DNA of 52,609 bases, from assembly GCA_020048645.1 (NCBI GenBank), contig JAIFMG010000039.1, positions 1-52,609 of the forward strand, given 5' to 3'. A model generated the notes under the pieces. It was not told the origin of the DNA. It saw only the letters and a program-made list of their open reading frames with translations, and did no database searches. This document shows positions 1 through 52,609 of this stretch, piece after piece. A program made the translations under genes and the position numbers. Numbering within the stretch: the stretch's first letter is position 1; the number at the start of each line of letters is the position of its first letter. Origin of the DNA: Bacteroidota bacterium. Lineage in GTDB: Bacteria; Bacteroidota; Bacteroidia; Bacteroidales; UBA6013.

Positions 1-230
1 GTCGGTGCAATGGGGGTGTGTTTTCATAGTCGTTCTTTTTTTGCAAATGTACAAAAAATTAGCAAGTGTCTCGGGAGCGGTTTAGTATAAGGTTGCATCC
101 ATCATGGGTTAGGATCCCTGCTAAGGTTTTCATTGCAGACAGGGTGGCAAGACCTTATTTTTGGGTAAAACCTTAGTAGAAAATCAAATAGAGATTTCAC
201 ACCAAGCGCGATGCTACGAAGATGCCAGGG

Positions 231-349
231 CTACGCCCCTTTTGAGCCCAGGGATTCGCGGCGAAAGCCCCGAAGGGGCGCCATATCATAGCGATGGGTG
301 AAGCCCATCGGAACGGGAGCGCCAACCCTTCCAAAGCCCTGAAGGGGCG
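231..349. repeat. REP-like palindromic repeat cluster (family 1)
   Basis: A 17-bp hairpin-forming unit occurs twice in direct orientation, AAAGCCCCGAAGGGGCG at 264-280 and AAAGCCCTGAAGGGGCG at 333-349. A third palindrome, CGATGGGTGAAGCCCATCG, lies at 292-310 between them. Such chains of small GC hairpins are typical of REP/BIME-type intergenic repeats, which are common in Bacteroidota. Open frames across them read as low-complexity peptides and are not genes. Bases 1-230 hold no feature I can identify. Confidence 0.6.
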
Positions 350-459
350 AAATAACCAGGCGAAGGGCAAAGGTCGTGGCGCAGGAATCTTGTCCTTTAT
401 CACCCATGTTACCAAGTTGCGTTCGTTGGTGAAATGCCCGAAACACCCGTTTCCGGCAA

Positions 460-620
460 AACCCGGCTGTTCCGCCCATCCCGAAGGGATGGAATGTGGA
501 TAGCCCCGGATGAAATCCGGGGAGCAGCGAACCGCCGCGAACCAGACCCCCGCGGGGGTTCAATGCGAAAACAAAGACGTTTCAAGGCTGTCTATCACGC
601 TGGATGAAATGTGGGCACAA
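460..620. repeat. Interspersed repeat family 2, copy 1
   Basis: This segment is closely similar in sequence and order to 18019-18190. Both contain a CATCCCGAAGGGATG hairpin, then GATGAAATCC inside a CCGG stem, then AACCGCCGCGAACCAGA, then a GGGGTT-ended hairpin. Two copies about 17.5 kb apart, both beside minus-strand gene ends, show a dispersed non-coding repeat. No transposase is nearby. Confidence 0.7.
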
Positions 621-654
621 CATGGCATCCCCCCCCCGAAGGCAAGCGGCCATG

Positions 655-709
655 AAAAAGCCTCGCCCAATGCCACCGCCCGCGGACGGGCGGCGGCATT
701 GGGCGGGGC
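655..709 (-). terminator. Rho-independent-type terminator
   Basis: Read on the minus strand, CCCAATGCC and CCGCCCG pair with CGGGCGG and GGCATTGGG around a 4-nt loop, with one internal mismatch. A short T run (complement of 655-659) follows. It sits just after the stop of the SPOR-like gene and would end the minus-strand unit that includes rnr. Confidence 0.6.
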
Positions 710-735
710 CAGGCGTTGGTTCGGGCGCTGACGCG

Positions 736-1683
736 CTACTCGAGGTTGCCCCCGGTGGCCTCGATGGCCTGGCGCAGGTCCACGCGCAACCCGTTCTTCA
801 TGGCCACCACGAAACCGTCCTCGACACGCAGCCGCTGCTGGAAGTCGCGGGCCTGCTCGTAGCGTTGGAACTCGCCGACCATGTAGTGGTAGGTGCCCGC
901 GCGGGCGTCGAAGCGCTCCTCGATGGGCAGCTCGCCGCTGTAGAGCTCGGACAGGACCCCGGCCGAGGCAGGCTCGCTCAAGGCGATGATCTGGACCTTG
1001 AAGCGGATGCCGGGGTCGATGGCCACGGCGTTCGGATTGGCCTCTGGCTCCGCGGCCTCCGGCTCGCTGTCGGGCTGCTTGGGAATGGCCTTCCAACCGA
1101 AGTAGATCGCGATGGCCTGGATCTGCAGGTTCAGCCCATCCCGCTCGTTGGCGGCCATCTGCTTGAGCTGGCCATCGACGGTCTGGGCGTGCGGGTTGCG
1201 CAGGAGCATCCTCCGGCCGGCCCTGGCCTGCTCGAACTTGTCGAGGGCCTGCTCCTCCAGGGGCATCCCGGCCGCGTACTGGTCGGTCTGCCTGTCGGGG
1301 CGGATCTCGGCCGTCTTCTGGAGCAGGATGGCGAACATCGCCTCGTGGGCCTGCTCGTACTCGCCCCCGGCCATCATCAGCCTGTCGTTGGCCACGTCGT
1401 TGAGGCGCTGGGCCTGCTTTTCGAGCCGCCTGCGCTCGCCCCGGCTCTGCGCGGCCCTGGCCTGGAACCGTACCTTGTTGAGGTCCTGGTACATGTTGTC
1501 GGCCTCGGCCTCCCAGGTCTGGCCTTGGCGGGCTTGCTGTTCGGCGGCGGAGTAGGCGCTGAGCTGCGCCTGGGTGAGCTCCATCTTGACCCTGTCGAGC
1601 AGGGCCTGGTCAATGGGCTGGCCCAGGGCCCCGAAGGGCAGCGCGAGCATCAGGAAGAGCAGTGGGTAGTATTGGGTTTTCAT
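736..1683 (-). CDS. Secreted protein with C-terminal SPOR-like domain
   Basis: This 315-residue protein begins with a clear signal peptide (MKTQYYPLLFLMLALPFGALG), so I chose the ATG at 1683 over one 13 codons upstream. Residues about 30-200 are charged, rich in Glu, Gln, Arg and Ala, and probably helical. The last about 90 residues (from FKVQIIAL to the end) show the SPOR pattern: an initial VQI strand, a central Y-H-Y-M-V-G-E-F stretch and a closing FVVAMKNG. SPOR domains bind denuded peptidoglycan glycans and are common in division or envelope proteins. It lies 53 bp after rnr on the same strand and is followed by a terminator, so it is probably co-transcribed. The SPOR call is by pattern only; the specific role is unknown. 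Confidence 0.75.
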   Translation of the reverse strand: MKTQYYPLLFLMLALPFGALGQPIDQALLDRVKMELTQAQLSAYSAAEQQARQGQTWEAEADNMYQDLNKVRFQARAAQSRGERRRLEKQAQRLNDVANDRLMMAGGEYEQAHEAMFAILLQKTAEIRPDRQTDQYAAGMPLEEQALDKFEQARAGRRMLLRNPHAQTVDGQLKQMAANERDGLNLQIQAIAIYFGWKAIPKQPDSEPEAAEPEANPNAVAIDPGIRFKVQIIALSEPASAGVLSELYSGELPIEERFDARAGTYHYMVGEFQRYEQARDFQQRLRVEDGFVVAMKNGLRVDLRQAIEATGGNLE

Positions 1684-1736
1684 GGCCTTGTTTTTTGGGT
1701 TCATGAAATATGGAAATGCCATGAAATGGGGCCGCT

Positions 1737-3932
1737 TCAGCGTTTTTTCCCAGCCTTGGCATTGGCTTCGCGGTAGGGCACGAAGTCGAGCTGCCTTTTC
1801 TGGAGGCTGACGCGGGCGAGCTGCACCTGCATGACTTCTCCCATCTGGAGGGTCCTCTTGGTGCGGTGGCCCACCATCTTGTAGTTCTTCTCGTCGAAGT
1901 AGTAGTAGTCGTCGTCGAGGTCGCGGATGGAGATCATGCCCTCGATCTTGGTCTCGACCATCTCGACGTAGATTCCCCAGTCGGTGATGCCGGAGATGGT
2001 GGCCTCGAAGACCTGGCCGAGCTTCTCCTGCATGAACTCGACCTGCTTGTACTTGATGGAGGCTCGCTCGGCCTTCTGGGCGCGCTGCTCCATGTTCGAG
2101 GAGTGCTTGCAGCGGTCCTCATAGACCTCCTCGGAGGCGGTCTTGCCGCCCTTGAGGTAGGTGGCCAGCAGGCGGTGTACCATCATGTCGGGGTAGCGGC
2201 GGATGGGCGAGGTGAAGTGGGTGTAGTACTCGAAGCCCAGGCCGTAGTGGCCGATGTTCTCGGTGGAATAGACGGCCTTGGCCATGGAGCGGATGGCCAT
2301 TTGCGAGATGACGTCTCCCTCGCCGGTTCCCTTGACCTCCTCGAGGAGCTTGTTGATGGCCTTGGCGGCCTCCTTGGTGTTGCCCAGGCGGATGTTCTTG
2401 CCCAGGCGCTTGACGAAGCCTGCGAACTCGCTGAGCTTCTCCGGATCCGGCTCGTCGTGGATGCGATAGACGAAGGTCTTCGGCTTGGCGTTCTGGCCGG
2501 GCTTGCCGATGCGGGAGGCCACGCGCTGGTTGGCCAGCAGCATGAACTCCTCGATCAGGTGGTTGGAGTCTTTGGATTCCTTGAAATAGACCTCCAGCGG
2601 CTTGCCCTGCTCGTCGATCTTGAAGCGGACCTCGACGCGGTCGAATGAGATGGAGCCGTTGTTCATGCGGTCGGCGCGGAGCTGCTTGGCCAGGCCGTTG
2701 AGGATGAGGATCTCCTGGGCCAGGTCGCCCTCGCCGGTCTCGATGCGCTGCTGGGCCTCCTCGTAGCTGAATCGGCGGGCCGAGCGGATGACGGTGCGGC
2801 CGAACCACTCGCGCTTGAGCTGGGCCTGCCCGTCGAGCTCGAAGACGGCCGAGAAGGTGAGCTTCTCCTCGTCGGGGCGCAGCGAGCAGACGAAGTTCGA
2901 GAGCTTCTCGGGGAGCATGGGCACCACGCGGTCCACCAGATAGACCGAGGTGGCCCGCTCGTAGGCCTCCTTGTCGAGCAGCGTGCGGGGCTTGACGTAG
3001 TGCGTGACGTCGGCGATGTGGACGCCCACCTCCCAGTTGCCGTTCTCGAGCTTGCGCAGCGAGAGGGCGTCGTCGAAGTCCTTGGCGTCCCAGGGGTCGA
3101 TGGTGAAGGTCAGCACCTCGCGGAAGTCGCGGCGCTTGGCGACCTCCTCGGGGGTGATGCCCGGCTCGACCTGCTCGGCCACCTGCTCGACCTCCTTGGG
3201 GAAGGCCACGGGCAGCTCGAAGTCGGCCATGATGGCGTGTATCTCGGTCTCGTTCAGCCCGGCCTTGCCCAGCACCTGCGTCACGGTGCCCGTGGGGTTC
3301 TGGCCCGAGGGCGACCACTCGACGATCTTGGCCACGACCTTCTCGCCGTCCTTGGCGCCGGCCAGGTTGTCCTTGGGGATGAGCACGTCGAAGGGGATCT
3401 TGCTGTTGTCGGGAACCAGGAAGGCGATGCCCTTGCTGAGCTTGAGCGTGCCGACGATGGTGTTGCGGGCGCGCTTGACAATCTCGACCACTTCGCCCTG
3501 CATCTGGCCCTTGCGGCTGGCGAACAGGCGGATGCGCACCTGGTCGCCGTGCATGGCCGTCTTGAGGTTCTCGGACGAGACGAAGACGTCCTTGCTCTCC
3601 GACTCGGCCATGGGCACGATGTAGGCCGAGCCGCGGGCGGTCATGTCCACGCGGCCCTCGATGATCTGGCTGGGCTCGTTGAACTTGAACTTGCCGGCGC
3701 TGATCTCGAGCAGGAAATCCTCCCGCACCAGCTCGCCCAGCACCTCATTCAACAGCTTCCGCCCGCCCCCGCCTTGTCCGGCTTCAATTATCTTGCTGAT
3801 TTCCTTAAAGTTGTAAGTCTTCGCACGGTGGTCGCCGAACAGTTTGGTCAGCACCTGCCGAAGATCCTTCCGGTTGAAGTCGGGGGCTTCGGGCTGTTCG
3901 GGCTTGTGCTTTTTGTTCTTTTTCTTGGACAT
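1737..3932 (-). CDS. rnr: Ribonuclease R (RNB-family 3'-5' exoribonuclease)
   Basis: At 731 residues this matches RNase R length. A Lys-rich N-terminus is followed by a winged-helix-like segment (about 20-90), two cold-shock/OB domains (about 90-240) and the RNB catalytic domain with FTIDPWDAKDFDDALS at about 276-291. The Asp residues there coordinate the catalytic metals. A C-terminal S1 domain (about 635-720, around ISGITDWGIYVEM) follows, and the tail is basic. The enzyme degrades structured RNA processively and works in mRNA decay and rRNA quality control. The start is the first ATG of a Lys-rich leader typical of the family. Its upstream neighbour kynU is separated by a terminator, so rnr probably has its own promoter. 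Confidence 0.95.
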   Translation of the reverse strand: MSKKKNKKHKPEQPEAPDFNRKDLRQVLTKLFGDHRAKTYNFKEISKIIEAGQGGGGRKLLNEVLGELVREDFLLEISAGKFKFNEPSQIIEGRVDMTARGSAYIVPMAESESKDVFVSSENLKTAMHGDQVRIRLFASRKGQMQGEVVEIVKRARNTIVGTLKLSKGIAFLVPDNSKIPFDVLIPKDNLAGAKDGEKVVAKIVEWSPSGQNPTGTVTQVLGKAGLNETEIHAIMADFELPVAFPKEVEQVAEQVEPGITPEEVAKRRDFREVLTFTIDPWDAKDFDDALSLRKLENGNWEVGVHIADVTHYVKPRTLLDKEAYERATSVYLVDRVVPMLPEKLSNFVCSLRPDEEKLTFSAVFELDGQAQLKREWFGRTVIRSARRFSYEEAQQRIETGEGDLAQEILILNGLAKQLRADRMNNGSISFDRVEVRFKIDEQGKPLEVYFKESKDSNHLIEEFMLLANQRVASRIGKPGQNAKPKTFVYRIHDEPDPEKLSEFAGFVKRLGKNIRLGNTKEAAKAINKLLEEVKGTGEGDVISQMAIRSMAKAVYSTENIGHYGLGFEYYTHFTSPIRRYPDMMVHRLLATYLKGGKTASEEVYEDRCKHSSNMEQRAQKAERASIKYKQVEFMQEKLGQVFEATISGITDWGIYVEMVETKIEGMISIRDLDDDYYYFDEKNYKMVGHRTKRTLQMGEVMQVQLARVSLQKRQLDFVPYREANAKAGKKR

Positions 3933-3959
3933 TGATTGCTGGGTGTTGGTTTATGGGCG

Positions 3960-3990
3960 AAAAAGCCCCGCGCCCAAGTGGCACGGGGCC
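3960..3990 (-). terminator. Terminator after kynU
   Basis: On the minus strand GCCCCG (3989-3984) and CGGGGC (3970-3965) form a stem followed by five T residues (3964-3960). It lies between the kynU stop and the rnr start. It also overlaps the expected start of any transcript from the candidate -7 box at 3996-4003, so it could act as a leader hairpin. Confidence 0.55.
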
Positions 3991-3995
3991 TAGCA

Positions 3996-4003
3996 CAAAT
4001 TTA
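3996..4003 (-). promoter_or_regulatory. Candidate -7 box for rnr
   Basis: The minus strand reads TAAATTTG, matching the Bacteroidota -7 consensus TAnnTTTG, about 65 nt before the rnr start. No clear TTG is seen at the -33 distance, so this is tentative. Confidence 0.3.
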
Positions 4004-4055
4004 GCAAATTCCTCGGTCTTTCGAGCCCGAAGAGTCGATGGGAGGCCAAGGCCGA

Positions 4056-5330
4056 TCAGGAGACGGCGGCCACGCGGGTCGAAAAGCGCAGGTGCTCCTG
4101 GCCGTCCACCACTTCCTTGAGCGCCTGCACGACCCGCTCGACTTCCTCGAAGCGGTTGTAGAGGGCCACCGGGGCCAGCCGGATGATGTTCGGGTGCCGG
4201 AAGTCGGGCACCACGCCCCGCGCCTTGAGCGCCTGGCTGATCCGCCAGGCCTCGGTCGGGTGCGTCAGGGCCAGGTGGCCGCCCCGCCGCGCGTGCTCGC
4301 GCGGGCTGGCCAGGCCGAAGCCGTAGGGCTCCGCCGAGAGCTCCTGCTCCACCCGCTCCCAGAGGTAGTCGGTCAGGGCCAGCGACTTGCGCCGGATGGC
4401 CTCGATGCCCGCCTCGAGGCTCACGGACAGGGCGCCCCGCAAGGCCGCGAGGCTGAGGATGTTGGGCGTCGAGATCTGCCAGCCCGAGGCCGCCCGCTGG
4501 TGCCGAAACTCCAGGCTCATGTCGAACTGGCGGTCCTTCTGGTAGCCGAACCAGCCCGCCAGCAGCGGCTCGCGGTCGAAGTGCCGCTCGTGCAGGTACA
4601 GGAAGCCCGTCGCGCCCGGCCCGCCGTTGAGGTGCTTGTAGCCGCACCAGACGGCGAAGTCCACGCCCTGCTCGTGGAAGTGGTGCGGCACGGCCCCCGC
4701 CGAGTGCGCGGCGTCGAAGCCCATGACGATGCCGTGGGCGTGGCCCGCGCGGGTCAGCCGCCCCACGTCGAGCAACTGGCCGCTGCGGTAGAGCACCGTC
4801 GGCAGGAGGGCCAGGGCCACCTCCTCGCCCATGAGGGCCTCCACCTCGGCCTCGTCCAGCAAGGGCGAATCCTCGCGGCCGGCCAGCAGCAGGTCCCGCT
4901 CCGGGTCGGCGCCCATCATGCGCATGAACTGCGCGATGGCGTACAGGTCCGAGGGGAAGGTCAGCCGGTCGGCCAGGATCTTGCGGCGCCCGCCCTGCGG
5001 ACGGTAGAAGGTGGCCAGAAGGGCGTGCAGGTTCTGCGTGATGGCGCCCGTGGCCACGACCTCTTCGGGCAGGGCGCCCACCAGGCCCGCGGCCATGGCG
5101 CCCAGCTCTTCGGCCCGGTGGAACCAGGGCTTCTCGGCCGCCAGCCACCCGTCGATGGCCAGCCGCTTCCACTGCTCCAGGGCCTCCAGCACCTCGGCCT
5201 CCGCCCGTAACGGCATCAGGCCCAGCGAGTTGCCATCGAAATAAATCTTGCCTTCCGGCAGGTGGAACTGGCCGCGGAAGTCCGCCAAGGGATCGAGCCG
5301 GTCCAGCTCCAAAGCTTTTGCGTAGGACAT
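4056..5330 (-). CDS. kynU: Kynureninase
   Basis: This 424-residue protein is a PLP-dependent fold-type I enzyme. It hydrolyses kynurenine or 3-hydroxykynurenine to (hydroxy)anthranilate and alanine in tryptophan catabolism. Visible family marks are the N-terminal YFDGNSLGLMP, the GFDAAHSAGAVPHHFH segment that contacts PLP, and WCGYKHLNGGPG, which holds the Schiff-base lysine. The C-terminal half has the usual small domain. I chose the ATG at 5330 (MSYAKALELDRLDP) because homologues start near there; the frame extends upstream only through low-complexity sequence and a repeat. No other kynurenine-pathway gene lies nearby, so it stands alone functionally. Confidence 0.93.
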   Translation of the reverse strand: MSYAKALELDRLDPLADFRGQFHLPEGKIYFDGNSLGLMPLRAEAEVLEALEQWKRLAIDGWLAAEKPWFHRAEELGAMAAGLVGALPEEVVATGAITQNLHALLATFYRPQGGRRKILADRLTFPSDLYAIAQFMRMMGADPERDLLLAGREDSPLLDEAEVEALMGEEVALALLPTVLYRSGQLLDVGRLTRAGHAHGIVMGFDAAHSAGAVPHHFHEQGVDFAVWCGYKHLNGGPGATGFLYLHERHFDREPLLAGWFGYQKDRQFDMSLEFRHQRAASGWQISTPNILSLAALRGALSVSLEAGIEAIRRKSLALTDYLWERVEQELSAEPYGFGLASPREHARRGGHLALTHPTEAWRISQALKARGVVPDFRHPNIIRLAPVALYNRFEEVERVVQALKEVVDGQEHLRFSTRVAAVS

Positions 5331-5410
5331 GGTTTGTTGGGGTTTGAGGGTGGGTGGCGGAGGGAGGAGGCTGGCGCGCCCGGCCGTCCGCCGCATTTTT
5401 GGGGAATCTT

Positions 5411-5512
5411 TGGGTCCAGCATAAAAACCATTATTTGCATTTTTATATTTGTAACCCATTGATAATCAAAGATAATTTTTGAAATGACCTTTTTAGACCG
5501 CGCCCATTTTTG
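5411..5512. repeat. Direct repeat R1 upstream of kynU
   Basis: This segment begins TGGGTCCAGCATAAAAACC and ends GACCGCGCCCAT. It is repeated at 5633-5747 with a few substitutions and a short insertion in the second copy. It is AT-rich in a GC-rich chromosome and carries TATCTTTG on the minus strand, which fits the -7 consensus. The 571-nt gap 5331-5902 holds these two copies and, between them, a tract with CACGAA-type short tandem words (5531-5552), but no gene. Confidence 0.7.
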
Positions 5513-5632
5513 TCCTTGGAGGGGATTTGTCCACGAAAGGCACGAAGGGCACGAAAATTTTTCGAAATCAAAATTAGAGGGGATGATTGGGACGGCGATT
5601 GGCAAGGAAAAACCATATGCGGTAAGCAAGAC

Positions 5633-5747
5633 TGGGTCCAGCATAAAAACCATTATTTGCATTTTTCTATTTGTAACCAATTGATAGTCAAAGATAATTT
5701 TGGAAAGCGAATTTTGGAAATGACCTTTTAGACCGCGCCCATCTTTG
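5633..5747. repeat. Direct repeat R2
   Basis: Second copy of the 5411-5512 element. Differences include CTATTTG for TATATTTG and an extra GGAAAGCGAATTTT-like insertion near the 3' end. The two copies are about 120 bp apart. The following bases up to 5902 hold nothing I recognise. Confidence 0.7.
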
Positions 5748-5902
5748 CAAAAATCATCTCGAAAGTAAGCATGGAAAAAGGACGGAAGACGACCAGCGTT
5801 GCCAAAAGGAACGAGAAGGCTCGGCCAAGTCTTCCAGCGAGAAATTCATTCTCCATCCCTTCCAATTTCCGACTTCTGCAGGGCCAATCCCCATCCCCCA
5901 GC

Positions 5903-7183
5903 TCAGTGCCCGCCTGCGGCGCGGGGCCTCTTGGCGAGGTAGTCGCCATAGCTGCGCAGGAAGGCGTTGAAGAGGAGGTTGGCCATGAGCACGTAGCCGG
6001 GCTTGGTCAGGTGGATCTTGTCGGCCTGGGCCAGCTCCGCCCTCTGCCAAGCCGAGATGGAGTTGTAGCCCCCCATGACGCGGTAGAAGTTCCAGACGCC
6101 GCACCCATGCTCCTTGGCCAGGTCGTAGATGACCGTGGCCACCTCCTTGGTGTTGGGGTTGGCGTGGCGGCGGTAGAGGTAGCTGTCGTTGGGCACGGTC
6201 AGCAGGATGGCGGCCTGGGGCAGGGCCGCGCGGATGTCGCGCAGGAGGCTGTCGTAGTTGGCCCGGAAGACCTCCGGCACGAAGTTGTTCGAGTAGGCGT
6301 CGTTGGTGCCCAGGCCGATGACGACCAAGTCGCCGCCCAGGCCGCGGAGGTTGGCCCCCAGGTGCTCGCACTTCAAGAAAGAAGAGGTGCTGGCGCCGTT
6401 GACGCCGATGGCGTGGTAGTAGAAGCCCGGCTCGTCGTTCTCGAGGCTGAAACCGAAGAGCGTGAAGCGGCAGGCCTCCGGGCTCTGCTTGGCCAGGGCC
6501 ATGTCGAGGGTGTCGATGGGCTGGTCGAACTCGAACAAGCTGTATCCCATCAGCGAATCTACCCGCGCCGGGTAGTGGGTCTGGCTACCGGAGCGGAGGA
6601 CGACCTGGAAGCCCAGGGAATCCATCTGGTGGAAGACCTTCACGCGGGTGATGGGGTAGTCGAGGTGGTTGCGGCGGTCGAGCAGGATGCCGATGGTCGA
6701 GAGCGGCGAGCTGGTGCGCAGCGCGATGCCCGAGAGGCCCAGGGGCGTGGCCGGGTGGATCTGCACGTTCTTGGCGAAGGTCCAGGTGCCCGTGTGGCGC
6801 GCCGCGAAGTTGACCGGATTGTTGGTGCTGGCCACCGAGAAGGGGAACACGAAGCCGCGTCCGCCGGTGAGGCCCGGGGCGAGGGTCTGCAGCCGCTCGC
6901 GCAACTGGCCCGTGAGGAGGTCCGCCTGCACGTGCGACCCGCCCATGTGTACGATGTGCGCCTGCCCCTGGCCCAGCAGGAACAAGCTGTCCAGGAGCTG
7001 GTAGAAGCCCATGAAGCGGGCGCTGTCGCCCGGGAACTCGATGCGGCTGGCCTCGTAATCGACGAAGGGGTAGTAGCTTATCTCGAAGGGGTCGTCCTGC
7101 GCCCAGGCCGGCAGTCCGAAGCCCAGGCAGGCCACCAGGAAAGCCAAGGCCCGCCAGGCCAGCGGTTCGCGCTCCATGCTCAT
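5903..7183 (-). CDS. Secreted SGNH/GDSL-family hydrolase, variant block I
   Basis: This 426-residue protein has a signal peptide (about 1-28, ending PAWAQ). SGNH marks are a block I with HMGGSHVQAD (Ser83, where the usual GDS is GGS), a block III GLGTND, and a block V DKIH (Asp388, His391). SGNH enzymes are esterases or acetyl-transferases acting on carbohydrate or lipid acyl groups. The start ATG at 7183 overlaps the stop of the upstream gene in an ATGA arrangement, implying translational coupling. Both products are diverged SGNH proteins and probably act together on an envelope substrate. The catalytic triad looks intact despite the Asp-to-Gly change in block I. Substrate unknown. Confidence 0.82.
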   Translation of the reverse strand: MSMEREPLAWRALAFLVACLGFGLPAWAQDDPFEISYYPFVDYEASRIEFPGDSARFMGFYQLLDSLFLLGQGQAHIVHMGGSHVQADLLTGQLRERLQTLAPGLTGGRGFVFPFSVASTNNPVNFAARHTGTWTFAKNVQIHPATPLGLSGIALRTSSPLSTIGILLDRRNHLDYPITRVKVFHQMDSLGFQVVLRSGSQTHYPARVDSLMGYSLFEFDQPIDTLDMALAKQSPEACRFTLFGFSLENDEPGFYYHAIGVNGASTSSFLKCEHLGANLRGLGGDLVVIGLGTNDAYSNNFVPEVFRANYDSLLRDIRAALPQAAILLTVPNDSYLYRRHANPNTKEVATVIYDLAKEHGCGVWNFYRVMGGYNSISAWQRAELAQADKIHLTKPGYVLMANLLFNAFLRSYGDYLAKRPRAAGGH

Positions 7184-8745
7184 TTTCGGGAATCCTGGTA
7201 ATGGTTTTCGACATAGCGGTTGTACTCGCTGATGAAGGCGCTGTAGAACATCCGCGCGATCACGTTCGCCCCCCGGGGGTTGAAGTGTATGAAATCGCGC
7301 TCGGCCAGCGACGGCTCGGCGAAAACCCAGCTCGGCATCGAGTTCTGGCCGCCCATGGCCTCGAACATGTCCCAGTAGGCGCAGCCCGAGCGGAAGGCCG
7401 CCTGCTTGACGGCGTCGCGGACCGGCACGAGGTTGCGGTGCGTGACGTAGCTGTCCTTGTCCTTCTCCGACATGTCGCCCGGCCCGATCACGATGATGGG
7501 CACGTCGGGCATGATGCGCCTCAGGGCCGAGAACTGGCTCTCCAGCCAGCCCGAGTAGTGCGTGTAAACCCCGTTGCCATAGGGCACGACGTTGCCGCCG
7601 AACTGGAGGATCAGCAGCTTGAGGTTCAGCATCCGGAAGGCCGCCTGAAGGTGGCCCATGTCCATGGACGTGAAGATCGTCCCCGAGTTGCCCCGCATGG
7701 CGATGTTGTCCACGCAGACCCCCACATGGTCCTCGAAGGAGAAGCCATAGACGTCGGGGCTGTCCTTGCCCGCGAAGCGCAGCTCGAGGGTGCCCGGCGA
7801 GCGCTCGAAACTCCAGGCCAGGCTCTCGAGCGGAGCGTCCGACGGCTGGAGCGTGTCCACGCGGAACAGCTCGCCGTCCACCCAGGCCTGCACCTCCACG
7901 GGCGCCTGGTTGTGGCCGTAGAGCATCCGGCAGCGGTAGTACTCCTTGCTGACGTCGTAGCCATAGCCCGGCCGCCCGAACGAGACGCTGGCCGAATAGA
8001 CCGTCCCCGACCTGTCCTGGCGGACGCTGTCCATCTGGGCCAGGATGCGGATCGAGTCGCCGAAGGAGGCCGTGTCGGGGGCCTGCATCGGCACCGGCGG
8101 CCAACGCACCGGCGCGAAGCGGGTGAACCCGGCGATCGGGCCGTAGCGCTTGTGCGGAAGCTCCGTGCGGGGCTGCGCGTAGATGGTGTGCCGCCGCCAG
8201 TCGCCCCGCGGGCTAGGCGTGATGGGCAGCGCGAACTGGTAGGCCTGCACCGCCGGCACCATGCCCGTCCCGTGCCCGCCGAACTGCGTCTGGAGGCGGT
8301 AGCGGAAATAGGACGTGATGCGGTCAGCCTCGATCTGCGAGTCGCCGAAGTGCATGATGTGGATCAGGTCGCCCGTGTTGGGCAGCTCGGCCAGGACCGC
8401 GAAGATGGACTCGAGGATCGACGGGTCCCCGCCGGGGAACTCCAGCGGCTGCACCACCGAGTCCACCGGAAGGCTCACCGGCCGGAAATAGACCACGCGT
8501 CCTTCCACGAGCGCGCTGTCCCGGGCCGCAGCGATCCGCGCGACCTCCTCCTCCTCCAAGGCCTCGCTCAGGGCCACCATGCCCGAGATGTCCTTTTCTT
8601 CGCGGCGGGTGAACTCCTCCCAGCTCTCGAACTGGAGGCTCAGGCCTCCGCCCAGGGGGATGCCCTCCTTGGGGAAAACGATAGAAATCAATGCCAAGGC
8701 GGCCAGCACGGCCACCAGGAACAGGAAAGACTGCGAAGGTTTCAC
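7180..8745 (-). CDS. Membrane-anchored SGNH/GDSL-family hydrolase
   Basis: This 521-residue protein has an N-terminal hydrophobic anchor (about 7-24) and then a periplasmic region. Block I is MHFGDSQIEAD (Ser136), block III is QFGGN, and block V is DFIHFNPRG (Asp484, His487), so the full SGNH set is present. A jelly-roll-like insert of about 200 residues lies between blocks I and III. In Bacteroidota, paired proteins of this kind often sit beside an MBOAT acyltransferase; here the MBOAT gene lies about 27 kb away. It overlaps the next gene by 4 nt and follows the LysM gene by 27 nt, so it is probably in the same transcript. A role in envelope polysaccharide O-acylation is inference. Confidence 0.85.
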   Translation of the reverse strand: MKPSQSFLFLVAVLAALALISIVFPKEGIPLGGGLSLQFESWEEFTRREEKDISGMVALSEALEEEEVARIAAARDSALVEGRVVYFRPVSLPVDSVVQPLEFPGGDPSILESIFAVLAELPNTGDLIHIMHFGDSQIEADRITSYFRYRLQTQFGGHGTGMVPAVQAYQFALPITPSPRGDWRRHTIYAQPRTELPHKRYGPIAGFTRFAPVRWPPVPMQAPDTASFGDSIRILAQMDSVRQDRSGTVYSASVSFGRPGYGYDVSKEYYRCRMLYGHNQAPVEVQAWVDGELFRVDTLQPSDAPLESLAWSFERSPGTLELRFAGKDSPDVYGFSFEDHVGVCVDNIAMRGNSGTIFTSMDMGHLQAAFRMLNLKLLILQFGGNVVPYGNGVYTHYSGWLESQFSALRRIMPDVPIIVIGPGDMSEKDKDSYVTHRNLVPVRDAVKQAAFRSGCAYWDMFEAMGGQNSMPSWVFAEPSLAERDFIHFNPRGANVIARMFYSAFISEYNRYVENHYQDSRK

Positions 8746-8772
8746 GGAGGTAGGGGCTTTCGGTTGTGCCGG

Positions 8773-10383
8773 TTAGGGCTTGGGCATGATTTTGATGACC
8801 TGGCCCACCTTGAGGTCGCGCACATCGCGCTCGGTGAAGCCGTTCAGGCGCATGATGTCGGTGCTCGAGACGGGATAGTTCTGGGCGATGTCCCAAAGGT
8901 TGTCGCCCGGCCGGATGGTGTAGTAAACGTAGCGGTCACTGCCCCCGGCGGGCGTGGGCGCCGAGGCCCGCGCCGGCGTGGACGAAGTCCCCGCCCTGCT
9001 GGTCGAGGCCGTCGAGCCCCCGCCAGCCAAGGCCTGCTTCTGGGCGAAGCTCATGGTGTTGACCGCCCGGTAGCGGTCGGCCACGCTGGGGCTGACATAG
9101 ATGGAAAGACTCTGGCCCGCACGGATGAAGCCGTTGTGGTTCAGGTTGTTCCACTGCCGCACCTCGGCGATGGAGACCCCGTACCACGACGAAATCAGCC
9201 CGATGTTGTCGCCCGAGCGGACCGTGTAGGTCAGGCGGGTCTTGCCGTCGGTCGCCGAGGCCGAGGAGGAGCCGCCCGAGTAGGAGGCCACTGGCGACGA
9301 GGAGACCGCGCGGGCCTCGGTCCGTTCGGCCAAGACCACTTCGCGAGGCTGCGCAATGCTGGAATCCTGGTAGTTGTAGATCGAATCCCTAAGGGCGGCG
9401 AAGCGCTGCGCCTGCTGCCCTGGCAAGACCAGCCCGCGGGGCTGCTGCTTGCCCGGCAAGACATCCTTGCGGAAGGTCGGGTTCAGCTCGCGCAAGACGG
9501 GCAGGCTGACGCCCAGAACGGCCGAGACCTGGCCGAAGTGCAGGTCCTTGTCCACGCTGACGACGGCCGTGTTGGAAGGCGCCAGCGGGCCGCGGACCTC
9601 CAGCCCGTGCTCGTGGTGGTAGTGCGCCAGGTAGGTGACCGCGACGAAGGCCGGCAGAAGGTCGCGCTCGCCCTCGGGCAAGTGCGGGTAGATGGCCTGG
9701 AAGCTGGTCTGGCCGCCAGCCTCGCGGATGGCCTTGTTGACGTTGGCCGCCCCGCACGCGTAGGCCGACAAGGCCAGGGGCCAGTCCTTGTAGATGCCGA
9801 AAAGCTCCACCAGGTAGGCGGCGGCGGCCATGGACGCCGCCTGCGGGTCGCGGCGCTGGTCCACGTAGGAATCCACGTAGAGGCCGTACATCCGCGCGAT
9901 GGTGTAGTTGAGCTGCCAGACCCCGCCCGCGCCCTGCTCCGAGGCCGCGAAGGGATACAGCGAGGAAAGCGCCATGGGCAAGTACTTCAGCTCCAAGGGC
10001 AGGCGGTGCGCCCGGATGGCCGCCTCGAAGACAGGCTCCTGCGCACGGGCAAGGCCCAGCATCGAGGCCGTCTGGCCGCGCCGCTCGCCGAGGTATTCCG
10101 AAAGGTAAGCCTTCACCAGCGGGTCCGGGCGCATGGGCACGACCGTGGGCAGGGCCTGAAGCCGCCGGCGCAGCAGCGTATCCGGAAGCTCGACCCGCTG
10201 CCGGGACACCGTCTCTCTCCCCACGTAAGACAATTTGCCCAGGCTGTCCAAGTTCGAGAGGAACCTCGAATGGGCCACCACGGTGGACAGGCTGTCCACC
10301 CGCGCAGGCGCGTGGCTGTCTTGCGCGCGCGCCGGCATCCATGCCCAAAGCGCGGCCGCGAGGAGAAGGCTTGATCTTTTCAT
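8773..10383 (-). CDS. Lytic-transglycosylase-like LysM protein lacking the catalytic Glu
   Basis: This 536-residue protein has a signal peptide (about 1-21), a goose-lysozyme-like SLT domain (about 85-290) and LysM modules around YTVRSGDNIGLISSWYG and YTIRPGDNLWDIAQ, with a weaker one before them. It aligns throughout with the MltD gene just upstream in the operon. Where that protein has LPIIESGL, this one has LPMALSSL: Leu139 replaces the catalytic Glu. The downstream GxxGxWQ region is kept (GAGGVWQLN). It is probably not a glycan-cleaving enzyme and may be a peptidoglycan-binding or regulatory partner of the active paralogue. I chose ATG 10383 for its signal peptide; the frame extends upstream only through intergenic sequence. 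Confidence 0.88.
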   Translation of the reverse strand: MKRSSLLLAAALWAWMPARAQDSHAPARVDSLSTVVAHSRFLSNLDSLGKLSYVGRETVSRQRVELPDTLLRRRLQALPTVVPMRPDPLVKAYLSEYLGERRGQTASMLGLARAQEPVFEAAIRAHRLPLELKYLPMALSSLYPFAASEQGAGGVWQLNYTIARMYGLYVDSYVDQRRDPQAASMAAAAYLVELFGIYKDWPLALSAYACGAANVNKAIREAGGQTSFQAIYPHLPEGERDLLPAFVAVTYLAHYHHEHGLEVRGPLAPSNTAVVSVDKDLHFGQVSAVLGVSLPVLRELNPTFRKDVLPGKQQPRGLVLPGQQAQRFAALRDSIYNYQDSSIAQPREVVLAERTEARAVSSSPVASYSGGSSSASATDGKTRLTYTVRSGDNIGLISSWYGVSIAEVRQWNNLNHNGFIRAGQSLSIYVSPSVADRYRAVNTMSFAQKQALAGGGSTASTSRAGTSSTPARASAPTPAGGSDRYVYYTIRPGDNLWDIAQNYPVSSTDIMRLNGFTERDVRDLKVGQVIKIMPKP

Positions 10384-10453
10384 GCGTCGTGACGTTTTTT
10401 GAAAGAAGAGAAAGATGGAGGGTGCCTGGCGATTGGAGAAACGAACGGCGGCG

Positions 10454-10461
10454 CGAAAATA
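10454..10461 (-). promoter_or_regulatory. Candidate -7 box
   Basis: The minus strand reads TATTTTCG about 70 nt before the start of the Glu-less transglycosylase gene, one base off the TAnnTTTG consensus. The same 8 bases occur upstream of the efflux adaptor at 49891-49898. No TTG at the -33 distance. Confidence 0.3.
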
Positions 10462-10523
10462 GCAAAAGCCCGCCAAGAAGGCCGAAAAACTTTGGCCCCA
10501 GGCCGCCAAAGCGCCCACGCGGG

Positions 10524-10549
10524 AGGCGGGAGCCCCGGGGCTCCCGCCT
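10524..10549 (-). terminator. Perfect 26-bp palindrome between the two LysM genes
   Basis: AGGCGGGAGCCCC is followed directly by its exact reverse complement. It lies 20 nt after the mltD stop. There is no T run, so it is either a weak or factor-dependent terminator or an mRNA-stability hairpin separating expression of the two paralogues. Confidence 0.45.
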
Positions 10550-10569
10550 GCGCGCGCGCTGGCCGCGCG

Positions 10570-12234
10570 TCAGTCCTTGGGCTTGATCTTGATGACCTGG
10601 CCCGGACGCAACTGGCGGGTGGCGCTGGCGGTCAGGTTGTTCAGCCGCATGAGGTCCGTGTTCGAGACACCGGGAAACTTCTGGGCGATAGTCCAAAGGT
10701 TTTCCCCCGACTGGATGCGGTAGTAAACGTAGTTGTCGTCGCTGGGCACGACGTTCGACAGTTGGGTGGTCGAGGCCACGGCCGTGCCGCCCTGGGCAGG
10801 CGCCACGTTGCGCACGGGCGTCGAGACGCTGGCGTAGGCATAGACCGAGTCTTGCAGGGCCTGGAAGCGGGCGGCGGCCAGGTAGGGCAGGTTGAGCGTC
10901 ATGCTCTGCTCCTTGGCCGGGACCACGTTGCGCTTGTACTGGGGGTTCAGGGCCAGGATTTCTTCCTCCGAGACTTGGACGACCTCTGCTATCTGCTTGA
11001 TGTAGAGGTTGGTGCTGTCAACGGTAACAGTCTGGCACATCGAAGGCAGGGAATAAGGCGTCGAGCTGAAGCCATGCTGGTCGTAGTAGGACATGAGGTA
11101 GGTGGCCGCGATGAACTTCGGCACGTAGCCCTGCGTCTCGCGGGGCAGGAACCGGGAGATGGCCCAGTAGTCCTTCACGCCCCCGGCCCGGTTGATGGCC
11201 CGGTCCACGTTGCCCGAGCCGCAGTTGTAGGCCGCCAGGCAGAGGGCCCAGTCGCCGTACTTGGCATAGAGGTCCGTGAACATGCGCGCGGCGGCGTGGG
11301 TGGCCTTGAGCGGGTCGCTGCGCTGGTCCACGTAGCGGGTGACGTCGAGGTCGTACATCTTGCCGGTGGAGTACATGAACTGCCAGATGCCCGTGGCCCC
11401 GGCGATGGAGACGGCGTTGGGGTTGAGGCCCGACTCGATGATGGGCAGGTACTTCAGCTCCAGGGGCAGGCCGTAGGCGTCGAGCACCTGCTCGAAGGTC
11501 GGGGCGTAGTACTCCGTCCGGCCGACCAGCGACTGGATGTAGGTCTTGGCCCTGGGGTTGGTGTAGTGGTGGATGTAGGTGCGCACGTCCTGGTTGTAGG
11601 CCAGCTCGATGGGCGTCACGATGGCCGCGATGCGGGCGGCATAGACCGAGTCGGGCAGGTCGAAGGCCATGGAGTCGGCCGCCAGCTTGGAGCGCCTCCC
11701 GGCGAGGAAGGCCGGGGTGAAGCGCTTGTGGTGCCAGAGGACCAGCATGCTGTCGAGCTGCTGGAGCTCCGGGCGGGCCTGGGCGCTGGCCCCCAGGGCC
11801 TGGGCGTTGTACTGGGCCATGATTTCCAGGGGCGAGGGCTGGCGGACGCCCCGGTTGCGGGCCAGAATCCACTGGACCTGGTAGACCAGGATGTCGTTGA
11901 AGGGGTCCTGGTCGCGCAGGGCCAGCTCGAAGGAGGCCAGCTTCTCGTCGGGCATCCGGTCGAGGTTCGCGTTGACCAGGGCCAGGAAGACCTTGGAGGA
12001 ATCGTTGGAGCTCAGCTCGAGCATCTGCCGGAACAGGACAGAGGCGGCCGAGTAGCTCTTGTGGGCAGGTCCCTCCGGGGCTACCCGCGACAGCCAGTCG
12101 GCCATGAGCGAATCCATGAGCTGTTGTCTTGCCTGGCCCTCGCTGGGCGGGTTCTCCCCTGCGGGAAACGCTCGGCTGACGGGGCCTAGGGCCACCAGAA
12201 GCATCAGCAGGAGCGACGCGAATCGTCTTTTCAT
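10570..12234 (-). CDS. mltD: MltD-like membrane-bound lytic murein transglycosylase
   Basis: This 554-residue protein has a signal sequence (about 1-24), a helical N-terminal region, an SLT domain (about 250-400) and C-terminal LysM modules. The catalytic motif ESGLNPNA is intact (Glu267), followed by GATGIWQFM and AAYNCGSGNVDRA. Of the LysM modules, NYVYYRIQSGENLWTIAQKF at the C-terminus is the clearest; another lies near ILALNPQYKRNVVP. Family members cleave the MurNAc-GlcNAc bond with formation of 1,6-anhydroMurNAc. It starts 12 nt after the DUF5683 gene and is part of the par-DUF5683-mltD unit that is common in Bacteroidota. Confidence 0.93.
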   Translation of the reverse strand: MKRRFASLLLMLLVALGPVSRAFPAGENPPSEGQARQQLMDSLMADWLSRVAPEGPAHKSYSAASVLFRQMLELSSNDSSKVFLALVNANLDRMPDEKLASFELALRDQDPFNDILVYQVQWILARNRGVRQPSPLEIMAQYNAQALGASAQARPELQQLDSMLVLWHHKRFTPAFLAGRRSKLAADSMAFDLPDSVYAARIAAIVTPIELAYNQDVRTYIHHYTNPRAKTYIQSLVGRTEYYAPTFEQVLDAYGLPLELKYLPIIESGLNPNAVSIAGATGIWQFMYSTGKMYDLDVTRYVDQRSDPLKATHAAARMFTDLYAKYGDWALCLAAYNCGSGNVDRAINRAGGVKDYWAISRFLPRETQGYVPKFIAATYLMSYYDQHGFSSTPYSLPSMCQTVTVDSTNLYIKQIAEVVQVSEEEILALNPQYKRNVVPAKEQSMTLNLPYLAAARFQALQDSVYAYASVSTPVRNVAPAQGGTAVASTTQLSNVVPSDDNYVYYRIQSGENLWTIAQKFPGVSNTDLMRLNNLTASATRQLRPGQVIKIKPKD

Positions 12235-12246
12235 AGTTTCAATGGT

Positions 12247-12870
12247 TTAAAAACGCCAGGAAACCGAGAATCCCCAGCCGGGGCCCGATTGTCCTTGAAG
12301 GAGACGCCCCACCGCGGGGGGGCTCAGTTGGAAGGAAAGCCCATCGCTGACGTCGAAATCCGCCAGGAACGCGTCCGCGGCGGCGTCCATCACGCCCAAG
12401 GCGTACAGCCCGAAGAGCAGGATGGCCCAGTTCTCGCGCTGCTTGCGCAGGTCGCTCCGGATGGACTCGACCTGGGCCTGGCTGTAGCGGCCCTGGTAGG
12501 TGCCCTCCAGCAGGTCGAGGTAGTCGTCCGTGTACGACTGGTAGAGGCGGTCTGTCTGGCGGAGGGCGTAGGCGTTGGCCGCCAGCAGCCCATAGACCAG
12601 GGGGACTTTCCAGTACTTGCGGTTGTAGGCTTGGCCCAGGCCGGGCAATGCCGCCGAGTAGAGGGCCGCTTTGAGGGGGCTGCGAACGCTTTCGATGGCC
12701 TCCCGGGGAGCCAGGCTGTCGGCTTCAGGGCCTTGCGCTTGGGCCGTCAGCGCCAAGAGCACGGACGCGAAGATATAAATTGTGCCGATCGCGGCGCGCC
12801 CCGGCCAAAATTTTGGCCTTTGCCTTTTGAAGAAAATTGGCAAAAATGGCTTTGGGCTGGCTGTGCTCAT
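12247..12870 (-). CDS. DUF5683-family membrane protein
   Basis: This 207-residue protein has an N-terminal hydrophobic segment (about 26-46) and the family's hallmark PLKAALYSAALPGLGQAYN followed by KYWKVPLVYG (about 65-95). Two further hydrophobic stretches suggest membrane insertion. DUF5683 genes commonly lie between parB and envelope genes in Bacteroidota; their function is not established. Here the gene lies 13 nt after parB and 12 nt before mltD, a tight operon. The first ATG at 12870 leaves 25 residues before the hydrophobic segment, so a later start is possible. Confidence 0.85.
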   Translation of the reverse strand: MSTASPKPFLPIFFKRQRPKFWPGRAAIGTIYIFASVLLALTAQAQGPEADSLAPREAIESVRSPLKAALYSAALPGLGQAYNRKYWKVPLVYGLLAANAYALRQTDRLYQSYTDDYLDLLEGTYQGRYSQAQVESIRSDLRKQRENWAILLFGLYALGVMDAAADAFLADFDVSDGLSFQLSPPAVGRLLQGQSGPGWGFSVSWRF

Positions 12871-12883
12871 GCGTCGCTGGGGG

Positions 12884-13756
12884 TTAGCCTTGGCCCTGGA
12901 GCAGCTCGAGCAGGCGGTGGAAGTCCTGGTCCGAATCGAAGCCGATGACGATCTTGCCCTTGCCCTTGCCGTCGCGCCGCACCTCGACCTTGGTTTGCAG
13001 CCTCTGCGAAAGCCAGGACCTGCGCTCGGCGAAGTCGCCTGGCAAGGCCGGCTCCTTGGGGCTGGCCTTGGGGGCGGGCTGGGCCTGCCCGCGGGCCAGG
13101 CGCTCGGTCTCGCGGACCGACAGCCCCAGCTCGAGCACCCGCCCGAAGAGCTCCATCTGCCGCTGGGCGTCGTCGATGCCCGCCAGGGCGCGGGCGTGGC
13201 CCATGTCCAGGCGCCTGTCGCGCAGGGCCGCCTGGAGGGCGTCGGGCAGCTTGAGCAGGCGCAGGTAGTTGGTGATGGTCGAGCGCTTCTTGCCCACGCG
13301 GGCGCTCATGGTGTCGTGGGTCAGGCCGCACTCGTGGATCAGGCGCTCGTAGGAGAAGGCGACCTCCAGGGGGTTGAGGTCCTCGCGCTGGATGTTCTCG
13401 ACCAGGGCCAGCTCCAGCATGGCCTTGTCGTCGGCCTGCCGGACGTAGGCGGGCAGGTTCTCCAGGCCCGCCATCTGGGCCGCGCGGAACCGGCGCTCGC
13501 CCGAGATGAGCTCGTAGCCCTGGTCGGTCTTGCGGACCGTGACGGGCTGGATGATGCCCAGCTCGCGGATGGAGCGGGAGAGCTCCTCCAGCGCCTCCGG
13601 GTCGAACTCCTTCCGGGGCTGGAAGGGGTTGGCCCGGATGGAGGATACGGGAATCTCGGAGGTGCCGCTGAGGCCGCGGTTTCCCTTCTGGACCTCGTAG
13701 CTGCCATCGTCGATGAGCGCTCCCAGGCCTCGGCCTAGCGCGGTGTTCTTTGCCAT
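12884..13756 (-). CDS. parB: Chromosome-partitioning protein ParB
   Basis: This 290-residue protein is of normal length for chromosomal ParB. It starts MAKNTALGRGLGALID, the family's N-terminal ParA-stimulating motif. The ParB/Srx CTP-binding region follows, with NPFQPRKEFD and GERRFRAAQ, and then the helix-turn-helix core around VGKKRSTITNYLRLLKLP. The last about 50 residues form the dimerisation region. ParB binds parS near the origin and loads condensin. It lies 34 nt after parA. I saw no parS-like GTTTCACGTGAAAC palindrome in the window. Confidence 0.95.
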   Translation of the reverse strand: MAKNTALGRGLGALIDDGSYEVQKGNRGLSGTSEIPVSSIRANPFQPRKEFDPEALEELSRSIRELGIIQPVTVRKTDQGYELISGERRFRAAQMAGLENLPAYVRQADDKAMLELALVENIQREDLNPLEVAFSYERLIHECGLTHDTMSARVGKKRSTITNYLRLLKLPDALQAALRDRRLDMGHARALAGIDDAQRQMELFGRVLELGLSVRETERLARGQAQPAPKASPKEPALPGDFAERRSWLSQRLQTKVEVRRDGKGKGKIVIGFDSDQDFHRLLELLQGQG

Positions 13757-13790
13757 CGGAAGGATCTTGGTTGTTTCATGCGGTCTCGGC

Positions 13791-14591
<801 letters not shown>

Positions 14592-14669
14592 GTCGAAGGT
14601 TTGGTTGTTGCAAGGCCAACAGCTTGCGGACGAGGGCCAAAGCGCGCACCCGCCCCTGTTGGACGGGGG

Positions 14670-14677
14670 CAAAGTTA
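14670..14677 (-). promoter_or_regulatory. Candidate promoter -7 box for the parAB operon
   Basis: The minus strand reads TAACTTTG followed by a C-rich tract, matching TAnnTTTG. It lies 79 nt upstream of the parA start, in the short gap after the Arg-rich gene. The -33 position has no exact TTG, though the spacer is T/A-rich. Confidence 0.45.
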
Positions 14678-14719
14678 ATCTTTTTTTGAAAAACGAGCCT
14701 TGGGGCGCCTTCCCGGGGC

Positions 14720-15445
14720 TCAGCCGCGGTCGCGGGCGTGGCGGCGCCGGGCGCGGTCGGCCGCGCGGGCGGAGCGGGCGCGCTGGCGGGCGCGCTGGTT
14801 CTCGGTGATGTCGCGCTGGCGCTCGACGCCCCGGTTGCGCTGGCTCTTCTGGCGCACGGTGGGGTTGGCCATCCGCTCGAAGAGGGTGTAGGGGTTCTTG
14901 CCCCGCCGGACGCGGTCAGAGCGGCGGCGGTCGGTCTCGCGCTGGGCCAGGTCGTTGCGGCGCATCTGCGTGTCCTTGAGCGACTTCTCCATGATGCGCT
15001 CGTGGCGGCGCTTGACCTTGCGGATGAAGCGCTTCTGCTTGCGGTCCGAGACCTCGTCCTTGCGGTAGGCCCGGTCCACCAGCCGCTGCTCCTCGGGCGT
15101 CAGCGGAAGGCCCATCACCAGGGCCGACTTGGCCATCTCCTCCTCCTCGGTCAGCTTGTACTTCTGGATGAGCTTGTAGAAGTCCAGGATCTCCTCCGGA
15201 AGCCAGGTCTTGCCCGTGCGGGTCTGGCTGAAGTTCTGCAGGAACTGGTCCTGCTCGGGGCTCAGCGCGTCGCTGCCTCCACCCCAGCCGAAGGGGCCGC
15301 CGCCGCCCTCGGCCTGGCCGCCTTCCCCCGTGCTGCCCGGAGGCACGAAGCCCTGCCCGAAGGCCGCGGCCGACCAAATGGCCCACAACGCAGCGAGCAA
15401 GCCGATTTTCAATAGCTTTGTGCCTTGCAATATCCTTGAAAACAT
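14720..15445 (-). CDS. Secreted protein with very basic Arg-rich C-terminus, function unknown
   Basis: This 241-residue protein has a signal peptide (LLKIGLLAALWAIWSAAAFG, about 12-31) and a Gly-rich linker (about 32-55). A region with EQDQFLQNFSQTRTGKTWLP and helical segments follows, and the last about 110 residues are extremely rich in Arg, with Lys, Gln and Asp. I do not recognise the family. Codon pattern and the signal peptide support it as real. ATG 15445 is the last possible start before the signal peptide; ATGs at 15451 and 15457 are in frame. The start overlaps the divergent Rieske-like gene's start, so promoters must lie inside the coding sequences. The tail could bind nucleic acid, teichuronic-like polymer or LPS; this is not shown. 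Confidence 0.7.
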   Translation of the reverse strand: MFSRILQGTKLLKIGLLAALWAIWSAAAFGQGFVPPGSTGEGGQAEGGGGPFGWGGGSDALSPEQDQFLQNFSQTRTGKTWLPEEILDFYKLIQKYKLTEEEEMAKSALVMGLPLTPEEQRLVDRAYRKDEVSDRKQKRFIRKVKRRHERIMEKSLKDTQMRRNDLAQRETDRRRSDRVRRGKNPYTLFERMANPTVRQKSQRNRGVERQRDITENQRARQRARSARAADRARRRHARDRG

Positions 15446-15878
15446 GCGCATGACCATCCGTTTTTTCGTTTGTTTCCTATTCTTGGCCGCCGCCGCACCA
15501 ATGGCCTGCGAGCGGGTCGAGTACGATTTCCCAAGGGTCCCCGTGAACTTCACCATCTTCCTCAACGAGCCCGACTTCGTGGACCTCAACGCCGTGGGCA
15601 ACCACGTCATGGTCACGGGCGGCTACAAGGGCATCATCCTCTACCGCAAGAGCTTCGACGAGTTCGCCGCCTTCGAGAGGGCCTGCCCGCACGACCACGA
15701 GCACGCCTGGGGCAAGGTGGCCTCCCTCAACAGCTTCGTGGTGGCCGACACCGTCTGCGGCTCGCAGTTCTCGCTGCCTTCCGACGGCAGCGTCCTCGAA
15801 GGGCCGGCGCAGCTCCCGCTCTGGACCTACCGGACCTTCTACGACCCCGTGGCGCGGACCCTGAGGGTCACCAACTGA
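15444..15878 (+). CDS. Degenerate Rieske-like lipoprotein
   Basis: This 144-residue protein has a short signal with a lipobox-like PMAC (Cys22). The rest resembles a Rieske [2Fe-2S] fold: an ACPHDHEH first box (Cys81-x-His83), then a second box VCGSQFSLPSDG (Cys105) followed by LEGPAQLPL, a common Rieske ending. Normal Rieske proteins need C-x-H and C-x-x-H. Here the second His is missing (Gln108 or Cys105, depending on alignment), so cluster binding is doubtful. Such variants recur in Bacteroidota. ATGs at 15444 and 15450 are both possible; the first overlaps the divergent gene's ATG within CATGCGCATG. Confidence 0.75.
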   Translation: MRMTIRFFVCFLFLAAAAPMACERVEYDFPRVPVNFTIFLNEPDFVDLNAVGNHVMVTGGYKGIILYRKSFDEFAAFERACPHDHEHAWGKVASLNSFVVADTVCGSQFSLPSDGSVLEGPAQLPLWTYRTFYDPVARTLRVTN

Positions 15879-15981
15879 GCGGATTGCGGCAAAAATCATT
15901 CCTTATTTCCCTCCCTCCTGGCTCCGCCCTTCCCCCTTTTGTGCTATCTTCAAACATCCAAGCCACACAAAAGACACGGCC

Positions 15982-17970
15982 ATGAGCGACATCTTCCAAG
16001 TCACCCTCCTCGACCGCGCCTTCGCCCGGGAAGGCGCGGAACCGGCCCCCGCGACCGCCGAGCTGCGCCTGGTCGAGCCCGACGGCACCGAGCGCCGGAT
16101 CACCCTCGGCCACTTCGGCCAGGACCAGATCGACCAGCAGCTCGCCAAGGGGCAGCTCGACCTGGCCGGATGCCTGGTGCTCGACTTCTCCCTGGCGCGC
16201 TTCCGAGCGCGGGCGGGCCTGCCTTCCGACGAGCACACCCGCCTGGAACGGCTGCGCTGCCCGGGGGCCTTCTTCCTGAACCAGCCCGGCATCCCCATCG
16301 ACTGGAGCCGGATCCACCTGGAGGCCGAGCGGGCCGACTTCCATGGCGCCACCTTCGCCGGCGCGCCCCTGCGCTTCGACCACGCCCTGCTCCAGACCCG
16401 CGAGACCGACTTCGAGGGCGCCCGCTTCCGCTGCGCGCTGGCCAGCTTCGCCGACGCGGGCCTCGGCCTGGGCGCCGTCTCGTTCAAGAACGCCGCCTTC
16501 GGCCCCGGCAAGAAGGACTTCGGCAGGGCCAGGTTCGCCGGCCAGGAGGCCAACTTCGCCAACGTCGAGTTCTCCGACGGCGAGACCTCCTTCTCCCACG
16601 CCGCCTTCGCCGGCAAGGCCAACTTCAAGATCGCCCGCTTCGGGCAGGGAAAGGTCGATTTCGGGCACTGCCGATTCGGCGACGGAGGGCTGGAGTTCGA
16701 ACTGGCCACCTTCGGCCCCGGCAAGGTCAACTTCCGCGAGGCCTCCTTCGGCAAAGGCAGCCGCGGCTTCGACCGCACCCGCTTCGAGTGCCAGGAGCTC
16801 AACTTCATGGACTGCCGCTTCGCCGACGGCAGCCTCAGCTTCGTCAACGCCCAGTTCGGCGACTGCAAGCTCAACTTCAAGCAGGCCCAGTTCGGCGACG
16901 GACCCATCGACTTCCACTACTCCGACTTCGGCCACGCCGAGCTCAACTTCGACCGCGCCTACTTTGGCCGCGGCGAGATCAGCTTCAAGGCCATCGAGTG
17001 CCAGTCGGGCAAGATCTCCTTCAGCCGGGCCCGCTTCGGCGAGGGCCGGATCGATTTCCAAGGCATCAAGCTCCGGGGCGGACGCGTCAGCTTCAGGCGC
17101 TCATCATTCGAGCGCGGCGAGCTCGACTTCTCGGGCGCCGAGCTCGAGCAGGCCGAGGTCCTCTTCGAAGACCTCGACTTCGCCCAGCGCGGCGCCACCT
17201 TCGAGACGGCCCGCCTGGGCAGCCTGGCCTTCGACCGCTGCCAGTTCAGCGCGTTCGTCAACCTCAAGCCCAGCCACTGCGGCGAGCTCCGCCTCAACGA
17301 CTGCCTCATCCGCGACATCATCGACATGCGCCCCGGCGGCGCCAGCGTCCAGATAGACCGGCTCGACCTGTTCGGCACCCGGCTCCTGGGCAAGCTCTTC
17401 CTCGACTGGAAGGCCAACCGGCTCGAGGCCCTCATCCACCAGCAAGACCGCGGCCACCGCGAGAAGGCCGAGCAGTTCCGCACCCTCAAGGAGAGCTTCA
17501 ACCAGACCGGGCGCTACAACGACGAGGACCGGGCCTACGTGGCCTTCAAGCGGCAGGAGCAGATCGCGCAGCTCAAAGAGGCCAACGCCGCCAGGCCCGC
17601 CACCCGGCCCCTCAACCTGGCCAGCTACGCCTTCAAGTGGCTCGTCTTCGACAAGATGGGCGAGTTCGCGACCAACCCCGTCCGCGTTTTCGCCAGCATG
17701 TTCGCCGTTTACGTGCTCTTCAGCCTGGTCTATATCGTCTTGCCCCTGCTCGGCGTCCAGACCGACATCGTCTCGTCGATTGGCGACCCCGACAAGCTCT
17801 CGCTCGTGGCCAAATCGTTCTACCACAGCGCGATAACCTACCTGACCATCGGCTATGGCGACTACTACCCCTCGGGCGTCAACCGCACCATCTCCGCCTT
17901 CGAGGGCTTCATGGGCATCTTCATGATGGCCTACTTCACCGTGGCCTTCGTCCGCAAGATCCTCCGCTGA
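15982..17970 (+). CDS. Potassium-channel-like protein with long 12-residue-repeat solenoid
   Basis: This 662-residue protein has two parts. Residues about 117-415 are some two dozen tandem copies of a 12-residue unit, roughly F-G-x-G-x-h-x-F-x-x-A-x (h hydrophobic). An 11-residue unit near 209-219 is the only clear length break. The period is 36 bp in DNA. The pattern resembles the Phe-rich pentapeptide-3-type repeats but is not a 5-residue period. Residues about 475-540 are a charged linker. The C-terminus has a TM helix (about 568-591), a pore loop with the K+ selectivity filter TIGYGDYYP (622-630) and a second TM helix (about 637-658), as in two-TM channels. The solenoid is presumably a cytoplasmic sensor or tether. 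It stands alone on the plus strand. Confidence 0.85.
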   Translation: MSDIFQVTLLDRAFAREGAEPAPATAELRLVEPDGTERRITLGHFGQDQIDQQLAKGQLDLAGCLVLDFSLARFRARAGLPSDEHTRLERLRCPGAFFLNQPGIPIDWSRIHLEAERADFHGATFAGAPLRFDHALLQTRETDFEGARFRCALASFADAGLGLGAVSFKNAAFGPGKKDFGRARFAGQEANFANVEFSDGETSFSHAAFAGKANFKIARFGQGKVDFGHCRFGDGGLEFELATFGPGKVNFREASFGKGSRGFDRTRFECQELNFMDCRFADGSLSFVNAQFGDCKLNFKQAQFGDGPIDFHYSDFGHAELNFDRAYFGRGEISFKAIECQSGKISFSRARFGEGRIDFQGIKLRGGRVSFRRSSFERGELDFSGAELEQAEVLFEDLDFAQRGATFETARLGSLAFDRCQFSAFVNLKPSHCGELRLNDCLIRDIIDMRPGGASVQIDRLDLFGTRLLGKLFLDWKANRLEALIHQQDRGHREKAEQFRTLKESFNQTGRYNDEDRAYVAFKRQEQIAQLKEANAARPATRPLNLASYAFKWLVFDKMGEFATNPVRVFASMFAVYVLFSLVYIVLPLLGVQTDIVSSIGDPDKLSLVAKSFYHSAITYLTIGYGDYYPSGVNRTISAFEGFMGIFMMAYFTVAFVRKILR

Positions 17971-18018
17971 TACCCAGCCGCGTTCGTTGGTCGAACATCC
18001 CAAGCACAAGCATCCGAC

Positions 18019-18190
18019 AAAAGCGGGCTACCCGCATTCCATCCCGAAGGGATGGAATGCGCATAGCCCCGGATGAAATCCGGGTAGCAGTGAACCGCCG
18101 CGAACCAGAACCCCGTAGGGGTTCAACTGGAAAACCAAGACGCTTCCAGGCAATCTATCGCGTTGGATGGCAAATTGGCATGAGCGGCCA
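18019..18190. repeat. Interspersed repeat family 2, copy 2
   Basis: Homologous to 460-620 in the same orientation. It contains CATCCCGAAGGGATG, GATGAAATCC, AACCGCCGCGAACCAGA and a GGGGTT-ended hairpin in the same order. The 322-nt gap 17971-18292 consists of this repeat and the terminator that follows it. Confidence 0.7.
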
Positions 18191-18218
18191 GCCCACGGGC
18201 TCGCTCCCGCCCACGAAA

Positions 18219-18263
18219 AAAAGGCTTCCCCCCGCGGACATGCCGTCCTGTGGGGGGAAGCCT
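18219..18263 (-). terminator. Strong Rho-independent terminator
   Basis: On the minus strand AGGCTTCCCCCC (complement of 18263-18252) pairs perfectly with GGGGGGAAGCCT over 12 bp. It is followed by a run of seven T residues (complement of 18222-18216 region). It lies 30 nt after the stop of the lipoprotein gene. Confidence 0.8.
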
Positions 18264-18292
18264 TGGAGCCTTGGGCCACGGCGGGCCTCAGC

Positions 18293-18748
18293 CTACTCGG
18301 CGAACTTGGCCAGGCGGGCCGTAACCTTCACCGTCGTGATCTTCTGGAGGAAGCCCAGCCCCAGCGCAGGCTTCTGCACCTTGACCTCGTACTGCGGGTA
18401 GAACACCACGTCGTAGCCCGGGTGCGCGTTCATCAGCTCATACAAGGCGTAGCTGGAGGTGAAGTCGCCCACCAGCGAGCCCACCACGGGGATGCTGGCG
18501 GCGCTGAACGAGCCCATGGAGCCCTCGACCGCCCCCATGTTCTTCGAGAACAGCCGCTGGAAGTCGATGTTCAGGATCTTCGTCGAGGTCGCCTCGGCGG
18601 TGAACTGCTCCGAAAGCTCGAAGTCCTCCATGCTGAGCTCCAGCAGGGTGTTCGGTTCGCGCATGGACTTGTTCAGGGTCGTGCAACTGCTGAAGGCCCC
18701 GAAGCTGAAGGCCAGCAGCGCGATGTGGAAAAGTCTGAAATTCTTCAT
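18293..18748 (-). CDS. Small lipoprotein of a Bacteroidota family, function unknown
   Basis: This 151-residue protein has a lipoprotein signal ending AFSSC (Cys22), so it is probably attached to the outer membrane. The mature part holds FTAEATSTKI and, near the C-terminus, PGYDVVFYPQYEVKV followed by TTVKVTARL, a pattern recurring in Bacteroidota lipoproteins of unknown role. A Gly-rich hydrophobic stretch (IPVVGSLVGDF, about 86-96) may be amphipathic. It is a single-gene unit ended by a strong terminator at 18219-18263; the promoter is not clear. Confidence 0.8.
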   Translation of the reverse strand: MKNFRLFHIALLAFSFGAFSSCTTLNKSMREPNTLLELSMEDFELSEQFTAEATSTKILNIDFQRLFSKNMGAVEGSMGSFSAASIPVVGSLVGDFTSSYALYELMNAHPGYDVVFYPQYEVKVQKPALGLGFLQKITTVKVTARLAKFAE

Positions 18749-19349
18749 CTTGCCATTGGGATAATGGTAACGTCCTACTCGTCTGGCTTTTCGGCTCCGC
18801 CCCGTTTTTTTGGCAGGTGGTCGCTGGACTCCACCCTTTTGTCATGATTTTGATGCCTAAGGAAAATTCCTTCGCGCATCACGGACAATCCATCAAAAAT
18901 CCATCAGCCAAGCCCATTCCAAAATGTTGAATGGAGGCAGTCGGATAGGCTTCCGTTCAAAGCCGTCATCTTTGGTGATAAAAAGACAAAAACATCTGAG
19001 ATAAATTCATTTCACCTTGAATCATGCGGATGGAGGACATTGGGAGAATATAAACAACGCTTGAGTGAACCAGCCTTCAATGACAATGCAAATATAAAAA
19101 AAATAGCCTGGAAATAAGCACGGCCCGCAGAAAAACGCGATAGCGTTGGTGGATGGTTCGCGGCCCAAGGGTGGGAAACAGGCTCCAGGCCCACGGCGCG
19201 CCGGGCAGAGGCCGCGCCGCCAAAGGCTGGAGGCGGCACGCGGTTATGCCTTCGCGCCAGCAGCCTAAGCGTCCTGCCGCGGCCCATCCGATGGGCGGCC
19301 CCGGGCTTCCGCGGCCGTGCAGGCCGGGAAAGGGGGGATCCAACGTCCC
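18749..19349. other. 600-nt gap without a recognisable gene
   Basis: 18860-19140 is AT-rich and contains no convincing frame. On the minus strand there is TATATTTG at 19093-19086, fitting the -7 consensus, followed by an unexplained tract with frequent stops. 19140-19340 is GC-rich with many short palindromes (for example CGGCGCGCCG around 19196) and looks like another interspersed repeat, although no second copy is in the window. It may be a decayed insertion. Confidence 0.4.
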
Positions 19350-20180
19350 TCAACGGCCGAAGGCCAGGCGGACGGCCTGCGAGAAGCCGCTGCTGTCGTT
19401 GTCGGGGCAGGTGCGGAAGCGGGCGCGCAGGGGCTCGGGGGCGTTGCGCACCACGAAGGCCAGGTCGCCGCAGCGCTCGAGCATGGCCAGGTCGTTGTAG
19501 TCGTTGCCCACCGACATGGCCCGGCGGGGGTCGATGCCCTCGCGCTGGCAGAGCCAGAGCAGGGCGCTGCCCTTGGAGATGCCCTTGGGGAAGAGCTCGA
19601 GCCAGACGGAGAGGTGGTCCAGGGGCGAGGTGGCGCGGATGAGCTCCAGCTCGGGGAAGCCGAGCGAGAGCTGGCGCTCGAGCTCGGGCCGCCAGTGGGG
19701 CAGCACGCAGACGAACTGGCTGGCCAGGGGCAGGTTGGCCAGGTCGGGGATGAGCGGCTCGGCGAACTCGGCGTAGAGGGCCAGGCGGTGCTCGAAGTCG
19801 CCGTTGCCGGGCGCGGCGCGGTGGAAGGCGAAGGGGTGGCTGTCGGGCAGGCGGTGGTGGACCATGAAGTCGATGCCCAGCCCCATGAGGACCAGGGCCA
19901 GCCGCCGGGCCGAGCCGTCGGGGAGGTGGCTCTCGAAGACCAGCTCGCGCGAGGGCCACCGGGCGATGCCGGCCCCGGTCGAGAAGGCCAGGTAGTCGAT
20001 GGGGAAGCCGTCGTCGATGACCTTGCGGGCCGAGCGGAGGTTGCGCCCGGTGGCCGCCACGCGCAGGACGCCCTGGTCGCCGAGCCAGCGCAGCGTCCCG
20101 CGGTCGGCCGGGCTGACCTGGGATCGGCTGTCGAGCAGGGTTCCGTCCAGGTCGGTGAAGACGGCTGCGGGATGGGGCAT
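19350..20180 (-). CDS. HAD-superfamily (Cof-type) phosphatase
   Basis: This 276-residue protein has HAD motif I FTDLDGTLLDS (nucleophile and acid/base Asp), motif II AATGRN, the motif III lysine in FPKGISKGSAL and motif IV SVGNDYNDLAML. The large cap between motifs II and III is the C2 type of the Cof/SPP subfamily. Such enzymes dephosphorylate small sugar or nucleotide phosphates. I chose ATG 20180, just before PHPAAVFTDLDGT; an upstream ATG adds ten residues unlike the family. A -7-like box at 20208-20215 supports this start. It is divergent from the next gene. Confidence 0.9.
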   Translation of the reverse strand: MPHPAAVFTDLDGTLLDSRSQVSPADRGTLRWLGDQGVLRVAATGRNLRSARKVIDDGFPIDYLAFSTGAGIARWPSRELVFESHLPDGSARRLALVLMGLGIDFMVHHRLPDSHPFAFHRAAPGNGDFEHRLALYAEFAEPLIPDLANLPLASQFVCVLPHWRPELERQLSLGFPELELIRATSPLDHLSVWLELFPKGISKGSALLWLCQREGIDPRRAMSVGNDYNDLAMLERCGDLAFVVRNAPEPLRARFRTCPDNDSSGFSQAVRLAFGR

Positions 20181-20207
20181 CACGGCGCGTGTTGGAAAAA
20201 TTGACGC

Positions 20208-20215
20208 CAAAAGTA
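20208..20215 (-). promoter_or_regulatory. Candidate -7 box for the HAD gene
   Basis: The minus strand reads TACTTTTGGCGTC, fitting TAnnTTTG with about 28 nt to the start codon. The same 13 bases occur upstream of the OmpH gene at 23053-23065, suggesting an extended promoter element. No TTG at the -33 distance. Confidence 0.45.
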
Positions 20216-20283
20216 GGCCTTTCTTGCTAAGAATTGGTCCCGAATCCGTATTTTTCGGACTTTTAAGAACGTTTAACTCTTTT

Positions 20284-20291
20284 TACTTTTG
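20284..20291 (+). promoter_or_regulatory. Candidate -7 box right before a start codon
   Basis: TACTTTTG fits TAnnTTTG and ends 5 nt before the ATG at 20297. If it works, the transcript would be leaderless or nearly so. Confidence 0.3.
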
Positions 20292-20296
20292 AGAAG

Positions 20297-21007
20297 ATGG
20301 TTTCAATTGAAGTGCTAGGGCTCACCATCCTTGAGCCTTCGAACCTGCTGACCAACCTGGTCATATCGGTGGCCTGCTGGGTATGGGCGCACCGGCTGCG
20401 GCGCGGCGGCGCGGCCGAGGTCAGCCTGCAGCAAGGCTGGCGGCTTTTCTTCGCCCTGATGGGCGTATCGACGCTCCTGGGCGGGATGGCCCACGGCTTC
20501 GACCTCTATTTCGGCAAGGGGCTGCACGTGCTGGCCTGGTCGATGAGCGGCCTTGCGGTCTTGTACGCCGAGACGGCCACGGTGCTGGCCGTGCGCCCGC
20601 GTCGGCTGCGGCTGTGGCTCCAGGGCTTCTCGCTGGTGAAGTACCTGGCCTTCCTGCTGCTGGTCTGGCACACGGAGGACTTCTTCTACGTGAAGATGAA
20701 CTCGTCGCTGGGCCTGCTGGGGCTGGTCTCGATCACGAAGCTGTACCTTTTCGTGCGGTGGCGGATGGAAGGGGCCGGGGCGGTGGTGCTGGGCATCGCG
20801 CTGCTGCTGCTGCCGGCGGCCCTCCACGCGACGCGGTTCAGCCTCGACGACGAGTGGTTCACCTACAACGACATCAGCCACCTGCTGATCGTCCTGGCCT
20901 TCGGGGTGGTCTATTCGGGCACGCTGAAGCTGGACCTGGCCGCCCTCCGGCTGCGGCGCCCCAGGGGCACCGTCCGGCAGGAGAGCGGCCAGCAGGCAGG
21001 CGAGTGA
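20297..21007 (+). CDS. Multi-pass membrane protein, function unknown
   Basis: This 236-residue protein has about seven hydrophobic segments, starting with one at about 16-33 and including FFALMGVSTLLGGMAHGF, LAFLLLVWHT and HLLIVLAFGVVYSG. Conserved-looking polar residues sit at membrane edges: AHGFD after TM2 and YNDISHLL at the start of the last TM. That layout recalls the CREST superfamily (ceramidase/PAQR), in which His and Asp bind a metal, but this is only a resemblance. Arg-rich loops suggest an N-out or N-in arrangement I cannot fix. It is followed 9 nt later by the convergent murI. Confidence 0.75.
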   Translation: MVSIEVLGLTILEPSNLLTNLVISVACWVWAHRLRRGGAAEVSLQQGWRLFFALMGVSTLLGGMAHGFDLYFGKGLHVLAWSMSGLAVLYAETATVLAVRPRRLRLWLQGFSLVKYLAFLLLVWHTEDFFYVKMNSSLGLLGLVSITKLYLFVRWRMEGAGAVVLGIALLLLPAALHATRFSLDDEWFTYNDISHLLIVLAFGVVYSGTLKLDLAALRLRRPRGTVRQESGQQAGE

Positions 21008-21016
21008 GGGCGGCGC

Positions 21017-21826
21017 TCAGCCCCAGAGGTTGTTGACCCGCACTTCCAGGTCGTCGTCGAAGAACATCTCGGCGATGCGGCGGAAGCTCTCGGAGGCCTC
21101 CGAGACGAAGAACTGGTGCCTTCCCTCGGGCAGCGTGGCCAGCCAGTCCTTCTCCTCGAGCCGGCGCTTGAGGCTCCGGGCCGTGAAGACCACCGAGTCG
21201 ATGACCGGCAGGCGGAAGTCGTAGTGCTTGAGGATCTGGTTCTTGATGACCGAGTAGTGGGTGCAGGCCAGCACCAGGGCGTCGATGTCGGCCAGGCGGG
21301 GCTTGCTGAGGTAGGCCGAGACCACGGCGCTGCTGACCTCGTCGTAGATGAAGCCCTCCTCGACCATGGGCGCCAGCAGGGGCGTTGCCATGTCGCGGAT
21401 GATGACCTGGGGCAGGTGCTCGGCCACGATCTTGGGGTAGATGCCGCTGCGGATGGTGCCGCGGGTGGCGATCAGGCCGATCTTGCGCAGGCCCTTCTCT
21501 CTGATCTGCTCGATGTTGGGCCAGATGACGTCCTGCACGATCACCTGCGGGGCCTTGTGCCAGAGGTGCTCCTTGATGGCCTCGTAGGCGTGCGCCGAGG
21601 CGGTGTTGCAGGCGATGACGACGGCCTTGCAGTCCTGCTCCACCAGGAAGTCGGTGATGCGCAGGGCAAGCTCGCGCACGTTCTGGGGCGAGCGGTCTCC
21701 GTAGGGCATGTGGGCGGTGTCACCGAAGTAGATGATGTCCTCGTTGTTCATCAGGTTGCTGACGGCCTTGGCCACGGTCAGCCCCCCCACGCCGGAGTCG
21801 AAAATTCCAATGGGTCGGTTGTTCAC
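21017..21826 (-). CDS. murI: Glutamate racemase
   Basis: This 269-residue cytoplasmic enzyme makes D-glutamate for peptidoglycan. Motifs visible are PIGIFDSGVGGLTVAKA at the N-terminus, DTAHMPYGDRS, the first catalytic Cys in VIACNTASAHA and the second in LACTHYSVI. Length is typical. It follows the OmpH-bamA run on the same strand but a terminator at 21891-21923 separates it, so it is probably transcribed on its own or by read-through. It converges with the membrane-protein gene. Confidence 0.95.
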   Translation of the reverse strand: MNNRPIGIFDSGVGGLTVAKAVSNLMNNEDIIYFGDTAHMPYGDRSPQNVRELALRITDFLVEQDCKAVVIACNTASAHAYEAIKEHLWHKAPQVIVQDVIWPNIEQIREKGLRKIGLIATRGTIRSGIYPKIVAEHLPQVIIRDMATPLLAPMVEEGFIYDEVSSAVVSAYLSKPRLADIDALVLACTHYSVIKNQILKHYDFRLPVIDSVVFTARSLKRRLEEKDWLATLPEGRHQFFVSEASESFRRIAEMFFDDDLEVRVNNLWG

Positions 21827-21890
21827 TGAAAGAAAGTTCAGGTTGATGGGAAAGGAAAGGCGCGGCGGCCCATGCCACCATGCGCCAAAG

Positions 21891-21923
21891 AAAAAAGGTT
21901 GCCTGCTCGCGTGGCAGGCAACC
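21891..21923 (-). terminator. Rho-independent terminator after the OmpH genes
   Basis: GGTTGCCTGC (21897-21906) pairs with GCAGGCAACC (21914-21923) around a 7-nt loop, with A6 at 21891-21896 giving a T run on the minus strand. It closes the bamA-OmpH unit before murI. Confidence 0.75.
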
Positions 21924-21958
21924 CTCGGTTGGTCGTTTCTGGTTTTCTGGCCCTTGTC

Positions 21959-22471
21959 TCATCGGATGCCCAAGGCCAGCTTGACCTCGGGGGTGATGTC
22001 GATGGCCGTGGCCTCGTCCACGAAGATGACCACGCCCATGCTCAGGTCGAGCACGTAGGTGAGCTTCTTCTCGGCGGCCACCCTGTCGATGGCGGCCTGC
22101 GCCCTGTCGAGCAGGGGCTGGAGCATGCGCTCCTCGGAGGCCCCGATCTGCTCCTGGGCGTCCACCTGGAAGCTCTGGATGCGGCTCTGCAGGCTCTGGA
22201 GCTCGGCCTCCTTGTCGCGGCGGACCAGGTCGGACCAGGTGGCGGACTTCTCGAGGTACTCGTTGTACTTGCCCTCGAACTCGGCGCTCATCTCGGCGAG
22301 CATGGTCTCCATCTGGGTGACCTCGGCCTGGAGGGCCGCGGCGATGGAGTCGCGCTGGGGCATGGCCGCGAGGATTTCCTGCGAGTTGACGTGCCCGATC
22401 TTCTGGGCGCTGGCCAGGTTGGCCAAGCCGGCGAAAAGCAGGATCGCCAGCGGGAGGAGGATTTTTTTCAT
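21959..22471 (-). CDS. OmpH/Skp-family periplasmic chaperone
   Basis: This 170-residue protein has a signal peptide (about 1-22, ending NLASA) and begins the mature part QKIGHVNSQEILAAMPQ, the OmpH family opening. Long Glu/Gln/Arg-rich helices (about 45-125) form the tentacles of the Skp trimer. Skp-like chaperones carry unfolded outer-membrane proteins to BamA. It lies 46 nt after a second OmpH gene and ends at a terminator. Confidence 0.92.
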   Translation of the reverse strand: MKKILLPLAILLFAGLANLASAQKIGHVNSQEILAAMPQRDSIAAALQAEVTQMETMLAEMSAEFEGKYNEYLEKSATWSDLVRRDKEAELQSLQSRIQSFQVDAQEQIGASEERMLQPLLDRAQAAIDRVAAEKKLTYVLDLSMGVVIFVDEATAIDITPEVKLALGIR

Positions 22472-22517
22472 GGATTGGGGTTGATCGTTGGGGTTGATGG
22501 GGGGAATGCGTTGGGGC

Positions 22518-23024
22518 CTAGCGGAGCTTGTCGAGCACGGCCTGGCTCCTGTCGTACCGCTCGCTGGTGAAGATCAGGGTCGCGCCGGCGGCCTTGTCGA
22601 GGATGATGTCGAACTGGCCTTCCTGGGCCACCTCCTGGATGGCGTTGAAGACGCGGTCCTGGATGGGCTTGACCAGCTCCTGGCGCTTCTCGAAGAGCGC
22701 GCCCTCGGGGCCGAAGTACTCGTTCTGGCGCTGCTTGACCTCGTTCTCCTTGGTGATGATCTCGTCCTCGCGCTGGCGGCGCATCTGCTCGGTCAGCACC
22801 GCGCGGTTGTTCTGGTAGTCCTGGTAGAGCTGCTCTACCTCGGCGTACATGCCCTCGATCTCGGCCTGCCACTGCTCGGAGATCTTGTCCAGCTCCTCCT
22901 GCGCGGCAGCGAACTGCGGCAGTTGCTCCAGGATGTAGTCGGTGTCAACGTAGCCCAATTTCTGGGCATTGGCGCCCATGGCCAGCATCAGGGCCATCGC
23001 GCTTGTGAGAATGAGTCTTTTCAT
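22518..23024 (-). CDS. OmpH/Skp-family periplasmic chaperone (second copy)
   Basis: This 168-residue paralogue has a signal peptide (about 1-20, ending GANA), then QKLGYVDTDYILEQLPQF and a Gln/Glu-rich coiled-coil region (about 35-115). The C-terminal strand DIILDKAAGATLIF is typical. The ATG at 23024 gives a proper signal peptide; an upstream in-frame ATG at 23093 does not. Tandem OmpH genes downstream of bamA are standard in this phylum. A -7 box at 23058-23065 suggests the pair can also be expressed apart from bamA. Confidence 0.92.
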   Translation of the reverse strand: MKRLILTSAMALMLAMGANAQKLGYVDTDYILEQLPQFAAAQEELDKISEQWQAEIEGMYAEVEQLYQDYQNNRAVLTEQMRRQREDEIITKENEVKQRQNEYFGPEGALFEKRQELVKPIQDRVFNAIQEVAQEGQFDIILDKAAGATLIFTSERYDRSQAVLDKLR

Positions 23025-23057
23025 GGGAATGTTTTTTATCGGTTTGCGTCCGGACGC

Positions 23058-23065
23058 CAAAAGTA
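23058..23065 (-). promoter_or_regulatory. Candidate -7 box for the OmpH genes
   Basis: Minus-strand TACTTTTGGCGTC, identical over 13 bases to the box before the HAD gene (20203-20215). Distance to the OmpH start is 34 nt. Confidence 0.45.
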
Positions 23066-23125
23066 AGCCGATTTGGGTTGATGAGCGGGCCATTGGAACA
23101 AATTAACAAACGGCGCGCTTTTGGT

Positions 23126-25621
23126 TTAGAACTGCTGCCCCAGCACGAAGTGGAACTGGCCCGCCCCGCCAAGCTCCTTGGCCTTGTCGAAGCCGTAGCC
23201 CCAGTCGATGCCCATCATCCCGATCATGGGCAGGAAGATGCGCACGCCCACGCCCGCCGAGCGGTACATCCGGAAGGGGTCGAACTGCGTGTAGTCGTTC
23301 CAGACGTTGCCCCCTTCGAGGAATCCCAGGGCGTAGATCGTGGCCGAGGGGTTCAGGCTCAGCGGGTAGCGCATCTCCATGGTGAACTTGTTGTAAACGT
23401 TGCCGCCGGCGGCGGGGGTCAGGGTGGTGGTGCTCTCGTAGCCGCGCAGGGCGATGACCTCCTGCCCGAAGAGCTGGAAGCCCATCATGCCGTCGCCGCC
23501 CACCGCGTAGCCCTCGAAGGGCGAGGGGCCCCAGTTGGCGTTGTACATGCCCAGGTAGCCGAAGTGGTAGCGGGTCATCAGCACCAGCTTCTCCACGAGC
23601 TGGGTGTACCACTCGGCCTTGAAGGTCCACTTGTGGTACTCGATCCAGCGGTAGCGGGTCCGGCTCTCGAGGTTGGACACCTCGGCCGCGGTCAGGCCCT
23701 CGCTCTGCTCGGCGTCCAGCTTCCAGAAGTCGTCCTCCTTCCAGAGCGAGTAGGGCGGCGTTACCTGCAGGCCCGCCTCGAAGTTGGCCCCGCCCCTAGG
23801 GTAGATGGGCGAGGGCCCGGCCGAGTTGCGCGACAGGATCGTCTGGAAGCTCAGGTTGTTGGCCACGCCGTTCGTGAACAGGCCGAAGTTCGTCCAGTTC
23901 TGGAGCTCGTAGCGCTGGAAGCTCAGCGCGTTGTAGAGCGTGAAGAAGTCGTCGGGGACGCGCAGCCGGCGGCCCAGGCCCACCGAGGCCCCGCTGATCT
24001 GGAACATGCCGTAGCGGGTGTCCTCGCGGCGGAGGCCGTTGGTCTGTATCGTGTGATAGACCGAGGTGGTCAGCGAGTTGGGCTTCTTGCCGCCCAGCCA
24101 GGGCTCCATGAACGAGAAGTTGTACGACTGGAAGCGCTGCCCGTTGGACTGCACCCGGATGCTCAACTGCTGGCCGTCGCCCATGGGCACCGGCCGCCAG
24201 GCGCCCTTCTTGAACATGTCCTTGGCCGCGAAGTTGTTGAAGCGCAGGCCCACCGTGCCGATGATCATGTCGGCGCCCCAGCCGCCCGAGATCTCGATCT
24301 GGTCGTTGGCCGTCTCCTCCAGCACGTACTCCAGGTCAACCGTGCCCGTGGCCGGGTCGGGGAAAGGCAGCACGTTCAGCGTCTCGGGGTTGAAGTGCCC
24401 GAGCTGGGCCAGCTCGCGCACCGAGCGCTGGATGTTCGTCTTGCTGAACAGGTCGCCCGGCCGCGAGAACAGCTCGCGGCGCACCACGTGCTCGTTGGTC
24501 TTGGTGTTGCCCGAGATGACCACGTTGCGAATGGTGGCCTGCCGCCCCTCGTAAATCCTGATTTCCAGGTCGATGGAATCGTTCGAGACCTGCTTCTCGA
24601 TGGGCGTGGCGCTGAAGAACAGGTAGCCGTCGTCCAGGTACAGGTTCGAGACCGCGTCCTGGTCGTAGCTCAGGCGCATGTCCAGGGCCATCTGGTCGAA
24701 CACGTCGCCCTTGGCGATGCCCAGGGCGCGGCCCAGCTCCTCCGAGCTGTACTTGCTGTTGCCCAGCCAGGTGATGTCGCGGAAGAAGTACTGCCGGCCC
24801 TCCTCGATGGCTATCTCGATCTTGACGGTGTTCTCCTCGAAGTCATAGACCGTGTCGGAGGCCACGCGCGCGTCGCGGTAGCCCAGCTCGCGGTACTTGG
24901 TCAGCAGGAGCTCCAGGTCCTCGCGGTAGGTGTCGGCCACGTACTTGGCCGACTTGAGGCGGAGCGATCGCTTGCGCTTGGTGCTCTTCAGGGCCCGGTA
25001 AACCTGGCGGTCGGCCAGCACCTGGTTGCCCGAGAGCGTGATCTCGGCCACCTTCACCTTCTCGCCCTTCTCGACGTTGACCACCAGGTTGTTGGTGTTG
25101 GGCAAGACCGAGTCGGGGCGCTGGATGACCTCGACGCCCACCTTGAGGAAGCCCTTCTCGTGGTAGTGGTCCTGGATGCGGCGGATGGTGGTGTTGACCA
25201 CGTGCTCGGTGACCTGCTGCCCGCGGCGCAGGTCCACCAGCTCCACCATGTCCTCGGTCTGGGTCTTGTTCAGGCCGTTGATTTCGACGCTGCCCAGGCG
25301 GGGGCGCTCCTGGAGGTAGATGTTCAGGAAGGCCTTGCCGTCGATGACCTCCACCAGCGAGACCTCCACGTCCGAGAACAGGCCCTGCTCCCAGTACTTG
25401 TCCACCGCGCGGCTGATGTCGTCGCCCGGTATCTGGACCGTCTGGCCCACCTGGAGGCCCGAGAGGTTGGCCAGGATCTGCTGGTCCAGGAAGCGCACCC
25501 CGGTTACGGTGATGCCCCCGATGACGTAATCCTTGGGGTTTTCGTAGTCGATGGTCTGGGCCATGGAAAGGCCCTGGGCCAGGCAGAAGGCCAGGGCGAG
25601 GAGGAAGGTTTTGAGCGACAT
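23126..25621 (-). CDS. bamA: Outer-membrane protein assembly factor BamA
   Basis: This 831-residue protein has a signal peptide (about 1-22), five POTRA domains (about 28-430) and a C-terminal 16-strand Omp85 barrel. Barrel marks are the GGWGADMIIGTVG strand, a loop-6 LRGYEST motif (RGF/RGY type) and a C-terminal strand ending in Phe. BamA inserts barrels into the outer membrane with help from OmpH/Skp, whose genes follow. The start ATG at 25621 is set by the signal peptide; the frame runs on upstream as a shadow of uppS. 188 nt separate it from uppS, with GC-rich hairpins but no clear terminator. Confidence 0.95.
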   Translation of the reverse strand: MSLKTFLLALAFCLAQGLSMAQTIDYENPKDYVIGGITVTGVRFLDQQILANLSGLQVGQTVQIPGDDISRAVDKYWEQGLFSDVEVSLVEVIDGKAFLNIYLQERPRLGSVEINGLNKTQTEDMVELVDLRRGQQVTEHVVNTTIRRIQDHYHEKGFLKVGVEVIQRPDSVLPNTNNLVVNVEKGEKVKVAEITLSGNQVLADRQVYRALKSTKRKRSLRLKSAKYVADTYREDLELLLTKYRELGYRDARVASDTVYDFEENTVKIEIAIEEGRQYFFRDITWLGNSKYSSEELGRALGIAKGDVFDQMALDMRLSYDQDAVSNLYLDDGYLFFSATPIEKQVSNDSIDLEIRIYEGRQATIRNVVISGNTKTNEHVVRRELFSRPGDLFSKTNIQRSVRELAQLGHFNPETLNVLPFPDPATGTVDLEYVLEETANDQIEISGGWGADMIIGTVGLRFNNFAAKDMFKKGAWRPVPMGDGQQLSIRVQSNGQRFQSYNFSFMEPWLGGKKPNSLTTSVYHTIQTNGLRREDTRYGMFQISGASVGLGRRLRVPDDFFTLYNALSFQRYELQNWTNFGLFTNGVANNLSFQTILSRNSAGPSPIYPRGGANFEAGLQVTPPYSLWKEDDFWKLDAEQSEGLTAAEVSNLESRTRYRWIEYHKWTFKAEWYTQLVEKLVLMTRYHFGYLGMYNANWGPSPFEGYAVGGDGMMGFQLFGQEVIALRGYESTTTLTPAAGGNVYNKFTMEMRYPLSLNPSATIYALGFLEGGNVWNDYTQFDPFRMYRSAGVGVRIFLPMIGMMGIDWGYGFDKAKELGGAGQFHFVLGQQF

Positions 25622-25809
25622 GGGCGACTGGGAAGGGTTAAGGCCCCGTCCGCGGACAGGGCACGGAAAAAATGGGTACGGTGGGGCTCCGCGGCCGAAG
25701 CGCCTCGGAGCCAACAGGCGCAAAACGCCCGGGCGGGCCGATATTGCCTTTTGAAAAGCCAAAGAAACCTTAAATTTCAAAGGGACGCGCAAGCATGGGC
25801 AGCATTTTT

Positions 25810-26574
25810 TCAAGCCTTTTTTTCCAGTTGCTCGCTGGTGAGGCCGAAGCGCCGCTCGCGGCCCTGGTAGTCGAGCAGCGCCGCGTGGAAGTCCTCCTTG
25901 CGGAAGTCGGGCCAGAGCTTGTCCACGAAGGCCAGCTCGGCGTAGGCCAGTTGCCAGAGCAGGAAGTTGCTCACCCGGCGCTCGCCGCTGGTGCGTATCA
26001 TCAGCTCGGGGTCGGGCATCCCGGCCGTGGCCAGGTGCTCCTCCACGGTCCGCTGGTCCACCCGCTCGGGGTCGAGCAGGCCCTGGCTGGCCTTGAGGGC
26101 GATGGCCCTGGCGGCCTGGGCAAGCTCCCAGCGGGCGCTGTAGCTCAGGGCCAGCACCAGCCTCATGCCCTGGTTGGCCGAGGTCTTCTCGATGGCCGCC
26201 CGCAGCTTGGACCGCACGTTGTCGGGCAGGGCCTCGGTGTCGCCGATGGTCAGCAGCCGGATCTGGTTGCGCATGAGCTTGTCCATCTCCTGGCCGATGG
26301 CCTCCATGAGCAGCGACATGAGCGCGCTGACCTCCAGGGCCGGGCGGTTCCAGTTCTCGGTCGAAAAGGCGTAGAGGGTCAGGTAGCGCACGCCCAGCTC
26401 GGCGGCGGCCTCCACCGTCTGCCGGACGGCCTCCACCCCGTTCTTGTGCCCGAAGATGCGGCTGTTTCCTTTCTTCTTGGCCCAGCGCCCGTTGCCGTCC
26501 ATGATGACGGCCACGTGCCGGGGCACCTTCTGGGGATCGATCTGCGAAGCTAACGTGTCTGTCGAGGGCTCCAT
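25810..26574 (-). CDS. uppS: Undecaprenyl diphosphate synthase (cis-prenyltransferase)
   Basis: This 254-residue enzyme condenses isopentenyl diphosphate units onto farnesyl diphosphate to give the C55 carrier for wall and LPS synthesis. Motifs visible: HVAVIMDGNGRWAKKKG (catalytic Asp), the FSTENWNRP region and RTSGERRVSNFLLWQ near the C-terminus. I chose ATG 26574 because homologues have few residues before PRHVAV; an upstream ATG at 26655 would add 27 basic residues. Its place between a DUF6089 gene and bamA is conserved in Bacteroidota. Confidence 0.94.
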   Translation of the reverse strand: MEPSTDTLASQIDPQKVPRHVAVIMDGNGRWAKKKGNSRIFGHKNGVEAVRQTVEAAAELGVRYLTLYAFSTENWNRPALEVSALMSLLMEAIGQEMDKLMRNQIRLLTIGDTEALPDNVRSKLRAAIEKTSANQGMRLVLALSYSARWELAQAARAIALKASQGLLDPERVDQRTVEEHLATAGMPDPELMIRTSGERRVSNFLLWQLAYAELAFVDKLWPDFRKEDFHAALLDYQGRERRFGLTSEQLEKKA

Positions 26575-26688
26575 GGTCGGTTGCTTGGGTTTGGGAATCC
26601 GCGCCTTGCGGCCCTTGGCCGACGCGCGGGGCCGCGAAGATAAGCCTTTTGCCATGAAAACCAGAGGCCCGCGGCATCGGCCCGCGCA

Positions 26689-27387
26689 TCAGAAGTAGGC
26701 CGGGCAGGTGCTCTTGCGCTGGTAGAGCGTCAGGTTCAGCCGCGCCCCGAGGGTGGAGACCCAGTCGGTGGTGGGGGCGTAGGACTTCTGCTTGCCCCAG
26801 ATGGCGCCCGCCTCGGGGCCGAAGTCCTGCTCCTCGAGCAGGTCGAGGTGGTCCGAGAAGGTCTTCTTGAGGTTCCACTCCAGGTCGAACGACCAGCGGG
26901 GCGAAAGGCGCAGCTTCATGCCCAGGGCCACGGGCAGGTTGGGGTTGAGCTTCTGGGGGCCGTCGTAGGCCACGGACAGGCCGAAGCCCAGGGCCACGTA
27001 GGGCGAGCCCCAGAAGTCGCCGCCCTTGGGGTTCAGCGGGAAGAAGTTGAACTCGTACAAGGCCGCGAAGTCGAGCAGCTCGTTCTCGAACTGGTGCGCC
27101 CGGGTCTGCTGGTACTCGTTGTCGAAGTCCAGGTCCGAGCCGGAGATGCTCATCTGCGTGATCTCCAGGCGCAAGGCCCGCCAGGAGTTGAAGTTCACGC
27201 GGAAGGCCGCCCCGAAGGCCGGGTCCATCGAGTAGAACTGCTTGCCGGGGTTGACCTCGCCCATGTAGTAGGCCCCGCCCAGGTAGGGGCCCAGCTCGTA
27301 GGCCCGGAAGCGCTGGCCCAGGGCCGGGCTCGCGAATGCGCCCAGGGCCAGGCAGAGGCCCAGGAGCGCGGCTGTGGTTTTTCTCAT
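26689..27387 (-). CDS. DUF6089-family (PorG-like) outer-membrane protein
   Basis: This 232-residue protein has a signal peptide (about 1-25, ending PALGQ) and a small beta-barrel-like mature part with ELGPYLGGAYYMGEVNPG, the DUF6089 opening. The family includes PorG of the type IX secretion system, whose gene in Porphyromonas gingivalis lies next to uppS and omp85 as here. I infer a PorG-like role; no other T9SS gene is in the window. ATG 27387 fits the signal; one four codons upstream is possible. Confidence 0.8.
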   Translation of the reverse strand: MRKTTAALLGLCLALGAFASPALGQRFRAYELGPYLGGAYYMGEVNPGKQFYSMDPAFGAAFRVNFNSWRALRLEITQMSISGSDLDFDNEYQQTRAHQFENELLDFAALYEFNFFPLNPKGGDFWGSPYVALGFGLSVAYDGPQKLNPNLPVALGMKLRLSPRWSFDLEWNLKKTFSDHLDLLEEQDFGPEAGAIWGKQKSYAPTTDWVSTLGARLNLTLYQRKSTCPAYF

Positions 27388-27430
27388 GTGGTTCTGCATA
27401 TCAAATTGGATACCGCCCCCGGCCTGGGCA

Positions 27431-27474
27431 AAAAAAAAGTTGGTCCATCCCGAGGCTTGTCGAAATGGACCAAC
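27431..27474 (-). terminator. Rho-independent terminator between the DUF6089 genes
   Basis: GTTGGTCCAT (27439-27448) and ATGGACCAAC (27465-27474) are perfect 10-nt inverted arms. A run of A at 27431-27438 gives eight T on the minus strand. It ends transcription after the second DUF6089 gene, so the first one and uppS need their own promoter. Confidence 0.8.
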
Positions 27475-27509
27475 TGGAAAAGCTGGGGAAAATTGCCCCT
27501 GTGGGAGCC

Positions 27510-28481
27510 TTATTTCTGCAAGAACTTCGGACCGCCGCGCTCCGTGGTCTGGAAGGTGTGCGTCAGGGTGAAGATGGCGAAGATGTAGGCGTCGTTGTAG
27601 TTGTTGTGGGCGCGCTCGGAGCCGTTCTTGAAGGGGATGCCGGCGGGGATGTTCTCGCCGACGCCCGCGGGCGCTCCGGGCAGTGCCTCGAGCTCGGCTC
27701 CGCCCAGGTGGCGGTCGGCCAGGTCGGCGGCCACGTCTCCGCGTTGGGCGCGCAGGAAGTCGTTGTCGAAGTAGCGGCCGGAGACGTCGTCCATGTAGTC
27801 GGTCAGGGTGTAGCGGGTGGCGATCTCAAGGCCGAGCGCCCAGCGCTTGGTGATGTAGTAGCGGAAGCCCAGGCCCACGGGGAAGGCCACGCTGAACTTG
27901 GAGTAGGGGTCGGCCATCTGCTCGCCGTTGAAGGTCAGGCCCTGGCCTTCGGTGCCCAGCGGCTGCAGCGCGTGCCACTCGCCGTCCAGCTCGGCCTTGG
28001 GGTTGAAGTAGATGCCGGAAACGCCGCCCAGCAGATAGACGTTCAGCCGGCTGGTGGAGCCTTGGGTGAGCAGGTAGCTGCGGCCCTGGTAGTTGTTGAT
28101 GATCGAGAGCTCCATCTGGGCGCCGAACTCCCAGAGGTTGGAGCGGAAGCTCAGGTCGCGCATGGCCCGGGTCCAGTTCGCGGACTCGCTGTCTGCGGCC
28201 GAGAGGCGGGCGTAGCCGACCTGCCCGCGGACGGCCAGGCGGTCGAGCAGCTTGTAGCGGATGCCGACCAGGGCCGTGGGACGGGTCTTGGCCCAGTCCA
28301 CGTCGCGGGCCGACAGGAAGTGGGAACCTTCTTCGGCCCCGCCGCCCAGGTCGCCCAGGAAGTGGTTGGTGCCCAACCCGAAGACCAGCTCCGTGCGGTA
28401 GCTTTTCCAAGACTGGGCTTGAGCACCGAGCGCGGTGGTAAGGACGAGCAGTGCTATCAGATGGTAAACGCGTTTTTTCAT
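27510..28481 (-). CDS. DUF6089-family outer-membrane protein (second copy)
   Basis: This 323-residue protein has a signal peptide (about 1-22) and a barrel-like mature part, starting SWKSYRTELVFGLGTNHFLGDLGG. Alternating aromatic and small residues continue to the C-terminus. A loop near 245-285 is Gly/Ala-rich and likely surface-exposed. It is longer than and diverged from the neighbouring DUF6089 gene. A full promoter pattern lies upstream (28692-28721), and a terminator follows the gene, so it is a single-gene unit. Confidence 0.8.
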   Translation of the reverse strand: MKKRVYHLIALLVLTTALGAQAQSWKSYRTELVFGLGTNHFLGDLGGGAEEGSHFLSARDVDWAKTRPTALVGIRYKLLDRLAVRGQVGYARLSAADSESANWTRAMRDLSFRSNLWEFGAQMELSIINNYQGRSYLLTQGSTSRLNVYLLGGVSGIYFNPKAELDGEWHALQPLGTEGQGLTFNGEQMADPYSKFSVAFPVGLGFRYYITKRWALGLEIATRYTLTDYMDDVSGRYFDNDFLRAQRGDVAADLADRHLGGAELEALPGAPAGVGENIPAGIPFKNGSERAHNNYNDAYIFAIFTLTHTFQTTERGGPKFLQK

Positions 28482-28691
28482 AATTCGGAATGCTTTGATG
28501 TTGTGGACAAATATAAATGATTTGGGTGGAATGCGTGCGGAAATTCGGAAAAACACAAGAGGAGGGGGAGATTGGCTGAAACGTCAGGGGAACGGTCCAT
28601 GCCACCAAACCTGCTGTTCCTCAACGCGAAGGCAACGAATACGCCTGGCGGCGGGACGGAGCATCAGGGGCAAACGACGGGCCACTCGTGG

Positions 28692-28721
28692 CAAAAATAG
28701 GAATTTCTGGCCCATGTTCAA
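28692..28721 (-). promoter_or_regulatory. Bacteroidota-type promoter of the second DUF6089 gene
   Basis: The minus strand carries TTG (complement of 28719-28721), a 19-nt spacer and TATTTTTG (28699-28692), an exact fit to TTG-N19-TAnnTTTG. Transcription would start near 28685, giving about a 200-nt leader before the gene at 28481. The rest of the gap 28482-28768 holds no gene. Confidence 0.6.
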
Positions 28722-28768
28722 GTTTTTGGCTGCCAAAGTTTGTTTTTTGTTTCCCGCCGGCCCCGGCC

Positions 28769-29650
28769 TCAGTTGCGCTTGTCGAGCCCCCAGAGCAGCT
28801 TGTTGCGCAGGGTGGCGAAGAAGTCGTTGTCGTGCGGCTTGACCATGCGCACGCCGAAGGGGGCCTTGCGCAGCACCAGCTCCTCGCCGTCCTGAATCAG
28901 CATCGAGCGGTGGTCCAGGGCCACCAGGAAATGCTTGTCGCGGCCCTCCACCCGGAGCTGGAGCGTCAGGTCGTCGGGCACCACCAGCGGCCGGACCGTC
29001 AGGTTGTGCGGGGCCAGCGGCGTCAGGATGAAGTTCTTGGAGCCGGGCATCACGATGGGGCCGCCCGCGCTCAGCGAGTAGGCCGTCGAGCCTGTCGGCG
29101 TGGCCACGATCAGCCCGTCGGCCCAGTACGAGTTCAGGAAGGCGCCGTTGGCGTAGGCCTGGATCGTGATCATCGAGGCCGAGTCGCGCTTGCTCAGGGT
29201 CAGCTCGTTCATGCCGTAGTTGAACTCCCCGAAGAGGTCCTCGGCGGTGTCCACCTGGATCAGGCTGCGCTCCTCGAGGGTGTAGGCCTTCGCGCGGATG
29301 GCCTCGAAGGCCTGGCCCACCTCCTCCTTCGAGATGGTGGCCAGGAAGCCCAGCCGCCCGCTGTTGATGCCCACCACGGGCACCTGGCTTTCGCGCACCA
29401 GCGTCACGGCGTCGAGGATGGTGCCGTCGCCCCCCAGGCAGAAGAAGAAGTCCCAGCCCGGGTCCACCTCCTGGTGGGTCAGGAAGGTCGAGTGACAGAG
29501 CGGAGGCTTGCGCCAGTGCTTTTCGAGGTGCTTCGCGAAGGGCGAGTAGATGTGGACCTCGGCCCCGCACTCGTCCAGCTTGCGGAAGAGCTCCTCCAGG
29601 CTGGGGACGAAGTCGGGCTTGAACGATTGGCCATAGAGGGCTACGCGCAT
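28769..29650 (-). CDS. nadK: NAD kinase
   Basis: This 293-residue enzyme phosphorylates NAD to NADP. Motifs visible are FFFCLGGDGTILDAV (GGDGT, with the catalytic Asp), then VVGINSGRLGFL, and DGLIVATPTGSTAYSLSAGGP. ATG 29650 (MRVALYGQ) fits the family; the longer in-frame start at 29719 does not. It follows the BamA-like gene by 25 nt and is probably co-transcribed with it and the TPR gene. NAD kinase near DUF6089-uppS-bamA is a common Bacteroidota neighbourhood. Confidence 0.94.
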   Translation of the reverse strand: MRVALYGQSFKPDFVPSLEELFRKLDECGAEVHIYSPFAKHLEKHWRKPPLCHSTFLTHQEVDPGWDFFFCLGGDGTILDAVTLVRESQVPVVGINSGRLGFLATISKEEVGQAFEAIRAKAYTLEERSLIQVDTAEDLFGEFNYGMNELTLSKRDSASMITIQAYANGAFLNSYWADGLIVATPTGSTAYSLSAGGPIVMPGSKNFILTPLAPHNLTVRPLVVPDDLTLQLRVEGRDKHFLVALDHRSMLIQDGEELVLRKAPFGVRMVKPHDNDFFATLRNKLLWGLDKRN

Positions 29651-29675
29651 GGTGTCGGCGGGATTGGTTGCGGCT

Positions 29676-31112
29676 TCAGATCGGCGATACAAAATGAAGA
29701 AAAAAGCCCGATTGTCCAAAACGGTTCACGCTCCACTCCAGGCGCAGCACCTTGTCGTAGTAGGTCACCCAGTCCCAGCCCAGCCCGGCCGAGGCCTGCC
29801 ATCGGTTGACCAGCAGGTTGCCCTCGGCCAGGGCCTGCGCGGCGGGCTGCCACACCTGGCCCAGGTCCACGAAGGCCCCCACGAAGGAGGAGACGTGTAC
29901 CCGGCTGAACTGCGGGAAGCGGTCCAGGGGAAAGAAGTCCAGGTCGAACTGCCTGTAGCGCAGCCAGTTGAAGCGAATCTGGTTCTTCGAGAGCAGGAAA
30001 GAGCGGCCGTTGATCAGGTAGTACTCGTAGCCGCGGATGTAGTCGTTGAAGCCCAAGGCCCCTTGCAGGAAGAAGGGCGGGTCGCGGCCCAGCAGGGCGG
30101 AGGCGGCCAGGCTGGCCGCGGCGCTCCAGCGGCCAGGCAGGGGCTGGTAGCGCCGCGCCCGGGCCGACAGCCCGATGAAGCGCCTGCCGTCGCCCAGCCA
30201 GTCGGCCTGCGCCTGGACCCGGACCCACCAGCCGCTGAGCGGGTAGTTGCCATTGTCGCGGCTGTCGCGCTGCCAGTAGGCGCTGGCGCCCCAGTGGCCG
30301 AGGGCGGGGGCCGTCCCGCCGAGGTACTCGGGCCAGGCCAGGCGCAGGCTGTCGGAGACCTCGCGGCGGGAGTAGTCGAGCTCGCCTCCCCAGGAGGTCT
30401 GGTTGTCGGGGCGCCAGCTCCAGCGCAGGGCGGCCAGCAGCAGCTCCAGGTGGGCTCCCTGGCCTTCGAAGAAGACCAGCCGGTCGGCCCGGACGGCCAC
30501 CTGGGCCTGGTCTTGGAGCGTGTAGCTCAGGGCCATGCCCAGGCTGAAGCGGCGGCGGCGGTCGAGGAAGACGTTCTCGTGCGAGAGGCCCAGGCGCCGC
30601 GAGTAGCCCCAGGTGGCCCGCGCCTTGAGCAGCTCGTTGCGGCCGCGGAAGTTGAGCCGGTGCAGGTCCAGGCCGTAGGTCAGGCGGTCGAGCTGCTTGT
30701 GCTGCCACCAGGCGTTGAGGTTCTGGTCGGCGTAGTTCAGGAAGAGGTAGGGCCAGGTGTACCAGCGCTCCTGCAGGCGCACGCGGGCGGACACGGTGTC
30801 GGCGGCCAGGCGGAAGGTGTCGATCTCGACGAAGTTGAACAGGGGCGTGCGCAGGAGGTTGGCCCGGGCCAGCTCCACGGCCAGGGGCCAGGCCGGCGCG
30901 GGCAGGCTGTCGCCGGGGGCGAATCCGAGCTCGGCCATCACGACCCTTTCGCGGGTGACGCGGTTGCCCACGAGCTCCACAGGCCCGACCACGAGCCAGG
31001 GCGGCGGGGCGGCCAGGCTGTCGGCCGGCTGGGCCACCAGCGCGGGGCGCGGGGCCAGCAGGGCGAGCAGGAGAGCCAGGCCGAGGGTCCGGGCCGGGAG
31101 CTCGCGCCTCAC
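29676..31112 (-). CDS. BamA/TamA-like outer-membrane barrel with one POTRA-like domain
   Basis: This 478-residue protein has a signal peptide (about 1-28), a single POTRA-like domain (about 35-115, VGPVELVGNRVTRERVV then VRLQERWYTWP) and an Omp85-type barrel with the loop motif DYIRGYEYY. It differs from BamA by size and domain number. It has a GTG start at 31112 overlapping the TPR gene's stop in GTGA, so it is translated by coupling. The C-terminus ends in FVSPI, not in the usual aromatic. Secretion or assembly of a specific protein or lipid is plausible, but the substrate is unknown. Confidence 0.8.
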   Translation of the reverse strand: MRRELPARTLGLALLLALLAPRPALVAQPADSLAAPPPWLVVGPVELVGNRVTRERVVMAELGFAPGDSLPAPAWPLAVELARANLLRTPLFNFVEIDTFRLAADTVSARVRLQERWYTWPYLFLNYADQNLNAWWQHKQLDRLTYGLDLHRLNFRGRNELLKARATWGYSRRLGLSHENVFLDRRRRFSLGMALSYTLQDQAQVAVRADRLVFFEGQGAHLELLLAALRWSWRPDNQTSWGGELDYSRREVSDSLRLAWPEYLGGTAPALGHWGASAYWQRDSRDNGNYPLSGWWVRVQAQADWLGDGRRFIGLSARARRYQPLPGRWSAAASLAASALLGRDPPFFLQGALGFNDYIRGYEYYLINGRSFLLSKNQIRFNWLRYRQFDLDFFPLDRFPQFSRVHVSSFVGAFVDLGQVWQPAAQALAEGNLLVNRWQASAGLGWDWVTYYDKVLRLEWSVNRFGQSGFFLHFVSPI

Positions 31113-32947
31113 TGGAAGTCGCCCCGGAGCTGCCGGTACCTGTCGCGGGCCTGCTCGGTGTAGATGCTGCCGGGGAACTCGACGATCAGGCGCTTGTAGT
31201 GCTCCATGGCCTTTTCGAGGTCGCGGGTGTCGAACTCGTTGATCTCGGCCATGGCGAAGATGGCGTCGTCGCCCAGCAGGTCCTGGGCGAAGCTCTCGGC
31301 GATCTTCTGGTAGAAGCCCAGGGCCAGGTCGAACTGGCGCTGGCGCTGGTGTATCTTGGCCTTCTGGAAGTAGATGTCGTCCACGAGCAGCGAGGTGGGG
31401 AAGCGCTCCAGAATGGCGTCGAGGCTGTCGAGGGCCTGCTGGGGGCGGTTCTGGAGGAAGAGCAGCTCGGCGGCGGCGAACTTGCGCAAGGGGGTGTTGA
31501 TGCTGTCTTGGCCCAGGTTGTCCTTGATGAGCTGCGAAAGGTAGAAGGCGTCGTTGGCGATGAGCTTGGAGGTGCTGGACTTGAGGATGTCGAGCTGGGC
31601 CTGGGCCAGCTCGAAGTCGCCATCGTAGTAGGAAGTTCGGGCGTTCTTGAACTTGGCCTCGTGCCCGATGGGGCTCTCCTCGTTCTGCTTCTCGACCTGC
31701 CAGTAGAGGAGCTTGGCTCCCCAGATGTCGCCCAGGTAGAGCTGGATGTCGGCCAGCTCCACCTGGCACTGGGCCTTCTCGTCGGCCTGGATGCCGGGCA
31801 TGCCAATGGCCTGCTGGAGCAGGTCCATGCCCTCCTGGGGCTTCTGGAGGTGGAAGGCCTTGAGGCGGGCCAGGTCGCGGAGCAGGGGCACGGTGCGGCC
31901 GAGCTCGCCGATGGTGGTGGCGTAGCGCCGCTCGAGGTCCTGTATCTCGGCCTGGGTCTGTATCAGGCCGCTGGCCACCTGCTGGTAGAGGACGTTGAGG
32001 AGCTTGTAGCGGGCCACGTTGTGGTAGAAGGTGGAGCTTCCCTTGGCCGCGACGTAGTCGAAGGCGCGGTAGGCGGCGGCGTAGTCGCGGTTGGAAAGGG
32101 CCAGCTCGCCCAGGCTCATCAGGCGGAATCCGTTCTCCTGGTTGCGCCGGTCGATGGCCTCGGCCTGCACCATGGCGTTCTCGAAGTCCTTGTCCTGGGT
32201 GTAGAGCCAGATGAGCAGCTCGCTGAAGGCGTTCTGGGTCTCCTCGGAGCGGCCGCGCTCTTGCAGGCGGCGGAGCAGCTCCATGCGGAGGGTGCGCTTG
32301 AGGTCGCCGGTGGGGTCGTTGACGATGGGGTACTGGAGGCGGGTCTGGATGTCGGAAAGGCGGGTGTGGTCCTTGGCCAGGAAGTCGAGGTACTCCTTGA
32401 TCATGGCGGCGTCGTCGCGCTGCATGGCATAGACGCTGGCCAGCTCGAAGTGGAACGGATAGTCGGCGTTCTTGGAGCGGGCCACCAGGTAGATGCGCTC
32501 GGCCATGTCGTACTTCTGCTCCATGAGGAAGGCGTTGGCGAGCTGGGTGGTCTGGGCCAGGCTGCCGTCCATCTTGCGGATGGCCTCCTCGTACTGCTCC
32601 TGGGCCTGGTCGTCCAGGCCCTGCGCGGCCAGCACCTTGCCGAGCATGACCAGGTAGCCCAGGTCCTGCGGGTTCTTGCGGATCTGGGCCTTGACGGCGC
32701 GCTCGGCCTCGCGGTGCTGCTCGAGCTTGAGCAGGCACTCGAGGTAGTAGTTGAAATAGACCCTGGACTGCGTGCGCTCGAAGAGGCTCTCGTAGAGGAC
32801 GGCGGCCTTGTCGAACTCGTTGTTCTGGAAATACTGCTGCGCCAGTTGCCCGTCCAGGGCCATGTCGTTGGAGGGCTGCGCCGTGGCGGCGCCCCAGGCC
32901 AGGGCCAGCAGCAGGCTCAGCAGCGGGAAGATTCGTTGGGGTTTCAT
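31109..32947 (-). CDS. Secreted TPR-repeat protein
   Basis: This 612-residue protein has a signal peptide (about 1-24, ending ATAQ) and then many TPR-like helix pairs, for example QYFQNNEFDKAAVLYESL near 37-54 and repeats at 550-605 (DLALGFYQKIAESF). It overlaps the BamA-like barrel gene by 4 nt. TPR proteins at the outer membrane commonly act as assembly scaffolds (BamD, PilF type). Together the pair may form a dedicated outer-membrane translocon. ATG 32947 is set by the signal peptide. Confidence 0.85.
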   Translation of the reverse strand: MKPQRIFPLLSLLLALAWGAATAQPSNDMALDGQLAQQYFQNNEFDKAAVLYESLFERTQSRVYFNYYLECLLKLEQHREAERAVKAQIRKNPQDLGYLVMLGKVLAAQGLDDQAQEQYEEAIRKMDGSLAQTTQLANAFLMEQKYDMAERIYLVARSKNADYPFHFELASVYAMQRDDAAMIKEYLDFLAKDHTRLSDIQTRLQYPIVNDPTGDLKRTLRMELLRRLQERGRSEETQNAFSELLIWLYTQDKDFENAMVQAEAIDRRNQENGFRLMSLGELALSNRDYAAAYRAFDYVAAKGSSTFYHNVARYKLLNVLYQQVASGLIQTQAEIQDLERRYATTIGELGRTVPLLRDLARLKAFHLQKPQEGMDLLQQAIGMPGIQADEKAQCQVELADIQLYLGDIWGAKLLYWQVEKQNEESPIGHEAKFKNARTSYYDGDFELAQAQLDILKSSTSKLIANDAFYLSQLIKDNLGQDSINTPLRKFAAAELLFLQNRPQQALDSLDAILERFPTSLLVDDIYFQKAKIHQRQRQFDLALGFYQKIAESFAQDLLGDDAIFAMAEINEFDTRDLEKAMEHYKRLIVEFPGSIYTEQARDRYRQLRGDFQ

Positions 32948-33055
32948 GCTTGTCCGGGTGTTTCTTTGGGGAAGGCCCTCCCGCCGCGGGAAGCGGGGGG
33001 CCGGAGGGTGATAACGCAAAGGCCCGGCCAAACTTGCCCGGCCCGCGGCGAGGCC

Positions 33056-33082
33056 CGAAGATAGGAAAATCGACATTAACAA
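33056..33082 (-). promoter_or_regulatory. Candidate promoter for the TPR-barrel-nadK operon
   Basis: The minus strand has TTG (33082-33080), a 16-nt spacer and TATCTTCG (33063-33056), one base off TAnnTTTG. Transcription would start about 110 nt before the TPR gene. The 370-nt divergent gap 32948-33317 otherwise holds only GC-rich sequence. Confidence 0.4.
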
Positions 33083-33317
33083 TTTAGAACGCCGCCCGGC
33101 GATGGGCAGGCGGCCCCGGCAAAGGCGGCTATCGGCCGAAGCCCTGGCGTCCGCCAGGCTTTGACCTAGGCCCTGGACGCCCCCGGCGGGCGGCCCGGGG
33201 GCTTGACTTTCGCGGGCGAATGGCGTATCATTAGGGTGGAGGCCCTCCCTCCGCCCCAACTGGCGGCGCGGAAGGCTCCTCGAGAGTCCCTTTTTTGTTC
33301 ACCAAAATTCTTCGCTT

Positions 33318-33956
33318 ATGTCCTTCCAATCAGAGTTCAGCCAGAAAGAAGAGATCGCCAACGCCGTGACGCACGGCATCGGCGTCTTCCTGAGCATCAT
33401 CGGCCTGGTGCTGATGGTGGTGCAGTCGGCCCTCCACGGCGACGCCTGGCACGTGGTCAGCGCCAGCGTCTTCGGCACGACCCTCATCCTGCTCTATCTC
33501 GCCTCGTCGAGCTTCCACGCCGCGGTGCGCCTGCCCGTCAAAAAGGTGCTGCACCTGCTCGACCAGGTGGCCATCTACCTGCTGATCGCGGGCACCTACA
33601 CGCCCTTCACGCTGATCACCCTGCGCGGCCCCTGGGGCTGGAGCCTCTTCGGCGTGATCTGGGGCGTGGCCGCGGCCGGCATCGTGGCCCGCCTGTTCTT
33701 CGCGGCCGGCAACAAGACCGCCGCCGCCCTCTACATGGCCATGGGCTGGATCGTCATCGTGGCCATCGACCCCCTGCTCGAGAACCTTTCCAGCGGCGGG
33801 CTGGCCTGGCTGTTCGCCGGAGGCCTGTCCTACAGCCTGGGCGTCATCTTCTTCCTCTGGAAGCGGCTGCCCTACTACCACGCCATCTGGCACCTTTTCG
33901 TGCTCGGCGGAAGCATCTGCCACTTCATGGCCGTGTTCCTCCACGTGCTGCCCTGA
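33318..33956 (+). CDS. Hemolysin III / PAQR-family membrane protein
   Basis: This 212-residue protein has seven hydrophobic segments and the family pattern: EEIANAVTHGIGVFLS near the N-terminus, SSSFHAA after TM2, LLDQVAIYLLIAGTYTPF in the middle and HAIWHLFVLGGSICHF near the end. The His and Asp residues form a metal site in PAQR receptors. Bacterial members (TrhA) affect membrane energetics and lipid homeostasis. It is divergent from the TPR operon and followed by a GC hairpin at about 33972-34003. Confidence 0.92.
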   Translation: MSFQSEFSQKEEIANAVTHGIGVFLSIIGLVLMVVQSALHGDAWHVVSASVFGTTLILLYLASSSFHAAVRLPVKKVLHLLDQVAIYLLIAGTYTPFTLITLRGPWGWSLFGVIWGVAAAGIVARLFFAAGNKTAAALYMAMGWIVIVAIDPLLENLSSGGLAWLFAGGLSYSLGVIFFLWKRLPYYHAIWHLFVLGGSICHFMAVFLHVLP

Positions 33957-34108
33957 GCCTGGCCCTGGCACCGGGCGGGCGTCCCCACGCGGCGCCCGCC
34001 CAAGCCGGCGGGCCTGGCCGCTTTCCCCGAAAAAAGTGCTACCTTCGCGGCACGATGGCGTTTCCCATCGGACGTCGGAATCCCTCAAAAAATGCCAAAC
34101 CTAGCACG

Positions 34109-35137
34109 ATGGAAAACGAAAGCACCATCCCCCAGCCCCTGCTCGACGACATCTCCCAACTGGCCAGCGCCCTGATCCAGCACCGCAAGAACTCCGTCCT
34201 GGTCCTGGACCTCAAGGTCGTGGACAACCAGATCCCCATCCTGCTGCACAACCTCATCAAGGGGCTGCGCCTCGAGGCCCTCGACGTCATCCTCCAGACC
34301 CCTGGCGGAGACATCGACGCCGCCTTCCAGATCGCCAAGCTGCTCCGCAAGACCGCCAAGCAGCTCAACATCTTCGTGCCCCTCTACGCCAAGAGCGCCG
34401 GATCGCTCATCTGCCTGGTGGCCGACCAGATCATGCTCACCGACCTCTCCGAGCTCGGACCCCTCGACACCCAGATCCGCGAGCAGTCCGACGGCAGCTT
34501 CCCCCGCTACAACTCCGCCCTCAACGGATTCAAGGCCCTCGAGCAGGTCCAGCTCCACACCCTCGAGACCCTCGACATCGCCATGAAGCTCATCCAGGGC
34601 CGAACCGGCATCAAGATCAACGAGACCATCCGCCTGGCCACCGAGTTCGCCGGGAACACCAGCGGCACCCTCTACTCGCAGCTCAACCCACAGAAGATCG
34701 GCGAGTACGCCCGGGCCCTCGAAATCGGCGAAGCCTACGGAACCATGATGCTCACCCGCTACATGGGCTGGAGCCAGGAGGACGCCGAGCTGACCGTCAA
34801 GACCATGGTCAAGAAGTACCCCTCGCACGAGTTCGTCATCGACATCGAGGAGCTCCAAATGCTCGGCCTCCCCGGCGTCGAGATGGACGAGCAGTGCGCC
34901 GAGATCATGTTCGAGCTCCGCGGCGTGCTGCTCGAGACGGAACAGTCTTTGATAGAGTTCTTCGAGGCCGTGCCGGAAAAAAAAGCCGCCAAAGGCGCCA
35001 GCAAGGCCGCCAAGGAAGGCAAGGAAACCAAAGAGACCAAAGAGACCCCCAAGGAAAATCCGCAGGAAAAGCCCGCCGAGCAGGAGACGGCCCCCAAGGT
35101 CAAGACCAAGCGAGCCCCCAAGAAACCCAAGAGCTGA
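34109..35137 (+). CDS. ClpP-fold serine protease (SDH_sah family) with Lys/Glu-rich tail
   Basis: This 342-residue protein has the ClpP/crotonase fold of SDH_sah proteins. LQTPGGDIDAAFQIAKLL gives the oxyanion GG motif and KSAGSLICLVADQIML gives the probable Ser nucleophile (Ser96). A conserved LGPLDTQI follows. The core ends near residue 285. The last about 55 residues are Lys, Glu, Thr and Pro only, with GKETKETKET-like repeats. ATG 34109 is chosen because an upstream ATG at 34054 coincides with the expected transcription start (TACCTTCG at 34040-34047). Substrate unknown; related enzymes act on membrane or signal-peptide-like substrates. Confidence 0.87.
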   Translation: MENESTIPQPLLDDISQLASALIQHRKNSVLVLDLKVVDNQIPILLHNLIKGLRLEALDVILQTPGGDIDAAFQIAKLLRKTAKQLNIFVPLYAKSAGSLICLVADQIMLTDLSELGPLDTQIREQSDGSFPRYNSALNGFKALEQVQLHTLETLDIAMKLIQGRTGIKINETIRLATEFAGNTSGTLYSQLNPQKIGEYARALEIGEAYGTMMLTRYMGWSQEDAELTVKTMVKKYPSHEFVIDIEELQMLGLPGVEMDEQCAEIMFELRGVLLETEQSLIEFFEAVPEKKAAKGASKAAKEGKETKETKETPKENPQEKPAEQETAPKVKTKRAPKKPKS

Positions 35138-35173
35138 ACCGTTGAACCACTTCCATAACAACTTTTTCACGCC

Positions 35174-35362
35174 ATGAGCACCCAGAACACCACCAAGAAG
35201 GAGGTCAAGCAACGCGCCTCCAACTTCATCACCGACCTGTACCGCAAGGAAATCATGGAGACCCGCATCTACATCTCCAACGTCGTATCCGACCACAAGG
35301 TAATCCGTCCCGGCTCGGCCCCGAAGGAAAAGCCTTCCAAGAAGAAGGCCAGCCGTCAGTAG
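35174..35362 (+). CDS. Small basic protein, function unknown
   Basis: This 62-residue protein starts MSTQNTTKKEVKQRASNF and has a predicted helix around FITDLYRKEIMETRIYISN, then a Lys/Ser-rich tail. It follows the protease gene by 36 nt on the same strand and shares its lysine-rich end, suggesting co-transcription. Its 3' end overlaps the convergent DUF4907 gene by 7 nt. I do not recognise the family. Confidence 0.6.
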   Translation: MSTQNTTKKEVKQRASNFITDLYRKEIMETRIYISNVVSDHKVIRPGSAPKEKPSKKKASRQ

Positions 35363-35787
35363 GACACCCCCAGGCTGTCCAACTCCGGCACCGTGACCGT
35401 CGGCGGCATGATGCCCGCCTCCAGCTTGCCAGCCATGAGCTCGCCCACGCCCTGGGCCTGCTCGCGGCTGGCAAAGCCTTTTTGGCCCGCGATGGCCGGG
35501 ATATGGGGCTGGTTGACGACTTCCCGGCCCTGCCGCGTCACCGAGTAGCCCCAACTGCCATCCGCGTTCATGAACAGCTCCACGCCGTAGCCTTCCGCCG
35601 GGGAGGCCGCCGCAGCGGGAAGGCTGTCGCCCCGCAGGCTGTCGGCCACTGGCGGCTCCTCCGCCGGCCTGGGGCCCGAGCAGCCCGCCGCCAGCGCGGC
35701 GGCCAGCAGCAAGGCCTTAGGCAGTCTTGCGAAATGCCTTCCGGCAAGCGGGATGCCCGCGAAATTCGTCCTTGTCTTTCGTTTCAT
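35356..35787 (-). CDS. DUF4907-family lipoprotein
   Basis: This 143-residue protein has a lipoprotein signal ending LAAGC (lipobox before SGPRP). The mature C-terminal part matches DUF4907: MNADGSWGYSVTRQGREVV, then QPHIPAIAGQKGFAS and a closing TVTVPELDSLGV. Function is unknown. The Ala/Pro/Ser linker (about 37-65) is a spacer from the membrane. It is convergent with the small basic protein gene and divergent from the MBOAT gene. Confidence 0.8.
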   Translation of the reverse strand: MKRKTRTNFAGIPLAGRHFARLPKALLLAAALAAGCSGPRPAEEPPVADSLRGDSLPAAAASPAEGYGVELFMNADGSWGYSVTRQGREVVNQPHIPAIAGQKGFASREQAQGVGELMAGKLEAGIMPPTVTVPELDSLGVSY

Positions 35788-36042
35788 GGGTAGGTTTTTT
35801 GGGGTTGAGATTTCTTTTTTCCGAAGGATCATTCGGATGGTCTAGTCGCGTAAAAATAGCCCATCAGGGCGTTGGGTCAGAGTTTTAGCCAGCAATTGAC
35901 TGATTGTCAGCCTGAATCATTTTGAAATGCCCCCTTGGGTCGCGTCCCCGAGGGGAAACGCTTCCATGCGACGTGGCGCCAGGGCGAAAAGTTCCCAGCC
36001 TTTTGCCGGGCCATCGTCCGCCGCGAAACGGGCCGCGTTTTT

Positions 36043-36074
36043 TTGCTGGGGCTATGCGCTTTTTTTTACTTTTG
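36043..36074 (+). promoter_or_regulatory. Candidate promoter of the MBOAT gene
   Basis: TTG at 36043-36045, a 21-nt spacer and TACTTTTG at 36067-36074 fit the Bacteroidota pattern. Transcription would start near 36081, about 45 nt before the ATG at 36126. The rest of the divergent gap 35788-36042 shows no gene. Confidence 0.5.
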
Positions 36075-36125
36075 CCGCTCGATTCGGGCGCCTGGGCAAA
36101 CCAACGCGCGCGCGGTCTCAAAACC

Positions 36126-37643
36126 ATGCTGGAACTACTCAAGGACATCTTCCTCTTTTCGGAATCCAAGCCGCTGATTTTCACCCAGATGTATTTCTGG
36201 GTGTTCCTCGCCGTGGTCATGGGCCTCTACACTTTCCTGCACAAGGACAAGAAGGTCCGGCACGCCTACCTGCTGCTGGTCAGCCTCTTCTTCTACTACA
36301 AGACCAGCGGGCTCTACGTCTCGCTGCTCATCTTCTCCACCCTGGTGGACTTCTTCCTGGCCAAGGCCATCCACCGGACGCCCTCGCCGGGGCGCAAGAA
36401 GCTGCTGCTGGCCGCCAGCGTTGTGGTCAACCTCTTCGTGCTCTCCTACTTTAAGTACGCCGGCTTCTTCATCGACAGCGTCAACGGCCTGCTGGGCACC
36501 GACTGGGTGGTCCACAACCACTTGGCCGAACTGGGCAACCTGTTCGCGGGCGGAGCCTTCGACGTGGACAAGATCATCCTGCCCGTGGGCGTCTCCTTCT
36601 TCACGTTCCAGACCATCAGCTACACCGTGGACGTTTACCGGGGCAAGCTCAAGCCCGAGCAAAGCATGCTCGACTTCGGCTTCTACGTGTCGTTCTTCCC
36701 GCAACTGGTGGCCGGGCCCATCGTCAAGGCCGGCGAGTTCCTTCCGCAGTTGCAGAAGGAGTACAGCCTTTCGCGGGCCGAGTTCGGCATGGCCCTGTTC
36801 ATGATCCTCAAGGGCCTGTTCAAGAAGATGTTCATCTCCGACTACATCGCCGTCAACTTCATCGACCGCGTCTTCTCGAACCCCACGGGCTACTCGGGCT
36901 TCGAGAACCTGATGGCCCTCTACTCGTACTCGCTCCAGGTTTACCTCGACTTCTCGGGCTATACCGACATCGCCATCGGCGTGGCGCTGCTGTTCGGGTT
37001 CCACCTCTCGCGCAACTTCAACTCGCCCTACAAGGCCGAGCACGTGGGCGACTTCTGGCGGCGCTGGCACATCTCCCTTTCCACCTGGCTGCGCGACTAC
37101 CTCTACATCCCCCTGGGCGGCAGCCAGAAGGGCAAGTTCCGCACCAACGTCAACCTCATGATAACCATGCTGCTTGGCGGCCTCTGGCACGGGGCGAGCT
37201 GGCAGTTCGTCATCTGGGGCGCCCTCAACGGCGTCGGGCTCGTCATCTACAAGCACTGGCAGAAGATCTCCCCCTTCCGCGACATCGACCACTGGCTGGC
37301 CAAGGTCTATGGCATCTTCCTGACCTTCCACTTCATCACCTTCACCCGCATCTGGTTCCGCGCCGAGAGCATGGACGACGCCAACGCCCTCATGTACCAG
37401 ATAGCCAACGCCTTCGGATTCGACAAGCTGGGCATGATGCTCGACTCGTACAAGAACATCTTCGCCATGGTGGCCCTGGGCTTCGTCACGCACTGGCTCT
37501 CCGACACCTTCAAAGACCGCTGGCGCGACCGCTTCATCGCCTGGCCCCACTGGGTCAAGGGCGTCGTGGTCGTGGCCGTGGTCATGGCCATCTACCAGGT
37601 CCGCACCGCCGAGCTCCAGCCCTTCATCTACTTCCAGTTCTGA
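36126..37643 (+). CDS. MBOAT-family membrane O-acyltransferase (AlgI-like)
   Basis: This 505-residue protein has about ten TM segments and MBOAT motifs: FWRRWHISLSTWLRDYLYIP (His about 315) and LLGGLWHGASWQF (invariant His about 355). The middle contains LPVGVSFFTFQTISYTVD and FPQLVAGPI, common to AlgI/PatA-type proteins. These transfer acyl groups across the membrane to polysaccharide or peptidoglycan with the help of SGNH partners. Two SGNH genes lie at 5903-8745, far away. A longer in-frame start near 35922 lacks the hydrophobic beginning and lies before the promoter-like sequence, so I take 36126. Confidence 0.93.
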   Translation: MLELLKDIFLFSESKPLIFTQMYFWVFLAVVMGLYTFLHKDKKVRHAYLLLVSLFFYYKTSGLYVSLLIFSTLVDFFLAKAIHRTPSPGRKKLLLAASVVVNLFVLSYFKYAGFFIDSVNGLLGTDWVVHNHLAELGNLFAGGAFDVDKIILPVGVSFFTFQTISYTVDVYRGKLKPEQSMLDFGFYVSFFPQLVAGPIVKAGEFLPQLQKEYSLSRAEFGMALFMILKGLFKKMFISDYIAVNFIDRVFSNPTGYSGFENLMALYSYSLQVYLDFSGYTDIAIGVALLFGFHLSRNFNSPYKAEHVGDFWRRWHISLSTWLRDYLYIPLGGSQKGKFRTNVNLMITMLLGGLWHGASWQFVIWGALNGVGLVIYKHWQKISPFRDIDHWLAKVYGIFLTFHFITFTRIWFRAESMDDANALMYQIANAFGFDKLGMMLDSYKNIFAMVALGFVTHWLSDTFKDRWRDRFIAWPHWVKGVVVVAVVMAIYQVRTAELQPFIYFQF

Positions 37644-37673
37644 GCCTGCCGACCAGCCAAACCCTTCCGCCCC

Positions 37674-38441
37674 ATGACGACCACCCGCTACCGCCACGCC
37701 CTGCTCCGCAGGCCCGGCGCCAACTTCGCCGACGGCATCACCACCGCCGGCCTCGGGCGCCCCGACTTCGCCCTGGCCCTGCGCCAACACCAGGCCTACG
37801 AGCAGGCCCTGCGCCAACTGGGCCTCGAGGTCCGCGTGCTCGAGGCCGACCCGCGCTTCCCCGACGGATGCTTCGTCGAGGACACCGCCATCGTTACCGA
37901 ACGCGTGGCCGTGCTGGCCCGCCCCGGAGACCCCAGCCGCCTGGGCGAGCAGGAGGCCATCCTGCCGCACCTCCTGGACGCCTCGCTCCCCATCGAGCGC
38001 GTCCAAGCCCCCGCGAGGCTCGACGGCGGCGACGTCATGCGCGTGGGCGACCACTTCCACATCGGCCTCTCGGGGCGCACCGACGCCGAGGGAGCCCGGC
38101 AGCTCGCCGAGATCCTCGCCCGCCACGGCTACACCAGCTCCACGGTCGAAGTCCGCGGCGTGCTCCACCTCAAGACGGGCGTAACCCACCTCGGCGGGCG
38201 CGACTTCATCGGCCTCGACTCCTTCGCCCCGCAACTGGCCCACGAGCGCTTCGTCCGCCTGGCCCCCGGCGAGGAGTACGCCGCCAACACCCTGGAAGTC
38301 AACGGCACATGCCTCATCCCCAAGGGATTCCCCCAAGCCCGGCAGGCCCTCGAAGCCCTGGGCCTGGACCTCCTGGAAATCGAAATGTCCGAGTTCCGCA
38401 AGATGGACGGCGGGCTGACCTGCCTCTCGCTGCTGTTCTGA
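37674..38441 (+). CDS. Dimethylarginine dimethylaminohydrolase (DDAH)-like enzyme
   Basis: This 255-residue protein is of the guanidino-modifying superfamily. Motifs: GCFVEDTAIV (substrate-binding Glu/Asp, about 65-74), LDGGDVMR (about 117-123), His165 in VLHLKTGVTHLGG and nucleophile Cys250 in GGLTCLSLLF. DDAH hydrolyses methylated arginine to citrulline and dimethylamine; bacterial members can act on arginine relatives. It follows the MBOAT gene by 30 nt and may be co-transcribed, though the functions look unrelated. Confidence 0.9.
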   Translation: MTTTRYRHALLRRPGANFADGITTAGLGRPDFALALRQHQAYEQALRQLGLEVRVLEADPRFPDGCFVEDTAIVTERVAVLARPGDPSRLGEQEAILPHLLDASLPIERVQAPARLDGGDVMRVGDHFHIGLSGRTDAEGARQLAEILARHGYTSSTVEVRGVLHLKTGVTHLGGRDFIGLDSFAPQLAHERFVRLAPGEEYAANTLEVNGTCLIPKGFPQARQALEALGLDLLEIEMSEFRKMDGGLTCLSLLF

Positions 38442-38537
38442 AGCGAAAACGCCCGTCGCGCGTTCCGAAAAATCGCGTAAATTGGACCCAGGCGCGAAAC
38501 ACGCGCCCCCAAGCATCCCCCACAAGCAACAACGCGA

Positions 38538-39077
38538 ATGCAAGCCAAAGTCATCACCCCACCCGACACCATCGGCCAGCTCGACGCCCCCGTGGTCTTC
38601 CTGGCAGGGCCCATCCTGGGCGCCCCCAACTGGCACGAGGAGGCCATCCGGCTGCTGGGCCAGTGCGACCAGAAAATCTACGTGGCATCGCCCAAGAGCG
38701 CCCTCAACGGAAAGGCCGCGACCGAGGTCTTCCTCTTCAACGACCAGGTGGACTGGGAAACCTACCACCTGCGCCTGGCCGGAACCAACGGCATCATCCT
38801 GTTCTGGCTGCCCGCCGAGCAGTCGCCCCAGCCCGGCAGGGCCTACGCCCAGACCTCCCGCTTCGAGCTGGCCGAGTGGAAGATGCGGCACGAGCGCGAC
38901 GGCGCCCGCGTGGTCGTCGGCCTCGAGGACGACTTCTTCGGGGGGCGCTACATCCGCCTGCGCCTGGCCGCCGACGCGCCCCTCATCCCCCAGTGCGACA
39001 GCCTGGAGCAGACCTGCCAGAAGGTGCTCGACATCGTCCGCGAGCAGTTCCCGCCGCGGCCCGCCGCCCGCAAGTGA
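38538..39077 (+). CDS. Nucleoside 2-deoxyribosyltransferase-like protein
   Basis: This 179-residue protein shows APVVFLAGPILGAPNWHEEA at its N-terminus and a later TSRFELAEW with the conserved Glu, plus NGIILFWLPAE. These fit the Nuc_deoxyrib_tr_2 family. Members exchange bases on deoxyribonucleosides or hydrolyse nucleoside derivatives; substrate is not evident. It lies 96 nt downstream of the DDAH gene on the same strand. Confidence 0.85.
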   Translation: MQAKVITPPDTIGQLDAPVVFLAGPILGAPNWHEEAIRLLGQCDQKIYVASPKSALNGKAATEVFLFNDQVDWETYHLRLAGTNGIILFWLPAEQSPQPGRAYAQTSRFELAEWKMRHERDGARVVVGLEDDFFGGRYIRLRLAADAPLIPQCDSLEQTCQKVLDIVREQFPPRPAARK

Positions 39078-39115
39078 GGGCCCAGTCCCAGGCCTCCTCG
39101 TCGTGCTCCACCCGC

Positions 39116-39349
39116 CAGCCCGCACAAAAGCCCCAAAAATCCGCCCAGGCGCTTGCTTTTCGAAAGCATCGTTTGTAAATTGGCCATCGTCAATCGATCA
39201 GTGCCAAAAGCCTCTCGAACTCCGAGCACTGGCCCATTCGAATGCTCGACGGGCTGGTGCGGCTTCTGGAAGTGTGCGTTTCATGATTGCTTGCGCAATC
39301 GTGCTTTTGGGTAGGAATTGAAGAGGGTTGAAGCCATGACGTTATAGCC
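39116..39349 (+). repeat. Cassette leader repeat, copy A
   Basis: This segment starts CAGCCCGCACAAAAGCC and is similar over its whole length, with indels, to 41255-41530. Shared blocks include TGCGGCTTCTGG and GTGCTTTTGGGTAGGAATTG, with a GATTGC/GCAATC hairpin (39285-39300) between them. It fills most of the gap 39078-39422 before the AT-rich DUF4365 cassette. Its 3' end GCCATGACGTT (39333-39343) is inverted against AACGTCATAGC at 41033-41043. Confidence 0.7.
39153..39183 (+). promoter_or_regulatory. Promoter-like element in leader copy A
   Basis: TTG (39153-39155), 20-nt spacer and TAAATTGG (39176-39183), one base off TAnnTTTG. The spacing is the same in copy B. It lies about 240 nt upstream of the DUF4365 gene. 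Confidence 0.4.
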
Positions 39350-39422
39350 TATGGAAATTAGAAATTGACAGATTAGCTAATTTCAAAACTTCCAGTAAAT
39401 TTGCGCAATTATTTTAACAATT

Positions 39423-39938
39423 ATGATGACAGAAGAACATATAAAAGAGGCTTTATCATTAAGGTACATAGAATTGGTTGCCGCCTTTAATGGTTACAAA
39501 ACAAGTTCTTCGTATCCTGATTATGGAACTGATTTAGAAATCAAAGAGATTGATTTTCGTATTGAAAACCAGCATAAAAGATATTTTGAAACTGGTAGAG
39601 AATTAAAATTCCAATTAAAAGCAACAACGGAAAATTCAATAGTTATTGAAGAAGAAGCTCTTAAATACGATTTAAATTCATCAACGTATAATGATTTGCT
39701 TTCAAGGAAAAAAACTAAATGTCCCCTGATTTTAATTTTATTTGTTCTTCCATCAGACAAATCAAATTGGTTGAACATTTCTGATAACGAATTAATTACA
39801 AGGAAATGTGCATACTGGTATTTTCCAGATAAAGCAGAATTATTAACACCCAATTTTGCCACAAAGAGGATTTCAATCAGTAAAAACAATTTTATTTCTA
39901 ATGATACACTAAATCAATTATTTGATAATTACTCATAA
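39423..39938 (+). CDS. DUF4365-domain protein (PD-(D/E)XK-like nuclease fold)
   Basis: This 171-residue protein fits DUF4365. The core has Glu17 in YIELVAAFNG, Asp37 in YPDYGTDLEI and Gln64-x-Lys66 in GRELKFQLKAT, the D...(E/Q)xK arrangement of a restriction-like nuclease. The later NLNSSTYNDLLSRKK-like region and the strand PLILILFVLP are also family-like. AT-rich codons differ strongly from the surroundings, indicating transfer. It is coupled to the next gene by TAATG (1-nt overlap). Such nuclease-like proteins with a coupled partner in islands are often anti-phage or addiction systems, but nothing in the sequence proves that here. Confidence 0.85.
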   Translation: MMTEEHIKEALSLRYIELVAAFNGYKTSSSYPDYGTDLEIKEIDFRIENQHKRYFETGRELKFQLKATTENSIVIEEEALKYDLNSSTYNDLLSRKKTKCPLILILFVLPSDKSNWLNISDNELITRKCAYWYFPDKAELLTPNFATKRISISKNNFISNDTLNQLFDNYS

Positions 39939-41032
39939 TGAAGAACCAATTAATATATAAAAATATTACAGACCTGTTAATAAGCAGAGATTGGAAAAAA
40001 CAGGAAGTTAGAACAAAATATGATTTATTTGTTCCGCCTTCAAAACTGGGTTTTTCTGATACCTATAAATTATACATTTACAATAAATATGAAAATTCAG
40101 ATTACGAGAGAGAAATTTTAAAAAATTTAAATATTGTTTCACAAATTTACAGTGAAGATATAGACGAATTGGCTTCAATAATCATCGAGGACAGGCAAAT
40201 ATTATCATTCCATATAGAGAACGAAAATATAAAAAATGGACACCCAAGTATTCCATTTTTTAATACACTGATTAACAAATCAAAAGAATTATTACAGGAA
40301 GTAGCAAATTTTTCGGTCATTAAACAACCTCATTTTTTTGACAGCAAAGATGAAGCAGAAAGATACTTGAATTATTGTAACTTTTTCAAAAATGATGCTG
40401 GTAGTTTAATTACAAAAATACAATTGCCAAATAATGAAGAGATAAAAGAAAAAACTCTTTTTGAAAATTCAATAATTGGCAGAGAAATAAATCTGAACTT
40501 GATCAACATTACCGAATTCATCAATACAGAAATAATTGGTTCTGATAATTTTGAGCCCACCAATGTTTTTTTAATTCAAAATAGGGATTTAGTAAGTGTA
40601 AATGTATCAAATAAATTAAAAGATTTATACACTGGCATTGAATATGCGGATATTGAAATTTCTCTAAAAGGAACTCAAATAAACCAAATAACTACTGCCA
40701 AAGAATTGAATAGAGAAAAGGTGAATAATTTGAGCACATTTTCAAAAACAATTCGTGAAAAAATGAAAGAAATATCCGAAAACGATGTTTATGGCAAGAT
40801 TGTTCAATTGAAATCAAAAGACGTTGATAGCGACCAAAATATGATACTAATTGAAGGCGAAATCAAAAAGGTTAGATCAAAAATTTCAGTAAAATTAAAT
40901 TCAGATCAAATTAAATTGGCTGCCGACGCTTTTAAAAATAATAGAACAGTTTTGATCAATGCTATTTTAGAAAAAGACAAAACGCAATACAAAGTAGTAG
41001 AATTAAAAGACTTTAAAACATTAACAAAATAA
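39938..41032 (+). CDS. Partner protein of the DUF4365 gene, family not recognised
   Basis: This 364-residue protein has no signal or TM segment. The N-terminal 120 residues include VPPSKLGFSDTYKLYIYNKY and SEDIDELASIIIEDRQILSF; the middle has an Asn/Glu-rich helical stretch with SLITKIQLPN; the C-terminus (about 270-360) may be an OB or beta-rich domain (YGKIVQLKSKDVDSDQNM). It is AT-rich and starts at the ATG of TAATG, so its translation depends on the DUF4365 gene. It could be an effector, immunity protein or nucleic-acid sensor; I cannot tell. It ends right at the inverted-repeat boundary AACGTCATAGC. Confidence 0.8.
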   Translation: MKNQLIYKNITDLLISRDWKKQEVRTKYDLFVPPSKLGFSDTYKLYIYNKYENSDYEREILKNLNIVSQIYSEDIDELASIIIEDRQILSFHIENENIKNGHPSIPFFNTLINKSKELLQEVANFSVIKQPHFFDSKDEAERYLNYCNFFKNDAGSLITKIQLPNNEEIKEKTLFENSIIGREINLNLINITEFINTEIIGSDNFEPTNVFLIQNRDLVSVNVSNKLKDLYTGIEYADIEISLKGTQINQITTAKELNREKVNNLSTFSKTIREKMKEISENDVYGKIVQLKSKDVDSDQNMILIEGEIKKVRSKISVKLNSDQIKLAADAFKNNRTVLINAILEKDKTQYKVVELKDFKTLTK

Positions 41033-41291
41033 AACGTCATAGCATATGTTAATCTGACCATGTTGACTTTCTGTCTATTACACGAACTTTGTACTTTCAA
41101 ATAGGTTGTTTGGAAAGACTGGCCACCGCCTACAAATTCCACCCCCACACGTTCCAGAGGCTCGAACGTTTTCCGCGAGCTTGAGGCTATCGGTGGCTTA
41201 GGTTTTTCTAATGAAAACCAATGGCTTGGGCCTTGGCAAAGCAGCACCAGGCCGCAGCCCGCACAAAAGCCAGAAAAAACCGCCAAGGCGC

Positions 41292-41322
41292 TTGTTTTTT
41301 CAAAGTACAGTTTGTACCTTTG
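41292..41322 (+). promoter_or_regulatory. Promoter-like element in leader copy B
   Basis: TTG (41292-41294), 20-nt spacer, TACCTTTG (41315-41322), an exact fit to the -7 consensus. Transcription would start near 41329, 15 nt before the short open frame at 41344. Confidence 0.5.
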
Positions 41323-41343
41323 GCCATAGTCAATCCCCACCCG

Positions 41344-41463
41344 ATGATCAAGCTACCCTCCAAAACCGTCGATGTCCAATCTCAAAGCAGGCAGCCATAC
41401 TTCCAAAACCTGTCGATTCGAAAGTTTGACGGATTGATGCGGCTTCTGGTGGTGTGCATTTAA
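41344..41463 (+). CDS. Short open frame (possible leader peptide)
   Basis: This 39-codon frame encodes a peptide with a basic middle and hydrophobic end (SIRKFDGLMRLLVVCI). In leader copy A the same frame reads PIRMLDGLVRLLEVCVS before a stop at the same point, so the reading frame is kept while the DNA has diverged. That favours translation, but copy A has no in-frame ATG at the equivalent place. It starts 22 nt after a promoter-like box. Confidence 0.3.
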   Translation: MIKLPSKTVDVQSQSRQPYFQNLSIRKFDGLMRLLVVCI

Positions 41464-41697
41464 TTCTTAATGCACAATTGTGCTTTTGGGTAGGAATTGA
41501 AGATGGTGGAAGCAATGACATTACAGGTTATTTTAAGTCGATAGTGCAGAAGATACAAAAGGGAAAAAAAGATATGACAATAAACGGCGAATGGTATTTT
41601 CCTGAATTGAATAGTTCCTATTTTGGAATATTTATCAAAGAAAATACAACCATAAAACTAATAACCGAAATTACGTTACGGACAAAACTTATATCAA

Positions 41698-41973
41698 ATG
41701 GAATTTGAATGGGACGAAAATAAAAATAAACTGAATCAAGATAAACACGGCATTGATTTTAACGATGCCAAAGAAGTTTTTAAAGATGAAAACCGTACAT
41801 TGTCGGAAGACAATAGATTTGATTATAGGGAAAAACGTTGGATAACAGTTGGTATAGTTGCAAATGTTTTCCTTACTGTTGTTTATACAATCAGAGATGC
41901 CATCAGATTAATTTCTGCAAGGCGTTCTAATCGTAAAGAAAGACAAGAATATAACAACAAAAAATCGAAATAA
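41698..41973 (+). CDS. brnT: BrnT-type toxin (ribonuclease)
   Basis: This 91-residue protein starts MEFEWDENKNKLNQDKHGIDF and contains DAKEVFKDENR and RRSNRKERQEY near its end, the DUF497/BrnT pattern of a RelE-fold ribonuclease toxin. BrnT cleaves RNA and is neutralised by BrnA. It is AT-rich like the DUF4365 cassette. Its antitoxin starts 1 nt after its stop. A longer frame upstream from 41454 overlaps the start but lacks family features. Confidence 0.85.
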   Translation: MEFEWDENKNKLNQDKHGIDFNDAKEVFKDENRTLSEDNRFDYREKRWITVGIVANVFLTVVYTIRDAIRLISARRSNRKERQEYNNKKSK

Positions 41974-41974
41974 A

Positions 41975-42358
41975 ATGGAAACAACAAAAATATATTGGAA
42001 AACCATTCTTGAAATGATAAAAAATGGTGAAACAGTAGAAAATATTGAAGTAGAATTCAATAGCGAAACATTGTTATGGAACGATGCCATGATATTAGGT
42101 AAACATGGAATACAAGTTCCGCAAGAATTTATTGATTACGATGACGATAATATTGATTACAGCGACAACCCGGAAATTACCGATGAAGATATTGCAGCAG
42201 GAAAAATAAAGTGGATACGGAAAGCTGAAATTCCTTTGCATAAAGAAGTTGAAGATTGGATTAAAAAGGAAAAAATTGATTTTAATGCCTTGGTTGCAGA
42301 ATTGGTTGAAAATTTTTACAAAACGCTTAAAAATATTCCCAAAAACGCTGCACTATAA
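41975..42358 (+). CDS. brnA: BrnA-like antitoxin
   Basis: This 127-residue protein has the acidic EITDEDIAAGKIKWIRKAEI and a C-terminal helical region KEVEDWIKKEKIDFNALVAELV that fits the ribbon-helix-helix DNA-binding and dimerising part of BrnA. It is longer than many BrnA proteins because of an N-terminal about 60 residues with LWNDAMILGKHGIQVPQ. The gene order toxin then antitoxin is the usual one for brnTA. BrnA also represses the operon. The stop TAA lies inside the boundary repeat CTATAACG. Confidence 0.75.
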   Translation: METTKIYWKTILEMIKNGETVENIEVEFNSETLLWNDAMILGKHGIQVPQEFIDYDDDNIDYSDNPEITDEDIAAGKIKWIRKAEIPLHKEVEDWIKKEKIDFNALVAELVENFYKTLKNIPKNAAL

Positions 42359-42411
42359 CGAGTGGCCGCGGCCGCTACGCACGGAGCAACATCCACCCAA
42401 AACCAACAACG

Positions 42412-43068
42412 ATGAGCCACAAGAAGAAGATCGCCGTGGTCCTGGCCGGATGCGGCGTCTATGACGGGGCCGAGATCCATGAGGCCACCCTGACCCTCTA
42501 CCATGCCCAACTGCTGGGGGCCGAGTACCAGTGCTTTGCGCCCGACGTGGAGCAGCACCACGTGGTCAACCACTTGGATGGCAGTGAGATGCCCGAGAAG
42601 CGAAACGTGCTGGTCGAGGCCGCCCGCATCGCCCGGGGCAAGATCCTGGAGCTGGGCCAGTACCGCGCGGCCGACTACGACGCGCTGGTCTTCCCCGGCG
42701 GCTTCGGCGTGGCCAAGAACCTTTCGAGCGTGGCCTTCGACGGGGCCCAGGCCACGGTGCTGCCCGCGGTGGAGCGGGCCATCCGCGAGACCGTCGAGGC
42801 GGGCAAGCCCATCGGGGCGCTGTGCATCTCGCCGGCCATCATGGCCAAGGTCCTGCCCGGGGCAAGGCTCACCATCGGCGACGACGCCAGCACCATCGAG
42901 GCCGTCACGGCCATGGGCGCCGAGCACGTCCGCACCACGCACGGCGAAATCGTCATCGACCCGCGCCTCAAGCTCGTCACCACGCCCTGCTACATGCTCG
43001 AGGCCGACATCGCGCAGATTGGCCTGGGCGCCCAGAACCTCCTGCGGGCCGTCCTCGAAATGGCCTGA
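42412..43068 (+). CDS. elbB: ElbB-type DJ-1/PfpI protein (isoprenoid biosynthesis glyoxalase)
   Basis: This 218-residue protein starts MSHKKKIAVVLAGCGVYDGA and has EIHEATLTLYHA, FPGGFGVAKNLS and GALCISPAIMAKV with the nucleophile Cys of the DJ-1/PfpI class-I amidotransferase-like fold. ElbB has been linked to glyoxalase activity and isoprenoid metabolism. It is the first GC-rich gene after the accessory island and marks the return to normal composition. Confidence 0.93.
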   Translation: MSHKKKIAVVLAGCGVYDGAEIHEATLTLYHAQLLGAEYQCFAPDVEQHHVVNHLDGSEMPEKRNVLVEAARIARGKILELGQYRAADYDALVFPGGFGVAKNLSSVAFDGAQATVLPAVERAIRETVEAGKPIGALCISPAIMAKVLPGARLTIGDDASTIEAVTAMGAEHVRTTHGEIVIDPRLKLVTTPCYMLEADIAQIGLGAQNLLRAVLEMA

Positions 43069-43151
43069 GCGCGGGGCTGGCTTCCCGCTTGGGGCTCCGG
43101 CTCCGGGGCGGCTTTTCCCTTTTTCTTAACTTTGGGGAAAAAGCCGCCCCG

Positions 43152-46100
43152 ATGAAGCATCTGCCCCTGACCTTCTTCTTCCTTCTCATTTCTAGCCTCG
43201 CCTGGGGCCAGCACGTCAGCCTTTCCGGCATCCAGGCCGACTCCTACCCCGAGATGTCCGCCCAGTTCCTGGCGCTGGACGCGCGGGGCAGGCAGATTTT
43301 CGACCTCAAGCCCAGCGACTTGCAGCTCGTCGAGAACGGGCGGCCCGTGGCCGTCGCGGCCGTGCAGTGCCCGCCCGCGGCCGAGCCGCTGCCCTTGTCG
43401 GTGGTCCTGGCCATCGACGTGTCGGGCTCGATGGACGGCGCGCGGGTGCTGATGGCCCAGCAGGCGGCCTTGGCCTTCGCCCGAGCCGCGCCCATGGACC
43501 TGACCGAGATCGCCCTGACCAGCTTCGACGACCGCAGCTACCTCAACACCGACTTCACGAACAGCTACGAACGCGTGGCCCAGGCCATCGTGGACCTGCG
43601 CGCCCGCGGCGGCACCAACTACCAGCTCGGCTTCCTGCAAGGCATATCGGGCGCGCTGGAGACCGCCCGCCGAGGCCGCCACAAGCGCGTGGTCGTCTTC
43701 CTGACCGATGGGCTGAGCGAGGCCGCGCCCGAAGGCATCATCCGCCTGGCCCAGGAGCTGCGCGCCACGGTCTATTGCCTGGCCATCCAGATGGACGTGC
43801 CGCCCGTGCTGGCGCAGGTGGCCCACGCCACCGGAGGCAAGGTCTATGGCCGGGTCAACGACGCCGAGCAGGGAAAGCGCGTTTACCTCGAAATCTTGCA
43901 GGAGGCCCAGGGCATCCGCCCCTGCCGCGTGACGTGGCGGGCCACGCCCAACTGCCGCCCCGAGCAGCGCTACACCCTGACGGCCCTAGGGCGCTCGGCC
44001 AGCCTCGACTTCCGACTGCCCGACGAGAAGGTGCCCGCGCTGCAGGCCACGCCCAGCCAGCTCAGCTTCCTGCCCGGCGAGCCCGGCACGCGGCAGGTCC
44101 TGCCCGTCCGCCTGACGGCCCGCGCCATGCCCTTCGACCTCCGGGCCATCCGCCCCTCCGACCCGCAGATGCGCGTGCTCCAGCCCGAGCGACTGCCCGC
44201 GCGGCTGGCCCCAGGGCAAAGCCTCGACCTGCAAGTGGCCTTCGACCCGAGCCAAGCGGGCGCCTTCTCGCGCTTCCTGCTCGAAAACAACCTTTGCCCC
44301 GAAAGCTACTTCTACGCCAACACGGCGGGCCAGGCGCCCACCGGCACCGCGCGCTCGCCCCTGCGCGTCAAGCATCCCAACGGCGGCGAGCTTTTCGCCG
44401 TGGGCACCCAGACCACCATCGAGTGGGAAGGAATCGGGCCCGGCGACCCGGTGGCCCTCCACTACTCGGACGACCTGGGACGGAGCTGGCATCCGGTGGC
44501 CACGGACACCGGGCTGGTCTATGAATGGAAACTGCCGCCACTGCCCGGCGAGCGCTACCTGGTGCGGGTGGACCAGGTGGCCCAGCTCTCGGCCCGGCCC
44601 TACGCCTACGAGCGAGAGCGCTTCTTCAGCGAAATCCTCTTCGGCGCCGAGGGCAAGCGGATGCTGACCCTCTCGCCCCACGGCCGCGCCGACCTCTGGA
44701 ACCTGCGCGACGGCAAGAGCCTGGCGGGAAGCGACGCCGCCCTGCGCGTGGCCTTCGCCCCCTCGGGCCGATGGGCCGCGGTGCTGGGCCGCGACAAGGC
44801 CCTGGCGGTGCTCGACGCGCTTTCGGGCGACACGCTCTGGCACCAGGCGGGCACCGGCCTGTTCGCCTTTTCGCCCACCGAAGACCGGGTGGCCTGCACC
44901 CTCTCGGACAAGGAGCTGGCCCTCCGGCAGCTCGCCTCGGGCCAGCAACTGGTCATCAAGACGACCAAGGCGCTGGCGCGGGTGGAGTTTTCGCCCGATG
45001 GGACGCGGCTGCTGACGGTGGACGCCGACGGGGTGGCGCAGGTCTGGGACAGCCGCGACGGCCGCGAGCTGATGCGCGACAAGGGCCGCGAACCGCTGGA
45101 GCAGGCCTTGTTCCTGGCCGGCGGGCAGCGGCTGGTAGTGGCCCGCGGGCAGACGCTCTTCTTCTGGGACGCCAGCTCGGGCGCGCTGGCCAGCGAGTGG
45201 ACCGACGCCAAGAAGATCGAGCAGCTCTTCGCCAGCCAGGACGGCCGGACGCTCTGGGCCAAGACCTGGGAGGCGCTCTGGGCCTTCGACCCCGGCACCG
45301 GGGAGGCCACGCTGAGCGCCGACTGCCCCAGCTTCGCCGTCTCGGCCGATGGGCGCGTGGCCTTCGCGCAGGTGCGCAAGGACAGCGTGGCCGGGCTTTG
45401 GGACGCCCGCGCGGGGCGCAGCCTGGCCACGCTTTCGCACGCGGGCGGGCAGGTGCAGGCGCTGGCCTTCTCGCCCGACGGCGGGGCGCTGCTCACGGGT
45501 AGCTCCGACTACGTCCACGCCCCCGTGGGCGCGCGGCAGAGCATCCGCCCCTCGGACAAGATTGCCCGAATCTGGGACACCCGGACGGGCCAGATGCTGG
45601 CGCAGATGCAGGGCCACACGGGAGCCGTGACCGGAGGCGCCTTCTCGCCCGACGGCCTGCTGGTGGCCACCTTCAGCCTCGACTCGACGGCCCGCGTCTG
45701 GGACCGCACCTCCGGGCAGCCCGTGGTCGTCTTGCGCGGGCACCAGGAGCCGGTGCTCGGGGCCTACTTCGCCCCCGATGGGCGGACGCTGGTAACGCTG
45801 GGCTCCGACAACACGGCCAAGGCCTGGGACGTGCTCACCGGACGCCTGCTCAAGGACCTTGCCGGGCACAGCTCCGACCTGCTCGACGCCTTTTTCAGCC
45901 CCGACAACGCCTTCCTGGTAACACGCAGCTTCGGCATGAGCATCGTCTGGCCCGAGCTCCGGCAGGAGGTCTTGCAGACCGACCAGAGCGACGGGCCGTT
46001 CCGCCTGGCCGACTCGCCCCTGGCGGTCTCGCCCATCGACATGGGGACGATTTTCGTGGGGCAAAGCCTCGACAGGCGGATAGCGGGCTGGCTGCGCAAC

Positions 46101-47261
46101 CCGAACCTTCTGCCGGCCGGCGTGGAGGCCATCGAGATCCGCGGCGGCCATGCCGAGGACTTCTCGCTGGCCACGCCTTTCGAGCCGATGGTGGTCGCGG
46201 CGCGGTCGGCGGCGGACGTCGAGTTCCGCTTCCGGCCCAAGGTGGCGGGCCAGCGCTCGGCGCAGGTCTGGCTGATGGGCCCGATGGACACGCTGCGGGT
46301 GGAAATCCGGGGCAAGGCCGTCAGCCCCAGCCTGCGCTTCGAGGCCGTGGTGGACTTCGGCAAGCGGGTGCCGCTGTTCGAGACCGACACGCTGGCGCTG
46401 CGGGTCAGCAACAGCTCCAGCCAGCCCGTGCGGCTGGACAGCGTGGTGAACGCGGGGCCGAACGCCAGCCAGTTCAGGCTGCTCCTGCCGGGCGGGCCCG
46501 TGAGCATCGGCAGCCAGCAGAGCCTGGAGATTCCCGTGGTGTTCGCGCCGACGGTGCGGGGCTTCAGCTCGGGCAGCTTCGAGCTGTGGGCCAACGGCAT
46601 CGACCTGCCGCAGACGGTGCAGACCTTCGGCGAGGGCGTCGGGCAGCGCGCGGTGGAGGTGGCCGGACGGCTGACGGACCAGCGCGACGGGCGCCCGCTG
46701 GAGGCCGTGGTGAGCGTCTTCGACCTGGAGACCGGGCGCGAGCTGGCCCGCGAGGAAGCGGAGGGCCAATACAGCCTGAGCGTGAACGCCGACCGGCAGT
46801 ACGCTGTCGTGGTGGCCAAGGAGGGCTACCTGGCCGTGAGCGAGAGCCTGGACCTGCGGCAGCCGACCCAGGCCGCGACGCAGGCGCTCGACGTGGAGGT
46901 GCCACCCTTCGCGGTGGGCTCGCGCATCGTGCTGAACAACGTCTTCTTCGAGACGGGCAAGGCCGCGCTGGACCCCGCCTCGGAGCTGGAGCTGCGGCGC
47001 GTCGCGGCGCTGCTGGCCGAGCATCCGGCCCTGCGCGTCGAGATCGGCGGGCACACCGACAGCGTGGGCACTGACGCCATCAACCTGCCGCTCTCGCAAA
47101 ACCGGGCCAACGCCGTGCGCGACTACCTGCTGCGGCAGGGCGTGCCGGCCAGCCGCCTGGTGGCCAAGGGCTACGCGGCGGCCAAGCCCATCGCCCCGAA
47201 CCACACGCCCGAGGGCCGGCAGCGCAACCGCCGGGTGGAGTTCCTGATCCTGGAGCTTTAG
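43152..47261 (+). CDS. 1369-residue vWA - WD40 - OmpA fusion protein
   Basis: Signal peptide (about 1-19). A vWA domain follows with MIDAS motif AIDVSGSMDG (Asp89, Ser91, Ser93) to about 270. Then a Kre9/KNH-like Ig module with HPNGGELFAVG (about 405-475). A WD40 propeller (about 485-935) has repeats such as LAFSPDGGALLTGSSD and ending WD. Then two Hydin/ASPM-like Ig modules (about 955-1160), a carboxypeptidase-regulatory-like beta sandwich (about 1167-1235) and a C-terminal OmpA domain (about 1262-1369) with GGHTDSVG and NLPLSQNRANAVRDYL. The OmpA part binds peptidoglycan and the rest faces the periplasm or surface. ATG 43152 is set by the signal peptide. It converges with the MscS gene (4-nt overlap). 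Confidence 0.9.
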   Translation: MKHLPLTFFFLLISSLAWGQHVSLSGIQADSYPEMSAQFLALDARGRQIFDLKPSDLQLVENGRPVAVAAVQCPPAAEPLPLSVVLAIDVSGSMDGARVLMAQQAALAFARAAPMDLTEIALTSFDDRSYLNTDFTNSYERVAQAIVDLRARGGTNYQLGFLQGISGALETARRGRHKRVVVFLTDGLSEAAPEGIIRLAQELRATVYCLAIQMDVPPVLAQVAHATGGKVYGRVNDAEQGKRVYLEILQEAQGIRPCRVTWRATPNCRPEQRYTLTALGRSASLDFRLPDEKVPALQATPSQLSFLPGEPGTRQVLPVRLTARAMPFDLRAIRPSDPQMRVLQPERLPARLAPGQSLDLQVAFDPSQAGAFSRFLLENNLCPESYFYANTAGQAPTGTARSPLRVKHPNGGELFAVGTQTTIEWEGIGPGDPVALHYSDDLGRSWHPVATDTGLVYEWKLPPLPGERYLVRVDQVAQLSARPYAYERERFFSEILFGAEGKRMLTLSPHGRADLWNLRDGKSLAGSDAALRVAFAPSGRWAAVLGRDKALAVLDALSGDTLWHQAGTGLFAFSPTEDRVACTLSDKELALRQLASGQQLVIKTTKALARVEFSPDGTRLLTVDADGVAQVWDSRDGRELMRDKGREPLEQALFLAGGQRLVVARGQTLFFWDASSGALASEWTDAKKIEQLFASQDGRTLWAKTWEALWAFDPGTGEATLSADCPSFAVSADGRVAFAQVRKDSVAGLWDARAGRSLATLSHAGGQVQALAFSPDGGALLTGSSDYVHAPVGARQSIRPSDKIARIWDTRTGQMLAQMQGHTGAVTGGAFSPDGLLVATFSLDSTARVWDRTSGQPVVVLRGHQEPVLGAYFAPDGRTLVTLGSDNTAKAWDVLTGRLLKDLAGHSSDLLDAFFSPDNAFLVTRSFGMSIVWPELRQEVLQTDQSDGPFRLADSPLAVSPIDMGTIFVGQSLDRRIAGWLRNPNLLPAGVEAIEIRGGHAEDFSLATPFEPMVVAARSAADVEFRFRPKVAGQRSAQVWLMGPMDTLRVEIRGKAVSPSLRFEAVVDFGKRVPLFETDTLALRVSNSSSQPVRLDSVVNAGPNASQFRLLLPGGPVSIGSQQSLEIPVVFAPTVRGFSSGSFELWANGIDLPQTVQTFGEGVGQRAVEVAGRLTDQRDGRPLEAVVSVFDLETGRELAREEAEGQYSLSVNADRQYAVVVAKEGYLAVSESLDLRQPTQAATQALDVEVPPFAVGSRIVLNNVFFETGKAALDPASELELRRVAALLAEHPALRVEIGGHTDSVGTDAINLPLSQNRANAVRDYLLRQGVPASRLVAKGYAAAKPIAPNHTPEGRQRNRRVEFLILEL

Positions 47262-48586
47262 CGGGGGTCGCGTAGGACGCGGAAGTCGGATCCGGTGGGG
47301 TTCTGGAAGACGTTGAGGTCGAACTCGTTGACGGAGGCCAGGATGTGGTCGAAGATGTCGGCCTGGATGTCTTCGTACTCGGGCCATGAAGTGGTGCGGG
47401 TGAAGACGTAGATTTCGATGGGGATGCCGGTCTCGCCGGGTGCGAGCTGGCGCACCAGGAAGGTGAAGCCGTCGTGGAGCTGGTTGTTCTGGCGCAGAAA
47501 CAGCTCGAGGTACTTGCGGAAGGTGCCCAGGTTGGTCAGCCGGGCGCGGTTGACCAGGGATCCCCCGACCTCGATGCCGGCGGCCTGGTTGTGCTGGGCC
47601 AGCTCATTCTCCTTGTGGAGGATGTAGGGGCGCAGGATGTGTATCTGCTTGAAGCGATCGAGCAGGGCTTGGTCGCAGAAGCGGACGCTGTTGATGTCGA
47701 TGTGGACGGCCCGCTTGATGCGGCGGCCTCCGGCGTGCTGCATTCCCTTCCAGTTGGTGAAGGACTCGGAGACCAGGGCATAGGTGGGGATGGTGCTGAT
47801 GGTCTTGTCGAAGTTCTGGACCTTGACGGTGCTCAGGGAGATGTCGAGCACGTCGCCGTCGGCCCCGCGGCTGGGCATGGAGATCCAGTCGCCGCGCTTG
47901 ACCATCCGGTAGGCCGAGAGCTGGATGCTGGCCACGAAGCCCAGGATGGTGTCCTTGAAGACGAGCATGAGCACGGCGGCCAGGGCGCCCAGGCCGGTGA
48001 GCAGCTTCCCGGGCGACTGGCCGAGCAGCTCCGAGAAGATGAGGATGCCGGCCACGGAGATGACCACGATGTTGACCACTTGGCGGAGGGTGTGCAGGTA
48101 GCCGGAGATGCTCAAGGCCGTCTCTTCGTGGTCCATGGACTCGCGGCTGCCGGACTTGTCGTCCTTGTGCCGGTTCTCGACGACCTTCTGGAAGATTTCG
48201 GCCATGGCGTTGACGAAGGACTGGGCCACCACGAGCAGGACGATGACCATATAGATGTAGGCCATGGACTGGATGACCTGCACGAGCCTTTGGTCGTCGA
48301 AGGCCCAGGCGATGCCGTAGTAGAAGATCAGCCCGGGCACCAGGTGCGAGAGGCGGCTGAAGACCCTGTTCTCGAGGAAGACGTCGTCGTAGGTGTTCTT
48401 GCTCCGTTCGATGAGGCGGGTGACGACCCTGACGATGATCTTCTTGGTCAAGAAGTTGGCCAGCAGGGCCACGCAGGCCAGGCAGACCACCAGAATGGCC
48501 ACGTTGAGCGACTCTGCGGTATGGGGCCGGACACCCCAGCCTTGCAGAACCTTCTCGAAACTCGCGCTGATCTTCTCTGCTTGCAT
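47258..48586 (-). CDS. MscS-family mechanosensitive channel (YbdG-like)
   Basis: This 442-residue protein has five or so TM segments from about 30 to 235. The pore-lining TM3 is LTGLGALAAVLMLVFKDTILGFVAS. The cytoplasmic beta domain follows with KRGDWISMPSRGADGDVLDI and TVKVQNFDKTISTIPTYAL. Length and insertion resemble YbdG-type MscM. It protects against osmotic downshock. ATG 48586 fits the family; the frame extends through a hairpin to 48643. The stop overlaps the convergent OmpA-fusion gene by 4 nt. Confidence 0.92.
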   Translation of the reverse strand: MQAEKISASFEKVLQGWGVRPHTAESLNVAILVVCLACVALLANFLTKKIIVRVVTRLIERSKNTYDDVFLENRVFSRLSHLVPGLIFYYGIAWAFDDQRLVQVIQSMAYIYMVIVLLVVAQSFVNAMAEIFQKVVENRHKDDKSGSRESMDHEETALSISGYLHTLRQVVNIVVISVAGILIFSELLGQSPGKLLTGLGALAAVLMLVFKDTILGFVASIQLSAYRMVKRGDWISMPSRGADGDVLDISLSTVKVQNFDKTISTIPTYALVSESFTNWKGMQHAGGRRIKRAVHIDINSVRFCDQALLDRFKQIHILRPYILHKENELAQHNQAAGIEVGGSLVNRARLTNLGTFRKYLELFLRQNNQLHDGFTFLVRQLAPGETGIPIEIYVFTRTTSWPEYEDIQADIFDHILASVNEFDLNVFQNPTGSDFRVLRDPR

Positions 48587-48610
48587 GGTTCGTTCGTTTT
48601 GATGGAGGGA

Positions 48611-48644
48611 AATGCCCCGGCAAGCGCGGGCTTGCCGGGGCATT
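48611..48644 (-). terminator. Perfect 14-bp hairpin between efflux adaptor and MscS genes
   Basis: AATGCCCCGGCAAG (48611-48624) and CTTGCCGGGGCATT (48631-48644) are exact inverted arms around 6 nt. There is no T run. It follows the adaptor stop on the minus strand and precedes mscS. Confidence 0.5.
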
Positions 48645-48691
48645 CGCCAGGCCAGGGCAAAGCGGCTGGGCGGCCCGCCCTGTTGCGGGAA

Positions 48692-49828
48692 TCAGTTGAT
48701 GACGTTCAGCCTCATGCCTTGCTTGGCCAAGTTGCTCCCTTTGACAATCACCCTTTCGCCTGCTGCCAGCCCACTGGTTATCAAGGTGTTGTTGGCATCC
48801 GAGAGGCCTGTTTGCACATAGCGCTTCTTGGCGATGGTCTGGCCGGCTTCCTCAACCGCCAGATAGACGAACAGGCCGCTGGCATCCTTGCCGATGACGG
48901 TGGAAGGCACGAAGAGGGCCTGGTCGGAGTGGAAGTCCTCGGCCCTTACGACGGCCACGATGTTGGGCTTGAGGCGTTCGTCGGGGTTGTTGACCTTCAT
49001 CTCGACCTGGAAGGTCCGGTTGTCGGGGTTGATGTACTGGCCGGTGCGCTGGATGGTGGTCCCGACAAGGAGGTCGGGGTAGGTGGGGAAGCTGATCCAG
49101 ATGGAGTCGCCGGTCTGGACGAAGGGGAGGTAGTTCTCGGAAATCTCGGCCTCGATGGTCATCTGCGCGAGGCCGACCAGCCGAATGACCTGCATCCCCG
49201 GTGAGGCCATCTCGCCCTTCTGGAGGGCGATGTCGTCCACGACCCCGGAGAAGGGAGCGCGGATCTGGGTGAGCTCGAGCTGGGCCTGCAAGGTTTCGAG
49301 GCTCTTTTCGAGGGCCTCCTTGCGGTTCTTGGCCTCGAGGTACTGGAGCTCGCTGCCGATGTTCTGCCTCCAGAGGGACTCCTGCTTGCGGAAGAGGGTG
49401 TCGGCCAGGACCAGGCTGGTGCGCAGCTCGGCCAAGCTGCCGCGCAGGACGTTGTCGTTCAGGGAGATGAGCAGTTGGCCCTGGGCCACGCGCTGCCCCT
49501 CGACCACGTGGACGGCCTTGATCTGGCCATTCATCTCGGGGCTGATGAAGGCGGACTGGGTGGCCTTGACGGCTCCGTTGGACTCGAAGAAGTGGCGGAA
49601 GACCTCGGGGCGCAGCTCCATGACCTCGACACCGATGCCTCCGGCCGTCGCGGCCCCGCTGGAATCGGCCGCGTGCAACTGCGCGTCCAGGGTCTCGATC
49701 TGGCTTTCGAGCTGCGCGATCTGCTCGCGGTAGGTGGCGATCTGCTCCCGGATCTGTTCAGGGCTAAGTTCGGCGGGACCGCATCCGGCCATCAGCGCCA
49801 AGGCTGGAATGAGCAATTTTCTTTTCAT
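48692..49828 (-). CDS. Orphan RND/HlyD-type periplasmic adaptor lipoprotein
   Basis: This 378-residue protein has a lipoprotein signal ending LMAGC (Cys16), then a coiled-coil hairpin with Gln/Glu/Leu heptads (residues about 20-60 and 130-170). Lipoyl and beta-barrel domains follow: EMNGQIKAVHVVEGQRVAQG then IRAPFSGVVDDIALQKGEMA. The C-terminal region GLAAGERVIVKGSNLA is standard. Usually a pump gene follows; here the next gene downstream is mscS and no RND, ABC or outer-membrane factor gene is in the window. It may serve a pump elsewhere. Confidence 0.9.
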   Translation of the reverse strand: MKRKLLIPALALMAGCGPAELSPEQIREQIATYREQIAQLESQIETLDAQLHAADSSGAATAGGIGVEVMELRPEVFRHFFESNGAVKATQSAFISPEMNGQIKAVHVVEGQRVAQGQLLISLNDNVLRGSLAELRTSLVLADTLFRKQESLWRQNIGSELQYLEAKNRKEALEKSLETLQAQLELTQIRAPFSGVVDDIALQKGEMASPGMQVIRLVGLAQMTIEAEISENYLPFVQTGDSIWISFPTYPDLLVGTTIQRTGQYINPDNRTFQVEMKVNNPDERLKPNIVAVVRAEDFHSDQALFVPSTVIGKDASGLFVYLAVEEAGQTIAKKRYVQTGLSDANNTLITSGLAAGERVIVKGSNLAKQGMRLNVIN

Positions 49829-49890
49829 TTTTGTTTTGATGTTGTCTTTGAGAAATGCCTTCGTTCATGTGGTTGGGCCCAATCGCGCCG

Positions 49891-49898
49891 CGAAAATA
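49891..49898 (-). promoter_or_regulatory. Candidate -7 box of the efflux adaptor gene
   Basis: Minus-strand TATTTTCG, identical to the box at 10454-10461, about 65 nt upstream of the start codon. The divergent gap 49829-50128 shows nothing else firm; near 50010-50030 a T-rich stretch precedes the kelch gene. Confidence 0.3.
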
Positions 49899-50128
49899 GC
49901 AATTTGCCCAGCAAGTTGGCAGGATAAGACGAATCGGCACCACCCCATATCCCCGGGTGGTCTTTCCTAATTGTGAAACTTTAGGAGCCTTGCCGAGTCA
50001 ACTTTGTGGCATTTGTTGTTTTTTTGCGATCCTATACGCCGAAAAACAACCCAATGCGTGCTCCTGGGCCAAGTGGCGAAGCCCCGGGTCTCCAACAGGC
50101 AAAAATCAACCACCAGAATACCAACGAA

Positions 50129-52243
50129 ATGGAAAAAGAAAACAAATCCACCCGATCGCTGGGCAGGGGCGCCAGGCTGTTCTTGCTGCTGGCCTTGCTG
50201 TCGCCCTTCGCGGGCTGCAAGCAAGATGACCCCACGGCCACGCTGGGCATCATCGAGGGCGTGGTCACGGACGCCGCCACCAACGAGCCGATCGAAGGGG
50301 CGAGCCTCAGCCTCAGCCCCACCGACCGCGGCACCACGACCGCCTCCGAGGGCCAGTACCGGTTCATCGACCTCGAGCCGCAGGTTTACACGCTCGCGGT
50401 GAGCATGCCCGGCTACTCGTCCGACGAGGTTTCGCTGAGCGTGGCGGCCGGGGCCGCGCTGGAGGTGCCCTTCCAACTGACGGCCCTCTCGCAGGTGCTG
50501 GAGCTCTCGGCCACGACGCTGGACTTCGGGGCCAGCACGCTGACCCTCGACCTGCGCCTGGCCAACCCGGGCCAAAACACCCTGGAGTGGACGCTGGCCT
50601 CCAACAACGCCTGGATTTCGGCCGACAAGAGCCAGGGAAGCATCGCCGGGCAAGGGGCCGACACCCTGACCATAACCGTGGACCGCAACGACCTGGCCCT
50701 GGGCAACCACTCGGGCTCGCTGCTCATCGAGAGCAACGGCGGCGACCAGCCCGTCACCATCCTGGCCACCGTGGACGGCCCCGTGCTCACGGCCAACCCC
50801 ACCGAGCTGTTCTTCAACGTCAACGAGGGCCTCAAGACCCTCCAGCTCAGCAACTCCGGGCGGGGCACGGCCACCTACTCCGGCTCAACCAGCGCCGAGT
50901 TCCTGACCATCACCCCCGCCACGGGCGACGTGGCCACCGGCCTCGACCAGATCGTGGTCCGCGTGGACCGCTCGGAGCTGGCCGCCGGCACCTACAACGA
51001 GACCATCACCTTCACCTCCAACGCCAACACCCTGGTGGTGCCCGTCAGCATCACCGCCGTGGACCCCACCTCGCCCCCGCAGTTGCTCACCGGGGCCATC
51101 TCGACCTTCGACCAGTTCGAGGCCTGGGCGCAGGGCTCCCTCCTGGCCTTCGGCGAAGGATTCACCGAGGCCGTCGAGCACGGGCACTGCTGGTCGGCCA
51201 CCAACGCCACACCCACCATCGCCGACAGCCGCACGACCCTCGGCTCGGCCCAGGAGGTCGGCTCGTTCGAGAGCCAGCTCGAGGACCTCCAGCCCAACAC
51301 CACCTACCACGTCCGCGCCTACGCCAGCAACGCCTCCGGCACCGGCTACGGCGAAGTCGTGGCCTTCACCACCCTGCCCACCAACCACTGGGAGCAGCGC
51401 GCCGACCTGGCCACCGCCCGCGTCGGCGCCGTGGCCTTCTCCATCGGGCAGTACGGCTACGTGGCCACCGGCAACGACGGCGTCTTCCAAAAGGACCTCT
51501 GGAAATACAACCCCAAGACCAACGTCTGGACCCAAATGGCCGACCTGCCCGCCGACGGACGAAGCGGAGCCGTGGCCTTCGTCATCAACAACAGGGCCTA
51601 CCTCGGCCTGGGCGAGACCGCGACCACCAAGCTCAAAGACCTCTGGAGATACAACCCCGACAACAACGAGTGGACCAACCGGGCCACCTTCAGCGGGGTG
51701 CAGCGCAGCGGAGCCGCCAGCTTCGTCCTCAACGACAAGGCCTACGTCGGAACCGGCATGACCCCGACCGGCCTGGTCTCCGACTTCTGGGAATACGACC
51801 CCGTCAACGACGCCTGGAACGCCCGCGGCGGCATGCCCCCCAGCGCCAACACCCGCCAGCACGCCATGGGATTCTCCCTCTCCGGGAAAGGCTACATCCT
51901 CGGAGGCCTCGTCGGAAGCTATCCCCAGAACGACCTCTGGGAATACCTCCCCGGCAGCAACTCGTGGGTCTCGCAGACACCCTTCAACGGGCAGGCCCGC
52001 TACTCCGCCTCGGTCTTCGTGCTCGACGGCGTGGCCTACCTGGTGGGCGGAAGGGGCGCCGACGACACCTTCAGCGACTGCTGGTCGTACACCTCGGGCG
52101 CCCTGGCCTGGACCGACAAGGCGGACTTCGAAGGCGGCAAGCGCTACGACGGCGTGGCCTTCGCCCTGGGCCGCAAGGGCTACTTCGGCCTGGGAACCGA
52201 CAACAACTTCTCCAAGAAGGACTTCTGGGACTTCGTGCCCTAG
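50129..52243 (+). CDS. BACON- and kelch-domain outer-membrane lipoprotein
   Basis: This 704-residue protein has a lipoprotein signal ending PFAGC. Then come a carboxypeptidase-regulatory-like fold (GIIEGVVTDAATNEPIEGAS, about 38-115) and two BACON-type beta sandwiches (about 120-215 with LEWTLASNNAWISADKSQGS, and about 220-310). A fibronectin-like module with GHCWSATNATPTIADS (about 315-420) follows, then six kelch blades (about 425-704) with units like DLWKYNPKTNVWTQMADLPA. The kelch part forms a closed propeller. A role in surface glycan or protein binding is inferred from BACON. ATG 50129 fits the signal; a terminator follows. Confidence 0.9.
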   Translation: MEKENKSTRSLGRGARLFLLLALLSPFAGCKQDDPTATLGIIEGVVTDAATNEPIEGASLSLSPTDRGTTTASEGQYRFIDLEPQVYTLAVSMPGYSSDEVSLSVAAGAALEVPFQLTALSQVLELSATTLDFGASTLTLDLRLANPGQNTLEWTLASNNAWISADKSQGSIAGQGADTLTITVDRNDLALGNHSGSLLIESNGGDQPVTILATVDGPVLTANPTELFFNVNEGLKTLQLSNSGRGTATYSGSTSAEFLTITPATGDVATGLDQIVVRVDRSELAAGTYNETITFTSNANTLVVPVSITAVDPTSPPQLLTGAISTFDQFEAWAQGSLLAFGEGFTEAVEHGHCWSATNATPTIADSRTTLGSAQEVGSFESQLEDLQPNTTYHVRAYASNASGTGYGEVVAFTTLPTNHWEQRADLATARVGAVAFSIGQYGYVATGNDGVFQKDLWKYNPKTNVWTQMADLPADGRSGAVAFVINNRAYLGLGETATTKLKDLWRYNPDNNEWTNRATFSGVQRSGAASFVLNDKAYVGTGMTPTGLVSDFWEYDPVNDAWNARGGMPPSANTRQHAMGFSLSGKGYILGGLVGSYPQNDLWEYLPGSNSWVSQTPFNGQARYSASVFVLDGVAYLVGGRGADDTFSDCWSYTSGALAWTDKADFEGGKRYDGVAFALGRKGYFGLGTDNNFSKKDFWDFVP

Positions 52244-52264
52244 CAAAAGCCTTGAAATCAAGCC

Positions 52265-52304
52265 AAAAGGCTGGAGGAACATCGCGTCCCTCCAGCCTTT
52301 TTTT
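52265..52304 (+). terminator. Rho-independent terminator of the kelch gene
   Basis: AAAAGGCTGGAGG (52265-52277) pairs with CCTCCAGCCTTTT (52289-52301) around an 11-nt loop, and seven T residues end at 52304. The stem also has an A run on its left, so it may work for the convergent gene at 52328. Confidence 0.85.
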
Positions 52305-52327
52305 GCTCCGGGCGGATGGCTCCGGCC

Positions 52328-52609
52328 TCAGAACACGCCGAACAGGAAGTCCTTGTTTCCGCGGAAGCAGACGGCCACGGCGCGGAAGGCGGCGAACGGG
52401 CCCGAGCGGTGGCGGCGGGCCTGCTCGGCGCACTCCTCGAAGCCCTGCCGGAGCTCGGCGTCGGAGGCCTCCTTGTGGACGCGCTTGATCTCGAAGACGT
52501 CGGCTAGGGGCGTGGGGGCGCGGTCGGCGCCGGGGTAGCTGCGCAGCACGATGTCGGCCCGGCTGTGGGGCAGGTTCATCTCGGCGCTGAGCTCGTAGAG
52601 GTCCCGCTC
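52328..52609 (-). CDS. Partial PD-(D/E)XK nuclease-superfamily protein (C-terminal part)
   Basis: The frame is open to the window edge, so the N-terminus is missing; 93 codons are visible. The sequence has SRADIVLRSYPG (catalytic Asp), then VFEIKRVHKEASDAE (E-x-K) and a helical end with RNKDFLFGVF-like final strand. This fits the PDDEXK_9/DUF1703 family, usually the C-terminus of about 500-residue AAA-ATPase-like proteins in Bacteroidota. The first visible ATG at 52579 is internal, not the start. Convergent with the kelch gene. Confidence 0.75.
   Translation of the reverse strand, partial: ERDLYELSAEMNLPHSRADIVLRSYPGADRAPTPLADVFEIKRVHKEASDAELRQGFEECAEQARRHRSGPFAAFRAVAVCFRGNKDFLFGVF

Follow-up and report, generated by a model that had tools for sequence, protein, structure and literature searches.

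Could a bacterial protein that carries a K+-channel pore behind a long run of short repeats be a channel whose gate is worked by a β-solenoid? The question is raised by an ORF (Table 1) in the window, the whole 52,609-nucleotide stretch of DNA analysed here (contig C145), which belongs to a 4.8 Mb genome in 242 contigs that is 92% complete. The reading we prefer, with a probability of roughly 0.6, is that of a two-TM K+-selective channel in which an N-terminal cytosolic β-solenoid acts as the gating domain.

Domain organisation

The ORF list and translation give a protein of 662 residues with an ATG start. Pfam Pentapeptide_3 (PF13576) is the strongest family match, at 58.9 bits against a cut-off of 27 and in five stretches, and Ion_trans_2 matches residues 578–660 at 36.1 bits against a cut-off of 22.5, placing the protein in this pore family with the K+ filter T-x-G-Y-G-D in place. 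The initial annotation had described a K+-channel pore and a solenoid of 12-residue period in one ORF, and the Pfam matches, the filter and the Phe periodicity uphold it. In the AlphaFold model of the full protein (mean pLDDT 89.5) an α/β cap, with strands at residues 5–10, 24–31 and 37–44, helices at 47–55 and 71–78 and a pLDDT mostly of 78–95, precedes the solenoid, and the last residue, R662, follows immediately after M2. The model is that of a monomer without tetramer or membrane, and its pLDDT is 67–76 near the pre-M1 helix and in parts of the pore. A second copy of the gene was not found in the host genome, at its 92% completeness.

Table 1 Features of the solenoid-channel gene, in window coordinates
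Feature	Residues	Position	Strand	Basis
Solenoid-channel gene	1–662	15982..17970	+	ORF, Pfam, relatives in 71/393 same-order genomes
N-terminal α/β cap, no Pfam family	1–103	15982..16290	+	AlphaFold
β-solenoid	104–478	16291..17415	+	Phe spacing, column conservation, AlphaFold of the solenoid alone
12-residue units F-G-x-G-x-h-x-F-x-x-A-x	~113–411	16318–17214	+	Coils beyond are less regular
Conserved polar ladder in solenoid		16879..17097	+	Column conservation, 48 representatives
Helical linker	479–565	17416..17676	+	Helices 481–563 in AlphaFold model; alignments
Linker signature KAEQFRxLKExFxxxGxYxxEDxAYVxFKRxE		~17464–17559	+	Alignments of relatives
Two-TM K+-channel pore		17677..17967	+	Ion_trans_2; conserved filter and C-terminal LR
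M1	~566–589			
Pore helix	608–621			
Filter TIGYGD	622–627	17845–17862		
M2	~633–661			

Repeat period and predicted coil of the solenoid

Within residues 110–425 there are 35 pairs of Phe residues at a spacing of 12, compared to a mean of 6.6 (sd 2.2) after shuffling, and across all spacings between 4 and 25 none of 20,000 shuffles gave more than 20 pairs. The steps between Phe residues alternate between 5 and 7 along the solenoid. Approximately 25 registers of the 12-residue repeat can be counted over residues 113–411, with one 11-residue slip at 209–219, in agreement with the roughly 24 tandem units estimated at the outset. The corresponding 36-bp period had also been proposed for the DNA, where it is barely visible: Tandem Repeats Finder reports 2.2 copies at 16906–16986 with 73% matches, so the repeat is an old, protein-level one. 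Recent expansion of a DNA repeat is ruled out, the 36-bp copies being too diverged.

AlphaFold prediction of the solenoid alone (pLDDT 93.6, pTM 0.90) yields strands that recur every 24 residues, with 4- and 5-residue strands alternating between two halves, and the coil is thus predicted to be one of 24 residues built from two 12-residue halves. The Rfr fold of pentapeptide-repeat proteins is characterised by a five-residue repeat and 20 residues per coil, whereas here the Phe steps are 5+7, the period is 12/24 and strands recur, in the prediction, at 24. Solved Rfr proteins (HetL, QnrB1, MfpA and NP275-NP276) share with the solenoid a parallel β-solenoid form, core Phe/Leu residues and a related Pfam model, but have the 20-residue coil and match it weakly, with E-values from 0.004 upward and TM-scores of at most 0.34 in the Foldseek list. 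No PDB entry matched the solenoid at E ≤ 0.001, the sub-threshold matches (E 0.003–0.04) being designed β-1 solenoids, HetL, QnrB1 and MfpA. The suspicion that the geometry departs from the 20-residue pentapeptide coil is therefore largely borne out by the prediction, and the 24-residue coil would represent a fold variant for which we found no solved example.

The repeat type itself is not new to sequence databases, since Phe repeats of the same 12/24 period and 5 and 7 steps occur in stand-alone proteins of Streptomyces plasmids, annotated as pentapeptide repeat-containing; unlike the window protein, the two examined have no C-terminal pore. We also considered the G-x-G turns as those of an RTX calcium-binding β-roll. 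That reading was rejected because the fixed Asp that RTX repeats have after the second G is replaced in this protein by K, R, E, P or S.

Distribution and conservation of the family

Among 393 genomes from this order, 71 (in 40 of 206 genera) hold a relative at E ≤ 1e-20, so the gene is no chance ORF; full-length relatives in the order are 33–42% identical. Because a phylum-wide sample of 396 genomes returned only the window's own genome, and the single outlying relative, a divergent one, came from a Cloacimonadota MAG, the family appears from these searches to be largely restricted to one order. Phage records gave no match to the protein.

Relatives fall into two size classes, of ~582 and ~665 residues. 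The segment from F69 to W476 has 321 residues in 27 of 59 relatives and ~404 in the long class, which includes the window protein and lies on one side of a tree branch with support 92/80. The class difference of 84 residues equals seven 12-residue units, or 3.5 coils of 24, an offset that would be tolerated provided that the half-coil is what truly repeats. One relative (L043, genome G153) has an internal TAG and a fragment (G062:C31:2673-3101) an internal TAA, reflecting either occasional gene decay or assembly error.

The pore and the region preceding it are strongly conserved. In comparisons of 37–48 divergent relatives, filter residues T622, G624, Y625 and G626 are invariant and D627 varies little if at all; the C-terminal LR is likewise invariant, and full-length relatives end at the identical residue right after M2. 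Column conservation in 48 representatives places the linker among the most conserved parts of the protein, and in 19 sequences the end of the solenoid and the linker together contain 13 invariant columns. Beyond the linker signature, at the entry to M1, D557, G560, T564, P566 and R568 are conserved. No Pfam family or PDB chain has convincing homology to the linker alone. Within the solenoid, conservation picks out a ladder of residues that each follow a core Phe, at positions 300, 312, 324, 336, 348, 360 and 372, together with D310. In order from 300 to 372 the family majority is K, H, E, R, N, E and K. This polar ladder is a candidate binding or contact surface.

Similarity to HalA and other solenoid-pore proteins

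Searched with Foldseek, the full model has one PDB hit within E ≤ 0.001, oligodeoxyadenylate-bound HalA (9nyi; probability 1.00, E 1.6e-4), and none at this threshold in a viral structure library. HalA (NCBIfam NF051894) is given as the effector of the Hailong anti-phage system, a DNA-gated channel (Tan et al., Nature 2025, doi 10.1038/s41586-025-09058-z, as cited in PMC12657218 and PMC13275509). The alignment covers 327 columns against the 333-residue chain, with an rmsd of 12.3 and a modest TM-score of 0.42 by target length, so the domains are either arranged differently relative to each other or uncertain in their arrangement. NCBIfam likewise yields only one match, the HalA model, and the alignment runs to the final residue of protein and model alike (20 bits, E 3e-4, cut-off 250). 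Fold comparison and profile give the same order of parts, namely a pentapeptide-like N-terminal part, a linker and a two-TM pore after whose M2 the chain stops at once. The window protein is nevertheless not a Hailong HalA: it scores far under the HalA cut-off, and HalB, the nucleotidyltransferase encoded together with HalA, was not found in the host genome or in 40 carrier genomes. It is also about twice as long and is built of 12-residue units, and the HalA profile matches just one of 11 family members. No true HalA above the cut-off was present in the 396 genomes of the phylum sample.

Proteins of Aeromonas and haloarchaea (e.g. WP_227356951.1 and WP_276282428.1) carry a solenoid and a K+-channel pore on a single chain, which likewise stops just past M2, and the profile of the window family matches them at E 7e-12 to 9e-26. 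Pore similarity extends to the Aeromonas, Halorussus and Haladaptatus proteins and that of the pre-M1 segment to the first two. In contrast to the 12/24 repeat of the window family, their repeat is 5/20 (Aeromonas, Halorussus and Halalkalicoccus) or 11/22 (one Haladaptatus protein). The sequences thus draw a picture of a pore-linker chassis that may have been paired with solenoids in three or more pitches. The initial view of a solenoid in control of a K+ pore as something unusual finds no support in these comparisons, as HalA and the haloarchaeal and Aeromonas pentapeptide-repeat/channel proteins already exist; solenoid-pore fusions are known, and it is the predicted 24-residue coil that sets the window family apart. 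Among two-TM K+ channels, those of the Kir and KcsA type share the pore and filter but have no N-terminal solenoid, and Kir has a C-terminal regulatory domain where the window protein has none. We found no paper on pentapeptide-repeat K+ channels in the open-access literature. Another solenoid-channel protein, on Haladaptatus salinisoli plasmid unnamed4 (L134, 1–3876), is encoded ~1.8 kb from a TIR-domain gene, so that this archaeal plasmid locus might have a role in defence.

Putative gating of the pore by the solenoid

In known two-TM K+ channels both chain ends are cytosolic, and by analogy the solenoid would lie inside the cell. Four subunits would then place four solenoids as a cytosolic assembly beneath a K+-conducting pore, each solenoid made of 24-residue coils from two 12-residue half-coils and each coupled to M1 by the conserved helical linker (KAEQFRxLK...EDxAYVxFKR). 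Since the protein ends after M2 and has no C-terminal regulatory domain, any gating signal must reach the pore via the solenoid and linker. Binding of a ligand or protein partner to the polar ladder might alter the packing of solenoid or linker and so open or close the pore, a mode of gating that would resemble that of HalA, whose cytosolic crown gates its pore. The intact pore and filter, nearly invariant across divergent relatives, support this model, and the near-fixed solenoid length in each class, with solenoid, linker and pore kept together, argues for a fixed assembly rather than a loose tether. The strong conservation of the linker, the single significant structural match to HalA and the similar pore and pre-M1 segment of Aeromonas and haloarchaeal proteins also speak for it.

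HalA provides the example, in immunity, of a two-TM pore gated by a cytosolic solenoid-type domain. With the versions in a large bacterial order and others in Aeromonas and archaea, solenoid-gated K+ channels are suggested to form a wider class, in which solenoid pitch differs by group, and the family offers a system for studying how a β-solenoid passes a signal to a K+ pore. It is a much more speculative and rather doubtful step to see in it order-wide signal-gated K+ channels with a β-solenoid gating ring of unsolved geometry, HalA-like without HalB, using one pore-linker chassis for three or more solenoid pitches (20, 22 and 24 residues) and perhaps sensing DNA metabolism through an AddAB-like neighbour.

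Alternative functions and gene neighbourhoods

The similarity to HalA also allows a function in defence, in which a channel held shut by a nucleic acid or nucleotide would be freed by phage activity and would then arrest the cell through loss of K+. HalA with DNA as the sole significant structural match, the HalA profile hit and a patchy presence (71 of 393 genomes) would fit such an anti-phage effector, but we consider it improbable given the weak score and the single matching family member. HalB was moreover absent above cut-off from the host genome (92% complete), where partial matches on other contigs reach 30 bits against 190, from 40 carrier genomes at E ≤ 1e-10 in a search without a positive control, and, as was any other NTase, from among the neighbours. 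Those neighbours are mostly housekeeping genes with no defence island; PADLOC run on 79 neighbour proteins returned mainly a methyltransferase at a single locus and Cas4-like nuclease matches, and a defence-island setting was rejected. The solenoid charge is an indirect hint in the same direction, being mostly negative (mean net charge −9 over 59 relatives, −4 in the window protein) and poor for DNA binding.

Alternatively, the solenoid could serve passively, as a tether or scaffold by which a constitutive K+ leak channel is positioned next to a cellular partner, such as the AddAB-like helicase-nuclease encoded upstream in many relatives. Other pentapeptide-repeat solenoids do work by protein binding (review PMC8145042), and our comparison of neighbourhoods for 60 relatives shows that at 11 short-class loci from seven families (L052, L061, L062, L067, L096, L097, L100, L102, L103, L105 and L106) an AddB-like PDDEXK_1 gene precedes the channel gene on the same strand, 3–141 bp upstream, and the genes are frequently arranged as UvrD-type helicase, radical SAM, AddB-like and channel. 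This is so although most of the AddB-like proteins share only 29–45% identity with each other's reference. The adjacency is scattered over the tree, however, and changes at least six times, consistent with an inherited gene order lost repeatedly; we therefore rejected it as proof of function. No AddB-like gene adjoins the channel gene in the window, which has parAB on one side of it and a HAD hydrolase gene on the other, and long-class genes of two families instead adjoin a DUF6272-SiaC gene (L059, L065, L114, L115, L120 and L122), often with a polyphosphate kinase gene on the other side. A tether thus seems unlikely, if somewhat less so than a HalA-type effector. As Hailong reportedly responds to phage DNA exonucleases, a DNA-end-processing neighbour is a lead and not evidence. 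Finally, Pentapeptide_3 as strongest family match could point to a pentapeptide-repeat protein of the ordinary kind whose pore is degenerate and non-functional, yet a filter and flanking residues kept invariant or nearly so in 37–48 relatives, and a C-terminal residue shared by the full-length ones, make this highly improbable. We thus retain the solenoid-gated channel as our reading.

In the window the neighbours of the channel gene include the minus-strand genes parA and parB, the HAD hydrolase gene and a DUF6962 gene. Further along, an AT-rich island at 39423–42358 (GC 0.32 at 40–42 kb against ~0.65 across most of the window) encodes a DUF4365 protein and proteins of 364 and 127 residues without a Pfam family, and was probably acquired horizontally. 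The window also contains an MscS-type mechanosensitive channel gene, at 47258–48643 on the minus strand.

Follow-up and report, generated by a model that had tools for sequence, protein, structure and literature searches.

Among described proteins, the closest counterpart of the one considered here is PorE (PG1058), a periplasmic lipoprotein associated with the T9SS, in which a propeller and a CarboxypepD_reg-like module (CRD) are accompanied by a C-terminal OmpA domain. It has a lipoprotein signal and TPR (PMC5053529), and in its crystal structure the side chains of Asp576, Asn584 and Arg591 bind or hydrogen-bond a peptidoglycan fragment (PMC7192894). A PorE–PorP–PG1035 complex has also been reported, in which PorE attaches to the PorP barrel and is proposed to form a bridge to the wall (PMC9143113).

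The window, i.e., the whole stretch of 52,609 nucleotides of Bacteroidota DNA that was analyzed, codes for a protein in which such a tail stands behind a different N-terminal part. Judged from sequence, this part, a vWA–ASH–sandwich–(propeller)–ASH–ASH core, belongs to a wider Bacteroidota family, and a CRD-OmpA tail of the PorE type is joined to it in this lineage.

Domain architecture

The gene lies at 43152..47261 on the plus strand, as do all features given below, with an ATG at 43152 and a stop codon ending at 47261; its start, strand and length of 1369 residues match those of the first-pass annotation exactly. It is a real gene, and its open reading frame is not a product of chance because homologues share its domain order. 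Most of it is overlapped by an antisense open reading frame of 1133 residues, which is taken for a GC-rich shadow. Each module along the chain resembles a known kind of domain. A Sec-type signal peptide without a lipobox cysteine was read by eye at residues 1–19 (43152..43208), no cysteine of a lipoprotein signal being seen after it, and Q20, at its end, is invariant in an 11-row alignment.

The vWA domain (residues 81–245; 43392..43886) is recognized by Pfam VWA and VWA_2, by conservation and by Foldseek, with the Pfam VWA match covering residues 84–239. The MIDAS motif of vWA proteins consists of DxSxS together with a Thr and an Asp, and the corresponding residues of the window protein (D89-S91-S93, T155 and D186) make up an intact one. 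Across the alignment of 31 family members D89, S91, S93 and D186 never vary, and T155 is kept in 30 of the 31, which, together with the Pfam match, bears out the earlier claim of a vWA domain with its MIDAS preserved. A two-sequence AlphaFold2 model of residues 20–480 (mean pLDDT 62.5) is at its most confident in stretches of the vWA domain and is poor in the beta-sandwich, and Foldseek searches with this medium-confidence model retrieve vWF A3, ANTXR, integrin beta and other vWA folds (e.g., 4dmu, TM 0.70 by target). Structure prediction, which had been suggested as a check, thus recovered the vWA fold but not the propeller, for which the single-sequence model, taken together with ASH, was unusable (pLDDT 39.5).

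The same searches match a Bacteroides fragilis aerotolerance-related protein (4jdu, TM 0.62 by target), and three homologues give weak matches to VWA_BatA_Lepto, as might be expected of a periplasmic assembly or quality-control factor whose vWA domain binds clients in a metal-dependent manner like BatA-type or YfbK-type proteins. However, vWA folds are broadly alike, the scores are equalled or exceeded by those of many other vWA chains, and no Bat or MoxR match was found among the eight open reading frames flanking the gene; we regard such a role as very unlikely.

Three ASH/Hydin-like Ig modules, the first at residues 290–396 (44019..44339) and the second and third at residues 950–1160 (45999..46631), are recognized by family profiles and by NF012200 (choice-of-anchor D/ASH; 72.5 bits against a cut-off of 45, with three stretches in the protein), in agreement with the several Ig modules described previously. 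Scanned alone with Pfam, the first yields just PapD-like (E 0.03) and the other two just Cep192_D4 (E 7.8e-4, below cut-off). The small beta-sandwich at residues 401–474 (44352..44573) is a conserved module of the family that had been labelled KNH. Closer comparison lends this label little support: Kre9_KNH (PF10342) has no match in the window's own stretch and matches 2 of the 31 homologous stretches (best E 0.02), against 16 of the 31 for Reelin_subrepeat-B (best E 1.1e-4). The best solved chains for a profile of the sandwich are Reelin (E 5.4e-7 and 7.4e-5), over about 20–30 positions only, and a Reelin-subrepeat-B-like fold is the better supported and the more probable one.

The WD40-type beta-propeller region (about residues 478–935; 44583..45956) was delimited with Pfam PF00400 and related families and with a home-made repeat profile. 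PF00400 scores 102.2 bits against a cut-off of 27, in four stretches, and the earlier call of a propeller stands. About 11 WD-like repeats can be read by eye, their ends about 40 residues apart; the profile, whose seeds include repeats of the window protein and of the homologue L050, finds eight stretches at E <1, two of them overlapping. In L050 itself, seven regular blades are seen by eye.

The tail consists of a CRD (residues 1160–1253; 46629..46910) and an OmpA-like peptidoglycan-binding domain (residues 1256–1368; 46917..47255). The former is called from the PorE model alignment and from PF13620, which on about residues 1160–1253 scanned alone gives E 5.6e-6 and 27.1 bits, below its cut-off of 32.3, and the latter from PF00691 (residues 1265–1360, 85.6 bits, cut-off 27.2). 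The nearest solved chains to the C-terminal 210 residues belong to the OmpA family, and the same holds for the OmpA part alone. Its D1303, N1311 and R1318 are the counterparts of Asp576, Asn584 and Arg591 of PorE, spaced by 8 and 7 in both, and this triad is kept in all 10 of the 11 aligned rows that extend to it, the eleventh (L058) ending early. The portrayal of one secreted chain of 1369 residues with a peptidoglycan-binding OmpA end is upheld by PF00691, the Sec signal read by eye and the triad, whose PorE-like spacing also makes plausible the wall-anchored scaffold that had been proposed.

Relation to PorE

The window protein is not PorE, because the genome has a PorE of its own and the protein falls short in score, TPR and lipobox. 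The PorE model NF052230 gives it 98.1 bits over residues 1169–1346 against a cut-off of 600, which the PorE elsewhere in the genome (C169) passes with 668.9 bits and which none of 14 control genomes passes; 25 further places in the genome, including the tail of the window gene, match the model below cut-off. No TPR is present among the best 25 of 48 Pfam families or at residues 235–483 scanned alone, and the N-terminus holds vWA and ASH where PorE has TPR. The order of propeller, CRD and OmpA is the same, with two ASH modules sitting between the propeller and the CRD.

Genomic context

A near-perfect inverted repeat, evident from sequence and fold as a hairpin with 16-base arms and one mismatch, occupies 43104..43151, its last base directly preceding the start codon at 43152. 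The fold of 43069–43175 reaches −56 kcal/mol (z −3.87; none of 200 shuffles as good), and a search for the hairpin pattern finds it at a single place in the genome. The upstream neighbor is a DJ-1/PfpI gene and the downstream one a convergent MscS-type channel. Among the eight flanking open reading frames of the window, none matches PorP_SprF and four match no Pfam family at E 0.001. No Pfam family recurs among ten open reading frames that lie next to the genes of six relatives, and one of the ten has no Pfam match; with no family common to the flanks of the window gene and of these relatives, an operon partner was rejected. A partner is thus not nameable from synteny, because no neighboring gene recurs.

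Distribution and family architecture

When residues 1–1083 were used as query at E ≤1e-25, 16 of 393 sampled genomes of the bacterium's own order gave matches. In 11 of the 16, the own genome among them, the match covers the vWA module, and in the other 5 it is confined to the WD40 region. A survey of the core with a profile of residues 1–474 (vWA–ASH–sandwich) at E 1e-30 likewise found 11 of the 393 genomes, own included. In the class, the profile found the own genome alone among 345, the order's ten other positives not being part of that sample; in the phylum it found 36 of 395, these being the own genome and 35 outside the class. Another class of the phylum, to which one of these 35 belongs, was far richer, with 71 of 245 genomes positive and from one to at least six copies in each. 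The design had been called uncommon, which fits the samples from its own order and class, where it is rare, whereas the core is frequent in the other class. The proviso that it might be common and already described in relatives is borne out in part: OmpA ends occur in 3 of 20 examined proteins of the other class, and no description of this combination of domains was found among the open-licence papers listed.

The architecture was followed across 31 proteins: that of the window, nine others from the order, a homologue from Marinilabilia rubra (L009) matched along its length over residues 16–1368, and 20 from the other class, which are the best copies from 20 of the 35 genomes and not a random draw. 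M. rubra was grouped with the rows of the own order in trees and alignments by assumption, and three pieces from the order that were cut by contig ends or short (L048, L056, L057) were left out. Family profiles match vWA, ASH, sandwich and ASH pair in the same order in all 31, the 11 seed rows by construction and the 20 others not; the ASH pair is weak in L126 (E 3e-8) and L128 (E 6e-7). The middle is more variable: at E <1, the home-made profile picks up one or more WD-like repeats in 25 of the 31 and at least six in 14, and in the remaining six proteins it picks up none. In one of these six, L110, an FGE-sulfatase module, likewise scoring with GldK, takes the place of the propeller.

This last protein bears on the possibility that the window protein is an extra, lineage-specific T9SS or gliding component, i.e., a PorE-like paralogue doing the work of PorE. 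The CRD-OmpA part held in common with PorE-like proteins and the presence of both PorE and T9SS sorting tails in the genome speak for it as well. On the other hand, PorE proper is coded elsewhere at a far higher score, the survey of the core drew a blank in 382 of 393 genomes of the order and in 344 of 345 of the class, and the eight flanking open reading frames offer no PorP_SprF match, which makes this an unlikely account.

It is at the C-terminus that the family diverges. On the window side, the CRD-OmpA tail is complete in 10 of the 11 proteins, whereas the sequence of L058 stops where OmpA begins. Among the 20 proteins from the other class, 10 have a T9SS sorting tail that exceeds the curated cut-off (L110, L113, L114, L116, L117, L120, L121, L122 and L124 by TIGR04183, L127 by Pfam) and 2 a match below it (L123, L128); 3 end in OmpA without CRD (L111, L112, L118), 3 in a probable barrel with a terminal W (L119, L125, L126; Pfam gives no support for L119 and for the others no better than E 1e-4, which is below cut-off), and 2 in no recognized tail (L115 and L129, the latter scanned with Pfam only). 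The sorting-tailed relatives are presumably surface proteins.

These relatives, together with the frequent occurrence of vWA and Ig modules in adhesins, lend some color to the adhesion suggested earlier for the window protein, which would make it a wall-held adhesin of the cell surface. Against this, the window copy ends in OmpA, shows no lipobox and is not among the 54 places in the genome that match the T9SS sorting tail TIGR04183 at E ≤0.001. Peptidoglycan in diderms, moreover, lies under the outer membrane and is periplasmic. We consider an adhesin quite unlikely and rejected it, as no export tail was found in the window copy.

Phylogeny of core and tail

The core tree gathers ten of the 11 window-side rows into one group (95/92). 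The window protein itself stands outside this group and clusters with two other-class proteins (92/88); because its letter make-up was flagged as unlike, no conclusion is drawn from this place. The three OmpA-tailed proteins of the other class form one clade (100/100) and come from one family, as do the three barrel-tailed ones (100/100), so the tails can be seen as changing by lineage. The tail tree, which includes L056, a vWA-core protein cut by a contig end and labelled PorElike, mixes window-type CRD-OmpA tails with some PorE-like tails in one group (99/98) and does not trace the CRD-OmpA tail to one origin.

These patterns raise what we see as the most interesting point, namely an exchange of anchors on one core. 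There may be, at evenly balanced chances, an undescribed Bacteroidota family in which a vWA–ASH–sandwich–(propeller or, in a single instance, GldK-like module)–ASH–ASH core is sent to one or the other side of the outer membrane as its C-terminal anchor is exchanged: OmpA to the wall in the periplasm, a T9SS sorting tail to the surface, or an outer-membrane barrel. If true, this would be a natural experiment in protein placement, with the same binding core bearing different address labels, and it would open the question of where the core does its work, be it the surface, the periplasm or both.

Proposed role

For the window protein itself, the Sec signal and an OmpA end with the three peptidoglycan-binding residues of PorE point to the periplasm. 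There it would, as a moderately probable reading drawn from sequence comparison, be a scaffold fixed to peptidoglycan and bridging in the manner of PorE, with the PorE-type CRD-OmpA tail attached to the core in this lineage. The protein would be exported by Sec and its signal peptide removed; the C-terminal OmpA domain, to go by its conserved residues, would hold the wall by binding diaminopimelate; the CRD and Ig modules may serve as a spacer; and the propeller and the putatively metal-dependent vWA domain could dock an outer-membrane or secretion partner at the other end. Such bridging is modelled on that proposed for PorE between the wall and the PorP barrel. As no lipobox is seen in the window protein, unlike in PorE, only contact with other proteins would keep its outer-membrane end in place.

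Several observations weigh against the scaffold: the absence of a recurring neighbor among the flanks compared, the lack of a visible lipobox, the unusable propeller model, a tail tree that does not trace the CRD-OmpA tail to one origin and the place of the window protein beside other-class proteins in the core tree.

Comparison with described systems

Among the best 25 of 46 NCBIfam families, the best vWA model is TIGR03436 (acidobact_VWFA), with 61.5 bits over residues 39–237, which falls short of its cut-off of 81.25. The C-terminal OmpA domain is common to the window protein, YiaD (NF053611) and CHU_0125 (NF053607), whose models rank near the top of NCBIfam for the tail with 121.8 and 96 bits, short of their curated cut-offs of 175 and 620. 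With the core homologues of the other class, the window protein has in common vWA–ASH–sandwich–(middle)–ASH–ASH, but these differ in ending in a sorting domain, an OmpA without CRD or a probable barrel. With PorE, it has in common a propeller, a CRD and a C-terminal OmpA domain, including the three side chains that hydrogen-bond peptidoglycan at the same spacing; unlike PorE, it has a plain signal peptide, a vWA domain, a beta-sandwich and three ASH modules, in a chain of roughly double the length.

Genomic setting of the gene

Immediately before the gene (43152-47261, plus strand) lies a strong hairpin at 43104-43151, with arms of 16 bases and one mismatch, whose 3' end abuts the start codon exactly; the pattern, as searched, has this single site in the organism's own genome. 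This hairpin could mask the ribosome-binding site or, alternatively, terminate upstream transcription. At 39423-42358, a DUF4365 gene is followed by ORFs of 364 and 127 aa, for both of which no Pfam family was found at E 0.001. The minus strand carries a 1133-aa ORF (43986-47387) that runs antisense to most of the gene and is probably a GC-rich shadow.

PorE-like proteins and core homologues

In this genome, several proteins on contigs C74, C86, C105, C131, C158, C168 and C174 show long, sub-cut-off matches to the model of PorE, a T9SS-associated periplasmic lipoprotein; PorE proper is encoded separately from these, on contig C169.

Among the core homologues from another class of the phylum, L123 matches the Cohesin domain in its final 250 residues (1863-2612, minus strand; E 7.8e-6, 26.6 bits, cut-off 24.1), with a weak T9SS tail directly after this match. 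Another of these homologues, L110 from genome G415, carries an FGE-sulfatase/GldK-like module (2100-2900) where most other examined core homologues instead have WD-like repeats.
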